Part shown: one piece after another, positions 1-64,000 of the stretch
Numbering within the stretch: the stretch's first letter is position 1
Layout: each line of letters begins with the position of its first letter
DNA from: Thermithiobacillus tepidarius DSM 3134
Lineage (GTDB): Bacteria; Pseudomonadota; Gammaproteobacteria; Acidithiobacillales; Thermithiobacillaceae
Length of the DNA stretch: 64,000 bases
NCBI RefSeq assembly: GCF_000423825.1
Contig: NZ_AUIS01000003.1
Location: 62,001-126,000, forward strand
Direction of reading: 5' to 3'
The notes under the pieces: generated by a model
Told to the model about the DNA's origin: nothing
Database searches by the model: none
What the model saw: the letters and a program-made list of their open reading frames with translations, nothing else
Made by a program: the position numbers and the translations under genes

Positions 1-1
1 C

Positions 2-154
2 CACAACATCATGCTCGGCAAGGACCAGATCCTGGTTGGCGGGCAGGGCCGGGACAGCATCGGGCCTTACTGGTGGGTGGGAGTGCGGGTGCAGGATCTG
101 GAGAAGTGGGGCTCGCCCCACGCCGTGCACAAGCGCGACGCCATGGGCACCTGA
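2..154 (+). CDS. C-terminal end of an unrecognised protein (partial)
   Basis: An open frame enters from the left edge and ends at a TGA at 152-154, giving the last 50 residues. The tail is rich in Gly and Trp (a GPYWWVGVRVQD stretch) and ends KRDAMGT. It converges with cca on the other strand, about 50 bases away. I do not recognise the family from this fragment. It could be the end of a small conserved protein, or a chance frame in GC-rich DNA. Confidence 0.45.
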   Translation, partial: HNIMLGKDQILVGGQGRDSIGPYWWVGVRVQDLEKWGSPHAVHKRDAMGT

Positions 155-206
155 GCTGCCTCGCCCGTGCTGTGCAGCCGTGATCGCGGCAAGCACATGG
201 GCCGGA

Positions 207-1568
207 TCAGCTCCTGTCGGACTCCGCAGCCGCGCCCAGCCTCTCCACGAGCCGGGTCAGTCGCGCCAACACCTGCTCCCTGTCGGCAAAACGGCCGGAA
301 AGCTGCATCCGGAAGGCCAACTCGAGCCAGCGCCGGAAGCCCGGCCCGGCAACCAGTCCCAAGGCGGCCAGATCGTCACCCGTAATCCAGGGGGCCGGGC
401 GCCCTTGCAGCAGGCCCATGCGCTCCCACTGCGCGCGCGCATGGAGCACGGCCGGATACTCCGCCTTGCCGGCGCCCGCCGCATCCGCCTGCGCCAAATC
501 CAGCAGCAAGGCGGGATCGGGCACCCGCAGCGCCAAGCGCTGGTAGGCACCGGCCTTGGCGCCGTCCCGATGCAGGGCCGCAACGCCGCCGTGCCAGCGG
601 ATGAGCCCCAGAACCTGCCGTTGCAGGGCGGGTGAAGGAAACCAGCGCTGCAGGAACAGGGTGGCCCGTGCCACGCCGGCCTCTTCATGCCCGATGGCCC
701 GCCAGCATCCCCGCGCATCGCGGCGCGTCATATCAATCTTGCCCAGATCATGCAGGAGGGCACCGAGCATCAGCGCCAGATCCCTGCCCTTTTCCCCCTT
801 GCGCAATGCCGCCGCCGCGTTCAGCACGCGGCCCGTATGGATCCAGACGTCGCCTTCGGGATGGGCATCCGGCCGCTGCGGACAGCCCTGCAGCGCCTGC
901 AGCTCGGGGAACAGCGCCTGGGCGCCGGTCAGGACCAGGGCATCCAGGGTCCAGGCCGGCTCCTGGCCGCGCAGGAGCCAGGCCGCCAGTTCCTTGCCGA
1001 CCCGCTCCCAGGGCACCCGGACCAAGTCGGGCGCCAGCTCCCGGCACAGGCGCGCCGTGTCCGGGTGGATGCGAAAGCGCAGCTGCCCGGCCAGCCGCGC
1101 CGCCCGCAGCACGCGCAGCGGGTCTTCGGCAAAGGTGTCGGCATCCGTGTGCCGCAGCCGGCGGCGGTCCAGATCGGCCTGCCCGCCGAAAAAATCCAGC
1201 AGCTCACCGGCCAGCGGATCCCACAACAGGGCGTTGACGGTGAAATCCCGCCGGCGGCAGGCTTCGCGGGGCGGCACATCGGGCGCTACCTGGAAGCCGG
1301 GTCCCTGCGGCAAGGCCAGTTCGATGCCTTGCAGGACGTAGACGCCGAATCGCCCGCCCACCTTCTTGACCCGCCCGAAACGGGCGATGACGGCCTCCAG
1401 CCGCGCCTCCGCCAAGCCGTAGACCTCCAGGTCCCAGTCGTTGACGGGCAGCCCCAGCAACTGGTCGCGCACACCGCCGCCGGCCAGGTAGGCACGCCCG
1501 CCGGCGCCCGCCACCGCCTCGGCCAGCGCCCGTACGGACGCCGGCACCGTCAGCGCCGCAGCAGCCAT
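207..1568 (-). CDS. cca: CCA-adding tRNA nucleotidyltransferase / poly(A) polymerase family protein with HD domain
   Basis: Adds or repairs the 3' CCA end of tRNAs. The 453-residue product starts with a class II nucleotidyltransferase head: GGGVRD at about 30-35, metal-binding D44 and D46 in DWDLE, and RRDFTVNAL at about 106-114. A PolyA_pol RNA-binding region follows (FAEDPLRVLRAARLA, 146-160), then an HD domain (HDLGK at 273-277). The frame stays open upstream to 1742, but conservation begins at the ATG at 1568, which overlaps the end of the DUF2905 gene by 19 bases. CCA-adding versus poly(A)-type activity cannot be separated by eye; the single copy favours tRNA maturation. Confidence 0.93.
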   Translation of the reverse strand: MAAAALTVPASVRALAEAVAGAGGRAYLAGGGVRDQLLGLPVNDWDLEVYGLAEARLEAVIARFGRVKKVGGRFGVYVLQGIELALPQGPGFQVAPDVPPREACRRRDFTVNALLWDPLAGELLDFFGGQADLDRRRLRHTDADTFAEDPLRVLRAARLAGQLRFRIHPDTARLCRELAPDLVRVPWERVGKELAAWLLRGQEPAWTLDALVLTGAQALFPELQALQGCPQRPDAHPEGDVWIHTGRVLNAAAALRKGEKGRDLALMLGALLHDLGKIDMTRRDARGCWRAIGHEEAGVARATLFLQRWFPSPALQRQVLGLIRWHGGVAALHRDGAKAGAYQRLALRVPDPALLLDLAQADAAGAGKAEYPAVLHARAQWERMGLLQGRPAPWITGDDLAALGLVAGPGFRRWLELAFRMQLSGRFADREQVLARLTRLVERLGAAAESDRS

Positions 1569-1750
1569 AGGATCAGGGTGAGCACGATGCTGATGAGCAG
1601 ACTGGTGGTGATGGGAAAGTAAAAGACCATGCCCGGCCTCTCGATGCGGATATCGCCGGGCAGATGGCCGAGCCCCAGCCGGCTGAGCAAGGGCCACAGC
1701 AAACCCAGCAGCACCAGGAGAACCCCCAGGGTCACGAACCACTTCGCCAT
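1550..1750 (-). CDS. DUF2905 small membrane protein
   Basis: A 66-residue protein with an N-terminal hydrophobic helix (residues 5-26) and a second one near the C-terminus (46-64). They are separated by the signature GHLPGDIRIERPG, typical of DUF2905 proteins. Probably an inner-membrane protein with two helices; its function is unknown. It lies directly upstream of cca and overlaps it by 19 bases, so the two are probably translated together. Confidence 0.85.
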   Translation of the reverse strand: MAKWFVTLGVLLVLLGLLWPLLSRLGLGHLPGDIRIERPGMVFYFPITTSLLISIVLTLILWLLRR

Positions 1751-1791
1751 TGCCTATCCCCCTGCGTCAAGCGCGCCAGCGGATGCGGCGC

Positions 1792-1817
1792 GAATCAGGC
1801 CTGCGCCTGCCTGATTC
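1792..1817. other. Perfect inverted repeat (stem-loop) between acyl-CoA synthetase and DUF2905 genes
   Basis: GAATCAGGC at 1792-1800 pairs exactly with GCCTGATTC at 1809-1817 across an 8-base loop. It lies in the 108-base gap between two minus-strand genes. No T-run follows on either strand, so it is not a classical intrinsic terminator. It could be an mRNA-processing hairpin or a weak terminator. Confidence 0.5.
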
Positions 1818-1858
1818 AGCCTAGATCAGCGTCCCGGCCCGCGAACCCGCAAAAGGGC

Positions 1859-3613
1859 CTAGGCCTCCTTGCCGTCGTAGAGGGCGTCGATGGCGGCGCC
1901 AAAGCGCTCCCACAGCACCCGGCGCTTCACCTTCAGGGTCGGGGTGAGCTCGCCGCCCTCCTGGGTCAACGGCTTGTCGAGCAGCAGGAACTTGCGGACC
2001 TGCTCATAGGCCGGCAGATCCTTCAAGGCCCATTGCACCGCCTGGCGCACCGCGCTCTGCACCTCTTCGGCGGAGGGATTCGGCTTGAGGGTTTCCTGCA
2101 GCCTTTCGCTGTTGGGATGGATGAGAGCCACCAGGTAGGGGCGGCGATCCCCGAAAACCACCGCCTGGTTGATGAGGGGATGGGTGGCCAAGCGCATTTC
2201 GATCTTCTGAGGCGCCACGTTCTCGCCGCCGGAGTTGACGATGAGCTCCTTCTTGCGGTCGGTGATCACCAGATAGCCCGCCTCGTCCAGGCGGCCCACG
2301 TCTCCCGTGTGCAGCCAGCCGCCGGCCAGTGCTTCGCGGGTCGCCGGCTCGTTTTTCCAGTAGCCGCGCATGACCGAGGGGCCGCGCACCAGGATCTCGC
2401 CGTCCTCGCCGAAGCGCAGCTCCAGATTGGGCAGCACCGGTCCGACAGTGCCGGGCCGCACCTTGCCCGGCGGGTTGGCCGAGATCACCGGGCTTGCCTC
2501 GGTCATGCCGTAGCCCTCCACGATCGGCAGACCGAGCTCCAGGAAGAAGCGGCCGATTTCCACCGGCAGCGGCGCGCCGCCGGATACGAAAAAGCGCAGG
2601 CGGCCGCCCAGACGCCGGTGCAGCGCCAGGCGCAGCAGATGCAGCGCGAGCCAGCGGCTGGCGCCCTTGCCCTGCCCTGTCACCAGGCCGCCGATGTCCA
2701 GCCCCAGCCCGCGGCGCAGCACGAAGCCCAGCGGCCCCTTCTTGCCCGCCACGTCGCGCAACAGCCGGGCATACAGCACCTGAAACAGGCGCGGCACTGA
2801 AATCAGGATGGTGGGGCGCGCCCGGGTCAGATCGCGGATGATGGTATCCGGACGCTCCGCATAGGCCACCTCCAGGCCGGCCAGGTAGGCGCCGAAGTGG
2901 CCGGTGCCACGCTCGAAGACATGGGACAGGGGCAGGAAGGACAGCACCCGGTCACTGGGCAATAGAGGGACCACCCGCAGAAAACCCTCGATGTTGGCCA
3001 GGATGTTGCCGTGACTCAGCATCACGCCCTTGGGCCAGCCCGAAGTGCCGGAGGTATAGACCAGGGTCGCCAGGTCCTCGCGGCCGACCGCCGCCAGCCG
3101 GGCATCCACCAGTTCGGGATTGATCCGCTCGCCGAGGTCCTTCAGCGCTTCCCAGCTCGGCAGGCCGGCCCGTTGGGCATCGGCAGGATCGCGCACGTAC
3201 AGGCGCCCTTCCGGCAGGCAGCCCGGCGCCGTGTCCCGCAAGGCCTCGAGCTGCATCCGCCCATCCACCAGCATCAGGCTGGCGCCGCTGTCCTCCAGCA
3301 CGAAAAGGGTTTCCGTGAGGCCATAGGTGGGGTAAATGGGCACGGTGACGGCGCCGACGGACAGAACGGCGAAATCCAGCATGGCCCACTCGGGCGAATT
3401 GCCCGCCATGATGGCCACCCGGTCTCCCGGGCGCACCCCCAGAGCCAGCAGCCCGCGCGCCCACCGGCGTACCTCGCTCGCCATCTCGCGCCCGCGGATG
3501 GGCGCATAGCCCTCGGCCGTGGGCCGCAAGGCGGCGGTCCGCTCGGGCCAGCGCTCCAGACGCTGAAAGAGGCCGGCAGCCAGGCTGGAAATGGTGGACA
3601 GATTCACATCCAT
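1859..3613 (-). CDS. Long-chain fatty acid--CoA ligase (AMP-forming)
   Basis: Activates fatty acids to acyl-CoA through an acyl-adenylate, probably at the inner membrane. The 584-residue product has the P-loop-like AMP signature YTSGTSGWPKG at 186-196, a GYGMTEASP adenylate-binding motif in the middle, and a C-terminal TGD plus ITDRKKELIVNSGGENVAP hinge typical of the FAA1-type long-chain group. The ATG at 3613 was chosen because it sits 15 bases after sspA and the family's N-terminus begins there; the open frame up to 3760 runs inside sspA. The substrate chain length cannot be read from sequence. Confidence 0.93.
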   Translation of the reverse strand: MDVNLSTISSLAAGLFQRLERWPERTAALRPTAEGYAPIRGREMASEVRRWARGLLALGVRPGDRVAIMAGNSPEWAMLDFAVLSVGAVTVPIYPTYGLTETLFVLEDSGASLMLVDGRMQLEALRDTAPGCLPEGRLYVRDPADAQRAGLPSWEALKDLGERINPELVDARLAAVGREDLATLVYTSGTSGWPKGVMLSHGNILANIEGFLRVVPLLPSDRVLSFLPLSHVFERGTGHFGAYLAGLEVAYAERPDTIIRDLTRARPTILISVPRLFQVLYARLLRDVAGKKGPLGFVLRRGLGLDIGGLVTGQGKGASRWLALHLLRLALHRRLGGRLRFFVSGGAPLPVEIGRFFLELGLPIVEGYGMTEASPVISANPPGKVRPGTVGPVLPNLELRFGEDGEILVRGPSVMRGYWKNEPATREALAGGWLHTGDVGRLDEAGYLVITDRKKELIVNSGGENVAPQKIEMRLATHPLINQAVVFGDRRPYLVALIHPNSERLQETLKPNPSAEEVQSAVRQAVQWALKDLPAYEQVRKFLLLDKPLTQEGGELTPTLKVKRRVLWERFGAAIDALYDGKEA

Positions 3614-3627
3614 GCGGAATGCCGGGG

Positions 3628-4242
3628 TCAGCCCCGCAGGTCGCGTTCGGCCATGGTCAGGCTGCGCTGGAAGCTGTCGCGCGCGAAGACCCGCTCCATG
3701 TAGTTGAGGATCGGCTTGGCGCTGGCCGGCAGCTCGATGCCCAGGTGCGGCAGGCGCCACAGCAGCGGCGCGACGGCGCAGTCAACCAGGGAGAACTCGT
3801 CGCCCATCAGGAAACGCTGGGAATTGAACAAGGGCGAGATGGCGGTGAGGCCGTCCCGCACGAGCTGCTTGATCTTTTCAGAAGGCTGCGGCGTGGAAAA
3901 AAGCGGCATGAACCAGTCGCGGTCGATGCGCAGGATGAGCAGGCGCGCCTTGGCCCGGGAGACAGGATCCACGGGCATCAGCGGCGGATGGGGAAAGCGC
4001 TCGTCCAGGTATTCGTTGATGATGCTGGACTCGTAGATCACCAGTTCGCGGTCGACCAGGGTAGGCACCTGCCCGTAGGGATTCAGGTCCTCCAGATCCT
4101 CGGGCTTGTTCGCCAGATCCACCTCGATGACCTGATGCTCCATGGCCTTTTCTTCGAGGACGATGCGCACCCGCTGGGCGTAGGGGCAGAGGCCGGAGGA
4201 ATACAATGTCATGATGGGCTTTTTACTGCTTGATATTGCCAT
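3628..4242 (-). CDS. sspA: Stringent starvation protein A (glutathione-transferase fold)
   Basis: An RNA-polymerase-associated regulator that aids survival in starvation and acid stress in related bacteria. The 204-residue product has an N-terminal thioredoxin-like GST domain (MTLYSSGLCPYAQRVRIVLE, then NPYGQVPTLVD and YESSIINEYLDE) and an all-helical C-terminal domain. The ATG at 4242 has GAAGG eight bases upstream; the GTG at 4251 lacks such a site. It follows petABC on the same strand, as in many beta- and gammaproteobacteria, but is separated from it by a terminator. An sspB partner is not seen. Confidence 0.95.
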   Translation of the reverse strand: MAISSSKKPIMTLYSSGLCPYAQRVRIVLEEKAMEHQVIEVDLANKPEDLEDLNPYGQVPTLVDRELVIYESSIINEYLDERFPHPPLMPVDPVSRAKARLLILRIDRDWFMPLFSTPQPSEKIKQLVRDGLTAISPLFNSQRFLMGDEFSLVDCAVAPLLWRLPHLGIELPASAKPILNYMERVFARDSFQRSLTMAERDLRG

Positions 4243-4294
4243 ATCGCACACCTTCTCTTGCCTGTCAGTCCCTCCATTTTAGCATCTGCGCACG

Positions 4295-4318
4295 AAAAAA
4301 GGGGGCATCGCTGCCCCC
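4295..4318 (-). terminator. Rho-independent terminator of petABC
   Basis: On the minus strand GGGGGCA, a GCGA loop and TGCCCCC form a perfect 7-base-pair stem (4301-4307 with 4312-4318), followed directly by six Ts (4300-4295). It lies about 40 bases past the petC stop and before sspA. Confidence 0.9.
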
Positions 4319-4357
4319 TTTCCCCGCCGGCTTGCGCCGGGCTCGCCAAACATCGGC

Positions 4358-5053
4358 CTAGTGCACGTCGCGCCAGTACTCGCGCTTCAGCAGATAAGCC
4401 AGGATGGTGAAGATCAGCAGGAAGCCGAGCACGTACGGCCCCATGGATTGCCGCTTCAGCTCGGAGGGATCGCTGACGTACTGCAGGAAGGCAGTCAGGT
4501 CGGCCACCGTCTTGTCGAACTGCTGCGGCGTCATGCTGCCCGCCTGGATCACCTTGCCGTTCGCGTCCTTCTCGCCCTGCAGCGGAGCCAGGACATTGGG
4601 CATGGCCACCATGGGGAAGACATGGTTGTTCCAGCCCGTGGGACGGCCGTTGTCGCGATAGAAGCTGCGCAGATAGGTATAGATCCAGTCCACGCCGCGA
4701 GCCCGCGCCTCCAGGCTCAGATCCGGCGGCGCCTTGCCGAACCAGGCGGCGGCATCATCATGCGACATGGTCACGGTCATGTTGCCGTTGATCTTGGCTC
4801 CATCGGGACGCATGATCTCCTGCTTGACCACCGACTCGGGCATGCCCAGGTCGGCGACCAGCCGGTTGTAGCGCATGTATTTCACGCTGTGGCAGGTGAA
4901 GCAGTACTCGGCGAAGATCTTGGCGCCGCGCTGGATAGTCTCCCGGTCGAAGGTGTACTCCGGATGGTCCAGCTTGACCGCCGCTTCGCTCGCCCGCCCC
5001 AGGGCAGGCAGCCACATCACTCCCATCAACAGAATCGTTATTAGCTTTTTCAT
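4358..5053 (-). CDS. petC: Ubiquinol-cytochrome c reductase, cytochrome c1 subunit
   Basis: Carries electrons from the Rieske centre to soluble cytochrome c in the bc1 complex. The 231-residue product has an N-terminal signal helix cleaved after an ALGRASE-like site and a c-type haem motif CFTCH at 51-55. The distal region contains VFPMVAMPNVL, which could supply the Met ligand, and a C-terminal membrane anchor ends in KREYWRDVH. The ATG at 5053 overlaps the petB stop (TGATG); a GTG three bases earlier is possible. Last gene of petABC. Confidence 0.96.
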   Translation of the reverse strand: MKKLITILLMGVMWLPALGRASEAAVKLDHPEYTFDRETIQRGAKIFAEYCFTCHSVKYMRYNRLVADLGMPESVVKQEIMRPDGAKINGNMTVTMSHDDAAAWFGKAPPDLSLEARARGVDWIYTYLRSFYRDNGRPTGWNNHVFPMVAMPNVLAPLQGEKDANGKVIQAGSMTPQQFDKTVADLTAFLQYVSDPSELKRQSMGPYVLGFLLIFTILAYLLKREYWRDVH

Positions 5054-6261
5054 CACATCGTCACCCTTTCAGGAACCGGTTTGGTGCGCTCGATCTTGCT
5101 CACGAACGGCAGCGCCAGGAAGAAGAGGAAGTAAATGACCGTAAACACCCGCGCCAACATGGTATAGGTGGGCGACGGCGGATTCATGCCCAGGTAGCCC
5201 AGCACCACGAAGGTGATGGCGAAGACGATGAGCATGATCCGGTAGATCGGCCGGTGACGAACCGACTTGACCGGGGAGCGGTCGAGCCAGGGCATGAAGA
5301 ACAGGATGAGCAGCGACAGCGCCATCACGATCACGCCCATCAGCTTGTCCGGCACCGCACGCAGCATCGCGTAGAAGGGCGTCAGATACCACAGGGGCTT
5401 GATCTCCGGCGGCGTCTGCACCGGGTCGGCCGGGAAGTAGTTGTCGTGCTCCAGGAAGACACCGCCCATGGTCGGCGCGTAGAAGATGATGGCGGCGAAT
5501 ACGATCAGGAACACGCCGACGCCGAAGATGTCCTTGACGGTGTAATAGGGATGGAAGGGAATGCCGTCCACCGGATGGCCGTCCGCGCCCTTGTTCTTCT
5601 TGATCTCCACGCCGTCGGGGTTGTTGGAGCCGACTTCATGCAGGGCAATGAGGTGGGCCACGATCAGGCCGATCAGGACCAGGGGCACAGCCACCACGTG
5701 CAGCGCCAGGAAGCGGTTGACGGTGGGGTCCGCCACCACGGGGCCGCCGCGGATCCACTCGGCCAGGGGCTCGCCGATGCCGGGAATGGCGCCGAACAGC
5801 GAGATGATCACCTGGGCGCCCCACAGGGACATGTTGCCGAAGGGCAGCACGTAGCCGAGGAAGGCTTCGGCCATCAGCACCACGTAGATGAGCATGCCGA
5901 AGATCCAGATCAGCTCACGGGGCTTCTTGAAGGAACCGTACATGAGGCCGCGCATCATGTGCAGGTAGACCACCACGAAGAACATGGAGGCGCCGGTGGA
6001 GTGGAGATAGCGCATCAGCCAGCCGTAATCCACGTCGTACATGATGTACTGGATGGAATCGAAGGCCTTGGCGGCATCCGGCTTGTAGTTCATGGTCAGA
6101 AAGATGCCCGACAGGATCTGAATGACCAGCACCAGCATGGCCAGAGAGCCGAAGTAGTACCAGATATTGAAGTTTTTCGGCGCATAGTATTCCGTCATGT
6201 GCGCCTTTATCGAGCTGGTGAGCGGGAAGCGCTCATCAATCCATTTCATCAAGCTGCCCAT
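5053..6261 (-). CDS. petB: Ubiquinol-cytochrome c reductase, cytochrome b subunit
   Basis: Quinol-oxidising, membrane-embedded core of the bc1 complex. The 402-residue product has about eight membrane helices. The paired haem-ligand helices are visible (HSTGASMFFVVVYLHMMRG and HVVAVPLVLIGLIVAHL). The Qo-site motif reads PLWY where the textbook form is PEWY. The ATG at 6261 has a strong AGGAGA site. The gene lies 12 bases after petA and overlaps petC by a base or more. Confidence 0.97.
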   Translation of the reverse strand: MGSLMKWIDERFPLTSSIKAHMTEYYAPKNFNIWYYFGSLAMLVLVIQILSGIFLTMNYKPDAAKAFDSIQYIMYDVDYGWLMRYLHSTGASMFFVVVYLHMMRGLMYGSFKKPRELIWIFGMLIYVVLMAEAFLGYVLPFGNMSLWGAQVIISLFGAIPGIGEPLAEWIRGGPVVADPTVNRFLALHVVAVPLVLIGLIVAHLIALHEVGSNNPDGVEIKKNKGADGHPVDGIPFHPYYTVKDIFGVGVFLIVFAAIIFYAPTMGGVFLEHDNYFPADPVQTPPEIKPLWYLTPFYAMLRAVPDKLMGVIVMALSLLILFFMPWLDRSPVKSVRHRPIYRIMLIVFAITFVVLGYLGMNPPSPTYTMLARVFTVIYFLFFLALPFVSKIERTKPVPERVTM

Positions 6262-6273
6262 CTGTTTCTCTCC

Positions 6274-6855
6274 TTATGCCTGGTCTTTGCCAATGAGCAC
6301 CTTTTTGTCGCCGTCAAAAAGGGCATAGGGCGGAATATCCATGTTGCGCGGCGCAGGCACGTTCTTGAACACGCGGCCGGCCAGGTCGTACTTGGAACCA
6401 TGGCAAGGACAGAAATAGCCCCCCTGCCAATCCGGGGTCACTTCGCCCGGCTTGGGCTTGTAGAGCGGCACGCAGCCCAGATGGGTGCAGATGCTCAGCA
6501 TCACCAGATACTCGGGCTTGCGGGAGCGGTATTTGTTTTTGGCGTAAGCCGGCTGCACCGAATCGCTGGAATTGGGATCGGCCAGCTCGCCGGCCACCTT
6601 GTCCAGGGTCGCCAGCATCTCGGGCGTGCGCCGCACGATCGCCACGGGTTTCCCTTGCCACAGCACCGTCAGCTGCATCCCTGGATCCATCTTGCTGATA
6701 TCCGCCTCAGTCGTGGCGGCCGCCTTCACCGCCTCGCTGGGGCTCATGTTCTTGATAAACGGCACCGCCACAAAGCCGGCGCCCACCGCGCCCACCACTG
6801 TCGTTGCAGCAGTCAGAAAGCGCCGTTTACCCTTATCAACGCCTTGCTCACTCAT
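6274..6855 (-). CDS. petA: Ubiquinol-cytochrome c reductase, Rieske iron-sulfur subunit
   Basis: The 193-residue iron-sulfur protein of the bc1 complex. Its N-terminus has a twin-arginine-like signal (KGKRRFLTAATTVVGAVGAG) that also serves as membrane anchor. Both 2Fe-2S ligand boxes are intact, CTHLGC and CPCHGS. The ATG at 6855 is preceded by AGGAG; the frame runs open to 6912 but without a ribosome site. The Tat-type leader fits with tatABC being encoded nearby. First gene of petABC, divergent from the serine protease gene. Confidence 0.96.
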   Translation of the reverse strand: MSEQGVDKGKRRFLTAATTVVGAVGAGFVAVPFIKNMSPSEAVKAAATTEADISKMDPGMQLTVLWQGKPVAIVRRTPEMLATLDKVAGELADPNSSDSVQPAYAKNKYRSRKPEYLVMLSICTHLGCVPLYKPKPGEVTPDWQGGYFCPCHGSKYDLAGRVFKNVPAPRNMDIPPYALFDGDKKVLIGKDQA

Positions 6856-7027
6856 AAAAGCTCCTATACCAGGATGTTCAAAGGAAACCCAGAAATACCG
6901 GGGGGACAACATTTGGGCTTTTATTTATAATGGACGCCACCAGGAGGCACTCCCGGCAGCGTCCCGATCCTACGCTCGCCCTGATTTTTGACCGGCTAAG
7001 CATGCTAGAAAAATATCTCTAGATCAA

Positions 7028-7054
7028 TTAATGAATAATTTATTTGTTCATTAA
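7028..7054. promoter_or_regulatory. Inverted repeat in the petA / serine-protease divergent promoter region
   Basis: The 315-base gap 6856-7170 has an AT-rich core in an otherwise GC-rich region. TTAATGAA (7028-7035) pairs exactly with TTCATTAA (7047-7054) across 11 bases. Its position between two divergent genes makes it a candidate operator. The nearest -35-like box for the protease gene is TTGCAT at 7084, but no good -10 follows at standard spacing, so the promoters themselves stay unassigned. Confidence 0.45.
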
Positions 7055-7170
7055 GTTAATTAATCTCCATATGCTGATATTTATTGCATACTGAGCAGGA
7101 CGACTGGACATAAACTAGACTCGGTCTTAATCTTGGGACCGCCCATCGTTCTTCACGCCAGGGACCCCTT

Positions 7171-8386
<1,216 letters not shown>

Positions 8387-8388
<2 letters not shown>

Positions 8389-8418
8389 AAAGGCCTGCCC
8401 CGCGATTGCGGGCAGGCC
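8387..8418 (-). terminator. Terminator downstream of tatC
   Basis: A perfect 9-base-pair stem, GGCCTGCCC (8392-8400) with GGGCAGGCC (8410-8418), is followed on the minus strand by five Ts that overlap the stop codon of the convergent protease gene. It can end tatC transcription, and may slow the plus-strand transcript too, though no T-run follows on that side. Confidence 0.8.
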
Positions 8419-8449
8419 CCAGGCCACGTTGCTCAACCCTCGATGCGGG

Positions 8450-9337
8450 CTAGCGCTCTCCCTTGGAAGTGGATGACGGCGGCTCCTGCTCGTTCAAGGC
8501 GGACAACTCACGCTCCGCGTCATCCAAGGCCTGGTCCATGTCCACCGGGCCCGATGCAGATGCCTCCCCTTCCGCTTCCGGCGCCGCCGCACCCGCCGCT
8601 GTTTCCGCCGTCCGGCTCGTCATCCCGACAAAAACCAGCCCCAGCTCAAACAGCAAGTACATGGGCACCGCCAACATGAACTGGGACAGCACATCGGGCG
8701 GCGTCACCACGGCCGCCACGATGAAGCAGCCCAGCAGCACGTAACGCCGGCTGCGCTTGAGGGTCGCCACGGACACCACGCCGATCTTGGCCAACACCAC
8801 GGTGAGCACCGGAATCTGGAAGGCCGCGCCGAAGGCCAGCATGAAGGTGATGGCCAAGCTCAGGTAATCCCGCACCGCGGGCATGGCGGTAATGTCGCCG
8901 CCGGCGAAACTGATGAAGAAATGGAAGGCCGCCGGGAAGACCAGGTAATAGGCGAAGGCCGCGCCCCCGAAAAAAAGCGCTACCGAGGCAAAGAGCATGG
9001 GGAAGAACAGGCGCCGCTCGTGCTGGTACAGCCCCGGCGCCACGAAGGCCCAGAACTGATACAGGATGACCGGCAGGGCGAAGAAGAAGCCGGCCAGCAT
9101 GGACAGCTTCACGTAGGTGAGGAAGACTTCCGGCAGGCTGGTGAAAATCAGCTTGCTGTCGGGCGGCAGGACCGCCGTCAGCGGCGCCGCCAGAAAGGCG
9201 TAGATCTGCCGGGAAAAGGGATAGGCAACGGCAAAGCCGGCCAGCAGGGCCAGCACGGACCTGACCAGTCGGCTGCGCAATTCCAGCAAGTGGCCGATGA
9301 AGGTGTTTTCCGCTTGCTGATCCGCAGGGTCGCTCAT
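8450..9337 (-). CDS. tatC: Twin-arginine translocase subunit TatC
   Basis: The six-helix receptor that binds the RR signal peptide of folded export substrates, with TatB. The 295-residue product has the early signature FIGHLLELRSRLVRS and six hydrophobic segments. It also has a charged, Ala/Glu-rich C-terminal extension of about 45 residues (after VGMTSRTAET), which lengthens it beyond the usual 250 or so. Last gene of tatABC. Confidence 0.97.
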   Translation of the reverse strand: MSDPADQQAENTFIGHLLELRSRLVRSVLALLAGFAVAYPFSRQIYAFLAAPLTAVLPPDSKLIFTSLPEVFLTYVKLSMLAGFFFALPVILYQFWAFVAPGLYQHERRLFFPMLFASVALFFGGAAFAYYLVFPAAFHFFISFAGGDITAMPAVRDYLSLAITFMLAFGAAFQIPVLTVVLAKIGVVSVATLKRSRRYVLLGCFIVAAVVTPPDVLSQFMLAVPMYLLFELGLVFVGMTSRTAETAAGAAAPEAEGEASASGPVDMDQALDDAERELSALNEQEPPSSTSKGER

Positions 9338-9408
9338 GCTCTGATTCTTTCAGGGGTGGTTGGGCCTTGTTCTTTTGAGTGCTGCCGGCCCGGCAGGTGC
9401 CCGAACCG

Positions 9409-9801
9409 CTAATGCAAGGTCTGGCGGGGCGGCTGCGCAGTCCCCGGCTCGGGCGGCACCGCCTCCGCCCCTGCCGGGGCGGCACCCGGGTTCCCAGCCG
9501 CGGGCCCTCCGGGAGCGGGCTCGCCTCCTGCCGCCGTGCCGCTCGGCACGCTGGCCTGGTTCTCAGCGGGTTTCTTGTTGATGCCCAGGGCGTCCATCTC
9601 CATGATCTCGCGGTTGCGGCGGGCGATCTCGTCCAGCAGCAACTGCTCGTCGACCTCGGCCTTCACATCGGCGACCATGCGCCGTGCCGCGCCCACCCAC
9701 CGACCCACGGTGCGCGCCAGCTCCGGCAATTTGTCCGGGCCGACGACGATCAGCGCGATAATGCCGATCACCAGCATTTCGCTGAAACCGATGTTGAACA
9801 T
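9409..9801 (-). CDS. tatB: Twin-arginine translocase subunit TatB
   Basis: Partner of TatC in substrate recognition. The 130-residue product has one N-terminal membrane helix (MFNIGFSEMLVIGIIALIVV), the GPDKLPELART hinge typical of TatB, an amphipathic helix with many Arg and Glu residues, and a disordered Pro/Ala/Gly-rich tail. It lies 33 bases after tatA. Confidence 0.95.
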   Translation of the reverse strand: MFNIGFSEMLVIGIIALIVVGPDKLPELARTVGRWVGAARRMVADVKAEVDEQLLLDEIARRNREIMEMDALGINKKPAENQASVPSGTAAGGEPAPGGPAAGNPGAAPAGAEAVPPEPGTAQPPRQTLH

Positions 9802-9833
9802 GGCGGTCTACTCGTCCGGGCTGAGGCAGCGGC

Positions 9834-10064
9834 TCAGCGCTTCACCGTTTCTTCGTGCTTCACCTCGGCTTCCAGGGTGCGCCCGCCGTCCGGGATGCCC
9901 TTGCTGCTCGCCGGGGCGGTCTCTTCCTCTTCCTTGACCGCGCTGCGGAAGTTTTTGATCGCGGCGCCCAGATCGCCACCAATGTTGCGCACCTTGCCCG
10001 CGCCGAAGATCACCAGGGCGATGAGCAGGACGACGAGCAAATGCCAGATGCTGAAGGTACCCAT
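9834..10064 (-). CDS. tatA: Twin-arginine translocase subunit TatA
   Basis: The pore-forming Tat component. The 76-residue product has a short membrane helix (SIWHLLVVLLIALVIFG), the FGAGKVRNIGGDLGAAIKNF hinge and amphipathic helix, and a charged tail. It is separated from hisIE by 70 bases with no visible terminator, so it may be read through from the histidine operon. Confidence 0.96.
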   Translation of the reverse strand: MGTFSIWHLLVVLLIALVIFGAGKVRNIGGDLGAAIKNFRSAVKEEEETAPASSKGIPDGGRTLEAEVKHEETVKR

Positions 10065-10134
10065 GCTTACTCCTTATGCCAACAATTCACACACATTGCA
10101 GCCGTCCATGATACGGCCGCATTCATCAATTAGG

Positions 10135-10842
10135 CTACTTTTTCCAGCTATCGTTCCCTTGGCCCCTGGCCGCCTTTTCGGCAATGCCGGACATGCCTTC
10201 GCGCCGGGCCAGTTCCCGCAGGACATCATTTACATGCAAGCCCCGTTCCACCAGCATGACCAGGACATGGAAGAACAGGTCGGCGGTCTCGTAGGCCAGC
10301 GCCTGGGGATCGCCGTTCTTGGCGGCGATGATGGTTTCCGCCGCTTCCTCGCCGACCTTCTTCAGGATTTTGTCCTGTCCGCCGGCGAAGAGATTGGCCA
10401 CGTAGGACTGTGCCGGATCGGCCAGGCGCCGCGCCGAAATGGTCTCGCACAGGGCCTGCAGGACGGTGGCCGGCGGCGGCGCTGCAGCCGACCAGCCGCC
10501 GGCATCCTGCTCGCGGAAAAAGCAGGTGTCCTCGCCCGTGTGGCAGGCGGGGCCGCTCTGGGCCACGCGCAGCAGCAGGGTGTCGCCGTCGCAGTCCAGG
10601 CGCAGGTCCACCAGCTTTTGCAGATGGCCCGAGGTCTCGCCCTTGCGCCACAGGGACTGGCGGGAACGAGAGTAATACGTTGCGTAGCCATCGCGCAGGG
10701 TAGCAGCCAAGGACTCGCGGCTCATGTAAGCCAGCATGAGCACCTCGCCGGTACGCGCCTCCTGGGCAATGGCCGGCACCAGACCCTGGGCGTCCCACTT
10801 GATCGCCTCCAGCAGGGCTGGATCGGCATCCCGCCAGCCCAT
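10135..10842 (-). CDS. hisIE: Bifunctional phosphoribosyl-AMP cyclohydrolase / phosphoribosyl-ATP diphosphatase
   Basis: Performs steps 2 and 3 of histidine synthesis. The 235-residue fusion has an N-terminal HisI domain with metal-binding residues in LDCDGD (82-87) and [10 protein letters not shown] (100-109). The C-terminal HisE domain carries [18 protein letters not shown] and [13 protein letters not shown]. The ATG at 10842 overlaps the hisF stop (TGATG). An upstream in-frame extension to 11133 lies inside hisF and is ignored. Confidence 0.97.
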
Positions 10843-11597
10843 CAGAGCCGCACCTCGATGTTGTGCGAAGCCAGATACAGCTTGGCTTCGCGGACGGTGA
10901 ACTCGCCGAAGTGGAAGATGCTGGCGGCCAAGACGGCGTCGGCATGCCCCTCCTTGATGCCCGCCACCAGATGATCCAGATTGCCCACGCCGCCGCTGGC
11001 GATCACCGGCACCGGCACGGCGTCGGCCACGGCCCGGGTCAGGGCCAGGTCGAAGCCGGCCTTGGTGCCGTCGCAGTCCATGCTGGTGAGCAGGATCTCC
11101 CCGGCGCCATGATCGGCCATCCGGCGCGCCCAATCCACCGCATCCAGGCCGGTGGGCTTGCGTCCGCCGTGGGTGAAGACCTCCCAGTGATCGCCCACGC
11201 GCTTGGCGTCCACCGCCACCACGATGCAGGAATTGCCGAAGCGCTGGCTGGCGGCGCGCACCAGCTCCGGCTCCTGCACCGCCGCGGTGTTGATGGCGAC
11301 CTTGTCCGCACCGGCGTGCAGCAGGCGGCGCACGTCCTCGACGCTGCGCACGCCGCCGCCCACCGTCAGCGGGATGAAGACTTGGCCGGCCACCGCCGCC
11401 ACCGTGTCCAGCAGGGTGGCGCGGCCTTCGTGGCTGGCGGAGATGTCCAGGAACACCAGTTCGTCGGCGCCCTGCTCGTCATAGCGCTTGGCGATTTCCA
11501 CCGGATCGCCGGCGTCCTTGAGCCCTTCGAAGCGCACGCCCTTGACCACGCGGCCGGCGTCGATGTCGAGGCAGGGAATTATGCGTTTGGCCAGCAT
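10842..11597 (-). CDS. hisF: Imidazole glycerol phosphate synthase subunit HisF (cyclase)
   Basis: Uses ammonia from HisH to convert PRFAR into imidazole glycerol phosphate and AICAR. The 251-residue TIM barrel begins [20 protein letters not shown] and contains the phosphate-binding and catalytic strands LTVGGGVRS and [11 protein letters not shown]. It directly follows hisA with no spacer and overlaps hisIE by one base. Confidence 0.98.
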
Positions 11598-12329
11598 CTA
11601 ATCGTCCTGGGCCAGGCGCAGGGCCTCGGCGAAGTCCAGCGTGCCCTCGTAAATGGCGCGGCCGGTGATGGCGCCCGTGACGCCCTCTTGTTCCACCGCC
11701 TTCAAAGCCTCGATGTCTTTGATGCTGGAAATGCCGCCGGAGGCGATGACCGGAATGTTGACGGAGCGGGCCAGGCGCACGGTGGCCTCGATGTTGGGGC
11801 CGCTCAGCATGCCGTCGCGGCTGATGTCGGTGTAGATCAGGGCCTCCACGCCGTGATCCTCGAACTTGCGGGCCAGGTCGATGACGTCGTGCTTGGACAG
11901 CTTGGACCAGCCCTCGGTGGCCACGCGGCCGTCCTGGGCATCGAGGCCGACGATGATGTGGCCGGGAAACTCGACGCAGACGTCGGACACGAAGCCGGGG
12001 TTGCGCACCGCCTGGGTGCCGATGATGACGTAGCGCACGCCCGCCTGCAGATAGGCCTCGATGGTCTCCTCGTCGCGGATGCCGCCGCCCACCTGCACCT
12101 CCACGTCGGGATAGGCGGCGGTGATGGCGCGGATGGCGGCCGCGTTCACGGGCTGACCGGCGAAGGCGCCGTTGAGATCCACCAGATGCAGGCGCTTGGT
12201 GCCCATTTCCACCCAGCGCCGGGCCATGGCGACGGGATCATCGGAAAAGACCGTATCGTCCTCCATGCGCCCCTGCTTCAGGCGCACGCACTGGCCGTCC
12301 TTGAGGTCAATGGCCGGAATCAGCAACAT
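11598..12329 (-). CDS. hisA: ProFAR isomerase HisA
   Basis: Isomerises ProFAR to PRFAR. The 243-residue TIM barrel starts [20 protein letters not shown] and has [10 protein letters not shown] and [11 protein letters not shown], each at the end of a half-barrel repeat. It abuts hisF exactly and follows hisH after 55 bases. Confidence 0.98.
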
Positions 12330-12384
12330 AATCCGCGTCGCTCCGTGTTCGTCAAAGCAAAAATGAATCGAGCCGCCATGCCGC

Positions 12385-13053
12385 TCACGCGCCGCAGCCC
12401 GCGCCCTCGGCGCGGCCGTCCCAGGCCAGGAAATTGCCGAGCAAGGTCAGGCCGGCGCGCTGGCTCTTCTCCGGGTGGAACTGCACGGCGAAGATGTTGT
12501 CCCGCGCGATGGCCGAGGTAAAGGAAAAGCCGTAAGGGGTAAAGGCGGCGATCAGCTCGGGGCTGGCCGGCTCCACGTAGTAGGAGTGCACGAAGTAGAA
12601 GCGCGCGTCCTGGGAAATGCCCCGCCACATGGGGTGCGGCATGACCTGCTGCACCTCATTCCAGCCCATGTGCGGCACCTTCAGGCGCTGGCCCCGGTGA
12701 CCCGCCAGCGCTTCCTCGGGGAAGGCCAGCACCCGGCCGGGCAAAAGGCCCAGCCCCTCGTGCAGGCCGTGCTCCTCGCTGGACTCCATGAGGAGCTGCA
12801 TGCCCAGGCAGATGCCGAAAAAAGGCTTGTTGCGGGCCGCCTGCACCACCGCCTCGCGCAGGCCGCGCTCATCCAGGGCGGCCAGGCAGTCCCCGAAAGC
12901 CCCCACGCCGGGGAAGATCACCCGGTCGGCGCGCTCCAGCTCCGCCGGATCGCTGGTGACCAGCGGCCGCCCGCCCAGGTGCTCCACGGCCTTGGCCACC
13001 GAGCGCAGGTTGCCCATGCCGTAGTCGACGATGGCGGTCCGGGAGTTCGGCAT
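12385..13053 (-). CDS. hisH: Imidazole glycerol phosphate synthase subunit HisH (glutaminase)
   Basis: Supplies ammonia to HisF by hydrolysing glutamine. The 222-residue class I amidotransferase shows [12 protein letters not shown] at the N-terminus, the nucleophile Cys in [10 protein letters not shown], and the His/Glu pair in VQFHPEKSQ. The ATG at 13053 was chosen because family similarity begins with [12 protein letters not shown]; it starts 3 bases after the hisB stop. The C-terminus ends in an Ala/Gly-rich extra tail. Confidence 0.97.
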
Positions 13054-13055
13054 GC

Positions 13056-13649
13056 TCACAAGGCACCTTTGGTGGACGGCACCACCCCGGCACTGCGAGC
13101 ATCGCGCTCCAGCGCCATGCGCAGGGCGCGGCCGGTGGCCTTGAACACGGTTTCGGCGATGTGGTGCGCGTTGCGGCCCCGCAGGCAATCGACATGCAGG
13201 GTAATCTGGGCGTGATTGACCAGACCCTGGAAGAACTCGTAGAAGAGATCCACGTCGAAGCCGCCCACCTGGCCGCGCGGGAACTCCACGTGATACTCCA
13301 GGCCCGGACGGCCGGAAAAGTCCACCACCACCCGGCTCAGGGCCTCGTCCAGGGGCACGTAGGCATGGCCATAGCGCAGGATGCCGGACTTGTCGCCCAC
13401 CGCCTCGTGCAGCGCCTGGCCGAGGGTGATGCCGATGTCCTCCACCGTGTGATGGGCATCGATGTGCAGGTCGCCGCTCGCTTCGATCTGCAGGTCGATG
13501 AGGCCGTGGCGGGCGATCTGGTGCAGCATGTGGTCCAGAAAAGGCAGCCCGGTGTCGAGCCGCGCCTCGCCGTTGCCGTCCAGGTTCAGGGTGACGCTGA
13601 TCTGCGTCTCCAGCGTCTCGCGCCGGCGCGAGGCCATGCGGGGGGTCAT
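13056..13649 (-). CDS. hisB: Imidazoleglycerol-phosphate dehydratase
   Basis: Step 7 of histidine synthesis. The 197-residue monofunctional enzyme has the two metal-binding motifs [13 protein letters not shown] and [10 protein letters not shown], and later [15 protein letters not shown] and RNAHHIAET. There is no phosphatase domain, unlike the enterobacterial fusion. The ATG at 13649 overlaps the hisC stop (ATGA). Confidence 0.97.
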
Positions 13650-14728
13650 AGCAAAGTCTCCAACGCTTGCAGGAAGGCGGTGTTCTCCGCCGCCGTCCCG
13701 ACCGTCACGCGCAAGCAGTCGTCGAGGCCGGGGGTGCCATGCAAATTCTTGATGAGAATACCTTTTTCGCGCAGGCCTTGGAAGATGCCGGGCCCGCGCC
13801 CCGCCGGAGCGCGGAACAGGATGAAGTTGGCATCGCTCGGATAGGCCGTGATCCCGGACAGGGCCGCCAGCGCCTGCGCCAAGCGCGCCCGCTCGGCCAG
13901 AATCCAATCCGCCTGTTCCGCCAGCACCGCGCCGTGTTCCAGGATGAAACGCGCGCTGACCTGCGTCAACACATTGATATTATACGGCAAGCGCAGTTTG
14001 TCCAGTTCGTCGATCCAGGGCTTGGGGCCCAGCAGCAGGCCCAGCCGCAGACCCGCCAGACCCTGCTTGGACAGGGTGCGCATCAGGAGCAGATTGTCGT
14101 AGCGGCCCAGCTCGCCGAGGAAGCTGCGCCCGCCGCTGAAGGGGGCGTAGGCCTCGTCCACCACCACCAGGCCGGGGGCGGCCTCGATGATCTCGCGCAT
14201 GACCGCCGCATCGAAGAGGTTGCCGGTGGGGTTGTTGGGATAGGCCAGATAGACGACCGCCGGCTGCCGGGCGGCGATGGCGGCCAGCATGGCGTCGCGG
14301 TCCAACTGGAAGTCCGCGGTCAGCGGCACGCCCTCAAAGCGCATCCCGAGGGCGTCGGCCAGCACCTGGTACATGACGAAGGCAGGAGTCGGCGCCAGCA
14401 CCACACGCTCGGGCCCGGCCAGGGCGATGGCCAGGAGCTGAATCAGCTCGTCGGAACCGTTGCCGAGCAGCAGGCCGATGTCCGGGCCGAGCCGCAGCTG
14501 CTCCCGCAGCAGCTCGCACAGCGCACCCGCCTGGGGATCGGGGTAGCGGTTGAGCTCGGCGTCGCGCAGGGCGGCCAGCCAGCCTTCGCGCAAGGCCTCA
14601 GGCAGCGGATAGGGGTTTTCCATGGCATCCAGTTTGATCAGACCGCGGCTGTCCTGCACGTGATAAGCCCGACTGGCCAGGAGCTGCGGGCGCAGCCAGC
14701 GCCGCAGGCGCGCGTCGGCGTTGCTCAT
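13646..14728 (-). CDS. hisC: Histidinol-phosphate aminotransferase
   Basis: A PLP-dependent transaminase of step 8. The 360-residue fold-type I enzyme has [29 protein letters not shown] and the Schiff-base lysine in [14 protein letters not shown]. It overlaps hisB and hisD by 4 bases at each end, so the three are translationally coupled. Confidence 0.97.
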
Positions 14729-16019
14729 TGGCCTTCCCGGATCCGGTAGGCGGCGGAGCGGGCGTGGGCGGTGAGGCCCTCCCCTTCGGCCAGGCGCTTG
14801 GCCGCCCGGCCCAGCTGGTCGGCGCCGACGGCGCTGGCGTAGATGATGCTGGTGCGCTTCTGGAAGTCATAGACGCCCAGGGGCGAAGAGAAGCGGGCGC
14901 TGCCCGCCGTGGGCAGCACGTGATTGGGACCAGCCACGTAATCGCCCAGCGCCTCGGCCGTGTAGCGGCCCATGAAGACGGCGCCGGCGTTGTGCAACGC
15001 GGGCAGCAGGGCGTCCGGGTCGGCCACCGACAGCTCCAGATGTTCGGGCGCGATGCGGTCGGCCACCGCGCAGGCCTCGGCGGCGTCGCGCACCAGAATG
15101 AGGGCGGCGCGGCTGTCCCAGGCCTGACGGGCGATGGCCTCGCGCTCCAGGGTCGGCAGCAGCTTGTCCACCGAGGCCGCCACCCGCGTCAGGCAGTCCG
15201 CATCCCAGCTGATGAGAATGCTCTGGGCCTGCTCGTCGTGTTCCGCCTGGCTCAGCAGATCCATGGCCAGCCAGTCGGGATCGGTCTGGCCGTCGCTGAT
15301 GACCAGGATCTCGCTGGGCCCGGCGATCATGTCGATGCCCACGCGGCCGAAGACCATGCGCTTGGCGGTGGCCACGTAAATGTTGCCGGGCCCGACGATC
15401 TTGTCCACCGCCGGCACCGTTTCGGTGCCGTAGGCCAGGGCCGCCACCGCCTGCGCGCCGCCGATGGTGAAGACCCGATCCACGCCGGCCAGCTCGGCCG
15501 CGGCCAGCACCAGGGGGTTCAGCTCGCCGCCGGGCGCGGGCACCACCATGATGATCTCGGCCACCCCGGCCACCTTGGCGGGAATGGCGTTCATGAGCAC
15601 GCTGGAGGGGTAGGCGGCCTTGCCGCCGGGCACGTAGATGCCCACCCGGGCGAGCGGTGTTACCCGCTGGCCCAGGCGGGTGCCGTCGGCCTCGCTGTAC
15701 TCCCAGCTTTCCGCCACTTGGCGCTCGTGATAGCTGCGGATGCGCTCGGCGGCCAGCGCCAGCGCCTCGCGATCGGCGGGTGCCAGGCCGGCCAGCGCCT
15801 CCCGCAATTTCGCGCGGGGCACCTCCAGCTCCGCCAGGCTATTCGCCCGTAGCCGGTCAAAGCGCTGCGTGTAGTCCAGCACGGCCCGGTCGCCCTGCTC
15901 GCGCACCGCGTGCAGCACGTCGCGCACGGTGGCTTCCACGGCCGGGTCCAGGCCGGCATCCCAGTCGGTGAGGCGGCGCAGGGCTTGGTCGAAATCGGGG
16001 GTGCGGCTGTCCAGGCGTA

Positions 16020-16023
<4 letters not shown>
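14725..16023 (-). CDS. hisD: Histidinol dehydrogenase
   Basis: Oxidises L-histidinol to histidine in the last two steps, with NAD and zinc. The 432-residue product carries [19 protein letters not shown], the [12 protein letters not shown] signature, AGPSEILVI, the catalytic region APEHLELS, and a C-terminal GPNHVLPT loop. It overlaps both hisG and hisC by ATGA. Confidence 0.98.
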
Positions 16024-17990
<1,967 letters not shown>

Positions 17991-17993
17991 TGC

Positions 17994-18311
17994 TTACTCC
18001 TTCGTGCTCGCCACCAGCTTCTGCAGCTCGCCCTGGCGGAACAGGTCGGTCATGATGTCGCTGCCGCCGATGAACTCGCCGTTGATGTACAGCTGCGGAA
18101 TGGTCGGCCAGTTGGAGAACTGCTTGATGCCGTCGCGGATCTGCGGATTCGCCAGCACGTCCACCGCCTCGAAGTCGGCGCCGCACTGCTGCAGGATCTG
18201 CACGGCCCGCGCGGAAAAGCCGCACTGGGGCATGCGCGGGTTGCCCTTCATGTAGAGTACGATCTTGTGGTGCTCCACCTGCTCCTTGATCAGCTCCTGA
18301 ATGTCTTTCAT
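17994..18311 (-). CDS. grxD: Monothiol glutaredoxin (Grx4 / GrxD type)
   Basis: A CGFS-type glutaredoxin that binds and passes on 2Fe-2S clusters, usually together with a BolA protein. The 105-residue product has CGFS at 30-33, the cis-Pro region NWPTIPQLYINGEFIGGSDI, and no second active-site Cys. It lies next to the bolA-family gene, which supports the Grx-BolA partnership. Confidence 0.96.
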   Translation of the reverse strand: MKDIQELIKEQVEHHKIVLYMKGNPRMPQCGFSARAVQILQQCGADFEAVDVLANPQIRDGIKQFSNWPTIPQLYINGEFIGGSDIMTDLFRQGELQKLVASTKE

Positions 18312-18365
18312 CTCTGCATTCTCCTGCGTGAGTGAGCCCAGGACCGGGCCGGTTGGCGCCGAGGC

Positions 18366-18611
18366 CTAGCGCGCTTGCTGCATCGCCTCCCACTGGGCGG
18401 GGGTCAGGGTGCGCATGGACAGGGCGTGGATCTCTTCGCGCATTTTATCGCCCAGGGCGGCGTAGACCAACTGATGCTGACGGACCATGCTCAGCCCTTC
18501 AAAGGCGTCGCTCACGATGATGGCCTCGAAGTGATGGCCGTCGCCCGCCACCTGCGCCTTGGCGCCCGGCATTCCCTGTTCGATCAACTGCTTAATGGTC
18601 TCTGGCTGCAT
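18366..18611 (-). CDS. BolA/IbaG-family iron metabolism protein
   Basis: An 81-residue BolA-fold protein, closest by context to IbaG (mla - ibaG - murA order in enterobacteria). The conserved helix-turn region reads GDGHHFEAIIVSDAFEGLSMVRQHQLVYAAL; the paired His residues can ligate a shared 2Fe-2S cluster with glutaredoxin. The ATG at 18611 is the family start. It lies upstream of grxD in the same transcript. Confidence 0.93.
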   Translation of the reverse strand: MQPETIKQLIEQGMPGAKAQVAGDGHHFEAIIVSDAFEGLSMVRQHQLVYAALGDKMREEIHALSMRTLTPAQWEAMQQAR

Positions 18612-18706
18612 CCTTGCACCTTTCACTGGTTGGAGTCCAAGTTCCGGCGTCTTTCGAACCGTCCTTATACCGTGCTTGGACCCGGCCCGCAACCCGTGCC
18701 GCCAGC

Positions 18707-19534
18707 CTAGTGGCGCAGCTTGTAGCCGCGGCGCAGCAGGATCAGGGCGATGGCCGCCAGCAGCAGGAAGAACACGGAAGCGATCAGCACGCTGCGCAGG
18801 ACCGGCACGTCGCTATGGCCGAAAAAGCCGTAGCGGAAGCCGTCGATCATATAGAAGAACGGATTGAAGTGGGACAGCAGCTGCCAGAAAGGCGGCAGCG
18901 AATGGATGGAGTAAAACACGCCCGACAGGAAGGTGAGCGGCATGATGATGAAGTTCTGAAAGGCGGCGATCTGGTCGAACTTGTCGGCCCAGATGCCGCC
19001 GATGATGCCGAGCGCGCCGAGGCTGGCGGCGCCCAGCAGAGTGAAGAGCAGCAGGGTCAACGGATGGGCGACCGGCAAATGCACATAGAAGATGGCAAAC
19101 AGATAGATGGCCGAGCCCACGGCGACGCCGCGCACCACGCTGGCGGCGGTCATGGCGGCGAAGAATTCCCAGTGGCTCAGCGGGGAAAGCAGCACGAAGA
19201 CGATGTTGCCGGTCACCTTGGACTGGATCAGGCTCGACGAGCTGTTGGCGAAGGCGTTCTGCAGGATCGACATCATCATCAGGCCGGGGATGATGAAGGC
19301 CGCGTAGTCCACGCCCGGATACACCGGCGGCCGTCCCGACATGACGTGGGAAAACACCAGCAGGTACAGCAAGGCGGTGACCAGCGGCGCGAGCACGGTC
19401 TGGAACCACACCTTGGAAAAGCGCAGCAGCTCCTTGCGAAAGAGCCCGTAGGCGGCGCGCCAGTTGAAGCGCGGCGGCTCGGCGGCGCGGTACTCGCGCG
19501 CGGCGCGCATGGGCTTGCTCTTGTCCGGGCTCAT
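18707..19534 (-). CDS. ABC-2 type transport permease
   Basis: Membrane subunit of an ABC exporter. The 275-residue product has six hydrophobic segments and the ABC-2 signature around LTFLSGVFYSIHSLPPFWQ. The sequence resembles the YadH-like group. The ATG at 19534 overlaps the ATPase gene stop (ATGA). The substrate is unknown; position beside mla and murA suggests an envelope lipid or polymer but does not prove it. Confidence 0.92.
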   Translation of the reverse strand: MSPDKSKPMRAAREYRAAEPPRFNWRAAYGLFRKELLRFSKVWFQTVLAPLVTALLYLLVFSHVMSGRPPVYPGVDYAAFIIPGLMMMSILQNAFANSSSSLIQSKVTGNIVFVLLSPLSHWEFFAAMTAASVVRGVAVGSAIYLFAIFYVHLPVAHPLTLLLFTLLGAASLGALGIIGGIWADKFDQIAAFQNFIIMPLTFLSGVFYSIHSLPPFWQLLSHFNPFFYMIDGFRYGFFGHSDVPVLRSVLIASVFFLLLAAIALILLRRGYKLRH

Positions 19535-20442
19535 TCCCGCTCTCCCAGGAGACTCACGAACACGTCCTCCAGATCCGGCTCCTGCACCTTCAGGTCGAGA
19601 ATGTCCACGTCCAGGGCCTGCAGGGCGAGCAGGATTTCGCTCACGCGCCAGGTCCGGCTGTCGTACTGCAGGGTCAGGGCCTCGCCGGTGTGGCTGCGGA
19701 CCAGCGGCTTCAAGAGCTCCGGCACCACCACGACCGGCTGGGCGAAGACCACGGTCAGGGTCTTCAGGGGATTGCGTGCCAGCAGGGCCGCCTTGCTGTC
19801 GCAGGCGATGAGCTGGCCCTTGCGCAGGATGCCGATGCGGTCGCACAGGGCCTCGGCCTCTTCCAGATAATGGGTGGTGAGGACGATGGTGTGGCCTTGG
19901 CCGTTCAGGCGGCGCACGAAGCGCCACAGGCTCTGGCGCAGCTCCACGTCGACGCCGGCGGTGGGCTCGTCCAGGATCACCACCTGCGGCCGGTGCACCA
20001 GCGCCTGGGCGATGAGCACGCGCCGCTTCATGCCGCCCGACAGGGCGCGCATGTTGGTGTTGGCCTTGTCGCTCAGATCCAGCTCCGCCAGGAGCTCGTC
20101 GATCCAATCGTCGTTGCGGCCCAGGCCGAAATAGCCGGACTGCAGGCGCAAGATCTCCCGCACGCTGAAGAAGGGATCGTAGACGATCTCCTGGGGCACC
20201 ACCCCCAGTGCCCGGCGGGTCAGGCGATAGTCCTGCTCCACGTCGAAGCCGAGCACCCGGGCCGCGCCGCTGTCGCGCCGCACGAGCCCGGCCAGGACGT
20301 TGATCAGGGTGGACTTGCCGGCGCCGTTGGGGCCGAGGAGGCCGAAGAACTCGCCCGGCTCGATGCGCAGGTCCACCCCGGCGAGGGCCTGGAAGCCATG
20401 ATACGACTTGCGCAACGCCTGGACTTCAATGGCGGGGGTCAT
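19531..20442 (-). CDS. ABC transporter ATP-binding protein (YadG-like)
   Basis: Energising subunit of the exporter whose permease follows. The 303-residue product has Walker A GPNGAGKST, signature LSGGMKRRVLIAQAL, Walker B VVILDEPTAGVD and an H-loop TTHYLEEAE. Its C-terminal extension of about 80 residues is typical of ABC-2 drug/lipid exporter ATPases. It lies 18 bases after mlaB and may be part of the same transcript. Confidence 0.94.
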   Translation of the reverse strand: MTPAIEVQALRKSYHGFQALAGVDLRIEPGEFFGLLGPNGAGKSTLINVLAGLVRRDSGAARVLGFDVEQDYRLTRRALGVVPQEIVYDPFFSVREILRLQSGYFGLGRNDDWIDELLAELDLSDKANTNMRALSGGMKRRVLIAQALVHRPQVVILDEPTAGVDVELRQSLWRFVRRLNGQGHTIVLTTHYLEEAEALCDRIGILRKGQLIACDSKAALLARNPLKTLTVVFAQPVVVVPELLKPLVRSHTGEALTLQYDSRTWRVSEILLALQALDVDILDLKVQEPDLEDVFVSLLGERE

Positions 20443-20460
20443 GGATGCTCCGCGAACCGC

Positions 20461-20796
20461 TCAAGCGACTGCGTCGAAGGACAGCACGTCCTGCAGATGG
20501 TAGAGCCGCACCAGATCCCGCAGCTTCGCCGGCAGGCCGGCAAAAAACGGCGCCGGGCCGCCTTGGGCGACACTCTGCCGCGCCAGCTCGACGAGCAAGG
20601 CCAGGGCGGCGCTGTCGGCCTGCACCACCCCGCCCAGATCCACCCGCACCGGCGGGCGCTCTTGCACGGCCGCCTGCAGGCGGGGCAGCAAGTCGCCCAG
20701 GGTCCAGACCGTCAACACGCCCTGCAGGCGCAGCACGGGCTCGCTGCCCACCGTCGCCCAACTGAAGTCGGCGGCGGGCCGCCGGGTCTCGCTCAC
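20461..20796 (-). CDS. mlaB: STAS-domain phospholipid transport protein MlaB
   Basis: Cytoplasmic STAS protein that stabilises the MlaFE ATPase complex. The 111-residue product shows the STAS core LQGVLTVWTLGDLLPRL and the regulatory site VQADSAALALLVEL. A GTG start at 20796 overlaps the mlaC stop (GTGA); no ATG gives a sensible protein. Last mla gene in the operon. Confidence 0.88.
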   Translation of the reverse strand: MSETRRPAADFSWATVGSEPVLRLQGVLTVWTLGDLLPRLQAAVQERPPVRVDLGGVVQADSAALALLVELARQSVAQGGPAPFFAGLPAKLRDLVRLYHLQDVLSFDAVA

Positions 20797-21422
20797 CCGG
20801 CCTCCTTGGCGCGCTGCTGCAGGCGCTGCAGGAGCGCATCGATGCCCTGCTGGCTGGCGATGCGCCCGAAGGAGGCGCGGTAGTTGGTGACCAGGCTGAC
20901 GTTGTCGATGGTGACGTCGTAGACCTTCCAAGCCGAGCCCGTCCAGTAGAGGCGGTAAACGATGGGCACGTCGGCCTCGTTGCCGTTCTGGCGCACCACC
21001 ATGCGCACCAGCGCGTCGCCGCTGGCCGGATCGATGGTGGTGCCGCTCACCTCGATCTTCTGGTCGCGGTAATTGGTCAGCGAATTGGAGTAGGTGCGCA
21101 CCAGCAGGTCGCGGAACAGCTGCACGAACTGCTTCTGCTGGGCGGGGGTCATGGTCCGCCAGTTGCGCGCCATGACCCATTGCGACATGCGGTTGAAGTC
21201 GAAGTGGGGCAGCACGATCTCGTCCACCAGCTTCAGCAGGGCGGCCCGCCGCTCGGGCCCCTGGTAGTTCTTTTCCTTGAGCGCCTTGATCACCTGGTCG
21301 GAGGTCGATTTGACCATGACCGCGGGGTCCGGCCGCTGCGCGGCCCAGCCGGGACCCGCCAGAGCCAGGCCGACGGCCAGCACCGCCAAGAAGCGCGCGA
21401 AATACGACACGTTGATGTGCAT
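20793..21422 (-). CDS. mlaC: Periplasmic phospholipid-binding protein MlaC
   Basis: Shuttles phospholipids between outer and inner membrane. The 209-residue product has a signal peptide (MHINVSYFARFLAVLAVGLALAGP... cut near WAA) and the MlaC/Ttg2D features LVDEIVLPHFDFNRMSQWVMARNW and WKVYDVTIDNVSLVTNYRASF. The ATG at 21422 was preferred over upstream codons because the signal peptide starts there. It is separated from the TolC-like gene by 123 bases. Confidence 0.93.
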   Translation of the reverse strand: MHINVSYFARFLAVLAVGLALAGPGWAAQRPDPAVMVKSTSDQVIKALKEKNYQGPERRAALLKLVDEIVLPHFDFNRMSQWVMARNWRTMTPAQQKQFVQLFRDLLVRTYSNSLTNYRDQKIEVSGTTIDPASGDALVRMVVRQNGNEADVPIVYRLYWTGSAWKVYDVTIDNVSLVTNYRASFGRIASQQGIDALLQRLQQRAKEAG

Positions 21423-21545
21423 GTGCAACCCTTTTGTCTTCCGTGAATAGCCAATGATATCCGGTATCAAGCACAGCCAAATCGGCCAAGCAGCGGAGTA
21501 TACCGAAATTCAACGGCCCAGGCGGCGGACCGTTGACCCGGCGCC

Positions 21546-22898
21546 TCAGTGATACTGGCCCGTCACCAGATCCAGCCTGGCCGCCGCCATGTTGTAGTCG
21601 TTCAGCGCGCGCAGATAGTCGGCGCGGTTCAGGGCATAGCCCTGCAGGGCGCGCATCACTTTTTCGCCGTCACCCACGCCCGCCTCGAAATCGGCATAGC
21701 TGGCGACCATCCAGCGCCGGGCGGCCGCGCTGCCCTGCTCCAGCGCTTTGACGGCCTGCTGCTGGGCCTGGTACTCGTTGTAGGCCTCCGCCACCTCGAA
21801 GGGAATGCCCTTCTGGGCGAAGCTGGACTTCAGGTTCAGGGCGTCCAGCTCCGCCTGCGCGCCGGCCACGCGGGCGTCGGTGACCGCGCCCTGCCACTGC
21901 CAGCGCAGGCCCAGAATGGGCGTGGCGCCGTACTGGTGGAAGGGGTCGTAGAGGAAGGGGTTCTTCAGGTCGTCGCGGCGGCCGGCGTGGCTTACGACGC
22001 CGACCACGCCCGCGTACACGTCCGGATAGAGCTCGGCGCGCCGTGCCGCCACCAGCGCGCGGCGCGCGCGCAAGCCGGCCTCCAGCTGCGCGGCTTCCGG
22101 ACGGCTGTTCAGCGCCTGCAGCTGCAGCTCACCCAGAGCCTTGCCGTCCAGGGTCCGATCCGCCACCGGGGTGATGTGCGCCTCGGCCAGCTCCAGCGGT
22201 TCGCTGGCCGGGATGCCCACCAGCAGGCGCAAGCCCTGGGCCGCCGTGTTCTCCACCGCCCGCGCCTGGGCGATGAACTTCTCCACCTGCGCCCGGCCGG
22301 CCTGCAATTGGTAGAGATCCGCCTGGGTGGCCTGGCCGCTGCCGGTATCGAGCCAATTCTGCACCAGCTTTTCGGCGTCGTTGACCTTTTGCTGCACCTC
22401 TTCCAGCATGGCCCGGGTGTCGCGGGCGGTCAGGTAGCCGTAGTAGGCCTTCTTCACTTCCATGACGGTCTGGCCGCGGCGCAGGCGCACGTCGCCGCGG
22501 CGCACGTCCGCCTGGCCCTGGGCGGCGCGGGCGTAGTTTTCGATCTTGCCGAAGGTGAAGAGCGGCTTAATGATCTGGAACTGCAGGAACTCCCAGTCGG
22601 ACAGGCCGTCCACGTCGTAGGCGTCGCGGCGCAGGGTCGTGGTGCCCGGCTCGAAGATGTCGCCGTGCTTGGCGGTGGTCAGGCCGATGAAGGCATTGGC
22701 GTTGATCATCAGCCCCCGGTGGCCGAGGGCCTCGTCGATGAGGGCGCGCGCCGCGTCCACCAGCTTCTCGCTTTCCGCCACGCGCGGGTCCTGCTTCAGG
22801 GCGCGCTCCACGGCTTGATCCAGCGTCAGGGGCGCCGCCTGGACGGAAGCGGACAGCAGGACACCCACCAGGCCCGCCAATAAGCTGCGCTTCTTCAT
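21546..22898 (-). CDS. TolC-family outer membrane channel protein within the mla operon
   Basis: An outer-membrane efflux-type protein of 450 residues with a signal peptide (KKRSLLAGLVGVLLSASVQA) and two coiled-coil OEP repeats, visible as ALKQDPRVAESEKLV and LNSRPEAAQLEAGLRARRAL. The family forms trimeric channels that span periplasm and outer membrane. It overlaps mlaD by 4 bases (ATGA), so it is translated with the Mla import/export system. In several related operons the position between mlaD and mlaC holds mlaA; no MlaA is encoded here. Confidence 0.9.
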   Translation of the reverse strand: MKKRSLLAGLVGVLLSASVQAAPLTLDQAVERALKQDPRVAESEKLVDAARALIDEALGHRGLMINANAFIGLTTAKHGDIFEPGTTTLRRDAYDVDGLSDWEFLQFQIIKPLFTFGKIENYARAAQGQADVRRGDVRLRRGQTVMEVKKAYYGYLTARDTRAMLEEVQQKVNDAEKLVQNWLDTGSGQATQADLYQLQAGRAQVEKFIAQARAVENTAAQGLRLLVGIPASEPLELAEAHITPVADRTLDGKALGELQLQALNSRPEAAQLEAGLRARRALVAARRAELYPDVYAGVVGVVSHAGRRDDLKNPFLYDPFHQYGATPILGLRWQWQGAVTDARVAGAQAELDALNLKSSFAQKGIPFEVAEAYNEYQAQQQAVKALEQGSAAARRWMVASYADFEAGVGDGEKVMRALQGYALNRADYLRALNDYNMAAARLDLVTGQYH

Positions 22899-23392
22899 AG
22901 TCCCTCCCCGCCTGCCTGGGAACCCGGACTCGCCGGCGTTTCCGCGGCCTTGCTGTATAGGAATTGGCCGATGATCTGCTCCAGGGAAATGGCGGACTGG
23001 GTCAGGCTGATCCGCCCGTTGGGCTTGAGGTAGTCCGGAGAACCGCCCGGCTCCAGGGTGACGTACTGCTCGCCCAGCAGGCCGGCGGTGTAGATGCTCG
23101 CGCCCGTATCGGTGGGCAGCTTGATGCCGGGCTCGATCTCCATCCGGACCACGGCCAGATAGGATTGGGGATCGATGCTGATGGACTGCACCCGGCCCAC
23201 GGGCACGCCGCCCATCTTCACAGGCGCCTTCACCTTCAGCCCGCCGACGTTGTCAAAGGTGGCCACGATAGGATACCCTCCCCGCGTCCCCAGGTCAGCC
23301 AGGTTGCCCACCCGCAATGCCAGGACGACCAGGGCGGCCAATCCCAACAGTACGAATATCCCTACCCACCAGTCTACCGCCTTACGTTCCAT
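22895..23392 (-). CDS. mlaD: Mla MCE-domain substrate-binding protein MlaD
   Basis: A membrane-anchored MCE protein that forms a lipid-conducting ring on MlaFE. The 165-residue product has one N-terminal membrane helix (WWVGIFVLLGLAALVVLAL), one MCE domain (VATFDNVGGLKVKAPVKMGG to LLGEQYVTLEPGG) and the hydrophobic C-terminal helix SLEQIIGQFLY that lines the pore in relatives. It starts 73 bases after mlaE. Confidence 0.95.
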   Translation of the reverse strand: MERKAVDWWVGIFVLLGLAALVVLALRVGNLADLGTRGGYPIVATFDNVGGLKVKAPVKMGGVPVGRVQSISIDPQSYLAVVRMEIEPGIKLPTDTGASIYTAGLLGEQYVTLEPGGSPDYLKPNGRISLTQSAISLEQIIGQFLYSKAAETPASPGSQAGGEGL

Positions 23393-23465
23393 CCCGTCTC
23401 CTTGTCCGTGAACCGCGATTCGCGAATCGTGCTATAGCTTTCGCGACCCGCGAATCACGCCTCAC
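23393..23465. repeat. Palindromic intergenic element between mlaE and mlaD
   Basis: A perfect 14-base palindrome CGATTCGCGAATCG lies at 23416-23429, followed by further CGCGAATCACG words. The segment resembles the element at 17932-17990 in vocabulary and orientation. It interrupts an otherwise compact operon, so it may be a small inserted repeat or an mRNA-processing site. Confidence 0.4.
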
Positions 23466-24266
23466 CTAAAACATCAACGCCGTCAGCACGAAATCCAGCG
23501 CCAACACGGCCAGCGCCGAACCGACCACGGTACGCGTGGTGGCCCGGCCGACGCCCTCGGCGGTCGGCTCCGAACGGTAGCCCTGCCAGGTGGCGATCCA
23601 GGTCACCACCAGGCCAAAGCACAGGCTCTTGATCATGCCGCTGAGGATGTCGTCGTAGAGGCTCACGTTGGCCTGCATCTGCGACCAGAAGGCGCCCTCG
23701 TCCACCCCCATCAGGGGCACGGCGATCAGGTAGCCGCCCCAGACGCCCACCACGTTGTAGATGGCCGCCAGGATGGGCATGGCGATCACGCCGGCCAGCA
23801 GGCGCGGCGCGACTACCCAGGCAAAGGGGTTGACGGCCATCATCTCCATGGCGGCCAGCTGCTCCGTGGTTTTCATAAGGCCGATCTCCGCCGTCAGCGC
23901 CGAGCCCGCGCGCCCGGCGAAGAGCAGCGCGGTCAGCACCGGCCCCAGCTCGCGCACCAGCGACAGGGCCACCACGGTGCCGAGCGACTCCTCGGCGCCG
24001 AAGCGCACCAGCGTATTGTAGCCCTGAAAGCCCAGCACCATGCCGGTAAACAGGGCCGCCACCACCATCAGCAGCAAAGACAGCACGCCCACCGCGTAGA
24101 CTTGCAGGCTCAGCTGCCGCAGGCTGAAGTGCCGCTGGAAGACCGCCGCGAGCACCAGCAACAGGAAGCGGGTGCTGGTGCCCAGATTGGCGAGCACCTC
24201 CAGCAGCCAGTGGCCGAAGCGGGGAATGGCGTCCCAGGATTGGGGCTTACGGGGCTGGCCGGGCAT
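23466..24266 (-). CDS. mlaE: Phospholipid ABC transporter permease MlaE
   Basis: Inner-membrane permease of the Mla system. The 266-residue product has the MlaE signatures FTGMVLGFQGYNTLVRFGAE, LVRELGPVLTALLFAGRAGS and AEIGLMKTTEQLAAMEMMAV, with five membrane helices. It overlaps mlaF by 20 bases. Confidence 0.97.
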   Translation of the reverse strand: MPGQPRKPQSWDAIPRFGHWLLEVLANLGTSTRFLLLVLAAVFQRHFSLRQLSLQVYAVGVLSLLLMVVAALFTGMVLGFQGYNTLVRFGAEESLGTVVALSLVRELGPVLTALLFAGRAGSALTAEIGLMKTTEQLAAMEMMAVNPFAWVVAPRLLAGVIAMPILAAIYNVVGVWGGYLIAVPLMGVDEGAFWSQMQANVSLYDDILSGMIKSLCFGLVVTWIATWQGYRSEPTAEGVGRATTRTVVGSALAVLALDFVLTALMF

Positions 24267-25071
24267 TCAGCAAATCCTGCTCGTAATTCAGCGGCGCCGC
24301 GTAGTGGAAGGGCACCGGGCCGTCCGGGGCGCCGTCGAGGAATTGCCGCACCAGCGGCGAGCGGCTGTCCCGCAGCGCCGCGGGCGTGCCCTCGCCGATC
24401 ACGCGGCCGTTGGCCAGGATATAGGCGTAGTCGGCGATGCTCAGGGTCTCCGCCACGTCGTGGCTGACCACCACGGAGCTGGCGCCCAGGGCCTGGTTCA
24501 GGCGCTTGATCAGCGACACCACCACGCCGAGGCTGATGGGATCGAGTCCGGTAAAAGGCTCGTCGTAGAGGATGAGATCGGGATCCATGACCACGGCGCG
24601 GGCCAGCGCCACCCGCCGCGCCATGCCGCCCGACAGCTGGGACGGCATGAGCGCGTGGGCGCCGCGCAGGCCCACCGCCTCCAGCTTCATCAGCACCAGG
24701 GTGCGCAGGACCGGCTCGGACAGGCGCGTGTGCCGGCGCAGGGGAAAGGCCACGTTTTCGAAGACGGAAAGGTCGGTCAGTAGGGCGCTGTGCTGAAACA
24801 GCATGCCCATGCGCTTGCGCGCCTCGTACAATTCCTGCTGGCCCAGGCTGGCCAGCGCCACGCCGTCGAGCAGCACCTCGCCCCGCCGCGGCCGCAACTG
24901 GCCGCCCATGAGCTGCAGCAGCGTGGTCTTGCCGGTGCCGCTGCCGCCCAGGATGGCGACGATCTGCCCGCGCGGAATGCGGATATTCAAATCGGACAGA
25001 ATGGCGCGGTCAGCGCGGAAAAAGCCGAGGTTCCGTATTTCCAGAATGTTATTGTTGTGAGCCGGGGACAT
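24247..25071 (-). CDS. mlaF: Phospholipid ABC transporter ATP-binding protein MlaF
   Basis: The ATPase of the Mla transporter. The 274-residue product has Walker A GGSGTGKTT, signature LSGGMARRVALARAV, Walker B LILYDEPFTGLDP and H-loop VVSHDVAE. The ATG at 25071 has a GAGGGG site; the longer frame to 25107 runs into promoter DNA. First gene of the mla transcript. Confidence 0.97.
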   Translation of the reverse strand: MSPAHNNNILEIRNLGFFRADRAILSDLNIRIPRGQIVAILGGSGTGKTTLLQLMGGQLRPRRGEVLLDGVALASLGQQELYEARKRMGMLFQHSALLTDLSVFENVAFPLRRHTRLSEPVLRTLVLMKLEAVGLRGAHALMPSQLSGGMARRVALARAVVMDPDLILYDEPFTGLDPISLGVVVSLIKRLNQALGASSVVVSHDVAETLSIADYAYILANGRVIGEGTPAALRDSRSPLVRQFLDGAPDGPVPFHYAAPLNYEQDLLNARPAP

Positions 25072-25112
25072 GGACCCCTCTGTGCAAAGTACCTCGATCA
25101 GCCGCAAATCGG

Positions 25113-25128
25113 CTGACCGAGCGGTCAG
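25113..25128. promoter_or_regulatory. TetR-like operator candidate at the mlaF promoter
   Basis: A perfect 16-base palindrome CTGACCGAGCGGTCAG lies three bases downstream of the -10 box. The TGACCG-N2-CGGTCA form resembles sites of TetR-family repressors. A second inverted repeat, TCAGCCG (25098-25104) with CGGCTGA (25110-25116), overlaps it and would fold in the mRNA leader. Confidence 0.55.
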
Positions 25129-25130
25129 AC

Positions 25131-25160
25131 AATATACAGGACTCCCGCCGAATTAGACAA
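25131..25160 (-). promoter_or_regulatory. Sigma-70-type promoter of mlaF
   Basis: On the minus strand TTGTCT (25160-25155) is followed after 18 bases by TATATT (25136-25131). It lies about 60 bases upstream of the mlaF start codon, with a palindrome directly downstream. Confidence 0.6.
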
Positions 25161-25307
25161 GGACACGGCCAAACCGACTGTCCGGGAAGCGTTGCACGCC
25201 CATGGCGCGAACGTACGGACAACCCCGGGCGGCCAAAGGTCCAATTTGCCTACAGCACCCGATTTCGCTAGTCTTTAATGGCTTTTCCACTCCAACCAGG
25301 ACGGCCC

Positions 25308-26651
25308 ATGACCCACTCCGCGCTCCCTACCCGGCACGACTTCCTGCATGACCTGGTCGCCCAGATTCTCGATGAAGCCAAGCGGCAAGGGGCGAGCCAG
25401 GCCGAGGCATCGGTCAGCGAGGGCAAGGGACTGTCGGTGACCGTGCGCCTGGGCGAAGTGGAAACCATCGAGTTTCACCAGGACAAGGGCTTGGGCGTCA
25501 CCGTCTATTTCGGCCAGTCCAAGGGCCATGCCTCCACCTCGGACTTCTCCGCCGACGCGATCCGCGAAACCGTGCGCGCGGCCAGCACCATCGCCCGCCA
25601 CACCGCCGCCGACCCCTTCGCGGGCTTGGCGGACCCCGCGCTGCTGGCCCGGGAGATCCCCGACCTCGACCTCTATCATCCCTGGGACATCGATGCCGAC
25701 GACGCCATCGAGCTGGCGCGCCGCTGCGAAGAGGCCGCCCGCGGCGCCGACCGGCGCATCAGCAACTCGGAAGGCGCCAGCCTGGGCAGCGGCGAGGGCC
25801 TGGCGGTCTACGCCAACAGCAACGGCTTCCTGGGCGCCTACCGCTCCTCGCGCCATAACCTCTCCTGCTCGGTCATCGCCCAGGACGCGCAGGGTGGAAT
25901 GCAGCGCGACTACTGGTACGACGTGGCGCGCGATGCGGGCAGCCTGGCCGATCCCGAGACCGTCGGCCGGATCGCGGCCGAGCGCACCCTGCGCCGCCTC
26001 GATGCCCGCAAGCTGAGCACGCGCCGGGCGCCGGTGCTCTTCGAGAACCAGGTGGCGGCCAGCCTGCTCAGCCACTTCAGCAGCGCCATCAGCGGCAGCA
26101 GCCTTTACCGCAAGACCAGCTTCCTGCTCGATGCGCTGGGCACCCCCGTGTTCGCGCCCGGCATCCGCATCTACGAGGAGCCGCATCGGCTCCGCGGCCT
26201 GGGCAGCGCCCCCTTCGATGGCGAAGGCGTCGCTACCCGCAACCGCGACCTGATCACCGACGGCGTGCTGCAGAGCTATCTGCTGGACAGCTACAGCGCC
26301 CGCAAGCTGGGCGCGACCAGCACCGGCAACGCCGGCGGCGCCCACAACCTGACCCTGCAGCCGGGCGAGCTGGACTTCCCGGCGCTGCTCAAGCGCATGG
26401 GCACCGGCCTGCTCGTCACCGAACTGATCGGCTTCGGCGTGAACAACGTCACCGGCGACTACTCCCGCGGCGCGGCCGGCTTCTGGGTGGAAAACGGCGA
26501 GATCCAGTATCCGGTGGAGGAAATCACCATCGCCGGCAATCTGCGCGACATGTACCGCCAGATCGCCGCCGTGGGCGCCGACATGCTGATCCACGGCAAC
26601 ACCGGCAGCCCCTCCATCCTCATCGAGGAAATGACCATCGCCGGCGCCTGA
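25308..26651 (+). CDS. pmbA: Metalloprotease PmbA (TldE)
   Basis: Part of the TldD/TldE (PmbA) peptidase that trims peptides such as microcin precursors and degrades CcdA in E. coli. The 447-residue product carries QAEASVSEGKGLSVTVRLGE near the N-terminus, GLGVTVYFGQSKGHAST, and the C-terminal region GNAGGAHNLTLQPG and GFGVNNVTGDYSRGAAGFWVE. The ATG at 25308 follows an AGGACGG site; the ATG at 25278 has none. A weak promoter (TTGCCT at 25246, TAGTCT at 25269, 17-base spacing) lies upstream. TldD is not in the window. Confidence 0.95.
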   Translation: MTHSALPTRHDFLHDLVAQILDEAKRQGASQAEASVSEGKGLSVTVRLGEVETIEFHQDKGLGVTVYFGQSKGHASTSDFSADAIRETVRAASTIARHTAADPFAGLADPALLAREIPDLDLYHPWDIDADDAIELARRCEEAARGADRRISNSEGASLGSGEGLAVYANSNGFLGAYRSSRHNLSCSVIAQDAQGGMQRDYWYDVARDAGSLADPETVGRIAAERTLRRLDARKLSTRRAPVLFENQVAASLLSHFSSAISGSSLYRKTSFLLDALGTPVFAPGIRIYEEPHRLRGLGSAPFDGEGVATRNRDLITDGVLQSYLLDSYSARKLGATSTGNAGGAHNLTLQPGELDFPALLKRMGTGLLVTELIGFGVNNVTGDYSRGAAGFWVENGEIQYPVEEITIAGNLRDMYRQIAAVGADMLIHGNTGSPSILIEEMTIAGA

Positions 26652-26761
26652 CCGGCGCTGTGCTTGCCCCTTTTTGACATCGAAGCACCCCGATCGGCCT
26701 GCTGCGCCGATCGCGGCAAGTCCGCACCCGCTTTCGCACCCAGCCTTTAGATGCAACAACC

Positions 26762-26999
26762 GATCGCGAGCAAGCTCGCTCCTACGCTGTGTGCCTGGCG
26801 ATCTCGACCTCGGGGGCAGCCGCTGCATTGATCGCGGGCGAGCCCGCTCCTGCAACGCCCGACACCCAAATCGATCGCGGGCAAGCCCGCGCCTACAACG
26901 CCCCTCGAAAATTTCTCCCTCGGTGCCCGCCGCCAATCGCGGGCGAGCCCGCGCCGACGCTACGGGCCGGATGTTGTAGGAGCGGGCTTGCCCGCGATG
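26762..26999. repeat. REP cluster downstream of pmbA
   Basis: Four REPs in plus orientation (26762-26785, 26830-26853, 26873-26896, 26934-26958) and one inverted (26976-26999) fill most of the 451-base gap 26652-27102. The unit is GATCGCGGGCAAGCCCGC followed by TCCTAC: a short GC hairpin plus a conserved tail. The first three with their spacers recur almost word for word at 35988-36122, and the fourth with its flank recurs at 33888 and 36099. No gene was seen here. Confidence 0.9.
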
Positions 27000-27102
27000 C
27001 CTTGCAATACCTTCCCCTTTCAGTCGCACCCTCCCAGGAAGCCGGCAAGCTGCTTGCATGTCTAAACTCGTGTTTACAAGCAGCACAAGAGAGGAGTGAG
27101 TC

Positions 27103-27645
27103 ATGCCAAGCAATCACAGCGCCGCCGCCCTCTGGCACAACCTGGTCCTGGAAGCCGAAGAGCGCCTGGGGACCCGGCTCGGCGAGGACGTCGAAAGCTA
27201 TCTCGTGTTCATGCTCATGCGCTACCTGCGCGATGCCGGCGTGGTCCGCCGCATCGTCGCGCTGGCCTTCCTGGAGGGCATGCAGAAGCAAGGCCGCGCC
27301 CGCGCGGAAGCCATGCAGAGCCTGGGCGACCAGTGCCTGCTCTTCGCCGGCTTCTTCCCGGAGCAGGCCCGCCGGCGCCGAGTCAGCCTGGATTACTTCG
27401 TGCAGATGGGCCGCAGCGCCTACGGCCAACTGGACGCACAACCCATCTTCACCGCCCTGGCCCGGCATTTCGTGCCGCTGATGGACGTCCTGGCGCAGAT
27501 CCGCGCCGCCAACCCCCACCATCGGGCGCCTTCCCTGCTGGACCTGCAGGAACTGTGGGAAAGCACGGGCAGCCGCTACGCCGCCAAGCGCCTCCAGGAA
27601 GAAGGCATCCTGCCGCAGGCGATGCCGAGCCGGAGGCGGCACTAG
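27103..27645 (+). CDS. Conserved-looking hypothetical protein
   Basis: A 180-residue, probably cytoplasmic, mostly helical protein rich in Leu, Ala and Arg, with a strong AGGAG site before the ATG. It begins MPSNHSAAALWHNLVLEAEE and ends in a basic tail. I see no membrane helix, signal peptide, cofactor motif or catalytic signature. It stands alone between two REP clusters and is not an obvious partner of pmbA. I do not recognise the family; no function is proposed. Confidence 0.75.
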   Translation: MPSNHSAAALWHNLVLEAEERLGTRLGEDVESYLVFMLMRYLRDAGVVRRIVALAFLEGMQKQGRARAEAMQSLGDQCLLFAGFFPEQARRRRVSLDYFVQMGRSAYGQLDAQPIFTALARHFVPLMDVLAQIRAANPHHRAPSLLDLQELWESTGSRYAAKRLQEEGILPQAMPSRRRH

Positions 27646-27743
27646 TTTTGGGTGAGTCGTGAGTCGTGAGTCGCGTTGCGGCAACCGGGAAGGACTGGCA
27701 AGCGGAATCGGGATGGCCCGAGGAGGAGTTGGCGCGTCGCGGC

Positions 27744-27844
27744 CAATCGCGAGCAAGCTCGCTCCTACGGTGGGGCGCCTGATGGGGAGCCGGAAGTGGC
27801 GGTGGCTGAGAAACTGGTTGGATCGCGAGCAAGCTCGCTCCTAC
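27744..27844. repeat. Composite REP pair, type B (direct repeat)
   Basis: Two plus-oriented REPs (27744-27768 and 27821-27844) enclose a 52-base core that includes GCCTGATGGGGAGCCGGAAG and GTGGCTGAGAAACTGGTTGG. The same composite lies inverted inside a glycosyltransferase gene at 41027-41136. Beyond it, about 60-base spaced TCCTACGYGYGTGGGCGGC words at 27838, 27898 and 27959 look like decayed copies of a tandem array. Confidence 0.85.
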
Positions 27845-28018
27845 GCGTGTGGGGGGCAATTGCGTCTACCCGAGCCTGCGCGTCGGCCTGTATCCTCGTC
27901 CTACGTGCGTGGGCGGCAGTTACTTCCCCGGTGCAACGCCACCAACCATTGCAGCTCGTTCCTATGCGCGTGGGCGGCAGCGGGGTCCAAGGTGGATGCC
28001 GGGGCAGTGCCCACGCGG

Positions 28019-28050
28019 GCCCTCACCCCAGTCCTCTCCCCGAGGGAGCC
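28019..28050. repeat. Second intergenic repeat family (CCCTCACCCC type)
   Basis: CCCTCACCCCAGTCCTCTCC is followed by a complementary GAGGGAG. A relative reads CCCTCACCCTGGCCCGCTCC at 63127, followed by GAGAGAGGGAG. This is a hairpin-like dispersed repeat unrelated to the REP tail. The rest of the 804-base gap 27646-28449 holds REPs and no gene. Confidence 0.45.
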
Positions 28051-28167
28051 GTTGGCTTTGCCGCTCGCCCGGCCCGCTCCTGGAGGGAGATGGAGCAATC
28101 AATCCTTCGGTGGGAGCGGGAGGAGGGATGCTCGGCGGCAATGCGCCCGCGTCGGCCGGCACGGATC

Positions 28168-28434
28168 GTAGGAGCGGGCTTGCCCGCGATTCGGTGGCGG
28201 CCAAAACCCCATCGCGGGCAAGCCCGCTCCTACATCAAGCTCGCCGACCTGAAACACGGGCGGCACGCAGGGCGGCACGCCCTCCCCGCGCGGCAGAATA
28301 TGACGCTCGACCGCAAAGCGGGCTTGCCCGCGATGCCGATGCCGCCCCCACCAAATTGCGTACCCGCCCGCGGCTGTGTTCGCACCCAGCTCCCTCCAGG
28401 TGCCGCGACTGATCGCGAGCAAGCTCGCTCCTGC
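28168..28434. repeat. REP cluster including an inverted type A composite
   Basis: REPs at 28168-28190 (minus), 28211-28233 (plus), 28312-28334 (minus, partial) and 28411-28434 (plus). The last two bound a core of about 75 bases (ACCAAATTGCGTACCC, GTTCGCACCCAGCTCCCTCC) that is the reverse complement of the cores at 33953-34029 and 36163-36239. It lies just downstream of the lnt stop and could end that transcript. Confidence 0.85.
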
Positions 28435-28449
28435 AAGATATTGACGCGC

Positions 28450-30030
28450 TTACGAGAACTCCGGCGCCGGTGCCAGGCGCTGCTGGCGCCGCTGCCAGGT
28501 CCAGGCCGACAGCAGGCCGAAACCTGCCAGGAGCAGCACCGGCCAGTCGCCGAAGCGGGCATAGGGGGTCAGGCCGGTGCGGGGCTGCAGGGTGCCGTTC
28601 AAAGTGCCGGTCTGGAACTGGGGCAGGCGCGACTGGATGCGGCCGTCCGGGCCGATGAAGACGGTGATGCCGGTATTGGTGGCCCGCGCCAGGGGGCGCT
28701 GGCTCTCGCGCGCGCGCATCTGCGCCATCTGCAGGTGCTGGTGCGGCGCGATGGTGTCGCCGAACCAGTCGTCGTTGCTGATGTTCAGCAGGAAGCGGGC
28801 GCCGGCGCGCACGTCGCTGCGGATCTCATCGCCGAAGGCCGCCTCATAGCAGATGGAGGTGCCGGTGGACTGGCCGTCCAGGCGCAGGACACCCACGCTG
28901 GTGCCCTTGCTGAAATCGCCCTGCCCCGGCACCAATTGGTTCACGACGGTCCCGATCCAGGGGCGCAGGGGCACGTACTCGCCGAAGGGCACCAGATGGC
29001 GCTTGCGGTAGCTCTGGATCGGCCCCTGCCCGGTGATGGCCAGGGCGCTGTTGTAGTAATCCACGCCGTTGCCGCGCGGCACCCGCTCGTCGATGCCCAG
29101 GATGATGGCGGTGCCCTGCCGCTGCGACCACAGCGCCAAGCCGCGCAGCAGCTCCGGCACCTCGTCGCGGAACAGGGGAATGGCGGACTCCGGCAGCACC
29201 ACGAGATCGGTGCCCGGCGGCGTCTGCAGGAGCAGGTTCACGTAGGTGCGCAGGGTCGGCTCCACCGCCTCGGGTGACCACTTGACCGCCTGCGGGATGT
29301 TGCCCTGCAGCAGGCGCACCTTGAGCGGGCCGTCGACCGGGCGGGTAAGCTCGGCCTGGCCCATGAGCTGCGCCAAGCCCATGATCACGAGCACGGCCGG
29401 AAAGCCGATCAGCCACAGGGCGCGCCGGGTCTCCTCGGCCCAGCTCCAGGCCAACAGGCCCGCCATCCAGGCGGCCACCAGCCCGATGCCGTAGACGCCC
29501 ACCCAGGGCGCCAGGCCGCCGAGGGGCGCCAGGGTCTGGCTGTAGCCCAGGGACAGCCAGGGGAAGCCGGTGAAGAGATGGCCGCGCAGCCAGTCCAGCA
29601 GCACCCACAGCAGCGGCATGCCCACCAGAAAGGCTAAGGTACGGTTGGGGAAGATCAGCCGCGCCAGCCCCACGGCAATGGCCGGATAAAAGGCCATCAC
29701 CGCCGCCAGCAGCAGCATGAGCACGATGGCCAGGGGCCACGGCAGGAAGCCGTAGGTGTGCAGCGTGTGGCTGATCCAGTAGAGCCCGGTGGCGAAGCCG
29801 GCCAGGCCGAAGAGATAGGCGTGCCAGAAGGCGGCCTTCGGCCCATGGCGCGAGGTCAGGGCAAAGAGGGCCGCCAGCAGCAGGATGGGCAGGGGCGTGA
29901 AGCCGAAGGGCGCAAAGCCCAGCGGCCAGCACAGCCCCAGCAGGATGGCCACGGACACGGACCAATACCCCACTGGCGGGGGAAAGGACCAGGGGGGATA
30001 GTCGCGCGTGCCGGAAATCCGCTCGGACAT
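28450..30030 (-). CDS. lnt: Apolipoprotein N-acyltransferase
   Basis: Adds the third acyl chain to lipoproteins in the inner membrane. The 526-residue product has an N-terminal membrane domain and a C-terminal periplasmic nitrilase domain with the Glu-Lys-Cys triad in VVLPESAIPLF, YRKRHLVPFGEY and TSICYEAAFGDE. The ATG at 30030 starts 4 bases after the corC stop; an in-frame extension to 30219 lies within corC. The order corC-lnt is common in proteobacteria. Confidence 0.97.
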   Translation of the reverse strand: MSERISGTRDYPPWSFPPPVGYWSVSVAILLGLCWPLGFAPFGFTPLPILLLAALFALTSRHGPKAAFWHAYLFGLAGFATGLYWISHTLHTYGFLPWPLAIVLMLLLAAVMAFYPAIAVGLARLIFPNRTLAFLVGMPLLWVLLDWLRGHLFTGFPWLSLGYSQTLAPLGGLAPWVGVYGIGLVAAWMAGLLAWSWAEETRRALWLIGFPAVLVIMGLAQLMGQAELTRPVDGPLKVRLLQGNIPQAVKWSPEAVEPTLRTYVNLLLQTPPGTDLVVLPESAIPLFRDEVPELLRGLALWSQRQGTAIILGIDERVPRGNGVDYYNSALAITGQGPIQSYRKRHLVPFGEYVPLRPWIGTVVNQLVPGQGDFSKGTSVGVLRLDGQSTGTSICYEAAFGDEIRSDVRAGARFLLNISNDDWFGDTIAPHQHLQMAQMRARESQRPLARATNTGITVFIGPDGRIQSRLPQFQTGTLNGTLQPRTGLTPYARFGDWPVLLLAGFGLLSAWTWQRRQQRLAPAPEFS

Positions 30031-30034
30031 CCGC

Positions 30035-30910
30035 TCAGCCGGGCGGCGCGACCGCAGCCAGGTCCGGCTCGCGACGCGCCAGCCGGAAGGTGTGCACCCG
30101 CCGGCGGTCGGCGCGCAGCACCTGCAGCTCCAGGTCGCCCAACTGCAGACGCTCGCCAATGCGCGGCAGATGGCCCATTTCCATGGCCACGTAGCCGCCC
30201 AGGGTGTCCACGTCCTCACCCTCCAGGCTGGTGCCGAAGGCCTCGTTGAACTCCTCGAGCGGGATCAGGGCGTTGACGAAGAACTCGCCGTCCGAGCGCG
30301 GCACGATCATCACGTCCTCGTCGATGTCGTACTCGTCCTCGATGTCGCCGACGATGATCTCCAGCACGTCCTCGATGGTCACCAGGCCCGCCGTGCCGCC
30401 GTACTCGTCCACCACGATGGCCATGTGATTGCGGTTGGTGCGGAATTCCTCCAGCAGGAGGTCGAGGTGCTTGCTTTCCGGGATGAAGGTCGCCGGGCGC
30501 AGCATGCTGCTCAGCTGCACCTGCTTGGGCCCGTTGATCTGGCAGGCCCGCAGCAGGTCCTTGGCCAGCAGGATGCCGCGGATGTCGTCCCGGCCTTCGC
30601 CGATGACGGGAAAGCGGGAATGCCCCACCTCCACCACGTGTTGAATGATTTGCTCGATGGGGGCGGCGAGCTCCACCACTTCCATCTGTGCGCGCGGGAT
30701 CATCACGTCCCGCACCTGCATTTCGCCCACCCGGAAGACGCCCTCGATCATGCGCAGGGCCTCGGCGTCGATCAGGCGCCGTTCGCTCGCCTCCCGGAGG
30801 AGCTCCAATACGTCCTCCTGATCCTCCACGTTGCCGCGCAGGGACTGGGTGAAACGCACCCACCAGGAACGGGGGCGTATTTCACCATCGGGACTTCGGT
30901 CTTCGTTCAT
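30035..30910 (-). CDS. corC: CorC/HlyC-family protein with CBS pair
   Basis: A soluble cytoplasmic protein linked with magnesium/cobalt efflux in enterobacteria. The 291-residue product has an acidic start, two CBS domains (VRDVMIPRAQMEVVEL to MLRPATFIPESKHLDLLLEE) with VVDEYGGTAGLVTIEDVLEE-like text, and a C-terminal CorC_HlyC domain (DEDVMIVPRSDGEFFVNAL). It overlaps ybeY by ATGA. Confidence 0.95.
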   Translation of the reverse strand: MNEDRSPDGEIRPRSWWVRFTQSLRGNVEDQEDVLELLREASERRLIDAEALRMIEGVFRVGEMQVRDVMIPRAQMEVVELAAPIEQIIQHVVEVGHSRFPVIGEGRDDIRGILLAKDLLRACQINGPKQVQLSSMLRPATFIPESKHLDLLLEEFRTNRNHMAIVVDEYGGTAGLVTIEDVLEIIVGDIEDEYDIDEDVMIVPRSDGEFFVNALIPLEEFNEAFGTSLEGEDVDTLGGYVAMEMGHLPRIGERLQLGDLELQVLRADRRRVHTFRLARREPDLAAVAPPG

Positions 30911-31440
30911 TGCGTTTCAAGCTCAAGGTACGGGTCGGCCACACCCAGATCGGCCAAAATGCTGCGCTCCAGCCCTTCCATGCGCACCGCGTCGGCTTCT
31001 TCCACATGATCATAGCCGAGCAGGTGCAGCACGCCATGCGTCAAAAGATGGGCCCAGTGCGCGCGCGGCGCCTTGCCCTGCGCCGCGGCTTCACGCAGCA
31101 CATAGGGCACCGCCAGCGCCAGATCGCCCAGGTAGTCGCGCCGGCCGAGCGCCGCCGGCAGGGGCTCGGCCGGGAAGGACAGCACGTTGGTCGGCTTGTC
31201 CTGCCGCCGGTAATCGCGGTTCAGCGCCCGCATGGCCTCGTCGCTGGTGAATCTGACGGACAGGGCGACCGGCCGGCCCGCCTGCAAGCGCGCCGAAGGA
31301 GCGCGCAGCGCCGCCTGCACCACCCGCCGCGACCAGGCGCGCGCCGGGAGCCCGGCGGGGTCCGCCTCCGCGTCCACCAGCCAGTGCAGCACCAGCCGGG
31401 GCGCCGGGCGGTCAGCCGGCGTCGCCGGTGCGCTCGTCAT
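30907..31440 (-). CDS. ybeY: Endoribonuclease YbeY
   Basis: A zinc-dependent RNase for 16S rRNA 3' maturation and ribosome quality control. The 177-residue product contains the metal signature HGVLHLLGYDH and LNRDYRRQDKPTNVLSFP. The ATG at 31440 overlaps the end of phoH by 29 bases. The phoH-ybeY-corC-lnt order is the common proteobacterial arrangement. Confidence 0.96.
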   Translation of the reverse strand: MTSAPATPADRPAPRLVLHWLVDAEADPAGLPARAWSRRVVQAALRAPSARLQAGRPVALSVRFTSDEAMRALNRDYRRQDKPTNVLSFPAEPLPAALGRRDYLGDLALAVPYVLREAAAQGKAPRAHWAHLLTHGVLHLLGYDHVEEADAVRMEGLERSILADLGVADPYLELETQ

Positions 31441-32404
31441 AGCGCTGATAGGCATTGACGATGCGCGCCACCAGCGGGTGGCGGACCACGTCGGCGTTCT
31501 GGAAGAACACGAATTCGGCGCCCTCCACATCGCGCAGCACCTCGATGGCCTGGGTCAGGCCCGACATCTGCCCGCGCGGCAGGTCCACCTGGGTCACGTC
31601 GCCGGTGACCACCGCCTTGGAGCCGAAGCCGATGCGGGTCAGGAACATCTTCATCTGCTCGGGCGTGGTGTTCTGCGCCTCGTCCAGGATGATGAAGGAC
31701 TCGTTCAGGGTGCGCCCGCGCATGAAGGCCAGGGGGGCGACCTCGATCACCTGCCGGTCCATGAGCTTGGCCACCTTCTCGAAGCCCAGCATCTCGTACA
31801 GGGCATCATAAAGCGGTCGCAGGTAAGGGTCCACCTTCTCCTCCAGGCCGCCGGGCAGGAAGCCCAGGCGCTCGCCCGCCTCCACCGCCGGACGCACCAG
31901 GATGATGCGGCGCACCGCCTCGCGATTCAGCTGGTCCACTGCCGCCGCCACCGCCAAGTAGGTCTTGCCGGTGCCGGCCGGGCCGATGCCGAAGGTCAGG
32001 TCCTTGGCCAGGATGGCTTCCAGATAGCGGCGCTGCCGCGGCCCGCGCCCCTGGATGCTGCCCTTGCGGGTCTGCACCCGCAGGCTCTCCGTCTCCGCCT
32101 CGGCCGTTTCCGGCGTCTCCACCTGCACGCTCTGGATGGTCTGGTGCACCAGGCGCGGGGTGATGGCCTGATTGCGCCTGGCGTAATCGTAGAGCGCGGC
32201 CAGCACGCGATTGGCCTCCTGCACGGCGGCTTCCGGCCCGCTGATGTGGAAGCGGCTGCCGCGCGCCAGGATCACCACCCCCAGGCGGTTTTCGATCTGC
32301 TTGATGTGGCTGTCCAGCTCGCCGGCCATGTTGGCCAGCATCAAACCGGAGGCAGCTTCGGGCGTGTACTCTATTTCACTCAGGGAACTGGACAAGAGAG
32401 GCAT
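31412..32404 (-). CDS. phoH: PhoH-family ATPase
   Basis: A 330-residue RNA-linked P-loop ATPase (YbeZ type). It has an N-terminal KH-like segment (about 30-90), Walker A GPAGTGKT and Walker B FIILDEAQNTTPEQMK. Genomic and functional links to YbeY are known for the family, and the overlap with ybeY supports this. Confidence 0.96.
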   Translation of the reverse strand: MPLLSSSLSEIEYTPEAASGLMLANMAGELDSHIKQIENRLGVVILARGSRFHISGPEAAVQEANRVLAALYDYARRNQAITPRLVHQTIQSVQVETPETAEAETESLRVQTRKGSIQGRGPRQRRYLEAILAKDLTFGIGPAGTGKTYLAVAAAVDQLNREAVRRIILVRPAVEAGERLGFLPGGLEEKVDPYLRPLYDALYEMLGFEKVAKLMDRQVIEVAPLAFMRGRTLNESFIILDEAQNTTPEQMKMFLTRIGFGSKAVVTGDVTQVDLPRGQMSGLTQAIEVLRDVEGAEFVFFQNADVVRHPLVARIVNAYQRYDERTGDAG

Positions 32405-32440
32405 CCATACAGGACAGAAGGGGATCGTGCGCGTTTGCCA

Positions 32441-33817
<1,377 letters not shown>

Positions 33818-33885
33818 ACGCGAATTCCGAAGGACCTTACATTATAGCCGGGCAGGATGGGGACGCAAGATGGGGCACGGCGGCA

Positions 33886-34052
33886 TCGATCGCGGACCAG
33901 CCCGCGCCGACGCTGCGTGCCGGATGGTGTGGGAGCGAGCTGGCCCGCGATCAGTCGCGGCACCTGGAGGGAGCCAGGTGTGAACACAGCCGCGGGCTGA
34001 TACGCAATTTGGGGGCGGGCGGCATCGGCATCGCGGGCAAGCCCGCTCCTAC
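33886..34052. repeat. Type A composite REP element (copy 1)
   Basis: REPs at 33888-33911 (plus), 33927-33952 (minus) and 34030-34052 (plus). The last two enclose a conserved core (GTCGCGGCACCTGGAGGGAG, GTGTGAACACAGCCGCGGGC, TACGCAATTT). Closely matching copies lie at 36097-36262 and, inverted, at 28312-28434; a decayed copy lies at 37020-37178. It occupies the gap between hepT and miaB; the rest of 33818-34191 shows no gene. Confidence 0.88.
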
Positions 34053-34241
34053 GGCGCCCGGCAGCGCGGCTTGAAGGGGGCGCGGACGCGACGCATCGCT
34101 CAGAACAGCCAAACACCAACAACCGCAGGAAGAGTGACGTAGTACCTGTCCTGAAGCCCCGCCCTCACCTTGGCGGTGATGTTTCACAATGCTACGGACG
34201 ACGATCCTCCGCCGCGCGATGACGAACATTGGACAGCTGTT

Positions 34242-34559
34242 TCAACAATGCTGGCAGCGCCGTTTGCCCGTGTCCCACACCATGTCGAGGTTGATCTCGA
34301 AATACCCATGAGCGATGCGGTTGCGCATTCCACGCATGCTGCGCCATGGCACTGCTGACTGCGACTCCGCAAAGCTGGCATATCGAGCCATCACCTGCGT
34401 CGCCGCCTCGCCGATAATGACCAGGCTCATGATGACTGCCTGCTGGGTGCGCTTGTCGGCAAGGAACTCCTCCTTGCCCAAGCCTTCGACGAAGCCGCAC
34501 GCATCCCGCGCGGCTCGCTGCATGTGATCAAGGTAATCAGCAAGCCTAAGCTCGCTCAT
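34242..34559 (-). CDS. HepT-like HEPN ribonuclease (DUF86), C-terminally frameshifted
   Basis: HepT-type toxins are HEPN RNases controlled by an adjacent MntA-type nucleotidyltransferase. The 105-residue product has the catalytic RX4-6H box in RNRIAHGYFE. After NLDMVWDT the frame runs into CQHC-stop, but the neighbouring frame reads GQTALPALLKQLSN, the expected family tail, and ends at 34192. One missing base near 34270-34275 explains this. The catalytic box survives, so activity is possible but uncertain. The ATG overlaps the mntA stop (ATGA). Confidence 0.82.
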   Translation of the reverse strand: MSELRLADYLDHMQRAARDACGFVEGLGKEEFLADKRTQQAVIMSLVIIGEAATQVMARYASFAESQSAVPWRSMRGMRNRIAHGYFEINLDMVWDTGKRRCQHC

Positions 34560-34846
34560 ACGGGCCGGGCTTCCGCAAGCACCTGATCGCGGAACTTCGG
34601 CGGCAGATCGCCTGGGGTCAGCAAATCGACGCGAACGCCAAGCAGATCCTCCAGCTCGGCTTGCAGGCCGCCCAAATCGAACAGTGTTGCGCCAGGCAGC
34701 GCGTCCACCAAGAGATCGAGATCACTGCCTTCCTGGTCGGTGCCGTGCAATACGGAACCGAAGACGCGCGGGTTCGCTGCACGAAAGCGGCCAGCCGCCG
34801 CGCGCACTGCACTGCGCTTCAGTTCCAAAGCAACGGACGGTTTCAC
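34556..34846 (-). CDS. MntA-type nucleotidyltransferase antitoxin
   Basis: A minimal nucleotidyltransferase; relatives AMPylate the HepT toxin to silence it. The 96-residue product has FGSVLHGTDQEGSDLDLLVD with the metal-binding Asp pair. The GTG at 34846 was chosen because it aligns with the ATG of the paralogue at 35813 (VKPSVALE versus MRPSLALE) and has GAGGG upstream. Pairs with the frameshifted HepT downstream. Confidence 0.85.
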   Translation of the reverse strand: MKPSVALELKRSAVRAAAGRFRAANPRVFGSVLHGTDQEGSDLDLLVDALPGATLFDLGGLQAELEDLLGVRVDLLTPGDLPPKFRDQVLAEARPV

Positions 34847-35101
34847 GGGCGCCCTCACATCATTCCAAAACGAAAGACTACCCAGGGAAAGTATAGCGCG
34901 TGGCAGGCAACCGCCATAGACCAGCTTGGACTGAGAGTCGAGCGGCCACAAAGCCAGTCAGGACGCCCTATCGCCTTGCCCGGAAAGCCGTGAGCTCGTT
35001 GCGGAAGCGCTCCGGCGCCAAGCGCGGGACACCGCTCCAAAGCAGACGACAGGCAGGGTGCGTCGCAACTGAAGCGGCTCCTGCTCGGGCACGGCGGCAT
35101 C

Positions 35102-35125
35102 GATCGCGGGCCAGCCCGCGCCTAC
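35102..35125 (+). repeat. Single REP between the two MntA/HepT modules
   Basis: GATCGCGGGCCAGCCCGCGC plus CTAC, in plus orientation, within the 314-base gap 34847-35160. No gene or further repeat was seen in that gap. Confidence 0.8.
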
Positions 35126-35160
35126 GCAGGGTGCCGCGCAGGGGGGACCGAGGCGCACTC

Positions 35161-35526
35161 TCATACGCCGGGGGTTGGCGGAGCCATCCGCTCCAGCAAC
35201 AGGCGAACCGCATTCTCCAAGGCCGGGAGCTCGCGCTCGACCACATTCCAGACGGTGTTCAGATTGACCGTCATATAGCCGTGAATCAGGCGGTGCCGCA
35301 TGCCGGCGATGGCGCTCCAGGCGACCTCATCGTGTGCGGCCACGAATGCCGGTGAAAGCCGATTGGCGGCCTCGCCAATGATTTCGATGTTGCGAATGAC
35401 CGCATCCTGCATCATCCGCTCCCGCAGGAATTCGGTTCTGGCCTTGCCGTCCGTGTAGTCCCTGACCCGCTCAATGGCTTCAAGCATATGGCGCAAATAA
35501 TCGGCGTCACGCAATGAGCGACTCAC
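35161..35526 (-). CDS. HepT-like HEPN ribonuclease (DUF86)
   Basis: An intact 121-residue toxin-type HEPN protein with the catalytic box RHRLIHGY and a normal family tail (NTVWNVVERELPALENAVR). A GTG start at 35526 overlaps the antitoxin stop (GTGA); the frame continuing upstream to 36198 is only a shadow of the antitoxin gene and of repeats. Homologous to the frameshifted copy at 34242, so the two modules are paralogues. Confidence 0.85.
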   Translation of the reverse strand: MSRSLRDADYLRHMLEAIERVRDYTDGKARTEFLRERMMQDAVIRNIEIIGEAANRLSPAFVAAHDEVAWSAIAGMRHRLIHGYMTVNLNTVWNVVERELPALENAVRLLLERMAPPTPGV

Positions 35527-35813
35527 AGCGGTCTTGCCTCCGCCAGCACCTTGGGGCGGAAGGATTCCGGCAGGTCTTCCGGAGTCAGCAAATCGACCGG
35601 CACGCCCACGATGCTTTCTATCTCGTGCTGCGCCTTGACCAGATCCAACAGGGACGTGTCCGGGCCGGCATCCACCAGCAAGTCGAGGTCGCTGCCCTCG
35701 CGGTCGGCACCGTGCAACACGGAGCCGAAGACGCGGGCATTGTATGCGCGATGTCGGGCAACGATGGCGCGGATCACTTCCCGATGCTGCTCGAGGGCCA
35801 AGGAAGGGCGCAT
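35523..35813 (-). CDS. MntA-type nucleotidyltransferase antitoxin
   Basis: The 96-residue partner of the HepT above. It has FGSVLHGADREGSDLDLLVD and ends LAEARPL, like its paralogue at 34556, which ends LAEARPV. The ATG at 35813 has an AAGGAG site. The two antitoxins are equal in length and alike throughout, pointing to a local duplication or two related acquisitions. Confidence 0.88.
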   Translation of the reverse strand: MRPSLALEQHREVIRAIVARHRAYNARVFGSVLHGADREGSDLDLLVDAGPDTSLLDLVKAQHEIESIVGVPVDLLTPEDLPESFRPKVLAEARPL

Positions 35814-35987
35814 TGAACACTCCTTTTCGGACAAGCCTGCGGAACCATTCTGCCACTGGCGCATGCGTTTGACCACGCCTGTTCATGGGATGCAAGCCAT
35901 CATCCGGACGTCCCGAGAAAGACGTTCGTTTCGCGCCCGATGCGCAGGAGCGGGCTGAGAGGAGGCAGCGCGGCGAAGGGAGGTGGT

Positions 35988-36262
35988 TATCGCGAGCCAG
36001 CTCGCTCCTACGCTGTGTGCCTGGCGATCTCGATGCGGCGGGGCTGGCCGCCATATCGATCGCGGGCGAGCCGCTCCTGCAACGCCCGACACTTAATCGA
36101 TCGCGGGCCAGCCCGCGCCGACGCTGCGGGCCGGATGGTGTGGGAGCGAGCTGGCTCGCGATCAGTCGCGGCACCTGGAGGGAGCTAGGTGCGAACACAG
36201 CCGCGGGCGGGTACGCAATTTGGTGGCGGCGGCATCGGCATCGCGGGCAAGCCCGCTCCTAC
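35988..36262. repeat. REP cluster: type C block followed by type A composite (copy 2)
   Basis: REPs at 35988-36011, 36058-36080 and 36099-36122 (plus), 36139-36162 (minus) and 36240-36262 (plus). The first three and their spacers (GCTGTGTGCCTGGCGATCTC, CAACGCCCGACAC) match 26762-26896; the rest matches 33886-34052. So two composites found separately elsewhere are joined here. They fill most of the 512-base gap 35814-36325; no gene was seen. Confidence 0.88.
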
Positions 36263-36325
36263 GACGTCCGGCACCCTGCGCAGGCTTGGCTGGCCCTCGA
36301 TCCGCAGCCCCGTTACGCCACCATC

Positions 36326-36652
36326 TCAAGCAATACCCAGCCACAAGGCGAGGGCGCGACTGACCTCGACCAGGACCTTATCCTCGACCCGCCCAATCGG
36401 CCCCGCCACTTTGGCGCGGGATACGGTGATGATTTTGTCGATCTGAACCTGAGAACGCTCCCGCAGGCCGTTTTCCGGGGTCGGGTCGAGGGTCAGGCGC
36501 ATCAGCGGGGCATCATGCAGCTTTGAGGTGAGCAGGCACAAGGTGATGCCGGGGTGCTCGGAGAAAAGATCCGACTGCAGAACGAGCGCGGGCCGGGGCT
36601 TGCCATAATCACCCTGCACCGCCACGGTGACCAGATCGCCGCGACGGATCAC
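36326..36652 (-). CDS. MazF-like toxin (PemK/CcdB-fold endoribonuclease)
   Basis: A 108-residue PemK-like protein with the family start RRGDLVTVAVQGDYGKPRPALV, the DLFSEHPGITLCLLTS strand, and the RSQVQIDKIITVSRAKV segment. Such toxins cut mRNA. The GTG at 36652 overlaps the antitoxin stop (GTGA), with the antitoxin gene first, as usual for mazEF. Confidence 0.88.
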   Translation of the reverse strand: MIRRGDLVTVAVQGDYGKPRPALVLQSDLFSEHPGITLCLLTSKLHDAPLMRLTLDPTPENGLRERSQVQIDKIITVSRAKVAGPIGRVEDKVLVEVSRALALWLGIA

Positions 36653-36882
36653 TCGTTCTCCCAGTCGGCAGCCGCCTCCGCAACCAGCGCTTCGAGAAAG
36701 CGCAAATCCTCCTGCTCCGCGGGGCTGCCGGCGATGCGCAGCGACTGGCGGCGGCACTCCTCGGCGAAACCGGGCGCGCGTGTATCCGGGACCCAGATCT
36801 GCACGGGCCGCAGCCCCGCCGCGCGCAAGCGCTGCCGGTATCGGCGCACCCGCGCTCTCGCTTGCTGATGATCAATTTCCAT
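36649..36882 (-). CDS. MazE-like antitoxin (DUF3018 type)
   Basis: A 77-residue, Arg-rich protein with RRYRQRLRAAGLRPVQIWVP at the start and an acidic tail (FLEALVAEAAADWENE), as in DUF3018 antitoxins. The N-terminal half probably binds DNA and the tail binds the toxin. A strong promoter with a palindrome lies directly upstream, as expected for self-regulation. Confidence 0.85.
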   Translation of the reverse strand: MEIDHQQARARVRRYRQRLRAAGLRPVQIWVPDTRAPGFAEECRRQSLRIAGSPAEQEDLRFLEALVAEAAADWENE

Positions 36883-36907
36883 GGCCGTCTCCCCGCACCC
36901 GCACGAT

Positions 36908-36946
36908 GTTACATGTAACGATAGCGCTTGGCCATCGGGTGGTCAA
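36908..36946 (-). promoter_or_regulatory. Promoter and palindromic operator of the MazEF-like module
   Basis: On the minus strand TTGACC (36946-36941), a 17-base spacer and TATCGT (36923-36918) form a good sigma-70 promoter. The perfect 12-base palindrome GTTACATGTAAC (36908-36919) overlaps the -10 end and the expected start site, a natural place for antitoxin binding. Confidence 0.65.
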
Positions 36947-37019
36947 ACGTGCAAGGATGCAGTTTTTCTGTAGCGAGAAGGTCAATTGAAGACGGATTTT
37001 ACAGAACAGCGGAAAGGCT

Positions 37020-37279
37020 GATCGCGGGCCAGCCCGCTCCCACGACGTCCGGCCCGCAACGTCGGCGCGGGCTTGCTCGCGATCATCGGTCGTGGCACGT
37101 GGGGACGCGGGTGCAAACGCAAACGGGCCCACGATGGGTGGCGGCCGGCATCGGCATCGCGGGCAAGCCCGCCGTTTCGGGCGGTGGGGAGATGCCACGG
37201 CGAGAACGGGTGCTTATGGCGGGCAAGCCCGCTCCCACAGCATCCGGCACGCAACGTAGGAGCGGGCTTGCCCGCGATG
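37020..37279. repeat. REP cluster with a decayed type A composite
   Basis: REPs at 37020-37043 (plus), 37061-37084 (minus), 37156-37178 (plus, tail changed), 37215-37238 (plus, first bases changed) and 37256-37279 (minus). Between the second and third, words such as GTCGTGGCACGTGG, GCAAACG and GGTGGCGGCCGGCATCGGC recall the type A core but are much diverged. Fills the gap between the MazEF-like and BrnT genes; no gene was seen. Confidence 0.82.
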
Positions 37280-37429
37280 AGGCTATTGCCCGTTGACCCC
37301 GCTTTTGCGGCTTTTCCCCAATGCTGACGCGCCTTACCCATGCGAGGCGGACGGCTTCGTGCCATTTCCGGCTCCATCGCCCTTGGATGCAGCGTCGGCG
37401 TGCGCATGAGCTGCGGCAACGGATACGAG

Positions 37430-37461
37430 TTGTGCCCCCTGTATATTTTGGTTATATACAG
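37430..37461 (+). promoter_or_regulatory. Promoter and palindromic operator of the BrnT/BrnA module
   Basis: TTGTGC (37430-37435), 17 bases and TATATA (37453-37458) make a promoter. CTGTATAT (37439-37446) pairs exactly with ATATACAG (37454-37461), so the palindrome covers the spacer and -10. The expected transcript start falls at about 37465, on the first ATG, so the mRNA may be leaderless. Confidence 0.62.
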
Positions 37462-37464
37462 AAC

Positions 37465-37767
37465 ATGATCAGCATGGAGCTTGTCGAAGGTTTTGATTGG
37501 GATGCAGGCAACGCCCGCAAGAGCGTTGACAAGCCTGCCGCCAGCCAGGGGGAAGCGGAGCAGGTGTTCTTCAATATGCCTGTCTTGCTGCTGGAGGACG
37601 CGGTACATGGCCGGGCGGAGCCGCGCTTCCACGCGCTCGGCCGGACTGATGCGGGCCGCTTGCTCCATGTGACGTTTACTTTGCGCCAGGGCGGACGGCT
37701 GATTCGGGTCATCTCCGCCCGGCCAATGCACCAGAAGGAGCGCAGATTTTATGAGCAAGCCACCTAA
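37465..37767 (+). CDS. BrnT-family toxin
   Basis: BrnT proteins are RelE-like RNases neutralised by BrnA. The 100-residue product has FDWDAGNARKSVDK near the start and a C-terminal VISARPMHQKERRFYEQ, the family signature. Two starts are possible, the ATG at 37465 and the ATG at 37474 (MELVEGFDWD); neither has a ribosome site. It overlaps brnA by 17 bases. Toxin-first order is usual for brnTA. Confidence 0.85.
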   Translation: MISMELVEGFDWDAGNARKSVDKPAASQGEAEQVFFNMPVLLLEDAVHGRAEPRFHALGRTDAGRLLHVTFTLRQGGRLIRVISARPMHQKERRFYEQAT

Positions 37768-38038
37768 GCCAATCCCGGAGTTCGTTTCGGAAGCGGAGGA
37801 GCAGGCTTTCTGGGAAACCCACGATTCGACCGATTACCTGGATTGGTCGCGGGCACAGCGCGCCAGCTTCCCGCACCTGAAGCCTTCCACCAAAGCGATC
37901 TCGCTGCGCTTGCCCGAGCCGCTGCTGGAGCGCATCCGCATCATCGCCGCGCGCATGGATGTGCCGTACCAGTCCTTGATCAAGGTGTGGCTGTCGGAGA
38001 AGGCGGCGGAAATGGAAAAGGGGCCGGAGCGGCGCTGA
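37751..38038 (+). CDS. BrnA-type (CopG-like) antitoxin
   Basis: A 95-residue protein with an acidic N-terminus (PEFVSEAEEQAFWETHDS) and a ribbon-helix-helix C-terminus (KAISLRLPEPLLERIRIIAA, DVPYQSLIKVWLSEK). It probably binds the palindrome in front of the operon and the toxin. Followed by REPs. Confidence 0.85.
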   Translation: MSKPPKPIPEFVSEAEEQAFWETHDSTDYLDWSRAQRASFPHLKPSTKAISLRLPEPLLERIRIIAARMDVPYQSLIKVWLSEKAAEMEKGPERR

Positions 38039-38061
38039 GCTGTCTGTTCAGCCGGCATCAT

Positions 38062-38247
38062 GATCGCGAGCAAGCTCGCTCCTACGGTTCCAAGCTGAGA
38101 GATCGCAGCGCGGCGAAGGGCGGTGGTTATCGCGGGCAAGCCCGCTCCTACGGCATCCGGCGCGCAGCGCAGGAGCGGGTTGGCGCGTATCGCCGGCGCA
38201 ACAACACGGTACCGGCACCAAGCGTAGGAGCGGGCTTGCCCGCGATC
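38062..38247. repeat. REP cluster between brnA and wbaP-like gene
   Basis: REPs at 38062-38085 and 38128-38151 (plus, 66 bases apart as in the type D arrays), a decayed one at 38170-38190 and one at 38224-38247 (minus). They occupy the 334-base gap 38039-38372, which has no gene. The inverted end pair faces the convergent wbaP-like gene. Confidence 0.85.
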
Positions 38248-38372
38248 AATGCTCCAACACTCCACGCCCGCACCCGCACACCGCCAGCATCCGCCAGTGG
38301 CTCAGTACGCCTTGGCAAAGCACTACATGGGCGCAGTCGGTTCCGACGCGCACCGCCAGCATCCCCAGCGGC

Positions 38373-39881
38373 TCAGTACGCCCCCTTGCGCCCGAAGACC
38401 ACGTTGAAGGTCTTCATGAGGATGACGACGTCGTACCACAGGGACCAGTTCTTCACGTACCAAGTGTCCAGATACACCCGGAAGCCGTAGTCCACGTCGT
38501 TGCGGCCGCTGATCTGCCAGAGACCGGTCATGCCGGGCCGGGCTTCCAGGTAGTAGGCCAGCTCGTCGCCGTAGCGCTCCAGCTCGGCCGTCACCACCGG
38601 GCGCGGGCCGACGAGGCTCATCTCGCCGCGCAGCACGTTCCAGAGCTGGGGCAGCTCGTCCAGGCTGGTCTTGCGCAGGAAGGCGCCGATGGGCGTGATG
38701 CGCGGGTCGTTCTTCAGCTTGAAGTCGCGCTCCCACTCCGCCCGCGCCTGCGGATCGGTGGCGAGCAGCTCGCGCAGCACCTCGTCGGCGTTGGGCACCA
38801 TGGAGCGGAACTTGTAGCAGCGGAAGGATTTGCCGTGCTGGCCCACGCGGGCGTGGCCGTAGATGGCCGGGCCGCCGGTCAGGCGCACGCGATAGGCCAG
38901 ATAGGCAAAGACAGGAGACAGCAGGATCAACAGCAGGGCGGAGCCGACAATATCGAAGCTGCGCTTGATGATCTGCGGGCCGCGGCGCGCCAGGTTGTTG
39001 CGCACCCGCAGCATCAGCACTTCATGGCTGAAGAAGTGGGTGATCTCCATGCCCAGGATGGGCAGGCCGCCGAAGGCCGGCACGATGTTCATGTCCTGAT
39101 AGCAGAGGCTCAGGCGCTTGAGCATGCGCTGGTGCTGCGGCAGGCCGCCCTCCTCCAGCGCCACCACCAGATGCGGACTGCCCAGGTAATCCAGCACCGC
39201 ATGGGGATTCTCGCCCAGCGCCAGCACCGGCACGCAGCGGTCCGCCAGCTCCACGTGCTCCGGCAGATCGTCCTGATCGCCGGGCGGGGCCAGGAAGGCC
39301 ACCACGTCATAGCCGAGCAGCGGCTCGCTGCGCAGCGCCGCCGCCGCGTCGCGGGCGTTCTGGCCGACGCCGAGGATGGCGGTGGGCCGCATCCAGCGCC
39401 CGGCGCGGATCAGCGCCCACTTGATCTGCACCCGGAAAAACGGCACCAGCGCCAGGGAAAAGGCCCAAGCGGTGATCAGCCAGACCCGCGAGAAATCCCA
39501 GCGTCCCAGGAACACCAGCACTGCATCCACCGCCGCCAAACCCAGCAATACCCGCCAGGTCTCGCGCAGCTCGTCCCAGAAGGGCTTGCGCTGGGTATAG
39601 TGGCCCAGGTTCCAGAAGCCCAGCAGCGCCACCGCCACCAGCCCCAGGAAAACGAAAAGCCGCACCGCGCCCTGCTGCTCCCACCAGACCAGATAGGAAT
39701 CGAGAAGCGACAGATCGCTCCACCACCAGGCGCCCAGGCGCCCGAGGAAAAACGCGGCCAGCAACGCCACGGCATCGCCGCCCATCAGCAGCAGCTTGTC
39801 CCGGCGCCCCAGGCGCGCCACGATCCGCCGCCGGATCCAGCTACCCAGCGCCTCGCCGACAGGCCCTTCCAGCACTCTCAT
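38373..39881 (-). CDS. Undecaprenyl-phosphate sugar phosphotransferase (WbaP-like)
   Basis: Starts repeat-unit assembly by placing a sugar-1-phosphate on the lipid carrier at the inner membrane. The 502-residue product has four N-terminal membrane helices, a central CoA-binding-like domain, another helix, and a bacterial sugar-transferase domain with [31 protein letters not shown] and a basic tail [13 protein letters not shown]. The length and layout fit WbaP; the sugar (often galactose) is inferred. Last gene of the polysaccharide locus in transcription order. Confidence 0.92.
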
Positions 39882-40174
39882 GGTCAGAGAATCCCTGTAT
39901 TAATATTGTGCTGCCCCATACCAGCCGGATAAGGGTTACTTTGCCTTTCAACGTGAGGCAAATCAAGCATCCGCTCAGCACCCTGGCTGGCATCGTAGCA
40001 CAAGCGACGACAGCCCTCCGCCCTTAGGTGCACTCACTCGCGATTGGCAGCTCACGGCAACCGCCGCCAACTTGTGCCAAAGCCCCTGAAAACATATTGC
40101 AATGAAAAGAACATTCTCCCAAATCGACTCCCGGGGCGGGCATCATCCAGTCAGTCACACCAAGGCGGCAACCC

Positions 40175-40597
40175 ATGGCGCTCCCGACTCCAGACCTCCG
40201 CCAACCCGCCCGCAATCTCCACCGCGCCATCCAGGCAAACCGGCATCGGCAGAGTACCGCCCGGATCGACTGGACTGTGCATGAGCTGTTGCCGGCCATG
40301 CTGGAGGGTGCGGCAGACCGCATTGAAAAAATCATCCTTTTCGGCTCCACGGCACGCGGCGATGCCAGCAGCGCCTCCGACGTGGACCTGCTCGTCATCG
40401 GCGACCTGTTCGCGGGCTGGGACTTTTCCCGGCGCCAAGCCTGGGCCATGGACGCCCGCGCCCGGACAGACCGACGCTTCCAAGCGGACATTCTGCCCTT
40501 CACGCCAACCGAGGTCGAGGAAATCCTGCGCCAAGGAAGCCCACATCTGGTCCTGGACGCGTTGCGGGAAGGGAGGACGCTCCATGAGCGCAAGTGA
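40175..40597 (+). CDS. Nucleotidyltransferase-domain protein (MNT type)
   Basis: A 140-residue minimal nucleotidyltransferase with ILFGSTARGDASSASDVDLL, the metal-binding motif. It stands on the plus strand, against the surrounding polysaccharide genes. It is followed at once by a truncated HEPN-like frame, so it is probably the surviving antitoxin of a broken module. The 293 bases upstream (39882-40174) show no gene. Confidence 0.82.
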   Translation: MALPTPDLRQPARNLHRAIQANRHRQSTARIDWTVHELLPAMLEGAADRIEKIILFGSTARGDASSASDVDLLVIGDLFAGWDFSRRQAWAMDARARTDRRFQADILPFTPTEVEEILRQGSPHLVLDALREGRTLHERK

Positions 40598-40676
40598 CAC
40601 CCTGGGAAAAGCTCGGCAGTGGATGCTGGAAGCCAGGCAATCGCAGGCCCGTCACGGTCGGGCAACTCAAGAATGA
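40584..40676 (+). pseudogene. Truncated HEPN-like toxin remnant
   Basis: A 30-codon frame begins 14 bases before the end of the nucleotidyltransferase gene with MSASDTLGKARQWMLEA, which looks like the start of a HEPN-domain protein. It then runs into unrelated sequence and stops. The catalytic half is absent. This would leave the antitoxin without a working toxin. Confidence 0.5.
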
Positions 40677-40733
40677 GATTACAAATGCCAGCCTTAGCCT
40701 GTTGAAGCGTTGCCAGGCGACTCAAGCCACTTT

Positions 40734-40754
40734 GATCGCGAGCTTGCTCGCGAC
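40734..40754. repeat. REP hairpin without its tail
   Basis: GATCGCGAGCTTGCTCGCGAC is a near-perfect hairpin of the REP stem lacking the TCCTAC tail. It lies just past the glycosyltransferase stop at 40782 and could act in ending that transcript. Confidence 0.6.
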
Positions 40755-40781
40755 TGCCTTCCGCCGCCACCCGTATTTTCG

Positions 40782-42083
40782 TTATCTCCCGCCACCCCGC
40801 CGCTCCCGAAACGCCGCCCATTCCCGCTCCACCAAAGCCATGAACTCAGCCCGAAAGCGTTCCGGCGCAAAGCGCAAGGCGTTTTCCCGGCAGGCAACAG
40901 GCGTAAAGCGCTCGCTGGCCTCCCGCTCAAAGAATTTCAGCGCTGCCGTAATCGCGTCTACACTCTGCTGGCCAAAAAACACCCCTGTAGGAGCGGGATC
41001 AGGCGCAGACGCCCGCTCCGCTCCGTGTAGGAGCGAGCTTGCTCGCGATCCAACAGATCCAACAAGTTTCTCAACCACCGCCGCTTCCGGCTCACCCTCA
41101 GGCACCCTATCGTAGGCGCGAGCTCGCTCGCGATCCAAGTTCTTCCCGTCTGGAGCCCACACCCCCTGAATGGTTTCCAGGGCCCCGCCCTTGCCAAAAG
41201 CAATCACCGGCGTTCCGCAGGCCTGCGCCTCCACCGGCATGATGCCGAAATCCTCCTCCGCCGCGAAGACAAACGCCTTCGCCCGCTGCATATAATCGCG
41301 CAGCACCTCAGAACCCTGATAGCCCAACAGTTCCACATTCGGCCCGGCCTTGGCCTTTACCTTCTCGAACTCCGGCCCGTCGCCGATCACCACCAAGCGC
41401 TTGTCTGGCATGGTGGCAAAGGCTTCCACAATCACATCCATACGCTTGTAGGGCACCATGCGGGATGCCGCGAGATAGAAATCCTCCTTTTCCTCGTGCA
41501 AGGGGAAAGATTCTACATCCACTGGCGGATAAATCACCTCCGCCTCGCGCCTGTACACCTTCCAGATGCGCCGAGCGATGAAATGAGAGTTTGCTATGAA
41601 AACATCCACCCCATTCGCGGTACGCACGTCCCACATGCGCAGCTTGTGCAGCATCCAGCGTGCCAGCCAGCCCTTGATGCCTTTGTCGAGCCCGGCTTCG
41701 CGAAGATACTGATGCTGCAAGTCCCAGGCATAGCGCATGGGGGAATGGACATAGCTGATATGGAGCTGATCCGGCCCCGTCAGGACCCCCTTGGCCACAG
41801 CATGAGAACTAGAAATTACAACATCATAGCCAGAGAAATCGAACTGCTCCACGGCCAGAGGCATCAGGGGGAGATAATGACGGAATCTGGTGCGAGCGAA
41901 GGGGAAATTCTGGATGAAAGAAGTATGGACCGGCTTGTTTCTGATGAAATTTCGACCCCGCGCTGGCAAAAAATCCACGAGGCTGTATAAATCGGCATCA
42001 GGATAACACGCCAAAAGCTGCTCAACGACGCGCTCTGAGCCGGCATAGCTGGCAAACCATTCGTGGATGAGAGCGGTACGCAT
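40782..42083 (-). CDS. GT4-family glycosyltransferase with in-frame REP insertion
   Basis: Transfers a sugar from a nucleotide donor to the growing repeat unit. The 433-residue product has the GT-B donor site (EDFGIMPVEAQACGTPVIAF, GGALETIQG). Right after GGALETIQGV, about residues 311-366 are foreign: they are encoded by two REPs and a type B core (DRERARAY and SRASSLL peptides). The family sequence resumes at PTGVFFGQQSVDAI. The frame is kept throughout. Whether the loop is tolerated is unknown. It follows the next glycosyltransferase gene without spacer. Confidence 0.9.
   Translation of the reverse strand: MRTALIHEWFASYAGSERVVEQLLACYPDADLYSLVDFLPARGRNFIRNKPVHTSFIQNFPFARTRFRHYLPLMPLAVEQFDFSGYDVVISSSHAVAKGVLTGPDQLHISYVHSPMRYAWDLQHQYLREAGLDKGIKGWLARWMLHKLRMWDVRTANGVDVFIANSHFIARRIWKVYRREAEVIYPPVDVESFPLHEEKEDFYLAASRMVPYKRMDVIVEAFATMPDKRLVVIGDGPEFEKVKAKAGPNVELLGYQGSEVLRDYMQRAKAFVFAAEEDFGIMPVEAQACGTPVIAFGKGGALETIQGVWAPDGKNLDRERARAYDRVPEGEPEAAVVEKLVGSVGSRASSLLHGAERASAPDPAPTGVFFGQQSVDAITAALKFFEREASERFTPVACRENALRFAPERFRAEFMALVEREWAAFRERRGGGR
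40985..41136 (-). repeat. Type B composite REP element inside a glycosyltransferase gene
   Basis: REPs at 41027-41051 and 41112-41136, in the same orientation, enclose a core matching 27769-27820 (GAGCCGGAAGCGGCGGTGG, TTGAGAAACTTGTTGGATC). A short GTTGGATCT duplication is present. A third, decayed REP-like stretch starts at 40985. The element adds a multiple of three bases. Confidence 0.88.
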
Positions 42084-43076
42084 CTATTCCTGCTCCGCAG
42101 CTTCTTGCAATACTTGCCATGTCAGCTCCGCAGTGCGATCCCAGCTAAACAACTTTGCACGCTCCAAGCCCTTGGACCGCAAAGTTTCACGCAAGGCCTT
42201 ATCTTCAACCAGGCGTCGCAAACCGTCTGCAATGGACTCCACATCATACGGGTCCACCAGAATAGCAGCCCCCCCCGCCACTTCAGGCAATGAAGTCACA
42301 TTAGAAGTCAACACGGGTGTGCCCGAAGCCATTGCCTCCAAGAGCGGCAGGCCAAATCCCTCATAGAGCGAAGGAAAGGCCAATCCCAGTGCGCCACGGT
42401 AGTAGGCTGGTAAGTCCTGTTCCGGAATTTTCCCTGCGAACACCACCATAGATTCAATACCAAGCCTACGGCATTGCTCAAATGTGTTTTGATCTGGATC
42501 CCCACTCAACACTAATCGCAACTCCTTACCCAACCGGGAGCAGGCAAAAGCTTCTAAAAGCCTACGTAAGTTTTTATGAGGTTTACGATTGCCCACATAG
42601 AGTAGATAAAGGTAGCCCGGAGTATAAATGCGCCCGTAAGGGCAGAATTCAGAACTCACGCCATTGCCAACCACTTGGATCTGCTCTTCATTTATGCCAG
42701 CCCACTCCATAATTTCGTTCTTCGCATGCCCTGATACGGCCAGAATTCTAGCAGCATGACGGGCAGAAGGGCGTATAAAGCCCTGATAATATAATTTCTT
42801 AGCCTTAGTCGACTCCTCAGAAAATCGCAAATGAATCAAGTCATGAATGGTAAAGACAAGGGGAATAGGAGAAGATAAAGGAGGATTGAATCCGGGACTG
42901 AAATAAACCTTAGGCCGTTTGTAAAAGAGCAGAGCTGTGGTTATTAAAGGTTCCAGAGGATGCAGTAGTGGTAGGGGATGTCTGAGCGGCTCTACATGGG
43001 GTAAACGGCGTAGCACTTCTCGAGCGAAGCGACCTATACCATGATCCCCTATCCATCGAAAGTCAGCAAATATCAT
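42084..43076 (-). CDS. GT4-family glycosyltransferase
   Basis: A 330-residue GT-B enzyme with the donor-site signature SLYEGFGLPLLEAMASGTPV and the acceptor-side run YVGNRKPHKNLRRLLEAF. Probably mannosyl- or rhamnosyl-type, but the sugar cannot be read. It abuts the REP-invaded glycosyltransferase gene and starts a stretch of lower GC content. Confidence 0.92.
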   Translation of the reverse strand: MIFADFRWIGDHGIGRFAREVLRRLPHVEPLRHPLPLLHPLEPLITTALLFYKRPKVYFSPGFNPPLSSPIPLVFTIHDLIHLRFSEESTKAKKLYYQGFIRPSARHAARILAVSGHAKNEIMEWAGINEEQIQVVGNGVSSEFCPYGRIYTPGYLYLLYVGNRKPHKNLRRLLEAFACSRLGKELRLVLSGDPDQNTFEQCRRLGIESMVVFAGKIPEQDLPAYYRGALGLAFPSLYEGFGLPLLEAMASGTPVLTSNVTSLPEVAGGAAILVDPYDVESIADGLRRLVEDKALRETLRSKGLERAKLFSWDRTAELTWQVLQEAAEQE

Positions 43077-43136
43077 TTACAGCACCTAACATAATGCATT
43101 TCGAGGGTACCAGGAAATCGCTGAACAAATGGCGCT

Positions 43137-44411
43137 CTATACACCATCCACGGCATTTTTCAGAGATCCAAGTTCATTTTTACAATTCATAGGCCTCCTG
43201 CCTGTCGACGCAACAACACCAAGGAAAATAGCCCCTAACATATTTACAGGATATATAACACCGACAGGAAGATTAAGATTGGCCACGCTTATTGCAGCGA
43301 GAAAAAAATATCCAGCCGACCAAAACGCCCTCTCAGCAGACCAACTTGAATCAGTGCTGACCAGCTTTTTAAAGCAGAAATAAGCACCGTACAAATGAAC
43401 AGAACCATAAAATAATAAATAAGGAATACCGAAAGAACCTAATAGGTTTACATATCCTGACTCTCCCCACTGATCTGCAGGGTCCAACCCAATTAGACGA
43501 ATGAAAGTCATGGCGTGCAACGTAGCAAAAGAGTCCAGGTGAGTATCAATACTTCCCTCCTTCGTCTGCATATAGGCCATAAATATACCTGAAACCGTGG
43601 CATAATTGAGACTCAGCAAGGCCGCCAATGATAGAAAGAAAACAGTTAACGCACTCCAGAATAAAATCAACCTTCTGGGACGCCCTCTCAAAAACACAGA
43701 AATGAAAGGTATAAATGCCACCAGCACCGATATAATTGCAGTTAAAGATTGCGTTAGAAGCAATGCAACCAAAAGTAGCCCGAAAACCACAACTCTCAAC
43801 AATCCACCATAATAGATGGTAGAAAACCCTAAGAAAATCGCAATTAACAAGCCGAATCCATTAGGATCATCCAAGAAACTGCCAAATCTAACAGAAATTG
43901 AATCCGCATAAGCAAGAGCCGGAAGCCTACCATAAATAATGAAAAGAAAAACTTGCAGGATATCAACAAATATTGCCGCAAAAACCCCCCAAGATAAAAT
44001 TCGAGATACACGCTGCCAATCTAGCGCCGAGGCACCAAACAATCCCAAATGCACAGCAAGAGCCAGCACAACCCCCAATTCGACGAAAGCCAAGCTTCCC
44101 AAAAACGCACCATATATTATTGGCACAATAGAAAGGTAAAAAAGAGACAAAAAAAAGAAAATATTCAGACTTCCAACTCTCTTCCTCCGCAGAAACAACA
44201 CAAGCGTATAAAAGAACATAGCAGAATACATAACTATGTACTTTCCTAAAGATATCCAAGCCGGAGTATCAGAGTAAGTGGGGCTCGTATTTGCGGAGTT
44301 CAACATCAATGGATATCTGTAAGAGTTGTAATACAGCGCAATAATTACAAGCAGCCCAACCAGAAATGTAGCGCTATTACGATTCCGGCCATATAGATTA
44401 AAGATGTTCAC
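43137..44411 (-). CDS. O-antigen polymerase/ligase-like membrane protein (Wzy-like)
   Basis: A protein of about 424 residues with ten or more membrane helices and a large periplasmic loop late in the chain (ATVSGIFMAYMQTKEGSIDTH onward), the layout of Wzy/WaaL proteins. It probably polymerises the repeat units exported by Wzx. The GTG at 44411 is preferred, since the frame up to 44465 lies within the previous gene. The AT-rich codons differ from the surrounding housekeeping genes. Confidence 0.8.
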   Translation of the reverse strand: MNIFNLYGRNRNSATFLVGLLVIIALYYNSYRYPLMLNSANTSPTYSDTPAWISLGKYIVMYSAMFFYTLVLFLRRKRVGSLNIFFFLSLFYLSIVPIIYGAFLGSLAFVELGVVLALAVHLGLFGASALDWQRVSRILSWGVFAAIFVDILQVFLFIIYGRLPALAYADSISVRFGSFLDDPNGFGLLIAIFLGFSTIYYGGLLRVVVFGLLLVALLLTQSLTAIISVLVAFIPFISVFLRGRPRRLILFWSALTVFFLSLAALLSLNYATVSGIFMAYMQTKEGSIDTHLDSFATLHAMTFIRLIGLDPADQWGESGYVNLLGSFGIPYLLFYGSVHLYGAYFCFKKLVSTDSSWSAERAFWSAGYFFLAAISVANLNLPVGVIYPVNMLGAIFLGVVASTGRRPMNCKNELGSLKNAVDGV

Positions 44412-45480
44412 TACTTTTATCCAAACTTTCCGGTAAAGATGCAATTCCGCCGTACACTCGGCCAATTCGGGGCGAATGCCCTAAGCGGCAACGAACAAAC
44501 CTTGTCACAGCATCAATCCTACCGGAGCCCAACGATAGAACCATGGCACAATAAATATAAAACATAGGATTTCGCCAAAAACCCAACCGGGCGAGAGAAA
44601 AACAGTATTTTAGATAAATGCCAAGCGGCAAATCAGCTTGGTCCCTAACATAAGGATAGAAGTAGTTGCCAATATCTTGGACTATCTTTTTGTAGACGCT
44701 CGTTTTTCGCACATCTTCCAAATTACGTGCAATCAGCAACATTCCTCTTATCATGTTGAGGCGAGCTTCCGGAGTATATCGCCCAGGGGTATATTTTCCT
44801 TTCTCTTTCGAACTGTTACCAAAGTCAGGCGGCTCACTATTGCGGCACAAAACCAAGGTTTGGGGCAAATGCACACCCCTCATGTCGAGGAGGATGTTTC
44901 CCGTCAGATGCATCTGATAATATAAGGTTCCATCAAATTGGTTGGTAGCATACCTAGTAGCTGCCTGCCGATTGACAACAAATCCCGAGATTACCCCCAC
45001 CCTTCTGAAAAATGTCGCGACTGTCTCAGAACCAGGCTGAAAGATGCGCTCATCCGGGAAATAACGAACTGTCTGGTTAATTTCTTCTGGTATCCGGTCA
45101 AACCAAGAATAGGCTCGAAGAAACACCCCGACGTCTCCGTGCCTTTCGACTGCAGAAGCAACAGTGGACAAGGCACCTTTACACATCAAGTCATCATTGC
45201 CCATAAAGAAACAATAATCACCGCTTGACTTACTTATCAAGTTCCTCAGATTGGCATCATACCCAAGATTCTCTTCGTTTTCGAAATAGAACAATTTATT
45301 TGGCAGCTTTCTAAGATACTCATTCACCACTTCACGGATCTCCTCCCTCTCGGGGGACAAATCTTCACATATTATGATCTCATATGGGTCGTAGTCTTGT
45401 GCCAATACCGAGTCCAATAAGGGCCGCAAAAATTTCGCTCTGTTATAGGATGGTATACAGACAGATATCTTGACTTGCAT
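44398..45480 (-). CDS. GT2-family glycosyltransferase
   Basis: A GT-A enzyme of 360 residues. It has the nucleotide-sugar start VSVCIPSYNRAKFLRPLLDS (ISVCIPSYNRA in this protein), EIIICEDLS, and the metal site FMGNDDLM in place of a plain DXD. The sugar is unknown. Its end overlaps the Wzy-like gene by 14 bases. Confidence 0.9.
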   Translation of the reverse strand: MQVKISVCIPSYNRAKFLRPLLDSVLAQDYDPYEIIICEDLSPEREEIREVVNEYLRKLPNKLFYFENEENLGYDANLRNLISKSSGDYCFFMGNDDLMCKGALSTVASAVERHGDVGVFLRAYSWFDRIPEEINQTVRYFPDERIFQPGSETVATFFRRVGVISGFVVNRQAATRYATNQFDGTLYYQMHLTGNILLDMRGVHLPQTLVLCRNSEPPDFGNSSKEKGKYTPGRYTPEARLNMIRGMLLIARNLEDVRKTSVYKKIVQDIGNYFYPYVRDQADLPLGIYLKYCFSLARLGFWRNPMFYIYCAMVLSLGSGRIDAVTRFVRCRLGHSPRIGRVYGGIASLPESLDKSSEHL

Positions 45481-45496
45481 AAAGCCCCCATGGCTG

Positions 45497-46171
45497 TTAT
45501 ATCTTCTTTGCAGATATTAAATACTGGAATGCCGTAAACTTGTCTACTGCACCAAGTGTAACCATGCTCGCAATCCTTACTGGCCATTTACTGCTGCGAT
45601 TTGCCCTTACCGCCTCTATTTTCAAACCGCAGGATTTTACAAGTTCAACAGCACTGGTATTGGTAAAAAAACGCAAGTGCGTTCTATCCAGAATCCCGCT
45701 TTCTTCATACTGCCATCGATCCATAAAAACCAACGGCAGCAAAGTCTTAATGAACCTCACATTAGGTATACTGGCAACGAATACCCCACCGGGCTTAAGC
45801 AATCCATAGAGCACATTCATCGCTTTCCAAGGATTCACCAGGTGCTCAAGAACGTCAAGACAAAGAATAACATCGCAACTTTCCGCAGGGATGCCCAGTT
45901 CCGACTCCTCGATATTACCCTGGATCACCTGATCCACCCCCCTGCTTCGTGCCACCGTGAGCGCAGCTTGGTTGATGTCAACACCACAAGTCCAATCTGC
46001 CATCCCCTTATCTTTTAGCAGTGCAAGTGTCGCACCCTCACCGCACCCCAATTCCAAAACCCGTTCTACGTGGCTCGGCAACATGCCCAATATCTCGCTT
46101 CTTGCGGCAGCGTAGTAGCCTGGGCTATCTTTCTCGGCATAGATTTCTTCCAGGGTCGACCTGATACTCAT
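45497..46171 (-). CDS. Class I SAM-dependent methyltransferase
   Basis: A 224-residue methyltransferase with the SAM-binding loop VLELGCGEGATL, acidic CGVDINQ, and DVILCLDVLEHL, of the Methyltransf_11/UbiG-like type. In this setting it probably methylates a sugar or glycan end. The ATG at 46171 overlaps the previous gene stop (ATGA). Confidence 0.9.
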   Translation of the reverse strand: MSIRSTLEEIYAEKDSPGYYAAARSEILGMLPSHVERVLELGCGEGATLALLKDKGMADWTCGVDINQAALTVARSRGVDQVIQGNIEESELGIPAESCDVILCLDVLEHLVNPWKAMNVLYGLLKPGGVFVASIPNVRFIKTLLPLVFMDRWQYEESGILDRTHLRFFTNTSAVELVKSCGLKIEAVRANRSSKWPVRIASMVTLGAVDKFTAFQYLISAKKI

Positions 46172-47337
46172 AATACCTTCTCCATGCTGCACAATCCCTG
46201 CCTGAAACGCTCCGAGACAGATGCTGCGTTGCTTCTCTCAACAATCTCGCTGTTATCGAAGGCATTCAAGCTTCTTACAGCTTCCGTCAGACGGGAAATC
46301 TGCTTTTCATCTATGACATGCGCATAGCCAAGCTCATCGAATCTTTCACAACAGAATGCAGCGTCATAGATCTGGACAGATATTTTACCTGCCAAGGACG
46401 CTTCCATTAATGCGGTGGAAGTCAGGGATACAAAAACATCAAATTCTGCAACAGCATCTTCTAGCCTACCATGAAATAAGGCGCAGCCGACGTCTGACAG
46501 GTACGCCCCCCCTATTTCGCCTGGGTGGGGCTTGTATACAACTGGCACGCCCGCCATTTTAAGAGGGTCAATTATCTTCTTAATTACCGCTAGATAGTTC
46601 TCCGATCCATAGTATTGGATCCATGGTTGCCCAAGGATGCAAACCTTGCGCTCACTTGGATCGCGAAGTGGCAACTTGATGACATCCGAGTGGTATCCAA
46701 TCGGAATGACCATTTCAGGATTTCGACTGCCGCGCGCAACTATTTTCTTCTGGAACCTGTCATAGACCAACATGGCATCGGCAAAGCGACCATCGGCAAG
46801 GGCTTGCGATCTTGCAGAGAATACCCCATGCTGTATGCAAACACTTTTTACCTTAATTCTTCTGGCAGCAGCAATCCAGGCCCTTTCCAAGGGTAGAGAA
46901 TCATTAGTCACTACTAAAGCCTCTGGTTGGAACCGGGACAAACTCCGGCTTATGACATTTACCAACTTGATTATACACTGCTCGCTTTCGGCAGGCTCGC
47001 ATAAAGAAGCTTGGTAAAGCAATCCTTTGTACTCACTATCTAGTACAAATCTGATGTTGTTTCTTAGGCAGAAGGCCATGTCTCCAAGGCCACCTATTAC
47101 AAGCACCTGGTGTGAATCCAGACTCTTCAGGAGAGATTTAAACTTCGTGCCGAGGAACACATATTTAAACCTTTTCCTTGGGGCATACATCGGAGTAAAG
47201 ATAGAAAAAACTCTTGCCAGTATGTGGTGCTTTGCATATGCCGCGTGAACTTGCTTTGATAATTTAAATCCCTCCACTCCAGTGTCAAAGTACCAGAGGA
47301 TTTGATCTGCCAAACCTTCACTGATCCGAAAGCTCAT
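46168..47337 (-). CDS. Putative glycosyltransferase (KPHP-motif, GT-B-like)
   Basis: A 389-residue protein not clearly in a family I can name. It has VYKPHPGEIGG and, 40 residues later, VSLTSTALMEASLAGK, a pairing seen in sialyl-, Kdo- and CDP-glycerol-type transferases. CIQHGVFSARSQALADGRFA in the middle fits the acceptor side of such enzymes. It sits between the flippase and a methyltransferase, in a pseudaminic acid locus, so it is a candidate for the pseudaminic acid transferase. That role is inference. Confidence 0.7.
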   Translation of the reverse strand: MSFRISEGLADQILWYFDTGVEGFKLSKQVHAAYAKHHILARVFSIFTPMYAPRKRFKYVFLGTKFKSLLKSLDSHQVLVIGGLGDMAFCLRNNIRFVLDSEYKGLLYQASLCEPAESEQCIIKLVNVISRSLSRFQPEALVVTNDSLPLERAWIAAARRIKVKSVCIQHGVFSARSQALADGRFADAMLVYDRFQKKIVARGSRNPEMVIPIGYHSDVIKLPLRDPSERKVCILGQPWIQYYGSENYLAVIKKIIDPLKMAGVPVVYKPHPGEIGGAYLSDVGCALFHGRLEDAVAEFDVFVSLTSTALMEASLAGKISVQIYDAAFCCERFDELGYAHVIDEKQISRLTEAVRSLNAFDNSEIVERSNAASVSERFRQGLCSMEKVL

Positions 47338-48620
47338 TTATGCTCCACAGGGCATCGGAGCAGCACAGCGCTTTTTACCACTCCGATACTGACCATTCCA
47401 AGAAACATCGCCAAAGCCACACCAAAACCCGAAAATGCCTTCACAAACCATATGGCTGCAAGGGAAAACACAAGAAATCCCACCAGGTTTGCCCCCAGAA
47501 TTACCCGATCATAGCGTCTTGCATATAGTGGATAGTGCGGGATAAGCGCAAAGCAGTATGCCAGAATAGCCGCTAGCAGAGCCCACAAGGTGCCAATTGA
47601 GCTTTGATAAGCAGGATGTCCCACAAAGTTAATCACAGGCCCAATGAACAGCCATACTGCTATCAAAATAGCAGTCCCGATAAGCACCATACCCAGGCTT
47701 AGCTCTTTCATTGCCTTGTGGTATGCCTGCACATCGTGGCTCTGGATAGCATGCATGATTTTGGGATAAACCTGCATAATAATGCCTGCATCGATGAAGG
47801 ACAGTGCAGCACTGGCAATACCCATATAGAAGGTGTAAACACCGACCTGTTCCTTGCCCCATGTCCAGTCCAATATGTAGCGGTCAAATGTAAACATGCC
47901 TCGCAGAGCTAGTGTGCCTAGCAAAAACTTCATTCCGACCAGGACGCCCTTCTTCATCCATGCCCAATGGATCGGCTGCTCTTTCTGGCTACCGATACGG
48001 AACTCTCTAAGCCCGTATAATGCGACAGCCACACTGGCACCCGCACCAAACACCCAACCCATCCATACGGATGCGAGGTTTTGCAGATCCGGTACTGCCC
48101 AAATTAGTGCGAGGCTCAGGTACACCCAAGCTCCGGTCCTCAGGAACAGAACCCAGCCGGCCAGGGCATGCTTCTGGGTAATCACCAGTAACCGGTATAA
48201 TTCCTGCGATAGGTGCTCCAGGCTCAGGATCAGAAAAAACCAGCCCAGAAGCGACCAGGGCAGACTACCCGAAGCAAAAACAACAAGCAGCAGCAAGGGC
48301 AGGATGCCGAGATAGGCAAGGCCGTAGAAGATGAATTGATCTCGAATGACCCCACCCCACGCCTCGCGTGGCTTGTCCAACATCTCTCTCTGGGCATAGG
48401 CATAGAAGTCCAGCCCGAGGAGATATAATGCATAACTTACCGTGGCCGTGAAAATCCCATAGACGCCCAGCTGTTCAGGTGGCAACACGCGGGCCAAATA
48501 AACGAGCAATAGAAATTTGCTGGCCAGGGTGGTTGCTCGCAGGATCACATTCAACATATTTGAACGGAACCCTGCCAGTCTGACCCATGTCATATGGCCC
48601 AGCTTTGCTGAAGCAGTCAT
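47334..48620 (-). CDS. Oligosaccharide flippase (Wzx-like)
   Basis: Moves lipid-linked repeat units across the inner membrane. The product of about 428 residues has 12 or more membrane helices and the polysaccharide-synthesis flippase start MLNVILRATTLASKFLLLVYLARVL. The ATG at 48620 has AGGG eight bases upstream; a GTG at 48638 is an alternative start. It overlaps the next gene by ATGA. Confidence 0.9.
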   Translation of the reverse strand: MTASAKLGHMTWVRLAGFRSNMLNVILRATTLASKFLLLVYLARVLPPEQLGVYGIFTATVSYALYLLGLDFYAYAQREMLDKPREAWGGVIRDQFIFYGLAYLGILPLLLLVVFASGSLPWSLLGWFFLILSLEHLSQELYRLLVITQKHALAGWVLFLRTGAWVYLSLALIWAVPDLQNLASVWMGWVFGAGASVAVALYGLREFRIGSQKEQPIHWAWMKKGVLVGMKFLLGTLALRGMFTFDRYILDWTWGKEQVGVYTFYMGIASAALSFIDAGIIMQVYPKIMHAIQSHDVQAYHKAMKELSLGMVLIGTAILIAVWLFIGPVINFVGHPAYQSSIGTLWALLAAILAYCFALIPHYPLYARRYDRVILGANLVGFLVFSLAAIWFVKAFSGFGVALAMFLGMVSIGVVKSAVLLRCPVEHK

Positions 48621-48639
48621 TTGCCATGCCCTGAGCACA

Positions 48640-49698
48640 TCAGTTTCTGACCCACTCCAACCGCACGGGGGTATTGGCTGCTATGTCACATGCGGCCTGC
48701 TTGCCAATGATGCTATCCAGGAGCTTTGGAGCCGCGCCAAGCCCCGGCCGGACACTGCGGACTGCTTCCATTGTAATCACATCCCCTGCCTTGAGGTCCT
48801 TTACGAAGTAGAGCGAGCGCCGAAACTGCACATTCCCCTGTTCGCTCGATTTACGTCCGTAGTCCACCTTCCCCAAAGACTCCCACGCCGTTTTGCTATC
48901 CCGGCAGAGCGCTGCGAGTTCTGGGGGTTCGAGGGAAAAGCTGTCATCCGGGCCGCCGCCTTGCCGATCAAGCGTGAAGTGCTTTTCGATAATCGATGCC
49001 CCCAGGGAGACACTCGCGATGGCAGTGGTGTTATCCAGGGTGTGGTCAGACAAACCGGTAACCAGACCAAAACGCTGGATCATGTCAGGGATGGTTCTCA
49101 GGTTGTAGTCAGCGGCCGGGGCCGGATAACCGCTCACGCAATGGAGAATGGCCAGTTCCTTGCAGCCGCCTGCGCGGGCGGCATCGATGGCCTCCTGAAT
49201 CTCATCGACATCGGCCATCCCGGTGGAGATGATCATCGGCTTGCCGGTGCTGGCGACGTACTTGATCAGTGGCAGATCAACGGCCTCGAAGGAGGCGATC
49301 TTGTAGGCCGGGGCGTTGAGGTCTTCAAGCAGGTCGACGGCGGTGTTGTCGAAGGGCGAGCTGAAAAGAGTGATGCCTAGTTTGCGGGCATGCTCGAACA
49401 GCGGCTTGTGCCAGTCCCAGGGCATGTGGGCTTCCTGATACAGCTCGTACAGGGTGCGACCATGCCAAAGCCCACCGTGGATCTTGAAGTCTTCACTGTC
49501 GCAATCAAGTGTGATCGTATCCGGACGGTAGGTTTGCAGCTTGACCGCATCGGCTCCGGCTCTTTGGGCTTCCTCGATGACGCGCAAGGCAGTTTGGAGT
49601 TGTCCATTGTGGTTGGCGGACAGTTCGGCGATGACGTAGGGTGGTGCGTCTGCGGCAATGCGGTGTCCGGCAATGCGGATTTCTGGGAGGTTGGACAT
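48640..49698 (-). CDS. pseI: Pseudaminic acid synthase
   Basis: Condenses the 2,4-diacetamido-altrose intermediate with PEP to give pseudaminic acid. The 352-residue NeuB-family TIM barrel has VIAELSANHNGQ, VKLQTYRPDTIT, LFSSPFDNTAVDLLEDL and the late GASIIEKHFTLDR, followed by a SAF domain. Full pse context supports pseudaminic rather than sialic or legionaminic acid. Confidence 0.95.
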   Translation of the reverse strand: MSNLPEIRIAGHRIAADAPPYVIAELSANHNGQLQTALRVIEEAQRAGADAVKLQTYRPDTITLDCDSEDFKIHGGLWHGRTLYELYQEAHMPWDWHKPLFEHARKLGITLFSSPFDNTAVDLLEDLNAPAYKIASFEAVDLPLIKYVASTGKPMIISTGMADVDEIQEAIDAARAGGCKELAILHCVSGYPAPAADYNLRTIPDMIQRFGLVTGLSDHTLDNTTAIASVSLGASIIEKHFTLDRQGGGPDDSFSLEPPELAALCRDSKTAWESLGKVDYGRKSSEQGNVQFRRSLYFVKDLKAGDVITMEAVRSVRPGLGAAPKLLDSIIGKQAACDIAANTPVRLEWVRN

Positions 49699-49707
49699 GG
49701 GATTCTC

Positions 49708-50229
49708 TCAGTCAGTCGTCTGCCATTCGGAGGCCAGCAACCCGAAGCAAAGCACATCATGGAAGCGCTGTCCGTCATGGTGCTGATCGCGGAGCAGTCC
49801 TTCCTGCTCAAATCCAAGGGCGCGATGAAAACGAATGGATGGTTCGTTGTAGGCCAGAGCCTGGCCGCAGAGCTTGTGCAATCCGAGCTGTTCGAAGGCA
49901 TAGCACAACGCGGCCTGCCCGAGGCGCCGCCCTGTCCCCTTCGGGGCATCGGGTGCTGCGTAGAAGCCCCATTCGGCAATGGGAGCGCCACGCGGCTGAT
50001 GCAGTTGAACAAAACCCATTGGATCCTCATGTACGTCGAAGATCAGCAGGTGTTTCTCGGGGTCCCTTGAGGCCTGCTCGAACCAGCGCTGATGTTCAGA
50101 CAGGGTGATCTCGTGATTGGTGTACATGTAGCGACGGACATCCGGATGGTTGCGCCAGGAGAGTACCCGTTGCAGATCATCGGATGTCATCAAGCGCATA
50201 CGATCCTGGATGCTGGGGGCCTGCATCAT
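49708..50229 (-). CDS. pseH: UDP-4-amino-4,6-dideoxy-AltNAc N-acetyltransferase
   Basis: A GNAT acetyltransferase of 173 residues for the third step of pseudaminic acid synthesis. It has RVLSWRNHPDVRRYMY at the start and the acetyl-CoA region GTGRRLGQAAL with NEPSIRFHRALGF. It overlaps pseG by ATGA and lies 9 bases before pseI. Confidence 0.93.
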   Translation of the reverse strand: MMQAPSIQDRMRLMTSDDLQRVLSWRNHPDVRRYMYTNHEITLSEHQRWFEQASRDPEKHLLIFDVHEDPMGFVQLHQPRGAPIAEWGFYAAPDAPKGTGRRLGQAALCYAFEQLGLHKLCGQALAYNEPSIRFHRALGFEQEGLLRDQHHDGQRFHDVLCFGLLASEWQTTD

Positions 50230-51350
50230 GCCCGGAACGCCATGTACTGGAGCGCCCGCTCGGTGCCATGACCATCGGTGATCGCGCGCGCGTTGCGGCT
50301 CATCTCAACCAGGTGTCCGTCTCTCAGCAGTGCGTGCAGGGCGGGTGCCAGTTGCTCCTGGAGGTCTGCGGGCCCCCCGAGTGTCAGCGCAGCCCCGCTG
50401 TTGTGGAGCGTGCGCGCTCCTGCCAACTGGTTCTCTGCCAGCACTACGAGCAGAGTGGGCAGCCCCAGGCAGCAACGCTCCCATGATGTACTGCCGCCCG
50501 CACCAATGGCGAGATCGCTGTCAGTCATGACCTGGGCCATTTCAGTGACATTGACTTTCACCTCGGTCGGCCAGGGCATGGTGGCTGCGAGGGCGCGCAC
50601 CTGCTCGAGCCACGGCGCCTGCGCACCCATGACCACGCTGATCTGGCAGTCGTCAGGTAGCGGGCTGGCCTTCAGGGCTTCGAGCACCTTGCCGGTAGCA
50701 TTGGGCTGGTCGATGCCGCCCATGGTGATGAGCAGGCGTTTCAGTGCCGGTGTCTGGCGCCGCTGCAGGCTGTATTCGCGCAGGGCGGCGAACTCGGGAC
50801 GCAGCAAGGCATATTGAGGTCCAATGAGGCGCTGGCAATGTGCGGGCACCAGCGCTTCGTAGTCGCCCGGTTCGCGCCCCAGGTTCTGATCGAGCAGCAG
50901 GTCACAGACATGGGGACGATCGGCCAGGTCGTCGATGACCATGAGCTTCTGATAGCAGCCTTGCAGTGCCTGTTCCCAACGGCCGTCGAGGGCGTAGTGG
51001 TCGACCACGAGCCAGTCCGGCTCATCTTCATCGAGGATGGCCCTGGTTTCCGCCGCATCCATTTCCCAGGGGCAACCCAACCAGTGGGCATGATGGGGAT
51101 GGTCCATGGCCTGCGGCTCTCCTCGCATCGCGAGCGCGCTCGCTCCTATAGGGAGTGCATGGACGGGGTAACCTTTGCCGCGGATGTGCTCGATCAGGTG
51201 GCCGGGGTGTTCGCGGCAGATGAAGCAGCATTCCGCACCACTGGCGGCGAGGGCGTCGGCAAGAGTCAGGCAGCGCATGACGTGGCCGGTGCCGATATCG
51301 AGCGAGGCGTCGACACGGAAGACCACGGACATGGGGCGGTTTGCCGTCAT
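50226..51350 (-). CDS. pseG: UDP-2,4-diacetamido-altropyranose hydrolase, with an in-frame REP
   Basis: Removes UDP from the diacetamido sugar. The 374-residue GT-B-like hydrolase has FRVDASLDIGTGHVMRCLTL at the start and AIGAGGSTSWERCCLGLPTL late. Around residues 67-75 (PIGASALAMRG) the codons are a REP. The ATG at 51350 overlaps the pseF stop (ATGA); the upstream frame to 51488 is a shadow of pseF. Confidence 0.94.
   Translation of the reverse strand: MTANRPMSVVFRVDASLDIGTGHVMRCLTLADALAASGAECCFICREHPGHLIEHIRGKGYPVHALPIGASALAMRGEPQAMDHPHHAHWLGCPWEMDAAETRAILDEDEPDWLVVDHYALDGRWEQALQGCYQKLMVIDDLADRPHVCDLLLDQNLGREPGDYEALVPAHCQRLIGPQYALLRPEFAALREYSLQRRQTPALKRLLITMGGIDQPNATGKVLEALKASPLPDDCQISVVMGAQAPWLEQVRALAATMPWPTEVKVNVTEMAQVMTDSDLAIGAGGSTSWERCCLGLPTLLVVLAENQLAGARTLHNSGAALTLGGPADLQEQLAPALHALLRDGHLVEMSRNARAITDGHGTERALQYMAFRA
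51126..51151 (-). repeat. REP element inside pseG
   Basis: On the minus strand the segment reads AGGAGCGAGCGCGCTCGCGATG, a REP stem with its tail. It encodes GASALAM within pseG and keeps the frame. Confidence 0.75.
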
Positions 51351-52042
51351 GCCTCGGCCTCCTTCATGGCCTTGAACAGCCACTCGGCACGCTCCCAGTC
51401 CTCGGGGGTGTCGATGTCCTGCACCCTGTAGCGCGGGAGGATCACGGGCGCAGCGGCCGGGGAGAAGATTGGCTTGCCCACCAGCCATGCCGTGCTTTGG
51501 CCCCAGTAGAACTGGCCGGCATCGTGGTAGGCCTCCTCCAGATCCTGCGAGCGGGTGTTGAAGTGTTCGGGCTGGAACATTTCCACCCGGCCTTCCGCCG
51601 TGAGCCGAAGGGCGCGCTGGATGGGGAAGTCGTAGCTGGTGACGGGAAAGGCGTACTCACAGTCGGCCGTGTCCAGGATCTCAAGGCCTTTTCGGATATC
51701 GTCACTGCGGACAAACGGCGCTGTTGCGTAGATGCAGCAGACCTGTTTGGGCGCTGTTCCCTGGCGCTGGAACCACTCGATGGCATGGCGGATGACCGGG
51801 ATGGTTCCGGTGTGGTCATCCGACAGTTCGGCGGGGCGCATGAAGGGCACGGCTGCTCCATGGGCTCGGGCGACCTCGGCAATCTCGGCGTCATCCGTGG
51901 AGACGACCACCTGGTCGAAGCAGCCACTCTGCAGCGCCGCCTCGATCGACCAGGCGATCATCGGCTTGCCGCCGAAGGGCCTGATGTTCTTGTGCGGGAT
52001 GCGCTTGCTGCCACCGCGGGCAGGGATGATGGCGAGCCTCAT
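51347..52042 (-). CDS. pseF: Pseudaminic acid cytidylyltransferase
   Basis: Activates pseudaminic acid to CMP-Pse. The 231-residue product begins MRLAIIPARGGSKRIPHKNI and carries VVVSTDDAEIAEVA, and ATAPFVRSDDI, as in CMP-sugar synthetases. Coupled with pseG and pseC by ATGA overlaps. Confidence 0.95.
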   Translation of the reverse strand: MRLAIIPARGGSKRIPHKNIRPFGGKPMIAWSIEAALQSGCFDQVVVSTDDAEIAEVARAHGAAVPFMRPAELSDDHTGTIPVIRHAIEWFQRQGTAPKQVCCIYATAPFVRSDDIRKGLEILDTADCEYAFPVTSYDFPIQRALRLTAEGRVEMFQPEHFNTRSQDLEEAYHDAGQFYWGQSTAWLVGKPIFSPAAAPVILPRYRVQDIDTPEDWERAEWLFKAMKEAEA

Positions 52043-53199
52043 GCCTGGAGCACCTTCTTCAGGGTCGTTATGACATGATCCTGCTGCGCTTCGGTCAGGG
52101 TCGGATACATGGGCAGACTGATGGCCTCGGCGTAGTAGCGCTCGGCTTCGGGGTAGTTACCGAGCCTGAAACCCATGCGCTGGTAGTAGGGCTGGGTGTG
52201 CACGGGGATGTAGTGCAGATTGACGCCGATGCCCTGTTCTCTCAATGCCTCGAAAACTTCGCGATGGGACTTGCCGATCTTATCCAGTTTAAGGCGGATT
52301 ACATAGAGGTGCAGGCCGGAGTAGCTGTCCGGGTGCTGCCAGGGAAGCGTCAGGGGCAGATCGGCGAGTTGCTCGTCATAGCGCTCAGCCAGGGCATGGC
52401 GGCGGCTTACATACTCATCCAGGCGTTCCATCTGGCTGAGGCCTAGGGCGGCCTGCAGTTCGGTCATGCGGTAGTTGAAGCCCAGATCGATTTGCTGGTA
52501 GTACCACGGGCCCTCGGGTGCCTGAGTCATCTGCACCGGGTCACGGGTGATGCCGTGGCTGCGCAGCAGTGCCATGCGGTGCGCTAGTTCATCATCATTG
52601 GTCAGGGCCATACCGCCCTCGGCGGTAGTGATGATCTTTACCGGGTGGAAGCTGAAGATGGTGATATCGCTGTAGCGGCCATTGCCGACGGGCTCGCCCC
52701 GATACTTGCCACCGATGGCGTGCGAGGCGTCCTCGATGATGCGAAAGCCAAAGCGCTGGCTCAGGGCGTGGATGGCCTGCATGTCGCAGGGCTGGCCGGC
52801 CAGGTGGACGGGCACCACGATCTTCGGCAACCGGCCTTCCCGCTCTGCCTCGATCAGCTTGTGCTCCAGGGCTTGCGGGCAAAGATTGTAGTTACGCGGG
52901 TCGATGTCGACGAAATCCACCTCAGCCCCGCAGTACAGGCCGCAGTTGGCCGAGGCGACGAAGGTAACGGGGCTGGTCCAGAGCCGGTCACCCGGCCCAA
53001 GACCGATGGCCAGACAAGCGATGTGCAGGGCCGAGGTGGCGCTGTTGACGGCGACAGCATGCTGCGCACCGCAGTATTCGGCCACTGCCTTCTCGAAACG
53101 CGGCACTACGGGACCCTGGGTGAGATAGTCCGAACGCAGCACATCCACGACAGCCTGGATGTCAGATTCGGAGATATCCTGTCGACCATAGGGGATCAT
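52039..53199 (-). CDS. pseC: UDP-4-amino-4,6-dideoxy-AltNAc aminotransferase
   Basis: A PLP enzyme of the DegT/DnrJ/EryC1 family, second step of the pathway. The 386-residue product has NSATSALHIACLAIGLGPGD, DIDPRNYN, IEDASHAIGGKYRG and the Schiff-base lysine in TIFSFHPVKIITTAEGGM. It starts 3 bases after the pseB stop. Confidence 0.95.
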   Translation of the reverse strand: MIPYGRQDISESDIQAVVDVLRSDYLTQGPVVPRFEKAVAEYCGAQHAVAVNSATSALHIACLAIGLGPGDRLWTSPVTFVASANCGLYCGAEVDFVDIDPRNYNLCPQALEHKLIEAEREGRLPKIVVPVHLAGQPCDMQAIHALSQRFGFRIIEDASHAIGGKYRGEPVGNGRYSDITIFSFHPVKIITTAEGGMALTNDDELAHRMALLRSHGITRDPVQMTQAPEGPWYYQQIDLGFNYRMTELQAALGLSQMERLDEYVSRRHALAERYDEQLADLPLTLPWQHPDSYSGLHLYVIRLKLDKIGKSHREVFEALREQGIGVNLHYIPVHTQPYYQRMGFRLGNYPEAERYYAEAISLPMYPTLTEAQQDHVITTLKKVLQA

Positions 53200-53202
53200 G
53201 GT

Positions 53203-54201
53203 TCAGATCTTGCCGATTTTACTGTGATTCTGGGCAATCCAGGCACGCAAGGTCTCGATGCACATCCACTCGGTATTGTTGTCCGAGCAGTAGGTAAAAT
53301 CTGGCATGACCTTCTGCCCGCCATTGATGCGGACTGGATCCTCACTCCAGTTGTGAATCGCCGGCAGTATTTTGTAATAATCCGCGTATTCGTAAGTATG
53401 CGGTGCATCCTCGGCGCCAATCATCTGCTCATGGAGCTTTTCACCCGGCCGGATGCCGATGATCGCCTGGCGCGCATCCGGCGCAACGGCCCGCGCGATA
53501 TCGGTCACTTTCATGGAGGGGATCTTTTTGACGTAGATCTCGCCGCCGATCATATCTTCAAAGGCGTGCCAGACGAGCTTGACCGCCTGCTCCAGCGTAA
53601 TCATGAAGCGCGTCATGCGCTCATCGGTGATCGGCAGTTCGCCTTGATCGGCAATGGACAGGAAAAAAGGGATGACCGACCCGCGTGAGCCCATGACGTT
53701 GCCGTAACGCACCACGGCGAAGCGGGTGTCCTCGCTGCCGGCATACGAGTTGCCGGCGACAAAAAGCTTATCTGACGCCAGCTTGGTTGCGCCATACAGG
53801 TTCGCGGGACTGCTGGCCTTGTCAGTCGATAGGGCCACCACCCGCTTGACGCCCTGGTCAATGCAGGCATCGATGAGGTTCATGGCGCCATTGATATTGG
53901 TCTTGACGCACTCGAAGGGATTGTATTCCGCCGTCGGCACGATTTTGGTGGCGGCCGCGTGGACGACATAGTCGATGCCGTGAAGCGCGCGCGCGAGGCG
54001 GTCCTTGTCGCGCACGTCACCAATGAAGAAACGCACGCGCTCATCCTTGCCATAGAGTTTGGCCATCTCCCACTGCTTCATCTCATCACGCGAGTAGATC
54101 ACTAAGCGACGCGGATTGTACTTGGCCAGCGTCATCGGCACAAAGGTGTGCCCAAATGAGCCCGTGCCGCCTGTAACGAGGATGGATTTGTTAGTCAGCA
54201 T
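53203..54201 (-). CDS. pseB: UDP-N-acetylglucosamine 4,6-dehydratase (inverting)
   Basis: First step of pseudaminic acid synthesis. The 332-residue SDR has VTGGTGSFGHTF at the start, the catalytic YGATKLASDKL, and the small-group layout (MKQWEMAKLYGKDERVRFF) of PseB/FlaA1. First gene of the sugar pathway, 18 bases after the regulator. Confidence 0.96.
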   Translation of the reverse strand: MLTNKSILVTGGTGSFGHTFVPMTLAKYNPRRLVIYSRDEMKQWEMAKLYGKDERVRFFIGDVRDKDRLARALHGIDYVVHAAATKIVPTAEYNPFECVKTNINGAMNLIDACIDQGVKRVVALSTDKASSPANLYGATKLASDKLFVAGNSYAGSEDTRFAVVRYGNVMGSRGSVIPFFLSIADQGELPITDERMTRFMITLEQAVKLVWHAFEDMIGGEIYVKKIPSMKVTDIARAVAPDARQAIIGIRPGEKLHEQMIGAEDAPHTYEYADYYKILPAIHNWSEDPVRINGGQKVMPDFTYCSDNNTEWMCIETLRAWIAQNHSKIGKI

Positions 54202-54219
54202 GCAGTTCCTTCGGATACA

Positions 54220-54705
54220 TTATGATTTATGGGCGCCGCCAGCGCTGGCAGGCATTCTCGCCCTGCTCTCTTCAAGAGGATTCTGTGCGTTGTATTGCAC
54301 TTCCACACGAAGGTGCTCAATCTCCGCACGGAGCGCATCGAACTCCGCCATCTTGCGCTGCAGAAAGCTTACAGTGACGCGGGCCTTCTCCTCGATGCCA
54401 CTAGGGGTCAGCAGATAGGCGTAGGTGGCGCGCTTGTCAGGGTTACGGCGGAAGTTGCCGGCCTTGACCCAACCCTTGGCGATGAGGGCCTTCAGGCAGT
54501 AGTTGGTCTTGCCGAGACTGATGCCGAGCTGGCTGGCGAGTTCGCGCTGGGAGATGTGCGGGCGCTCGTTGAGCAAGCGCAGGAGCTGGTAACGGGTGGC
54601 GTCGTCCAGGACGGCGGGCACAGCGGCGGCTTGATCCGGCCCCTGATGCGGGCTGATTTGCTGGGTAACAGGCTGCTGCGGTGTGCTGGGCATGGCGACG
54701 TTCAT
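54220..54705 (-). CDS. MarR-like EPS-associated transcriptional regulator
   Basis: A winged-helix regulator of 161 residues with [20 protein letters not shown] and [20 protein letters not shown] (helix-turn-helix), then a long C-terminal helix ([20 protein letters not shown]). The type is often the first gene of exopolysaccharide loci, as here. It probably controls the pse/wzx/wzy run. An ATG at 54693 is a possible later start. Confidence 0.88.
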
Positions 54706-54754
54706 CCGGTGAACATCGCAGGATTTAAACAGCTTGAGGCGGTGGCGTCAACCG

Positions 54755-54799
54755 GGCGGCGGCGCGGATGGTGTCGATCTGCTCGGGAGTCAGACGCAT
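54755..54799 (-). pseudogene. Relic of a nucleotidyltransferase gene start (copy 1)
   Basis: On the minus strand the ATG at 54799 starts MRLTPEQIDTIRAAA, the same as the intact genes at 56635 and 58597, then leaves the family. The upstream bases GGAATACCTCGCT also match those before the intact gene at 56635. Only 15 codons remain. Confidence 0.75.
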
Positions 54800-54883
54800 G
54801 GGAATACCTCGCTATCGGATTTTATGATTGAAACAGGCCGACACAGACGGGTCAAGAAGATTGCAACAAGCCCCCATGCGATA

Positions 54884-54896
54884 TATCATTTTGATA
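54884..54896 (+). promoter_or_regulatory. Inverted repeat at the vapB promoter
   Basis: TATCA and TGATA with a 3-base centre lie in an AT-rich segment 23 bases before the vapB start, which has a GGAGGG site. A candidate operator for VapB; the -35 and -10 boxes are not clear. Confidence 0.45.
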
Positions 54897-54918
54897 CATA
54901 TCACCTGGAGGGTTTTGC

Positions 54919-55164
54919 ATGGATATTGCAAAGGTGTTCTGGACTGGCCGCTCGCAGGCGGTCAGACTGCCCAAGGATTTCCGCTTCGATGCGGACACGG
55001 TGCGTATTCGTCGCCATGGGAGTGCGGTGATTCTGGAGCCAATCGCGAAAGATTGGGCCTGGCTGGATGCCATTGCTGGCAGTCTGGATGAGGATTTCGT
55101 GCAGGCTGCGAGCGAGCAGCCCGATCCGCAGGACCGCCCAGGGCTGGATTCTTTGTTCCAATGA
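54919..55164 (+). CDS. VapB-type antitoxin (AbrB-like)
   Basis: An 81-residue swapped-hairpin AbrB-type protein with VFWTGRSQAVRLPKDFRF, the typical VapB DNA-binding start, and an acidic tail for toxin binding. It overlaps the toxin gene by ATGA. Confidence 0.93.
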   Translation: MDIAKVFWTGRSQAVRLPKDFRFDADTVRIRRHGSAVILEPIAKDWAWLDAIAGSLDEDFVQAASEQPDPQDRPGLDSLFQ

Positions 55165-55559
55165 GCCGCTATCTGCTCGATACCAATATCATCATCGCCT
55201 TGTTGAAGGATCGCGACTCACCTCCCTCGCTGCGCGTGCGCCAGCACAGGCCCAGCGAAATCTGCATTTCTTCGATTGTCCTGCATGAACTCTTCTATGA
55301 CGCTTTCAAGAGCCAGCGCACGGCACGCAATGTCGCCCTGGTCGAGAGCCTGCGCTTTGAAGTGCTGGACTTCGACCCGGAAGATGCGCGGCAGGCTGGC
55401 GAGATCCGGGCCATTCTCGCCCTGGGTGGAACACCGATCGGGCCGTATGACGTTTTGATTGCGGGCCAGGCGAAGGCGCGCGATTTGATTCTGGTGACGC
55501 ACAATACCGCTGAGTTTGGGCGGATGCCGGGGTTGCGTGTCGAGGATTGGGAGGGCTGA
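55161..55559 (+). CDS. VapC-type PIN-domain ribonuclease toxin
   Basis: A 132-residue PIN protein with the acidic residues in YLLDTNIII, SSIVLHELFY, and IGPYDVLIAGQA, followed by THNTAEF. All expected catalytic acids are visible, so it looks intact. VapC enzymes cut tRNA or rRNA; the target is unknown. Confidence 0.93.
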   Translation: MSRYLLDTNIIIALLKDRDSPPSLRVRQHRPSEICISSIVLHELFYDAFKSQRTARNVALVESLRFEVLDFDPEDARQAGEIRAILALGGTPIGPYDVLIAGQAKARDLILVTHNTAEFGRMPGLRVEDWEG

Positions 55560-55630
55560 GCCGTCCGTCAGACCGGGGCGGTTTCGAGTAGGTGGCGCGG
55601 GTGTCTGTTGCAGCTTGCTTCGTCCTGCGC

Positions 55631-55642
55631 AATACTTGTATT
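55631..55642 (+). promoter_or_regulatory. Palindromic operator candidate before the RHH antitoxin
   Basis: AATACTTGTATT is a near-perfect palindrome (AATAC, 2-base centre, GTATT). A possible promoter TTGCTT (55615) with TATTAC (55639) at 18 bases would overlap it. Usual for self-regulated relBE/parDE modules. Confidence 0.5.
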
Positions 55643-55665
55643 ACATAGTTTCAGGAGGAGGCAAT

Positions 55666-55893
55666 ATGGCTATCTCAATCCGGTTGCCCGAGGACGTGGA
55701 AACCCGGCTTGACCAGTTGGCGCTTCTGACCGGGCGCAGTAAGAGCTTTTATATCCGCGAGGCACTGGTGCAGCACTTGGACGACTTGGAAGACCTGTAC
55801 CTGGCCGAGCGCGAGCTGGAAGAAATCAGAGCGGGCCGAGCCGAAACCACACCGCTTGAAGACGTGATGAAGCGCTATGGCGTGGAAGGTTGA
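55666..55893 (+). CDS. RelB/ParD-type ribbon-helix-helix antitoxin
   Basis: A 75-residue protein with the RHH start MAISIRLPEDVETRLDQLAL and TGRSKSFYIREALVQHL, then an acidic tail. The ATG at 55666 has a strong AGGAGGAGG site; the longer frame from 55516 is not used. It overlaps the toxin gene by 17 bases. Confidence 0.92.
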   Translation: MAISIRLPEDVETRLDQLALLTGRSKSFYIREALVQHLDDLEDLYLAERELEEIRAGRAETTPLEDVMKRYGVEG

Positions 55894-56146
55894 ACTGTCG
55901 TCTCAGGCTCAAAAAGATCTTGATCAGCTCGATCCACAGATTGCACGCCGAATCTTGAAGTTCCTCTCTGAGCGCGTGGCGCGTCTGGATGATCCGCGTG
56001 CAATCGGGGAGGCGCTCAAGGGGTCACGCCTGGGTGAATTCTGGAAATACCGTGTAGGTGACTATCGGCTCATTGCCAGCATAGAGGATGGCAGGCTGAC
56101 AGTGCTCATCGTGCGCATCGGTAATCGCCGCGAGGTGTACCGCTGA
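55877..56146 (+). CDS. RelE/ParE-family toxin
   Basis: An 89-residue RelE-fold protein: VELSSQAQKDLDQLDPQIAR, ALKGSRLGEFWKYRVGDYRL and the C-terminal VLIVRIGNRREVYR, with the Arg/Tyr residues typical of the active site. It seems intact. Its stop lies 17 bases before a nucleotidyltransferase relic on the other strand. Confidence 0.93.
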   Translation: MAWKVELSSQAQKDLDQLDPQIARRILKFLSERVARLDDPRAIGEALKGSRLGEFWKYRVGDYRLIASIEDGRLTVLIVRIGNRREVYR

Positions 56147-56339
56147 AACGCGCTGCAACGAAAGTGGCGCGGATGGTGTCGATCTGCTCGGGATACTGCT
56201 CCAGAGCTTTCACCCAGGCGCCATTGACTGGCTGGGAGAACACGCGGCCCAGGCTGTAGGCGAGGTGTTTGCCTTCATGCCGAACCAGTCCGAGCGTATC
56301 GAGAAAGCGGGTTCGCGGCAGGCGGTCTTCGGTGCTCAT
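56106..56339 (-). CDS. Truncated HEPN-like toxin fused to a nucleotidyltransferase relic
   Basis: A 77-residue frame. The first ~50 residues (RLPRTRFLDTLGLVRHEGKH, YSLGRVFSQPVNGAWVKALE) look like the start of a HI0074-type HEPN protein; compare the intact one at 57807. After LEQYPE it continues PEQIDTIRAT, which is the nucleotidyltransferase relic (56164-56191), and then runs into antisense of relE. The catalytic half is missing. It is still coupled to the nucleotidyltransferase gene by ATGA. Probably non-functional. Confidence 0.6.
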   Translation of the reverse strand: MSTEDRLPRTRFLDTLGLVRHEGKHLAYSLGRVFSQPVNGAWVKALEQYPEQIDTIRATFVAARFSGTPRGDYRCAR

Positions 56340-56635
56340 AAGGGCACACCCTCATGCAAAGCGCGTTCGTGAATCGGCTGGCGCGGTACATTGGGATCGA
56401 GCACCAGGGCATCGATGGGCTGATCGCCCAAACGCAACTGCAAGCGGGCCACGAAGCCTAGCCGTTTGCGTTCCCGATCCGGAATGCTGGTATCGGAAGA
56501 AATCAGTAGGTCGAGATCCCCGCCCCTGAGGTGATCATCCACGCGCGAGCCGAACAGCCAGACGCGCGCCTCTGGGCCGAAGGTCTCGCGGGCGGTGGCG
56601 CGGATGGTGTCGATCTGCTCGGGAGTCAGGCGCAT
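56336..56635 (-). CDS. Nucleotidyltransferase-domain antitoxin (MNT)
   Basis: A 99-residue protein starting MRLTPEQIDTIRATARETFG, with VWLFGSRVDDHLRGGDLDLL (Gly-Ser at 29-30, Asp40 and Asp42). It is intact, but the toxin gene behind it is truncated. The first 16 codons are the source of the relic copies seen nearby. The 60 bases upstream resemble those in front of the gene at 58597. Confidence 0.9.
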   Translation of the reverse strand: MRLTPEQIDTIRATARETFGPEARVWLFGSRVDDHLRGGDLDLLISSDTSIPDRERKRLGFVARLQLRLGDQPIDALVLDPNVPRQPIHERALHEGVPL

Positions 56636-56694
56636 GGGAATACCTCGCTCACTTCTGTTTTTCTATACTATACCGAATTTGCAATTGAAGCCGC

Positions 56695-56742
56695 CCGGGC
56701 TGTGGCGCGGATGGTGTCGATCTGCTCGGGGCTCAGGCGCAT
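56695..56742 (-). pseudogene. Relic of a nucleotidyltransferase gene start (copy 3)
   Basis: On the minus strand the ATG at 56742 begins MRLSPEQIDTIRATAR and then passes directly into the 60-base upstream region of the intact gene at 56635. So the relic lies head-to-tail with a full copy. Confidence 0.78.
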
Positions 56743-56784
56743 GGGGGCGCTTCAATTATTTCGATCATTATTCGTCGGGAAGAA

Positions 56785-57183
56785 TCACGCGACGGGCAGT
56801 TTCCACCACGAACCGGCATCATGAATGGCCCGTTCGGCATCCGAGCGGGTGTATTCTTCCGTAGGAATGAAATCAATGTCGCCGTAAAAGGCGAATTCCC
56901 GCTCCTTGCGCAACCACTTGGAGATTGCCGCCAGTTGCTGGAGGTCGCTACCGGATACGGTGGGAAAGTGTTCCGCGTGGTCGATCAACAGCGGCCCCAC
57001 GTCGTGCCATTTCGGCGGGTCGATGCCCACCTGGCGCAACATGCCTTTGAGGGCGAGTTCGACCATCTCCTGGGCTTCGCGCACGACGTCGGAAAAAGCG
57101 TCTTCTTCCAGCAAAACCTCCAGCACCCGACGGCGTTTGATGGCTTTTTCCATATAGCTGCGGGCCAGGGTGACATGCATCAT
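56785..57183 (-). CDS. HEPN-domain protein
   Basis: A 132-residue HEPN protein with ARSYMEKAIKRRRVLEVLLE and VREAQEMVELALKGMLRQVG. In place of the RX4-6H box it has KEREFAFYGD, the variant seen in many MNT-coupled HEPN proteins. Follows its nucleotidyltransferase with an ATGA overlap, so it is a normal antitoxin-toxin pair. Confidence 0.88.
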   Translation of the reverse strand: MMHVTLARSYMEKAIKRRRVLEVLLEEDAFSDVVREAQEMVELALKGMLRQVGIDPPKWHDVGPLLIDHAEHFPTVSGSDLQQLAAISKWLRKEREFAFYGDIDFIPTEEYTRSDAERAIHDAGSWWKLPVA

Positions 57184-57671
57184 AAGGAAATCAGCTCGCC
57201 GGGTTTGAGATCGGGTTTGAGTTGCCAGTAATAGCCGCCGCCCCGCATGACCCGGCGGGCACCCAGCTCACGCAAGCGCTCACGCAGATTGTCGAGATAG
57301 GCGCGCAGGAAATCGCCCCAATCATACAGGATACGGGCTTCTTCGACCATGTCGAGAAAGAGCAGACTTCCCTGCCGTACTTCGCCGGGGGTTTTGAACA
57401 CCGGGGAGAGGGAGGTTTGCACACCGCGGCGGCCGGCGGCCCGCAGGGCGTCATCCATGGCGGTCTCGACGGCAGCAAACTCGCGCATGCGGGCCATACG
57501 CCCGCGCGGCAGGGGGTCGGCCACGATCAGGCAGTCGATATCTGAGTCGGGCCGCATGGTGCCGCGCGCGACAGAGCCGAAAACGGCCAGGCTGACGAGG
57601 CGCTCGCCGTAGTAGTCCAGGCAGGCTCGATGCAGGGCACCCTGCAAGGTGCTGAATTGTTCTTTGAGCAT
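57180..57671 (-). CDS. Nucleotidyltransferase-domain antitoxin, longer form
   Basis: A 163-residue protein with LAVFGSVARGTMRPDSDIDC and a helical C-terminal half (LLFLDMVEEARILYDWGDFL). The ATG at 57671 has GGGGGA five bases upstream; the frame to 57701 lacks a site. It differs from the short forms at 56336 and 58298, so it was probably acquired separately. Confidence 0.88.
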   Translation of the reverse strand: MLKEQFSTLQGALHRACLDYYGERLVSLAVFGSVARGTMRPDSDIDCLIVADPLPRGRMARMREFAAVETAMDDALRAAGRRGVQTSLSPVFKTPGEVRQGSLLFLDMVEEARILYDWGDFLRAYLDNLRERLRELGARRVMRGGGYYWQLKPDLKPGELISL

Positions 57672-57715
57672 GTTGTCCCCCGAAACTTCAGGCGTTTTCA
57701 CCTATCTGGCGCCCG

Positions 57716-57776
57716 GGGCCGAAGGTCTCGCGGGCGGTGGCGCGGATGGTGGCGATCTGCTCGGGAGTCAGGGCAT
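57716..57776 (-). pseudogene. Relic of a nucleotidyltransferase gene start (copy 4)
   Basis: On the minus strand the reading LTPEQIATIRATARETFGPG is kept, but the start is damaged: ATGCCCTGACT replaces ATGCGCCTGACT, which shifts the frame. It is the longest relic, about 22 codons, and matches the gene at 58597 (Ile-Ala-Thr) rather than the one at 56635 (Ile-Asp-Thr). Confidence 0.78.
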
Positions 57777-57806
57777 AGGAATATAAGGAATCCATCATCT
57801 TCGGTA

Positions 57807-58301
57807 TCATGCGGAATCTTCTCTGACCCAGCCTCGGCGCTCGACTTCAAGGATCATGTTGTTGGCCGCAGCCGTGATCATTGGCGTGAATTCATGACCC
57901 GTCTGCAACGCGCTCGTAAGCACGCTCAGATCTTCCACATATTCATGCACCATCTGGTTGCGCAGCTTGCGCAGGGTCATCCATTCATCAGCAGAGGCAA
58001 TCAGCCCCAGGCGCTCGGCCCGGTCGAGGTTGTCAATCGCGGCGCCAGGCGTTTCCCCCAGGGCGGTCAGAAGCACAGGGAGCAATTTGTCGCCAAGGGT
58101 GTCCTGCAGACGGGCGAAGCGGCTGACGAAGGCGTCTACCCGTTCCGCCAGATCGGGCTTGGCTTCGAGTTGCCGGGCGCGCTCCAGGGTGAAGGGCTCC
58201 GAAAACAGACGCTGATCCGTGCTCGCGAGATGCTGACACTCCTTGCGCACCACACGCGTGAGGAATTGCAGCCGCAAGGCGATTTTTGGGTCGAGCTTCA
58301 T
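57807..58301 (-). CDS. HEPN-like toxin (HI0074 / nucleotidyltransferase-substrate-binding type)
   Basis: A 164-residue helical protein: VSRFARLQDTLGDKLLPVLL, DNLDRAERLGLIASADEW and RKLRNQMVHEYVEDLS, where RNQMVHEY is the RX4H-like HEPN box. It overlaps the partner antitoxin by ATGA. Intact relative of the truncated frame at 56106. Confidence 0.88.
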   Translation of the reverse strand: MKLDPKIALRLQFLTRVVRKECQHLASTDQRLFSEPFTLERARQLEAKPDLAERVDAFVSRFARLQDTLGDKLLPVLLTALGETPGAAIDNLDRAERLGLIASADEWMTLRKLRNQMVHEYVEDLSVLTSALQTGHEFTPMITAAANNMILEVERRGWVREDSA

Positions 58302-58597
58302 AATACCCGCCCTTCGGTGAAGGCGATCTCGTGGATGGGCAGGCGCCTGAGGTTGGGTGCGGCGAGCAGTACGTCCACCTTGCGGCCGTGCATCCTGCGG
58401 GAGATTCTGGCGGAAAGACGCGCCGCCAGCAGCGCGGGATTGTTGATGGGCTCGGCTGATTCGAACATGAGGTCGATGTCACCGCCGCGTGCCTGGTCAT
58501 CCACCCGCGAGCCGAAGAGCCAGACGCGGGCCTCGGGGCCGAAGGTCTCGCGGGCGGCGGCACGAATGGTGGCGATCTGCTCGGGGCTCAGGCGCAT
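58298..58597 (-). CDS. Nucleotidyltransferase-domain antitoxin (MNT)
   Basis: A 99-residue protein starting MRLSPEQIATIRAAARETFG, with LFGSRVDDQARGGDIDLMFE. Closely resembles the gene at 56336 over the first 40 residues and less afterwards. The region upstream (58598-58656) resembles 56636-56700. Confidence 0.9.
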   Translation of the reverse strand: MRLSPEQIATIRAAARETFGPEARVWLFGSRVDDQARGGDIDLMFESAEPINNPALLAARLSARISRRMHGRKVDVLLAAPNLRRLPIHEIAFTEGRVL

Positions 58598-58735
58598 GGG
58601 AGTATTTCGCTCATTTCTGCTTTTTATACCACCGAATTTGCAATTCCCGGGCTGTGAGGTATTCCATAGTAACAGCGCGTTTTGCGCCGCGCCAGCGGCC
58701 CGCGTCCAGGCAAGTCCCTGATCCCGCAGGACTAC

Positions 58736-59848
58736 TCAGGCGTACTGTTGCTTGACCCACTCCATGTAGCTGCCATCCATGACCGCCCGCCACCAGGCCT
58801 CGTTGTCCAGGAACCACTGGATAGTCTTGCGAATGCCGGTCTCGAAGCTCTCCTGCGGCGCATAGCCGAGCTCGCGCATGATCTTGCCGGCGTCGATGGC
58901 ATAGCGCCGGTCATGGCCGGGGCGGTCCTTGACATAGGTGATCAGGCTCGCGGCCTGGTTGTGGACGGCGGGCGAGCGCGGGAAACGCCGTTTGAGATCG
59001 GCATTTTGGGCGAAGGCATCGTCCAGGAGCTGGCATACCAGCTTGACGATGTCGATATTGGCCCATTCGTTGTTGCCGCCGATGTTGTAGACCTCACCCA
59101 CCTGTCCTTTCTTGAGCACCAGTTCGATGCCCCAGGCGTGATCCTCCACGTAGAGCCAGTCGCGGATGTTCATGCCGTCACCATACACGGGCAGGGGCTT
59201 GCCGTTCAGGATGTTGACGATCATCAGCGGAATGAGCTTTTCCGGGAAGTGGTAGGGCCCGTAGTTGTTGGAGCAGTTGCTGGTGGTCACCGGCAGGCCG
59301 TAGGTGTGGTGGTAGGCCCTGACCAGATGGTCGCTGGCCGCCTTGCTGGCCGAATAGGGCGAATTGGGGGCGTAGGGGGTGCTTTCGGTGAAGGCCGGGT
59401 CGCTCGGGCCGAGGGAGCCGTAGACCTCGTCGGTGCTGACATGGTGAAAGCGCGGGCTCGAAGGCGCGTCGTCGCGGTCGAGCCAGGCCTTCTTGGCCGC
59501 CTTCAGCAGCACGTGGGTGCCGACGACATTGGTCTCGATGAAGGCGTCGGGGCCGAGGATGGAGCGGTCCACGTGGGATTCGGCGGCGAAATGGACGATG
59601 GTGTCGATGCGCTCCTCGCCCATGAGGCGGTCCACCAGGGCCTGGTCGCAGATGTTGCCGTGCACGAAGCGGAAGCCGGGATGGTCCTTGACCGGGTCGA
59701 GGTTGGCGAGGTTGCCGGCGTAGGTCAGCGCGTCGAGGACGACGATGCGGTCGGCCGGGTGCCGTTTGACCCAGTGGTGGACGAAGTTGGCGCCGATGAA
59801 GCCGGCGCCGCCGGTGACGAGCAGCTTACGGGAGTGTGGCATAGGCAT
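58736..59848 (-). CDS. rfbB: dTDP-glucose 4,6-dehydratase
   Basis: Second step of dTDP-L-rhamnose synthesis. The 370-residue SDR has [20 protein letters not shown], the catalytic [19 protein letters not shown] and [16 protein letters not shown]. The gene is also called rmlB. The start at 59848 gives MPMPHSRK; the second Met is an alternative. Confidence 0.97.
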
Positions 59849-59886
59849 TGGGGTCTTTGGTCAAAGTCAAATATTCGGCCATGGGA

Positions 59887-60273
59887 TTACCAGATCAACT
59901 CGATCTCATATTGGTTGAAGGCGGGGTCGAGAGTCACCAAGGGCAATTCTTCATGAGCTGCCTGGGCGATCAGCATGCGATCGAACGGATCCCGATGCGG
60001 GCCAGGCAAAAGACCGGCTTTCAGGGCGTGCACCACCGTGATGGGCAGCACACTGATCTGGGCGCGTTCCAGGAGCTGGGGCAACTGATGCACGGCTTCG
60101 CCAGCCTCGGGCAATTTACCGAGCCGATACTTGGTGGCGATTTCCCAGGCGGATGCGCTGCTCATCATGACCAAATTATCCGGATCGGCGATGATCTCGC
60201 GTGCCTTTGTCGACAGTTTGGGGTCATCAAAGAATCACCACAGGAGTGCCTGGGTGTCCAGCAAGACTTTCAC
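59887..60273 (-). pseudogene. VapC-type PIN toxin with a premature stop
   Basis: Read from the GTG at 60273, the frame is VKVLLDTQALLW, then TGA (60237-60235), then FFDDPKLSTKAREIIADPD and the rest of a PIN protein (SSASAWEIATKYRLGKLPE, DPFDRMLIAQA). TGG to TGA at codon 13 would explain it. A later ATG could give 95 residues at 59887-60174 without the first catalytic Asp. The GTG overlaps the antitoxin stop (GTGA). Confidence 0.8.
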
Positions 60274-60497
60274 TGGCCCCAGCCCTCCAGTTCCTCGGCA
60301 GGCAAGGGCTCGAAAAAGGCCTCGCCTACCCGGCCCTTAACCAAGCCAGGCTTGCGCGGCTGGCCGCGCTCGATGGGCAAGAGCCGGGCATACGGCTTGC
60401 CGGCTTTGGCCAGAATGATTTCCTCACCCGCGTGTGCTCTTTCCATCAGTTGGGATAGATGGATTTTCGCTTCGTGTACATTGACTATGGTAGCCAT
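60270..60497 (-). CDS. Phd/YefM-family antitoxin
   Basis: A 75-residue protein with MATIVNVHEAKIHLSQLMER and EEIILAKAGKPYARLLPIE, the Phd/YefM DNA-binding fold, and a toxin-binding tail (FFEPLPAEELEGWGQ). The ATG at 60497 is the family start. Its toxin gene is broken by a stop codon. Confidence 0.9.
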   Translation of the reverse strand: MATIVNVHEAKIHLSQLMERAHAGEEIILAKAGKPYARLLPIERGQPRKPGLVKGRVGEAFFEPLPAEELEGWGQ

Positions 60498-60571
60498 CGC
60501 ACTCTCCAAGCAACATTTGTCGGCCAAGCTTAGTTTACCATGGCCGATGGGAGAAGGCCGGGATTGGCCAT

Positions 60572-60727
60572 TATCGCGAGCAAGCTCGCTCCTACGGGAT
60601 CGGGCTGCGGGGAGGCATTGCGGCGAAGGGGAGCGGTTATCGCGGGCAAGCCCGCTCCTACGACTCCGGGCCGCCGGGATGCACCTCGGCGACAGCGGGC
60701 GTTGATCGCGCGCAAGTTCGCCCCTAC
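60572..60727 (+). repeat. Type D REP array (3 units)
   Basis: REPs at 60572-60595, 60638-60661 and 60704-60727, each 66 bases apart and in the same orientation. Spacers share GGGCTGCGGGGAGGCATTGC and GGCGAAGGGGAGCGGTT words. The same unit makes up the arrays at 62118 and 63219. It lies between the Phd and DUF2283 genes. Confidence 0.9.
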
Positions 60728-60749
60728 AGGGAGCTCTTGAGCCATTTTC

Positions 60750-60950
60750 TTAAGCCACTTCAAACTGAATCTGCCGCAAATTGGCCTGCGGCACACGACC
60801 TTGCACTCCCAGGATGTCAATGCCAACGCCTTGGCTTTGTTCATTGAAATCAAGCACGATGCCTGGCTGTACTTCCTGGGATTCCACAATTCTTGACTCG
60901 CCGAGACGCAGGTATAAGACATCCGCCTTTTCATCGAAGTGCACTCTCAT
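60750..60950 (-). CDS. DUF2283 protein, likely antitoxin partner
   Basis: A 66-residue protein of DUF2283 type: MRVHFDEKADVLYLRLGESR, PGIVLDFNEQSQGVGIDIL. DUF2283 and DUF4258 genes are often paired and have been suggested to be toxin-antitoxin modules. Here the ATG overlaps the DUF4258 stop (ATGA). Confidence 0.85.
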   Translation of the reverse strand: MRVHFDEKADVLYLRLGESRIVESQEVQPGIVLDFNEQSQGVGIDILGVQGRVPQANLRQIQFEVA

Positions 60951-61216
60951 AGCCTGTTCCTTTGGGTCCTATCAAAATAGGCGGTCACAATTCGCCACGG
61001 TTTCAGAGGTGTGATTATATGCGATCCGCAGCACTCGATCTTCGCGTTCTGCTTACGGCCCAATGCGTGGCGCAGGGCTGGATCATGTTGATCCAATTCT
61101 GTCTTTTGCGTGTTAACCAAGACCCGGATCAGCCATTCCTGTGATATGCCTCGCTCGGTAAGCATCAGTGCCGCATGCGCAGTCAAGCCATACGGGAAAC
61201 GGGCGAAATTGGTCAC
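60947..61216 (-). CDS. DUF4258 protein, likely toxin partner
   Basis: An 89-residue protein with LTAHAALMLTERGISQEWLI, the DUF4258 core, and a C-terminal PWRIVTAYFDRTQRNRL. The GTG at 61216 overlaps the rmlD stop (GTGA); the open frame up to 61705 is a shadow of rmlD. RelE-like RNase activity is a guess. Confidence 0.75.
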   Translation of the reverse strand: MTNFARFPYGLTAHAALMLTERGISQEWLIRVLVNTQKTELDQHDPALRHALGRKQNAKIECCGSHIITPLKPWRIVTAYFDRTQRNRL

Positions 61217-62088
61217 GTTTGCTCCCGCACCAAGCTTTTCAGCATATGCCTGAGCCCGTCCCGCCAGTGCTGGGGGGAGAGCGCGAGGGCGTGCCAAGTA
61301 GTGCTTTTGTCCAGGACGCTGTAGGCCGGGCGGCGGGCGGGCGTGGGATAGTCGGCGGTGCGGATCGGCCGGACGGCGGCGGCGCGATCCAGCAGGCCGA
61401 GCGCCCGGGCTTCTTCCTGGATGGCGACGGCGAAGTCGTACCAGCTCGCGGCACCGGCGTCGGTCCAGTGGTAGGTGCCGCGCAGTTCGGGGCGCGCGGC
61501 GGCGGCCCAGACGGCCTCGGCCAGGGTGCGGGCCCAGGTGGGCGTGCCGATCTGGTCGGCGACCACGCCCAAATTGTCGCGCTCGCGCATGAGGCGCAGC
61601 ATGGTCTTGACGAAGTTGGCGCCGAAGGCGGAGTAGACCCAGGCGGTGCGCAGGATGAGGGCCTGGCCGCCGGTGATCTGGTTGATGCGCTTTTCGCCTT
61701 CCCACTTGCTGGCGCCGTAGACGCCGAGGGGGTTGGGCTGATCGTCCGGCTGATAGGGCGAGGATTGCCTGCCGTCGAAGACGAAATCGGTGGAGACGTG
61801 GATCAGGCGCGCGCCGGCGCGGGCCGCGACGTCGGCCAGGTAGCCGGGGCCCTGGGCGTTGACGGCGAAGGCGCGCTCGGGCTCGCTTTCGGCCTTGTCC
61901 ACGGCAGTGTAGGCGGCGGCATTGACGATGAGCGTAGGGCGGAAGGCCGCGACCGTGTGGCGGACGGCGTCGGGCTGGCTAATGTCCAGGGTGCGGCTGT
62001 CCACGGCGAGCAGCTCGCAGCCGGGAGGGGCGTTGCGCTGCAGTTCCTGGCCGAGCTGGCCGGTGGCGCCGGTGATGAGGACTTTCAT
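61213..62088 (-). CDS. rfbD: dTDP-4-dehydrorhamnose reductase
   Basis: Last step of dTDP-L-rhamnose synthesis. The 291-residue SDR has KVLITGATGQLGQELQRNAP, VNAAAYTAVDKAESEPERAF and YGASKWEGE. Also called rmlD. It starts downstream of the REP array at 62118-62586, which separates it from the RAYT gene. Confidence 0.96.
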   Translation of the reverse strand: MKVLITGATGQLGQELQRNAPPGCELLAVDSRTLDISQPDAVRHTVAAFRPTLIVNAAAYTAVDKAESEPERAFAVNAQGPGYLADVAARAGARLIHVSTDFVFDGRQSSPYQPDDQPNPLGVYGASKWEGEKRINQITGGQALILRTAWVYSAFGANFVKTMLRLMRERDNLGVVADQIGTPTWARTLAEAVWAAAARPELRGTYHWTDAGAASWYDFAVAIQEEARALGLLDRAAAVRPIRTADYPTPARRPAYSVLDKSTTWHALALSPQHWRDGLRHMLKSLVREQT

Positions 62089-62117
62089 GGGATGGGGCTC
62101 GCTGGGGTGGGGGTGGT

Positions 62118-62586
62118 TATCGCGAGCGAGCTTGCTCCTACGGTTCCGGGCTGGGAAGGAGCAGCGCGGCGAAGTGAGGTGACTATCGCGGGCAAGCCCG
62201 CTCCTACGGGATCGGGCTGTGGGGATGTGCCTCGGCGTAAACGGATGCTTATGGCGGGCGAGCCGGTTTTCATAATCCCGGGCTGCGGGGAGGCAGCGCA
62301 GCGAAGGGGAGTGGCGATCGCGAGCGAGCTCGCTCCTACGGGGTCGGGTTGCCGGGAGGCACTGCGGTGAAGGGTAGCGTTGATCGCGGGCAAGCCCGCT
62401 CCTACGGTCCTGGGCCGCGAGAAAGCATTGGGGCGGAAACGGATGTTGATCGCGGGCGAGCCCGCTCCTGCGGGATCGGGTTGCCGGCGACGAAGGGGGG
62501 CGTTGGTCGTGGGCGAGCTCGCTCCTCCGATCATTCTGGATCGGGGGGATGCACCGCTGCTGTGTAGGAGCGGGCTTGCCCGCGAT
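62118..62586. repeat. Type D REP array next to the RAYT gene (7 direct units plus one inverted)
   Basis: Plus-oriented REPs at 62118, 62184, 62249 (decayed), 62316, 62382, 62448 and 62505, spaced 57-67 bases apart; then an inverted REP at 62563-62586. Each spacer is a variant of GGGATCGGGCTGCGGGGAGG plus CAGCGCGGCGAAGGGGAGCG. It fills the 511-base gap 62089-62599, which has no gene. Confidence 0.92.
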
Positions 62587-62599
62587 GCGGTGTGTGCTG

Positions 62600-63064
62600 T
62601 CATAGCCATTTCGCGTCCCAGAACGGGTAGTCCCCGATGCGTTTCACCAAGCCCGCGCGCAGCGGATTGGCGATGATGTAGCGCGCCACGCCTTGCACGT
62701 CTTCTTCCGCGCGCAGGGCGTGGTCGTGATAGCCTTTTTGCCAGATTTGGCCATCCTCGCCCAGGTGGCGGTTGATGGCGATGGCGCTGCGGGATTTCAG
62801 TGTGCGCATGAGCGCGTCCAGCGATGCCTCTTTCAGCTCCAGCAGCCAGTGGAAGTGGTCGGGCATGATGACCCAGGCCAGGGAGCCGACTCGCCGGGAG
62901 GCCACCGCCTGCTGGATCTCGGCGACCAGGGCCCGGCCGGCCTGCCAGTCGCGAAAGAGCGGGCGGCGCTGGTGGGTGGCCGAGGTGAGCAGGTATAGCC
63001 GCCCCGGCTCGGAGACCCGGCCTTTGCGCAGGCTTTGGCTGTGGGGCGGAGTTTGGCTAGGCAT
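62600..63064 (-). CDS. REP-associated tyrosine transposase (RAYT, IS200-like Y1)
   Basis: A single-copy-type transposase-like enzyme that cuts single-stranded REP hairpins. The 154-residue product has the HUH motif in VIMPDHFHWLL (His70, His72) and the catalytic Tyr129 in GVARYIIANPLRAGL, with the QIWQKGYHDHALR box in between. The ATG at 63064 is preferred to a TTG at 63082. All three signatures are intact, and the gene is bracketed by REP arrays of the same type as those across the window. Confidence 0.95.
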   Translation of the reverse strand: MPSQTPPHSQSLRKGRVSEPGRLYLLTSATHQRRPLFRDWQAGRALVAEIQQAVASRRVGSLAWVIMPDHFHWLLELKEASLDALMRTLKSRSAIAINRHLGEDGQIWQKGYHDHALRAEEDVQGVARYIIANPLRAGLVKRIGDYPFWDAKWL

Positions 63065-63092
63065 GGGGGCGGATTGGGTCAAGGCAATGTGT

Positions 63093-63521
63093 GATCGCGG
63101 GCGAGCCCGCTCCTACGGGCTGCATGCCCTCACCCTGGCCCGCTCCCAGTGAGAGAGGGAGAAATGCGGCGGCAGGGAGTGCGGGCGAGCCCGCGGCTGC
63201 GGGGCGGGCCGGACGTGTGATCGCGAGCGAGCTCGCTCCTACGGTATCGAGCTGCGAGGAAGCAGCGCGACGAAGGGGAGCGTTGATCGCGAGCGAGCTC
63301 GCTCCTACGGGATCGGGTTTGCGGCGCGGCAGGATCGCGGACGAGGCTGTTCGTGCATATGCGGCCATGGCTGCAGGGCGGGTATGGTTGATCGCGAGCA
63401 AGCTCGCTCCTACAAGCCCGGGCTGCGGGGAAGCAGCGCGGCGAAAGGGAGCGTTGATCGCGGGCCATCCCGCTCCTACGGCGACAGCGGAACGCGCTGT
63501 GGGGAGCAAGCCCGCTCCTGC
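63093..63521. repeat. REP array upstream of the RAYT gene
   Basis: REPs at 63093-63116, 63219-63242, 63285-63308, 63333-63356 (decayed), 63390-63413, 63456-63479 and 63500-63521 (partial), all in plus orientation. Spacers of 63 to 66 bases occur between the best units. A hairpin of the CCCTCACC family lies at 63127. It fills 63065-63547, which has no gene. Confidence 0.9.
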
Positions 63522-63547
63522 AACGGCATCCGGCTTGCGGCGCGGCT

Positions 63548-64000
63548 TCAGGGGAAGCATTCGGCCTCCTTCAGCAGGGCGCCGGCGGCGTCCTTGGCCG
63601 AGAGCACGGGGGGCTGGCCATTGACGAGGGGCCAGTCGATGTTCAGGTCCGGGTCGTCCCAGCGCAGGGAGCGCTCGTGCTCGGGGGCGTAGAAGTCGCT
63701 GCATTTGTAGACGACTTCGGCGGTGTCGCTGGTGACGTAGAAACCATGGGCGAAGCCGGGCGGCACCCAGAGCTGGTGCTTGTTGTCCGCCGACAGCAGC
63801 TCGCCCACCCAATGGCCGAAGGTGGGCGAGCCGCGGCGCAGGTCGACGGCCACGTCGAAGACCTCCCCCGCCACCACCCGCACCAGCTTGCCCTGGGGCT
63901 GGCGGACCTGGTAGTGCAGGCCGCGCAGGATGCCCTGGGCCGAGCGGGAGTGGTTGTCCTGGACGAAGGCGGCGTCGATGCCGCCCTCGGCGAATTTGCG
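63548..64000 (-). CDS. rfbC: dTDP-4-dehydrorhamnose 3,5-epimerase (partial)
   Basis: Third step of dTDP-L-rhamnose synthesis. The last 150 residues are in the window: [40 protein letters not shown] and [12 protein letters not shown], the double-stranded beta-helix of RmlC. The start lies beyond 64000. It precedes the RAYT gene and rmlD on the same strand. Confidence 0.95.

Follow-up and report, generated by a model that had tools for sequence, protein, structure and literature searches.

In E. coli, the Mla phospholipid system is made up of MlaFEDB, MlaC, and MlaA with OmpC. How lipids enter and leave the outer membrane, and in which direction Mla moves them, are long-standing questions that have been studied almost only with MlaA systems. 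An mlaA gene inside the mla operon has been reported for Neisseria, and no OEP is named in the body text of the 2017 MCE gene-neighbourhood survey (PMC5561183).

The nearest report found is that of Veillonella parvula, where the genes run mlaEFD-tolC-tamB and MlaA, MlaC, and MlaB are missing (Grasekamp 2023, PMC10665443). The MlaD of Veillonella is long and has its own outer-membrane barrel, TolC has no role in the authors' model, and the phylum is without a Lol system (PMC10665443). The phylogenomic part of the same paper ties short MlaD to Proteobacteria, describes MlaA, MlaB, and MlaC as mostly proteobacterial, and, in that part, does not mention TolC as a replacement. A third variant is the chimeric Mla-Pqi system Mpc of Brucella (PMC12436622). 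No description of a TolC gene in an mlaC-bearing operon was found in our literature search, which covered mainly open-access journal papers.

Here, we describe an Mla system of six parts in which a TolC-type protein is found in place of MlaA; the system is widespread in its class and reaches beyond it.

The mla operon and its junctions

The window (the whole stretch of 64,000 nucleotides from Thermithiobacillus tepidarius DSM 3134 that was analysed) carries on its minus strand the genes mlaF-mlaE-mlaD-TOL-mlaC-mlaB; after these come an ABC ATPase/permease pair, a bolA-like gene, a glutaredoxin gene, and murA. We use "TOL" for the gene between mlaD and mlaC and for the orthologous family of the TolC-like protein that it encodes. 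The features are as follows.

24247..~25071, minus strand: mlaF, ATPase; ORF open from 25107, probable ATG at 25071
23466..24266, minus strand: mlaE, permease (Pfam and NCBIfam)
22895..23392, minus strand: mlaD, short single-MCE-domain inner-membrane protein of 165 aa; 4-base overlap (ATGA) with TOL at its end
22895..22898, minus strand: overlap of the mlaD stop and the TOL start, ATGA; probable translational coupling
21546..22898, minus strand: TOL, TolC-family outer-membrane channel gene; 450 aa, signal peptide without a lipobox; proposed MlaA replacement
22317..22319, minus strand: TOL codon 194 (Asp), at the place of TolC Asp153; kept in 81/83
21651..21689, minus strand: TOL codons 404-416, turn between the two long C-terminal helices (TolC helix 7/8 tip); holds K413 and R416
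20793..~21422, minus strand: mlaC, periplasmic lipid shuttle; ORF open from 21470, probable ATG at 21422
20461..~20796, minus strand: mlaB, STAS protein; GTG start, 4-base overlap with the mlaC stop
18707..20442, minus strand: ABC ATPase and ABC-2 permease pair after mlaB; neighbours that the arrangement does not require
16664..18692, minus strand: bolA-like gene, glutaredoxin, and murA; usual 3' neighbours of the mla operon

Pfam matches across the operon are to ABC_tran, MlaE, MlaD, OEP, MlaC, and STAS_2, and MlaF, E, D, B, and C are thus all encoded together in the window. MlaE passes the NCBIfam model perm_MlaE_1 (385 bits, cut-off 315) and MlaD passes OM_asym_MlaD (184 bits, cut-off 135); MlaC and MlaB match their Pfam families, with scores below the E. 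coli-based cut-offs of NCBIfam. TOL matches OEP (PF02321) in two repeats with 102.2 bits (cut-off 22). It passes neither the model for type I secretion TolC (TIGR01844, 62.7 bits against a cut-off of 225.15) nor that for NodT-type efflux channels (TIGR01845, 44.8 bits against 210.05).

The first-pass annotation, made from the letters of the DNA, had proposed this gene order with a 4-base overlap between mlaD and the TolC-family gene, and the Pfam and NCBIfam matches together with the ATGA at 22895-22898 bear it out; the stretch it marked (21546-23392) coincides with TOL plus mlaD. Among 79 homologous loci, 53 offer a start codon that would give exactly the same overlap. The mlaC/mlaB junction is likewise coupled, by a GTGA overlap. 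The TOL stop lies 123 bases from the probable mlaC start; the tight coupling of TOL is therefore to mlaD and not to mlaC. That annotation had also named a separate RND pump that uses the channel, together with a normal mlaA gene elsewhere, as what would refute its reading. No adaptor or RND pump gene lies between mlaF and murA, and about 15 further OEP proteins (counted as distinct places) are open to the pumps of this genome.

Comparison with described systems

The locus shares with E. coli MlaF, MlaE, a short single-domain MlaD, MlaC, MlaB, and the order of the locus through to bolA and murA, but it has no MlaA and places a TolC-family gene between mlaD and mlaC. The mlaA-containing operons (the Neisseria operon as reported, and our locus L192) resemble it in encoding an outer-membrane component alongside the transporter genes, and L192 even has it in the identical slot; in those operons, however, the component is the lipoprotein MlaA, whereas here it is a TolC-type beta-barrel/alpha-barrel channel, and no sequence relation between the two was seen.

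Like that of Veillonella, as described, the locus comes without MlaA and has a tolC homologue immediately downstream of the genes for the mla transporter. It differs in that MlaD is short, MlaC and MlaB are present, and an apolipoprotein N-acyltransferase is encoded in the window; with an MlaD of 165 aa and with MlaC, this is not a long-MlaD transenvelope system of the Veillonella type. Brucella Mpc, from its description, is another MCE variant that does without the usual outer-membrane part of Mla, but one bridged by MCE/Pqi-type proteins rather than by a TolC homologue.

The first-pass annotation had offered two readings of the locus: a continuous channel, or a different outer-membrane partner for lipid transfer. 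The second is strongly supported by the lack of mlaA, the near exclusion of the two genes over 369 genomes, and the fixed slot (below). A continuous MlaD-TOL duct was rejected as the main reading, since MlaC is present at every locus long enough to show it and MlaD is a short single-MCE protein.

Absence of MlaA from the genome and its family

A search with the MlaA family (PF04333), positive in both E. coli and Caulobacter, returned no match in the genome of the window (2.96 Mb, 43 contigs, listed as 100% complete), so that the check for mlaA elsewhere, advised by the first-pass annotation, came back empty. This genome is therefore not one with a canonical Mla system, in which MlaA is found in the genome. 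Nor was MlaA found in the one relative with the same family code. In the sister family, which makes up the rest of the order, 28 of 29 genomes have MlaA and the single miss is a genome of 61% completeness; TOL occurs in 2 of the 31 genomes of the order, both in the window's own family. TOL itself does not belong to the MlaA family: neither the window protein nor any of the 60 A2 members matches PF04333, and in all of them OEP (PF02321) alone was found.

TOL as an orthologous family in a fixed slot

TOL was found in 44 of 369 sampled genomes of the class, that is, in about one in eight, spread over 21 family codes with identities of 40-74%. All 44 matches have E <= 3.3e-89 at a cut-off of 1e-25, and this clear score gap sets the TOL orthologues apart from the many other OEP proteins. 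In the 30 class loci whose gene order was read, mlaC follows TOL in every case and mlaD precedes it in 29; the sole exception is L053 (genome G225).

A second, named collection was scanned with an alignment of 24 TOL proteins, which gave 184 relatives, of which 80 contigs were kept. Here mlaD lies no more than 100 bases before TOL in 78 of the 79 contigs that reach that far, and mlaC no more than 200 bases after it in all 78 testable contigs. Since the position of TOL recurs in 78 of 79, the arrangement is not due to chance. The one interrupted locus (L138:6690-8920) has two genes between mlaD and TOL, a LysR-like gene on the opposite strand (named from a reading of its sequence) and a 3-hydroxyisobutyrate-dehydrogenase-like gene; its genome also has MlaA.

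Carriers in the named collection include Thiobacillus thioparus DSM 505 and Sulfuriferula multivorans TTN, along with assembled genomes called Sulfuricella, Sideroxydans, Sulfurimicrobium, Chromatiaceae, Ectothiorhodospiraceae, and Candidatus Tenderia; judged by their names, many belong to sulphur- or iron-oxidising lineages. In a draw of 398 genomes from the whole phylum, TOL turned up in five: that of the window, another from the same class (48% identity), and three from other classes (36, 30, and 29% identity). All four newly drawn genomes have the order mlaF-E-D-TOL-mlaC, and OEP, MlaD, and MlaC were confirmed by Pfam in those of the new loci that were tested.

Lipoprotein anchoring of TOL was considered and rejected, as a simple pattern for a lipobox-like motif matched none of the 24 A1 proteins. 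The annotation of TOL as plain efflux proteins hides the whole arrangement from view.

Near mutual exclusion of TOL and MlaA

Among the 369 class genomes, MlaC is present in 342 and MlaA in 287. Four genomes have both TOL and MlaA, 40 have TOL only, 283 have MlaA only, and 42 have neither. Genomes with TOL therefore lack MlaA in 40 of 44 cases, compared with 42 of 325 genomes without TOL (odds ratio 0.015, Fisher p = 5e-26, a value that overstates the case because the test treats related genomes as independent). At least 17 of the 42 genomes with neither gene are also without MlaC. The existence of these 42 genomes shows that MlaA can be lost without TOL.

Some of the evidence is less open to kinship, namely the two sister families of the order and three further comparisons. 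Within family f76, two genomes (G104 and G231) have TOL without MlaA and one (G333) has MlaA without TOL. MlaA is missing from all four newly drawn TOL genomes of the phylum, three of which are from other classes. It is also missing from 44 of 50 genomes behind the named contigs, T. thioparus DSM 505 and S. multivorans TTN included, a count that covers 50 of the 80 loci and mostly metagenome-assembled genomes for which completeness was not given.

Both genes are present in 4 of the 44 class genomes and in 6 of the 50 contig genomes; two of the latter are G130 and G225 again, with identical coordinates, which leaves eight distinct genomes with both. In none of the six contig genomes does an mla gene lie within 1.5 kb of MlaA. 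The co-presence is accounted for in G112 only: next to its TOL-type operon, this genome has a second operon (L201:4497-7969) of mlaE-mlaD-mlaA-mlaC with mlaF divergent, so that its two Mla systems each come with a separate outer-membrane gene. G157, which also has a TOL-type mla operon, carries an RND pump, an OEP gene, a phospholipase A1 gene (PldA-type), and mlaA in a row on one strand (L199:5972-12499). In G130 an RND gene is near MlaA without being adjacent to it, and in G225 MlaA is far from the mla genes; the group of G225 has the interrupted operon as well.

The same locus in MlaA-type genomes

Twenty MlaC regions from genomes with MlaA and without TOL were read, and none contains TOL. 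Seventeen show mlaD and mlaC, and the other three have MlaC without mlaD nearby. In 16 of the 17 neither TOL nor MlaA stands between the two genes, and the locus runs mlaF-E-D-C-B-bolA-murA, which is otherwise the order of the window. In the seventeenth, L192 (genome G136), the order is mlaE-mlaD-mlaA-mlaC, that is, mlaA occupies the slot of TOL; the statement in the first-pass annotation that some operons have mlaA between mlaD and mlaC thus holds for L192 and for the second operon of G112.

On a tree of MlaFED (46 rows, quick method), TOL and MlaA types interleave, with 10 changes of type, at least five of them forced by well-supported branches. The interleaving indicates that the inner machine is the same and that its outer partner has changed several times, gain and loss of a partner being indistinguishable on this tree. 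MlaC was considered as a partner-specific protein, with a null result: its own tree has 7 label changes, against 7 for MlaE and 11 for MlaD, and it separates the types no better than they do. As the MlaC tree is not grouped by partner, there is no sign in it of a partner-specific MlaC surface.

Predicted structure and periplasmic gate

The AlphaFold model of TOL (single chain, 60 sequences; pLDDT 88.6, pTM 0.79) has four strands and four long helices. Aligned with TolC (1ek9), it gives Z 27.3 and an rmsd of 3.1 over 390 residues. Ranks 1-22 of the structure comparison have Z 26.1-29.3, and the best solved relatives by Foldseek are TolC, ST50, OprN, CusC, and OprM (TM 0.71-0.79, 12-20% identity). 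By sequence, the only related PDB entries are CusC/SilC (E 3.5e-5 to 1.4e-4). TOL is thus predicted to have a standard TolC protomer fold, with four barrel strands and long paired helices, and from this fold a trimer located in the outer membrane would be expected. Its periplasmic gate, however, is altered.

In TolC, Asp153, Tyr362, and Arg367 are described as the primary gate and Asp371/Asp374 as a cation-selective second gate (PMC8277102). We aligned 83 family rows to E. coli TolC, drawn from two collections in which some genomes may occur twice. Asp153 is kept in 81 of them and Gly365 in all 83. The place of Arg367 is Glu in 75 rows, with Gly in the window protein; that of Asp371 is Lys or Arg in 71, Ala in 9, Asp in 2, and Gln in 1. 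The window protein has Lys413 and Arg416 at the places of Asp371 and Asp374. In 12 other OEP proteins of the same genome, the Asp371 place is never Lys or Arg (Asp in 6, Glu in 2). Three remote TOL homologues have Glu there, and for this reason the basic gate was rejected as a feature of the family at large; it characterises the near members alone.

TOL resembles the tripartite-pump factors TolC, OprM, OprN, and CusC in its two OEP repeats and its whole fold (TM 0.74-0.79, Z 25-29). It is unlike them in its low identity (15-20%), in the altered gate (Asp371 to Lys/Arg and Arg367 to Glu in most rows), and in being encoded with mla rather than with an adaptor and a pump.

A probable TolC-type partner for Mla, and the alternatives

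TOL is probably the outer-membrane partner that replaces MlaA in an MlaC-dependent Mla phospholipid system. We favour this reading because of the gene order and coupling, the absence of MlaA, the mutual exclusion, the orthology, the fixed slot, the TolC fold, and the changed gate. MlaFEDB, kept as the inner-membrane machine, would drive lipid exchange at the inner membrane, and MlaC, kept as the soluble carrier, would shuttle the lipid. TOL would be the outer-membrane station in the place of MlaA, a TolC-type trimer that receives lipid from MlaC or hands lipid to it. Judging by fold and conservation, the helical barrel could offer MlaC a place to dock far out in the periplasm, and the ring of basic residues around its mouth would be a good match for anionic lipid head groups or for an acidic partner. 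MlaC would presumably dock at the tip of the barrel with lipid as the cargo, and the lipid might enter or leave by the lumen or along the barrel wall, in either direction of transport.

More tentatively, TOL may itself serve as a channel for lipid. It would then be a TolC-type trimer, its gate reversed and basic, that exchanges outer-membrane phospholipid with MlaC and MlaFEDB, possibly inwards, in a system whose partner has been swapped between MlaA and TOL several times. We regard this fuller version as possible rather than likely.

The arrangement suggests that lipids can be moved at the outer membrane by a second route. With an unrelated channel standing in for MlaA and with MlaC and MlaFEDB unchanged, this natural system separates the role of the inner machine from that of MlaA. 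TolC-family proteins would gain a job outside efflux and secretion and, if the lipid-channel reading is true, lipid traffic would be added for a family known only as outward ducts.

Three other explanations should be weighed. The best of them, which we consider unlikely, makes Mla an exporter: MlaFED-MlaC and TOL would together act as a tripartite pump of the ABC type, driving lipids or hydrophobic compounds out through TOL, with the MCE hexamer as the adaptor hexamer and membrane asymmetry kept by other means. An MCE hexamer and a TolC trimer fit by symmetry, the TolC fold is the fold of export ducts, and Asp153 at the first tip is almost always kept (81/83); the direction of E. coli Mla is itself described as disputed (PMC10665443). 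No continuous duct is evident, however, with a short MlaD without a helical hairpin and an MlaC that is always retained, and the exclusion between TOL and MlaA points to the job of MlaA instead.

It is less likely still that TOL works for a different system, be it a drug pump, type I secretion, or the adjacent ABC pair, is merely co-expressed with mla, and has nothing to do with the loss of MlaA. OEP proteins are promiscuous, an ABC ATPase/permease pair does follow mlaB in the window, and eight distinct TOL genomes retain MlaA. But the operon has no adaptor gene, TOL scores far under the type I secretion and NodT cut-offs, and the slot is held down to 29% identity. Moreover, 27 of the 63 TOL loci lack the pair between mlaC and murA, and the MlaA-type loci L176, L191, and L192 also have it; its absence from those 27 led us to reject TOL as a part of it.

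That the exclusion is mostly shared ancestry, a few lineages having by chance TOL and no MlaA with no functional link, is very improbable: the genomes are related and the labels do cluster on the MlaFED tree beyond shuffles (8 of 500 as low), but there are 21 family codes, at least five forced changes, the swap inside f76, and MlaA in none of the four new TOL genomes of other groups, and a bystander gene leaves the fixed slot unexplained.

Further observations

For window MlaC (20793-21470), the better score comes from the hopanoid-associated HpnM model, at 100.9 bits (cut-off 160.1), against 65 bits (cut-off 195) from the model of E. coli MlaC. On the plus strand of the window, after pmbA, there is a 180-residue open frame without a Pfam match (27103-27645). 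The ABC pair (window 18707-20442), which lies between mlaB and bolA, recurs in 36 of the 63 TOL loci, as well as in some loci of the MlaA type. The ten sister-family loci read (L023-L032) have mlaA directly after an MlaC-like gene, an order unlike mlaD-mlaA-mlaC, and the MlaC-like protein beside it has 22-25% identity to window MlaC.
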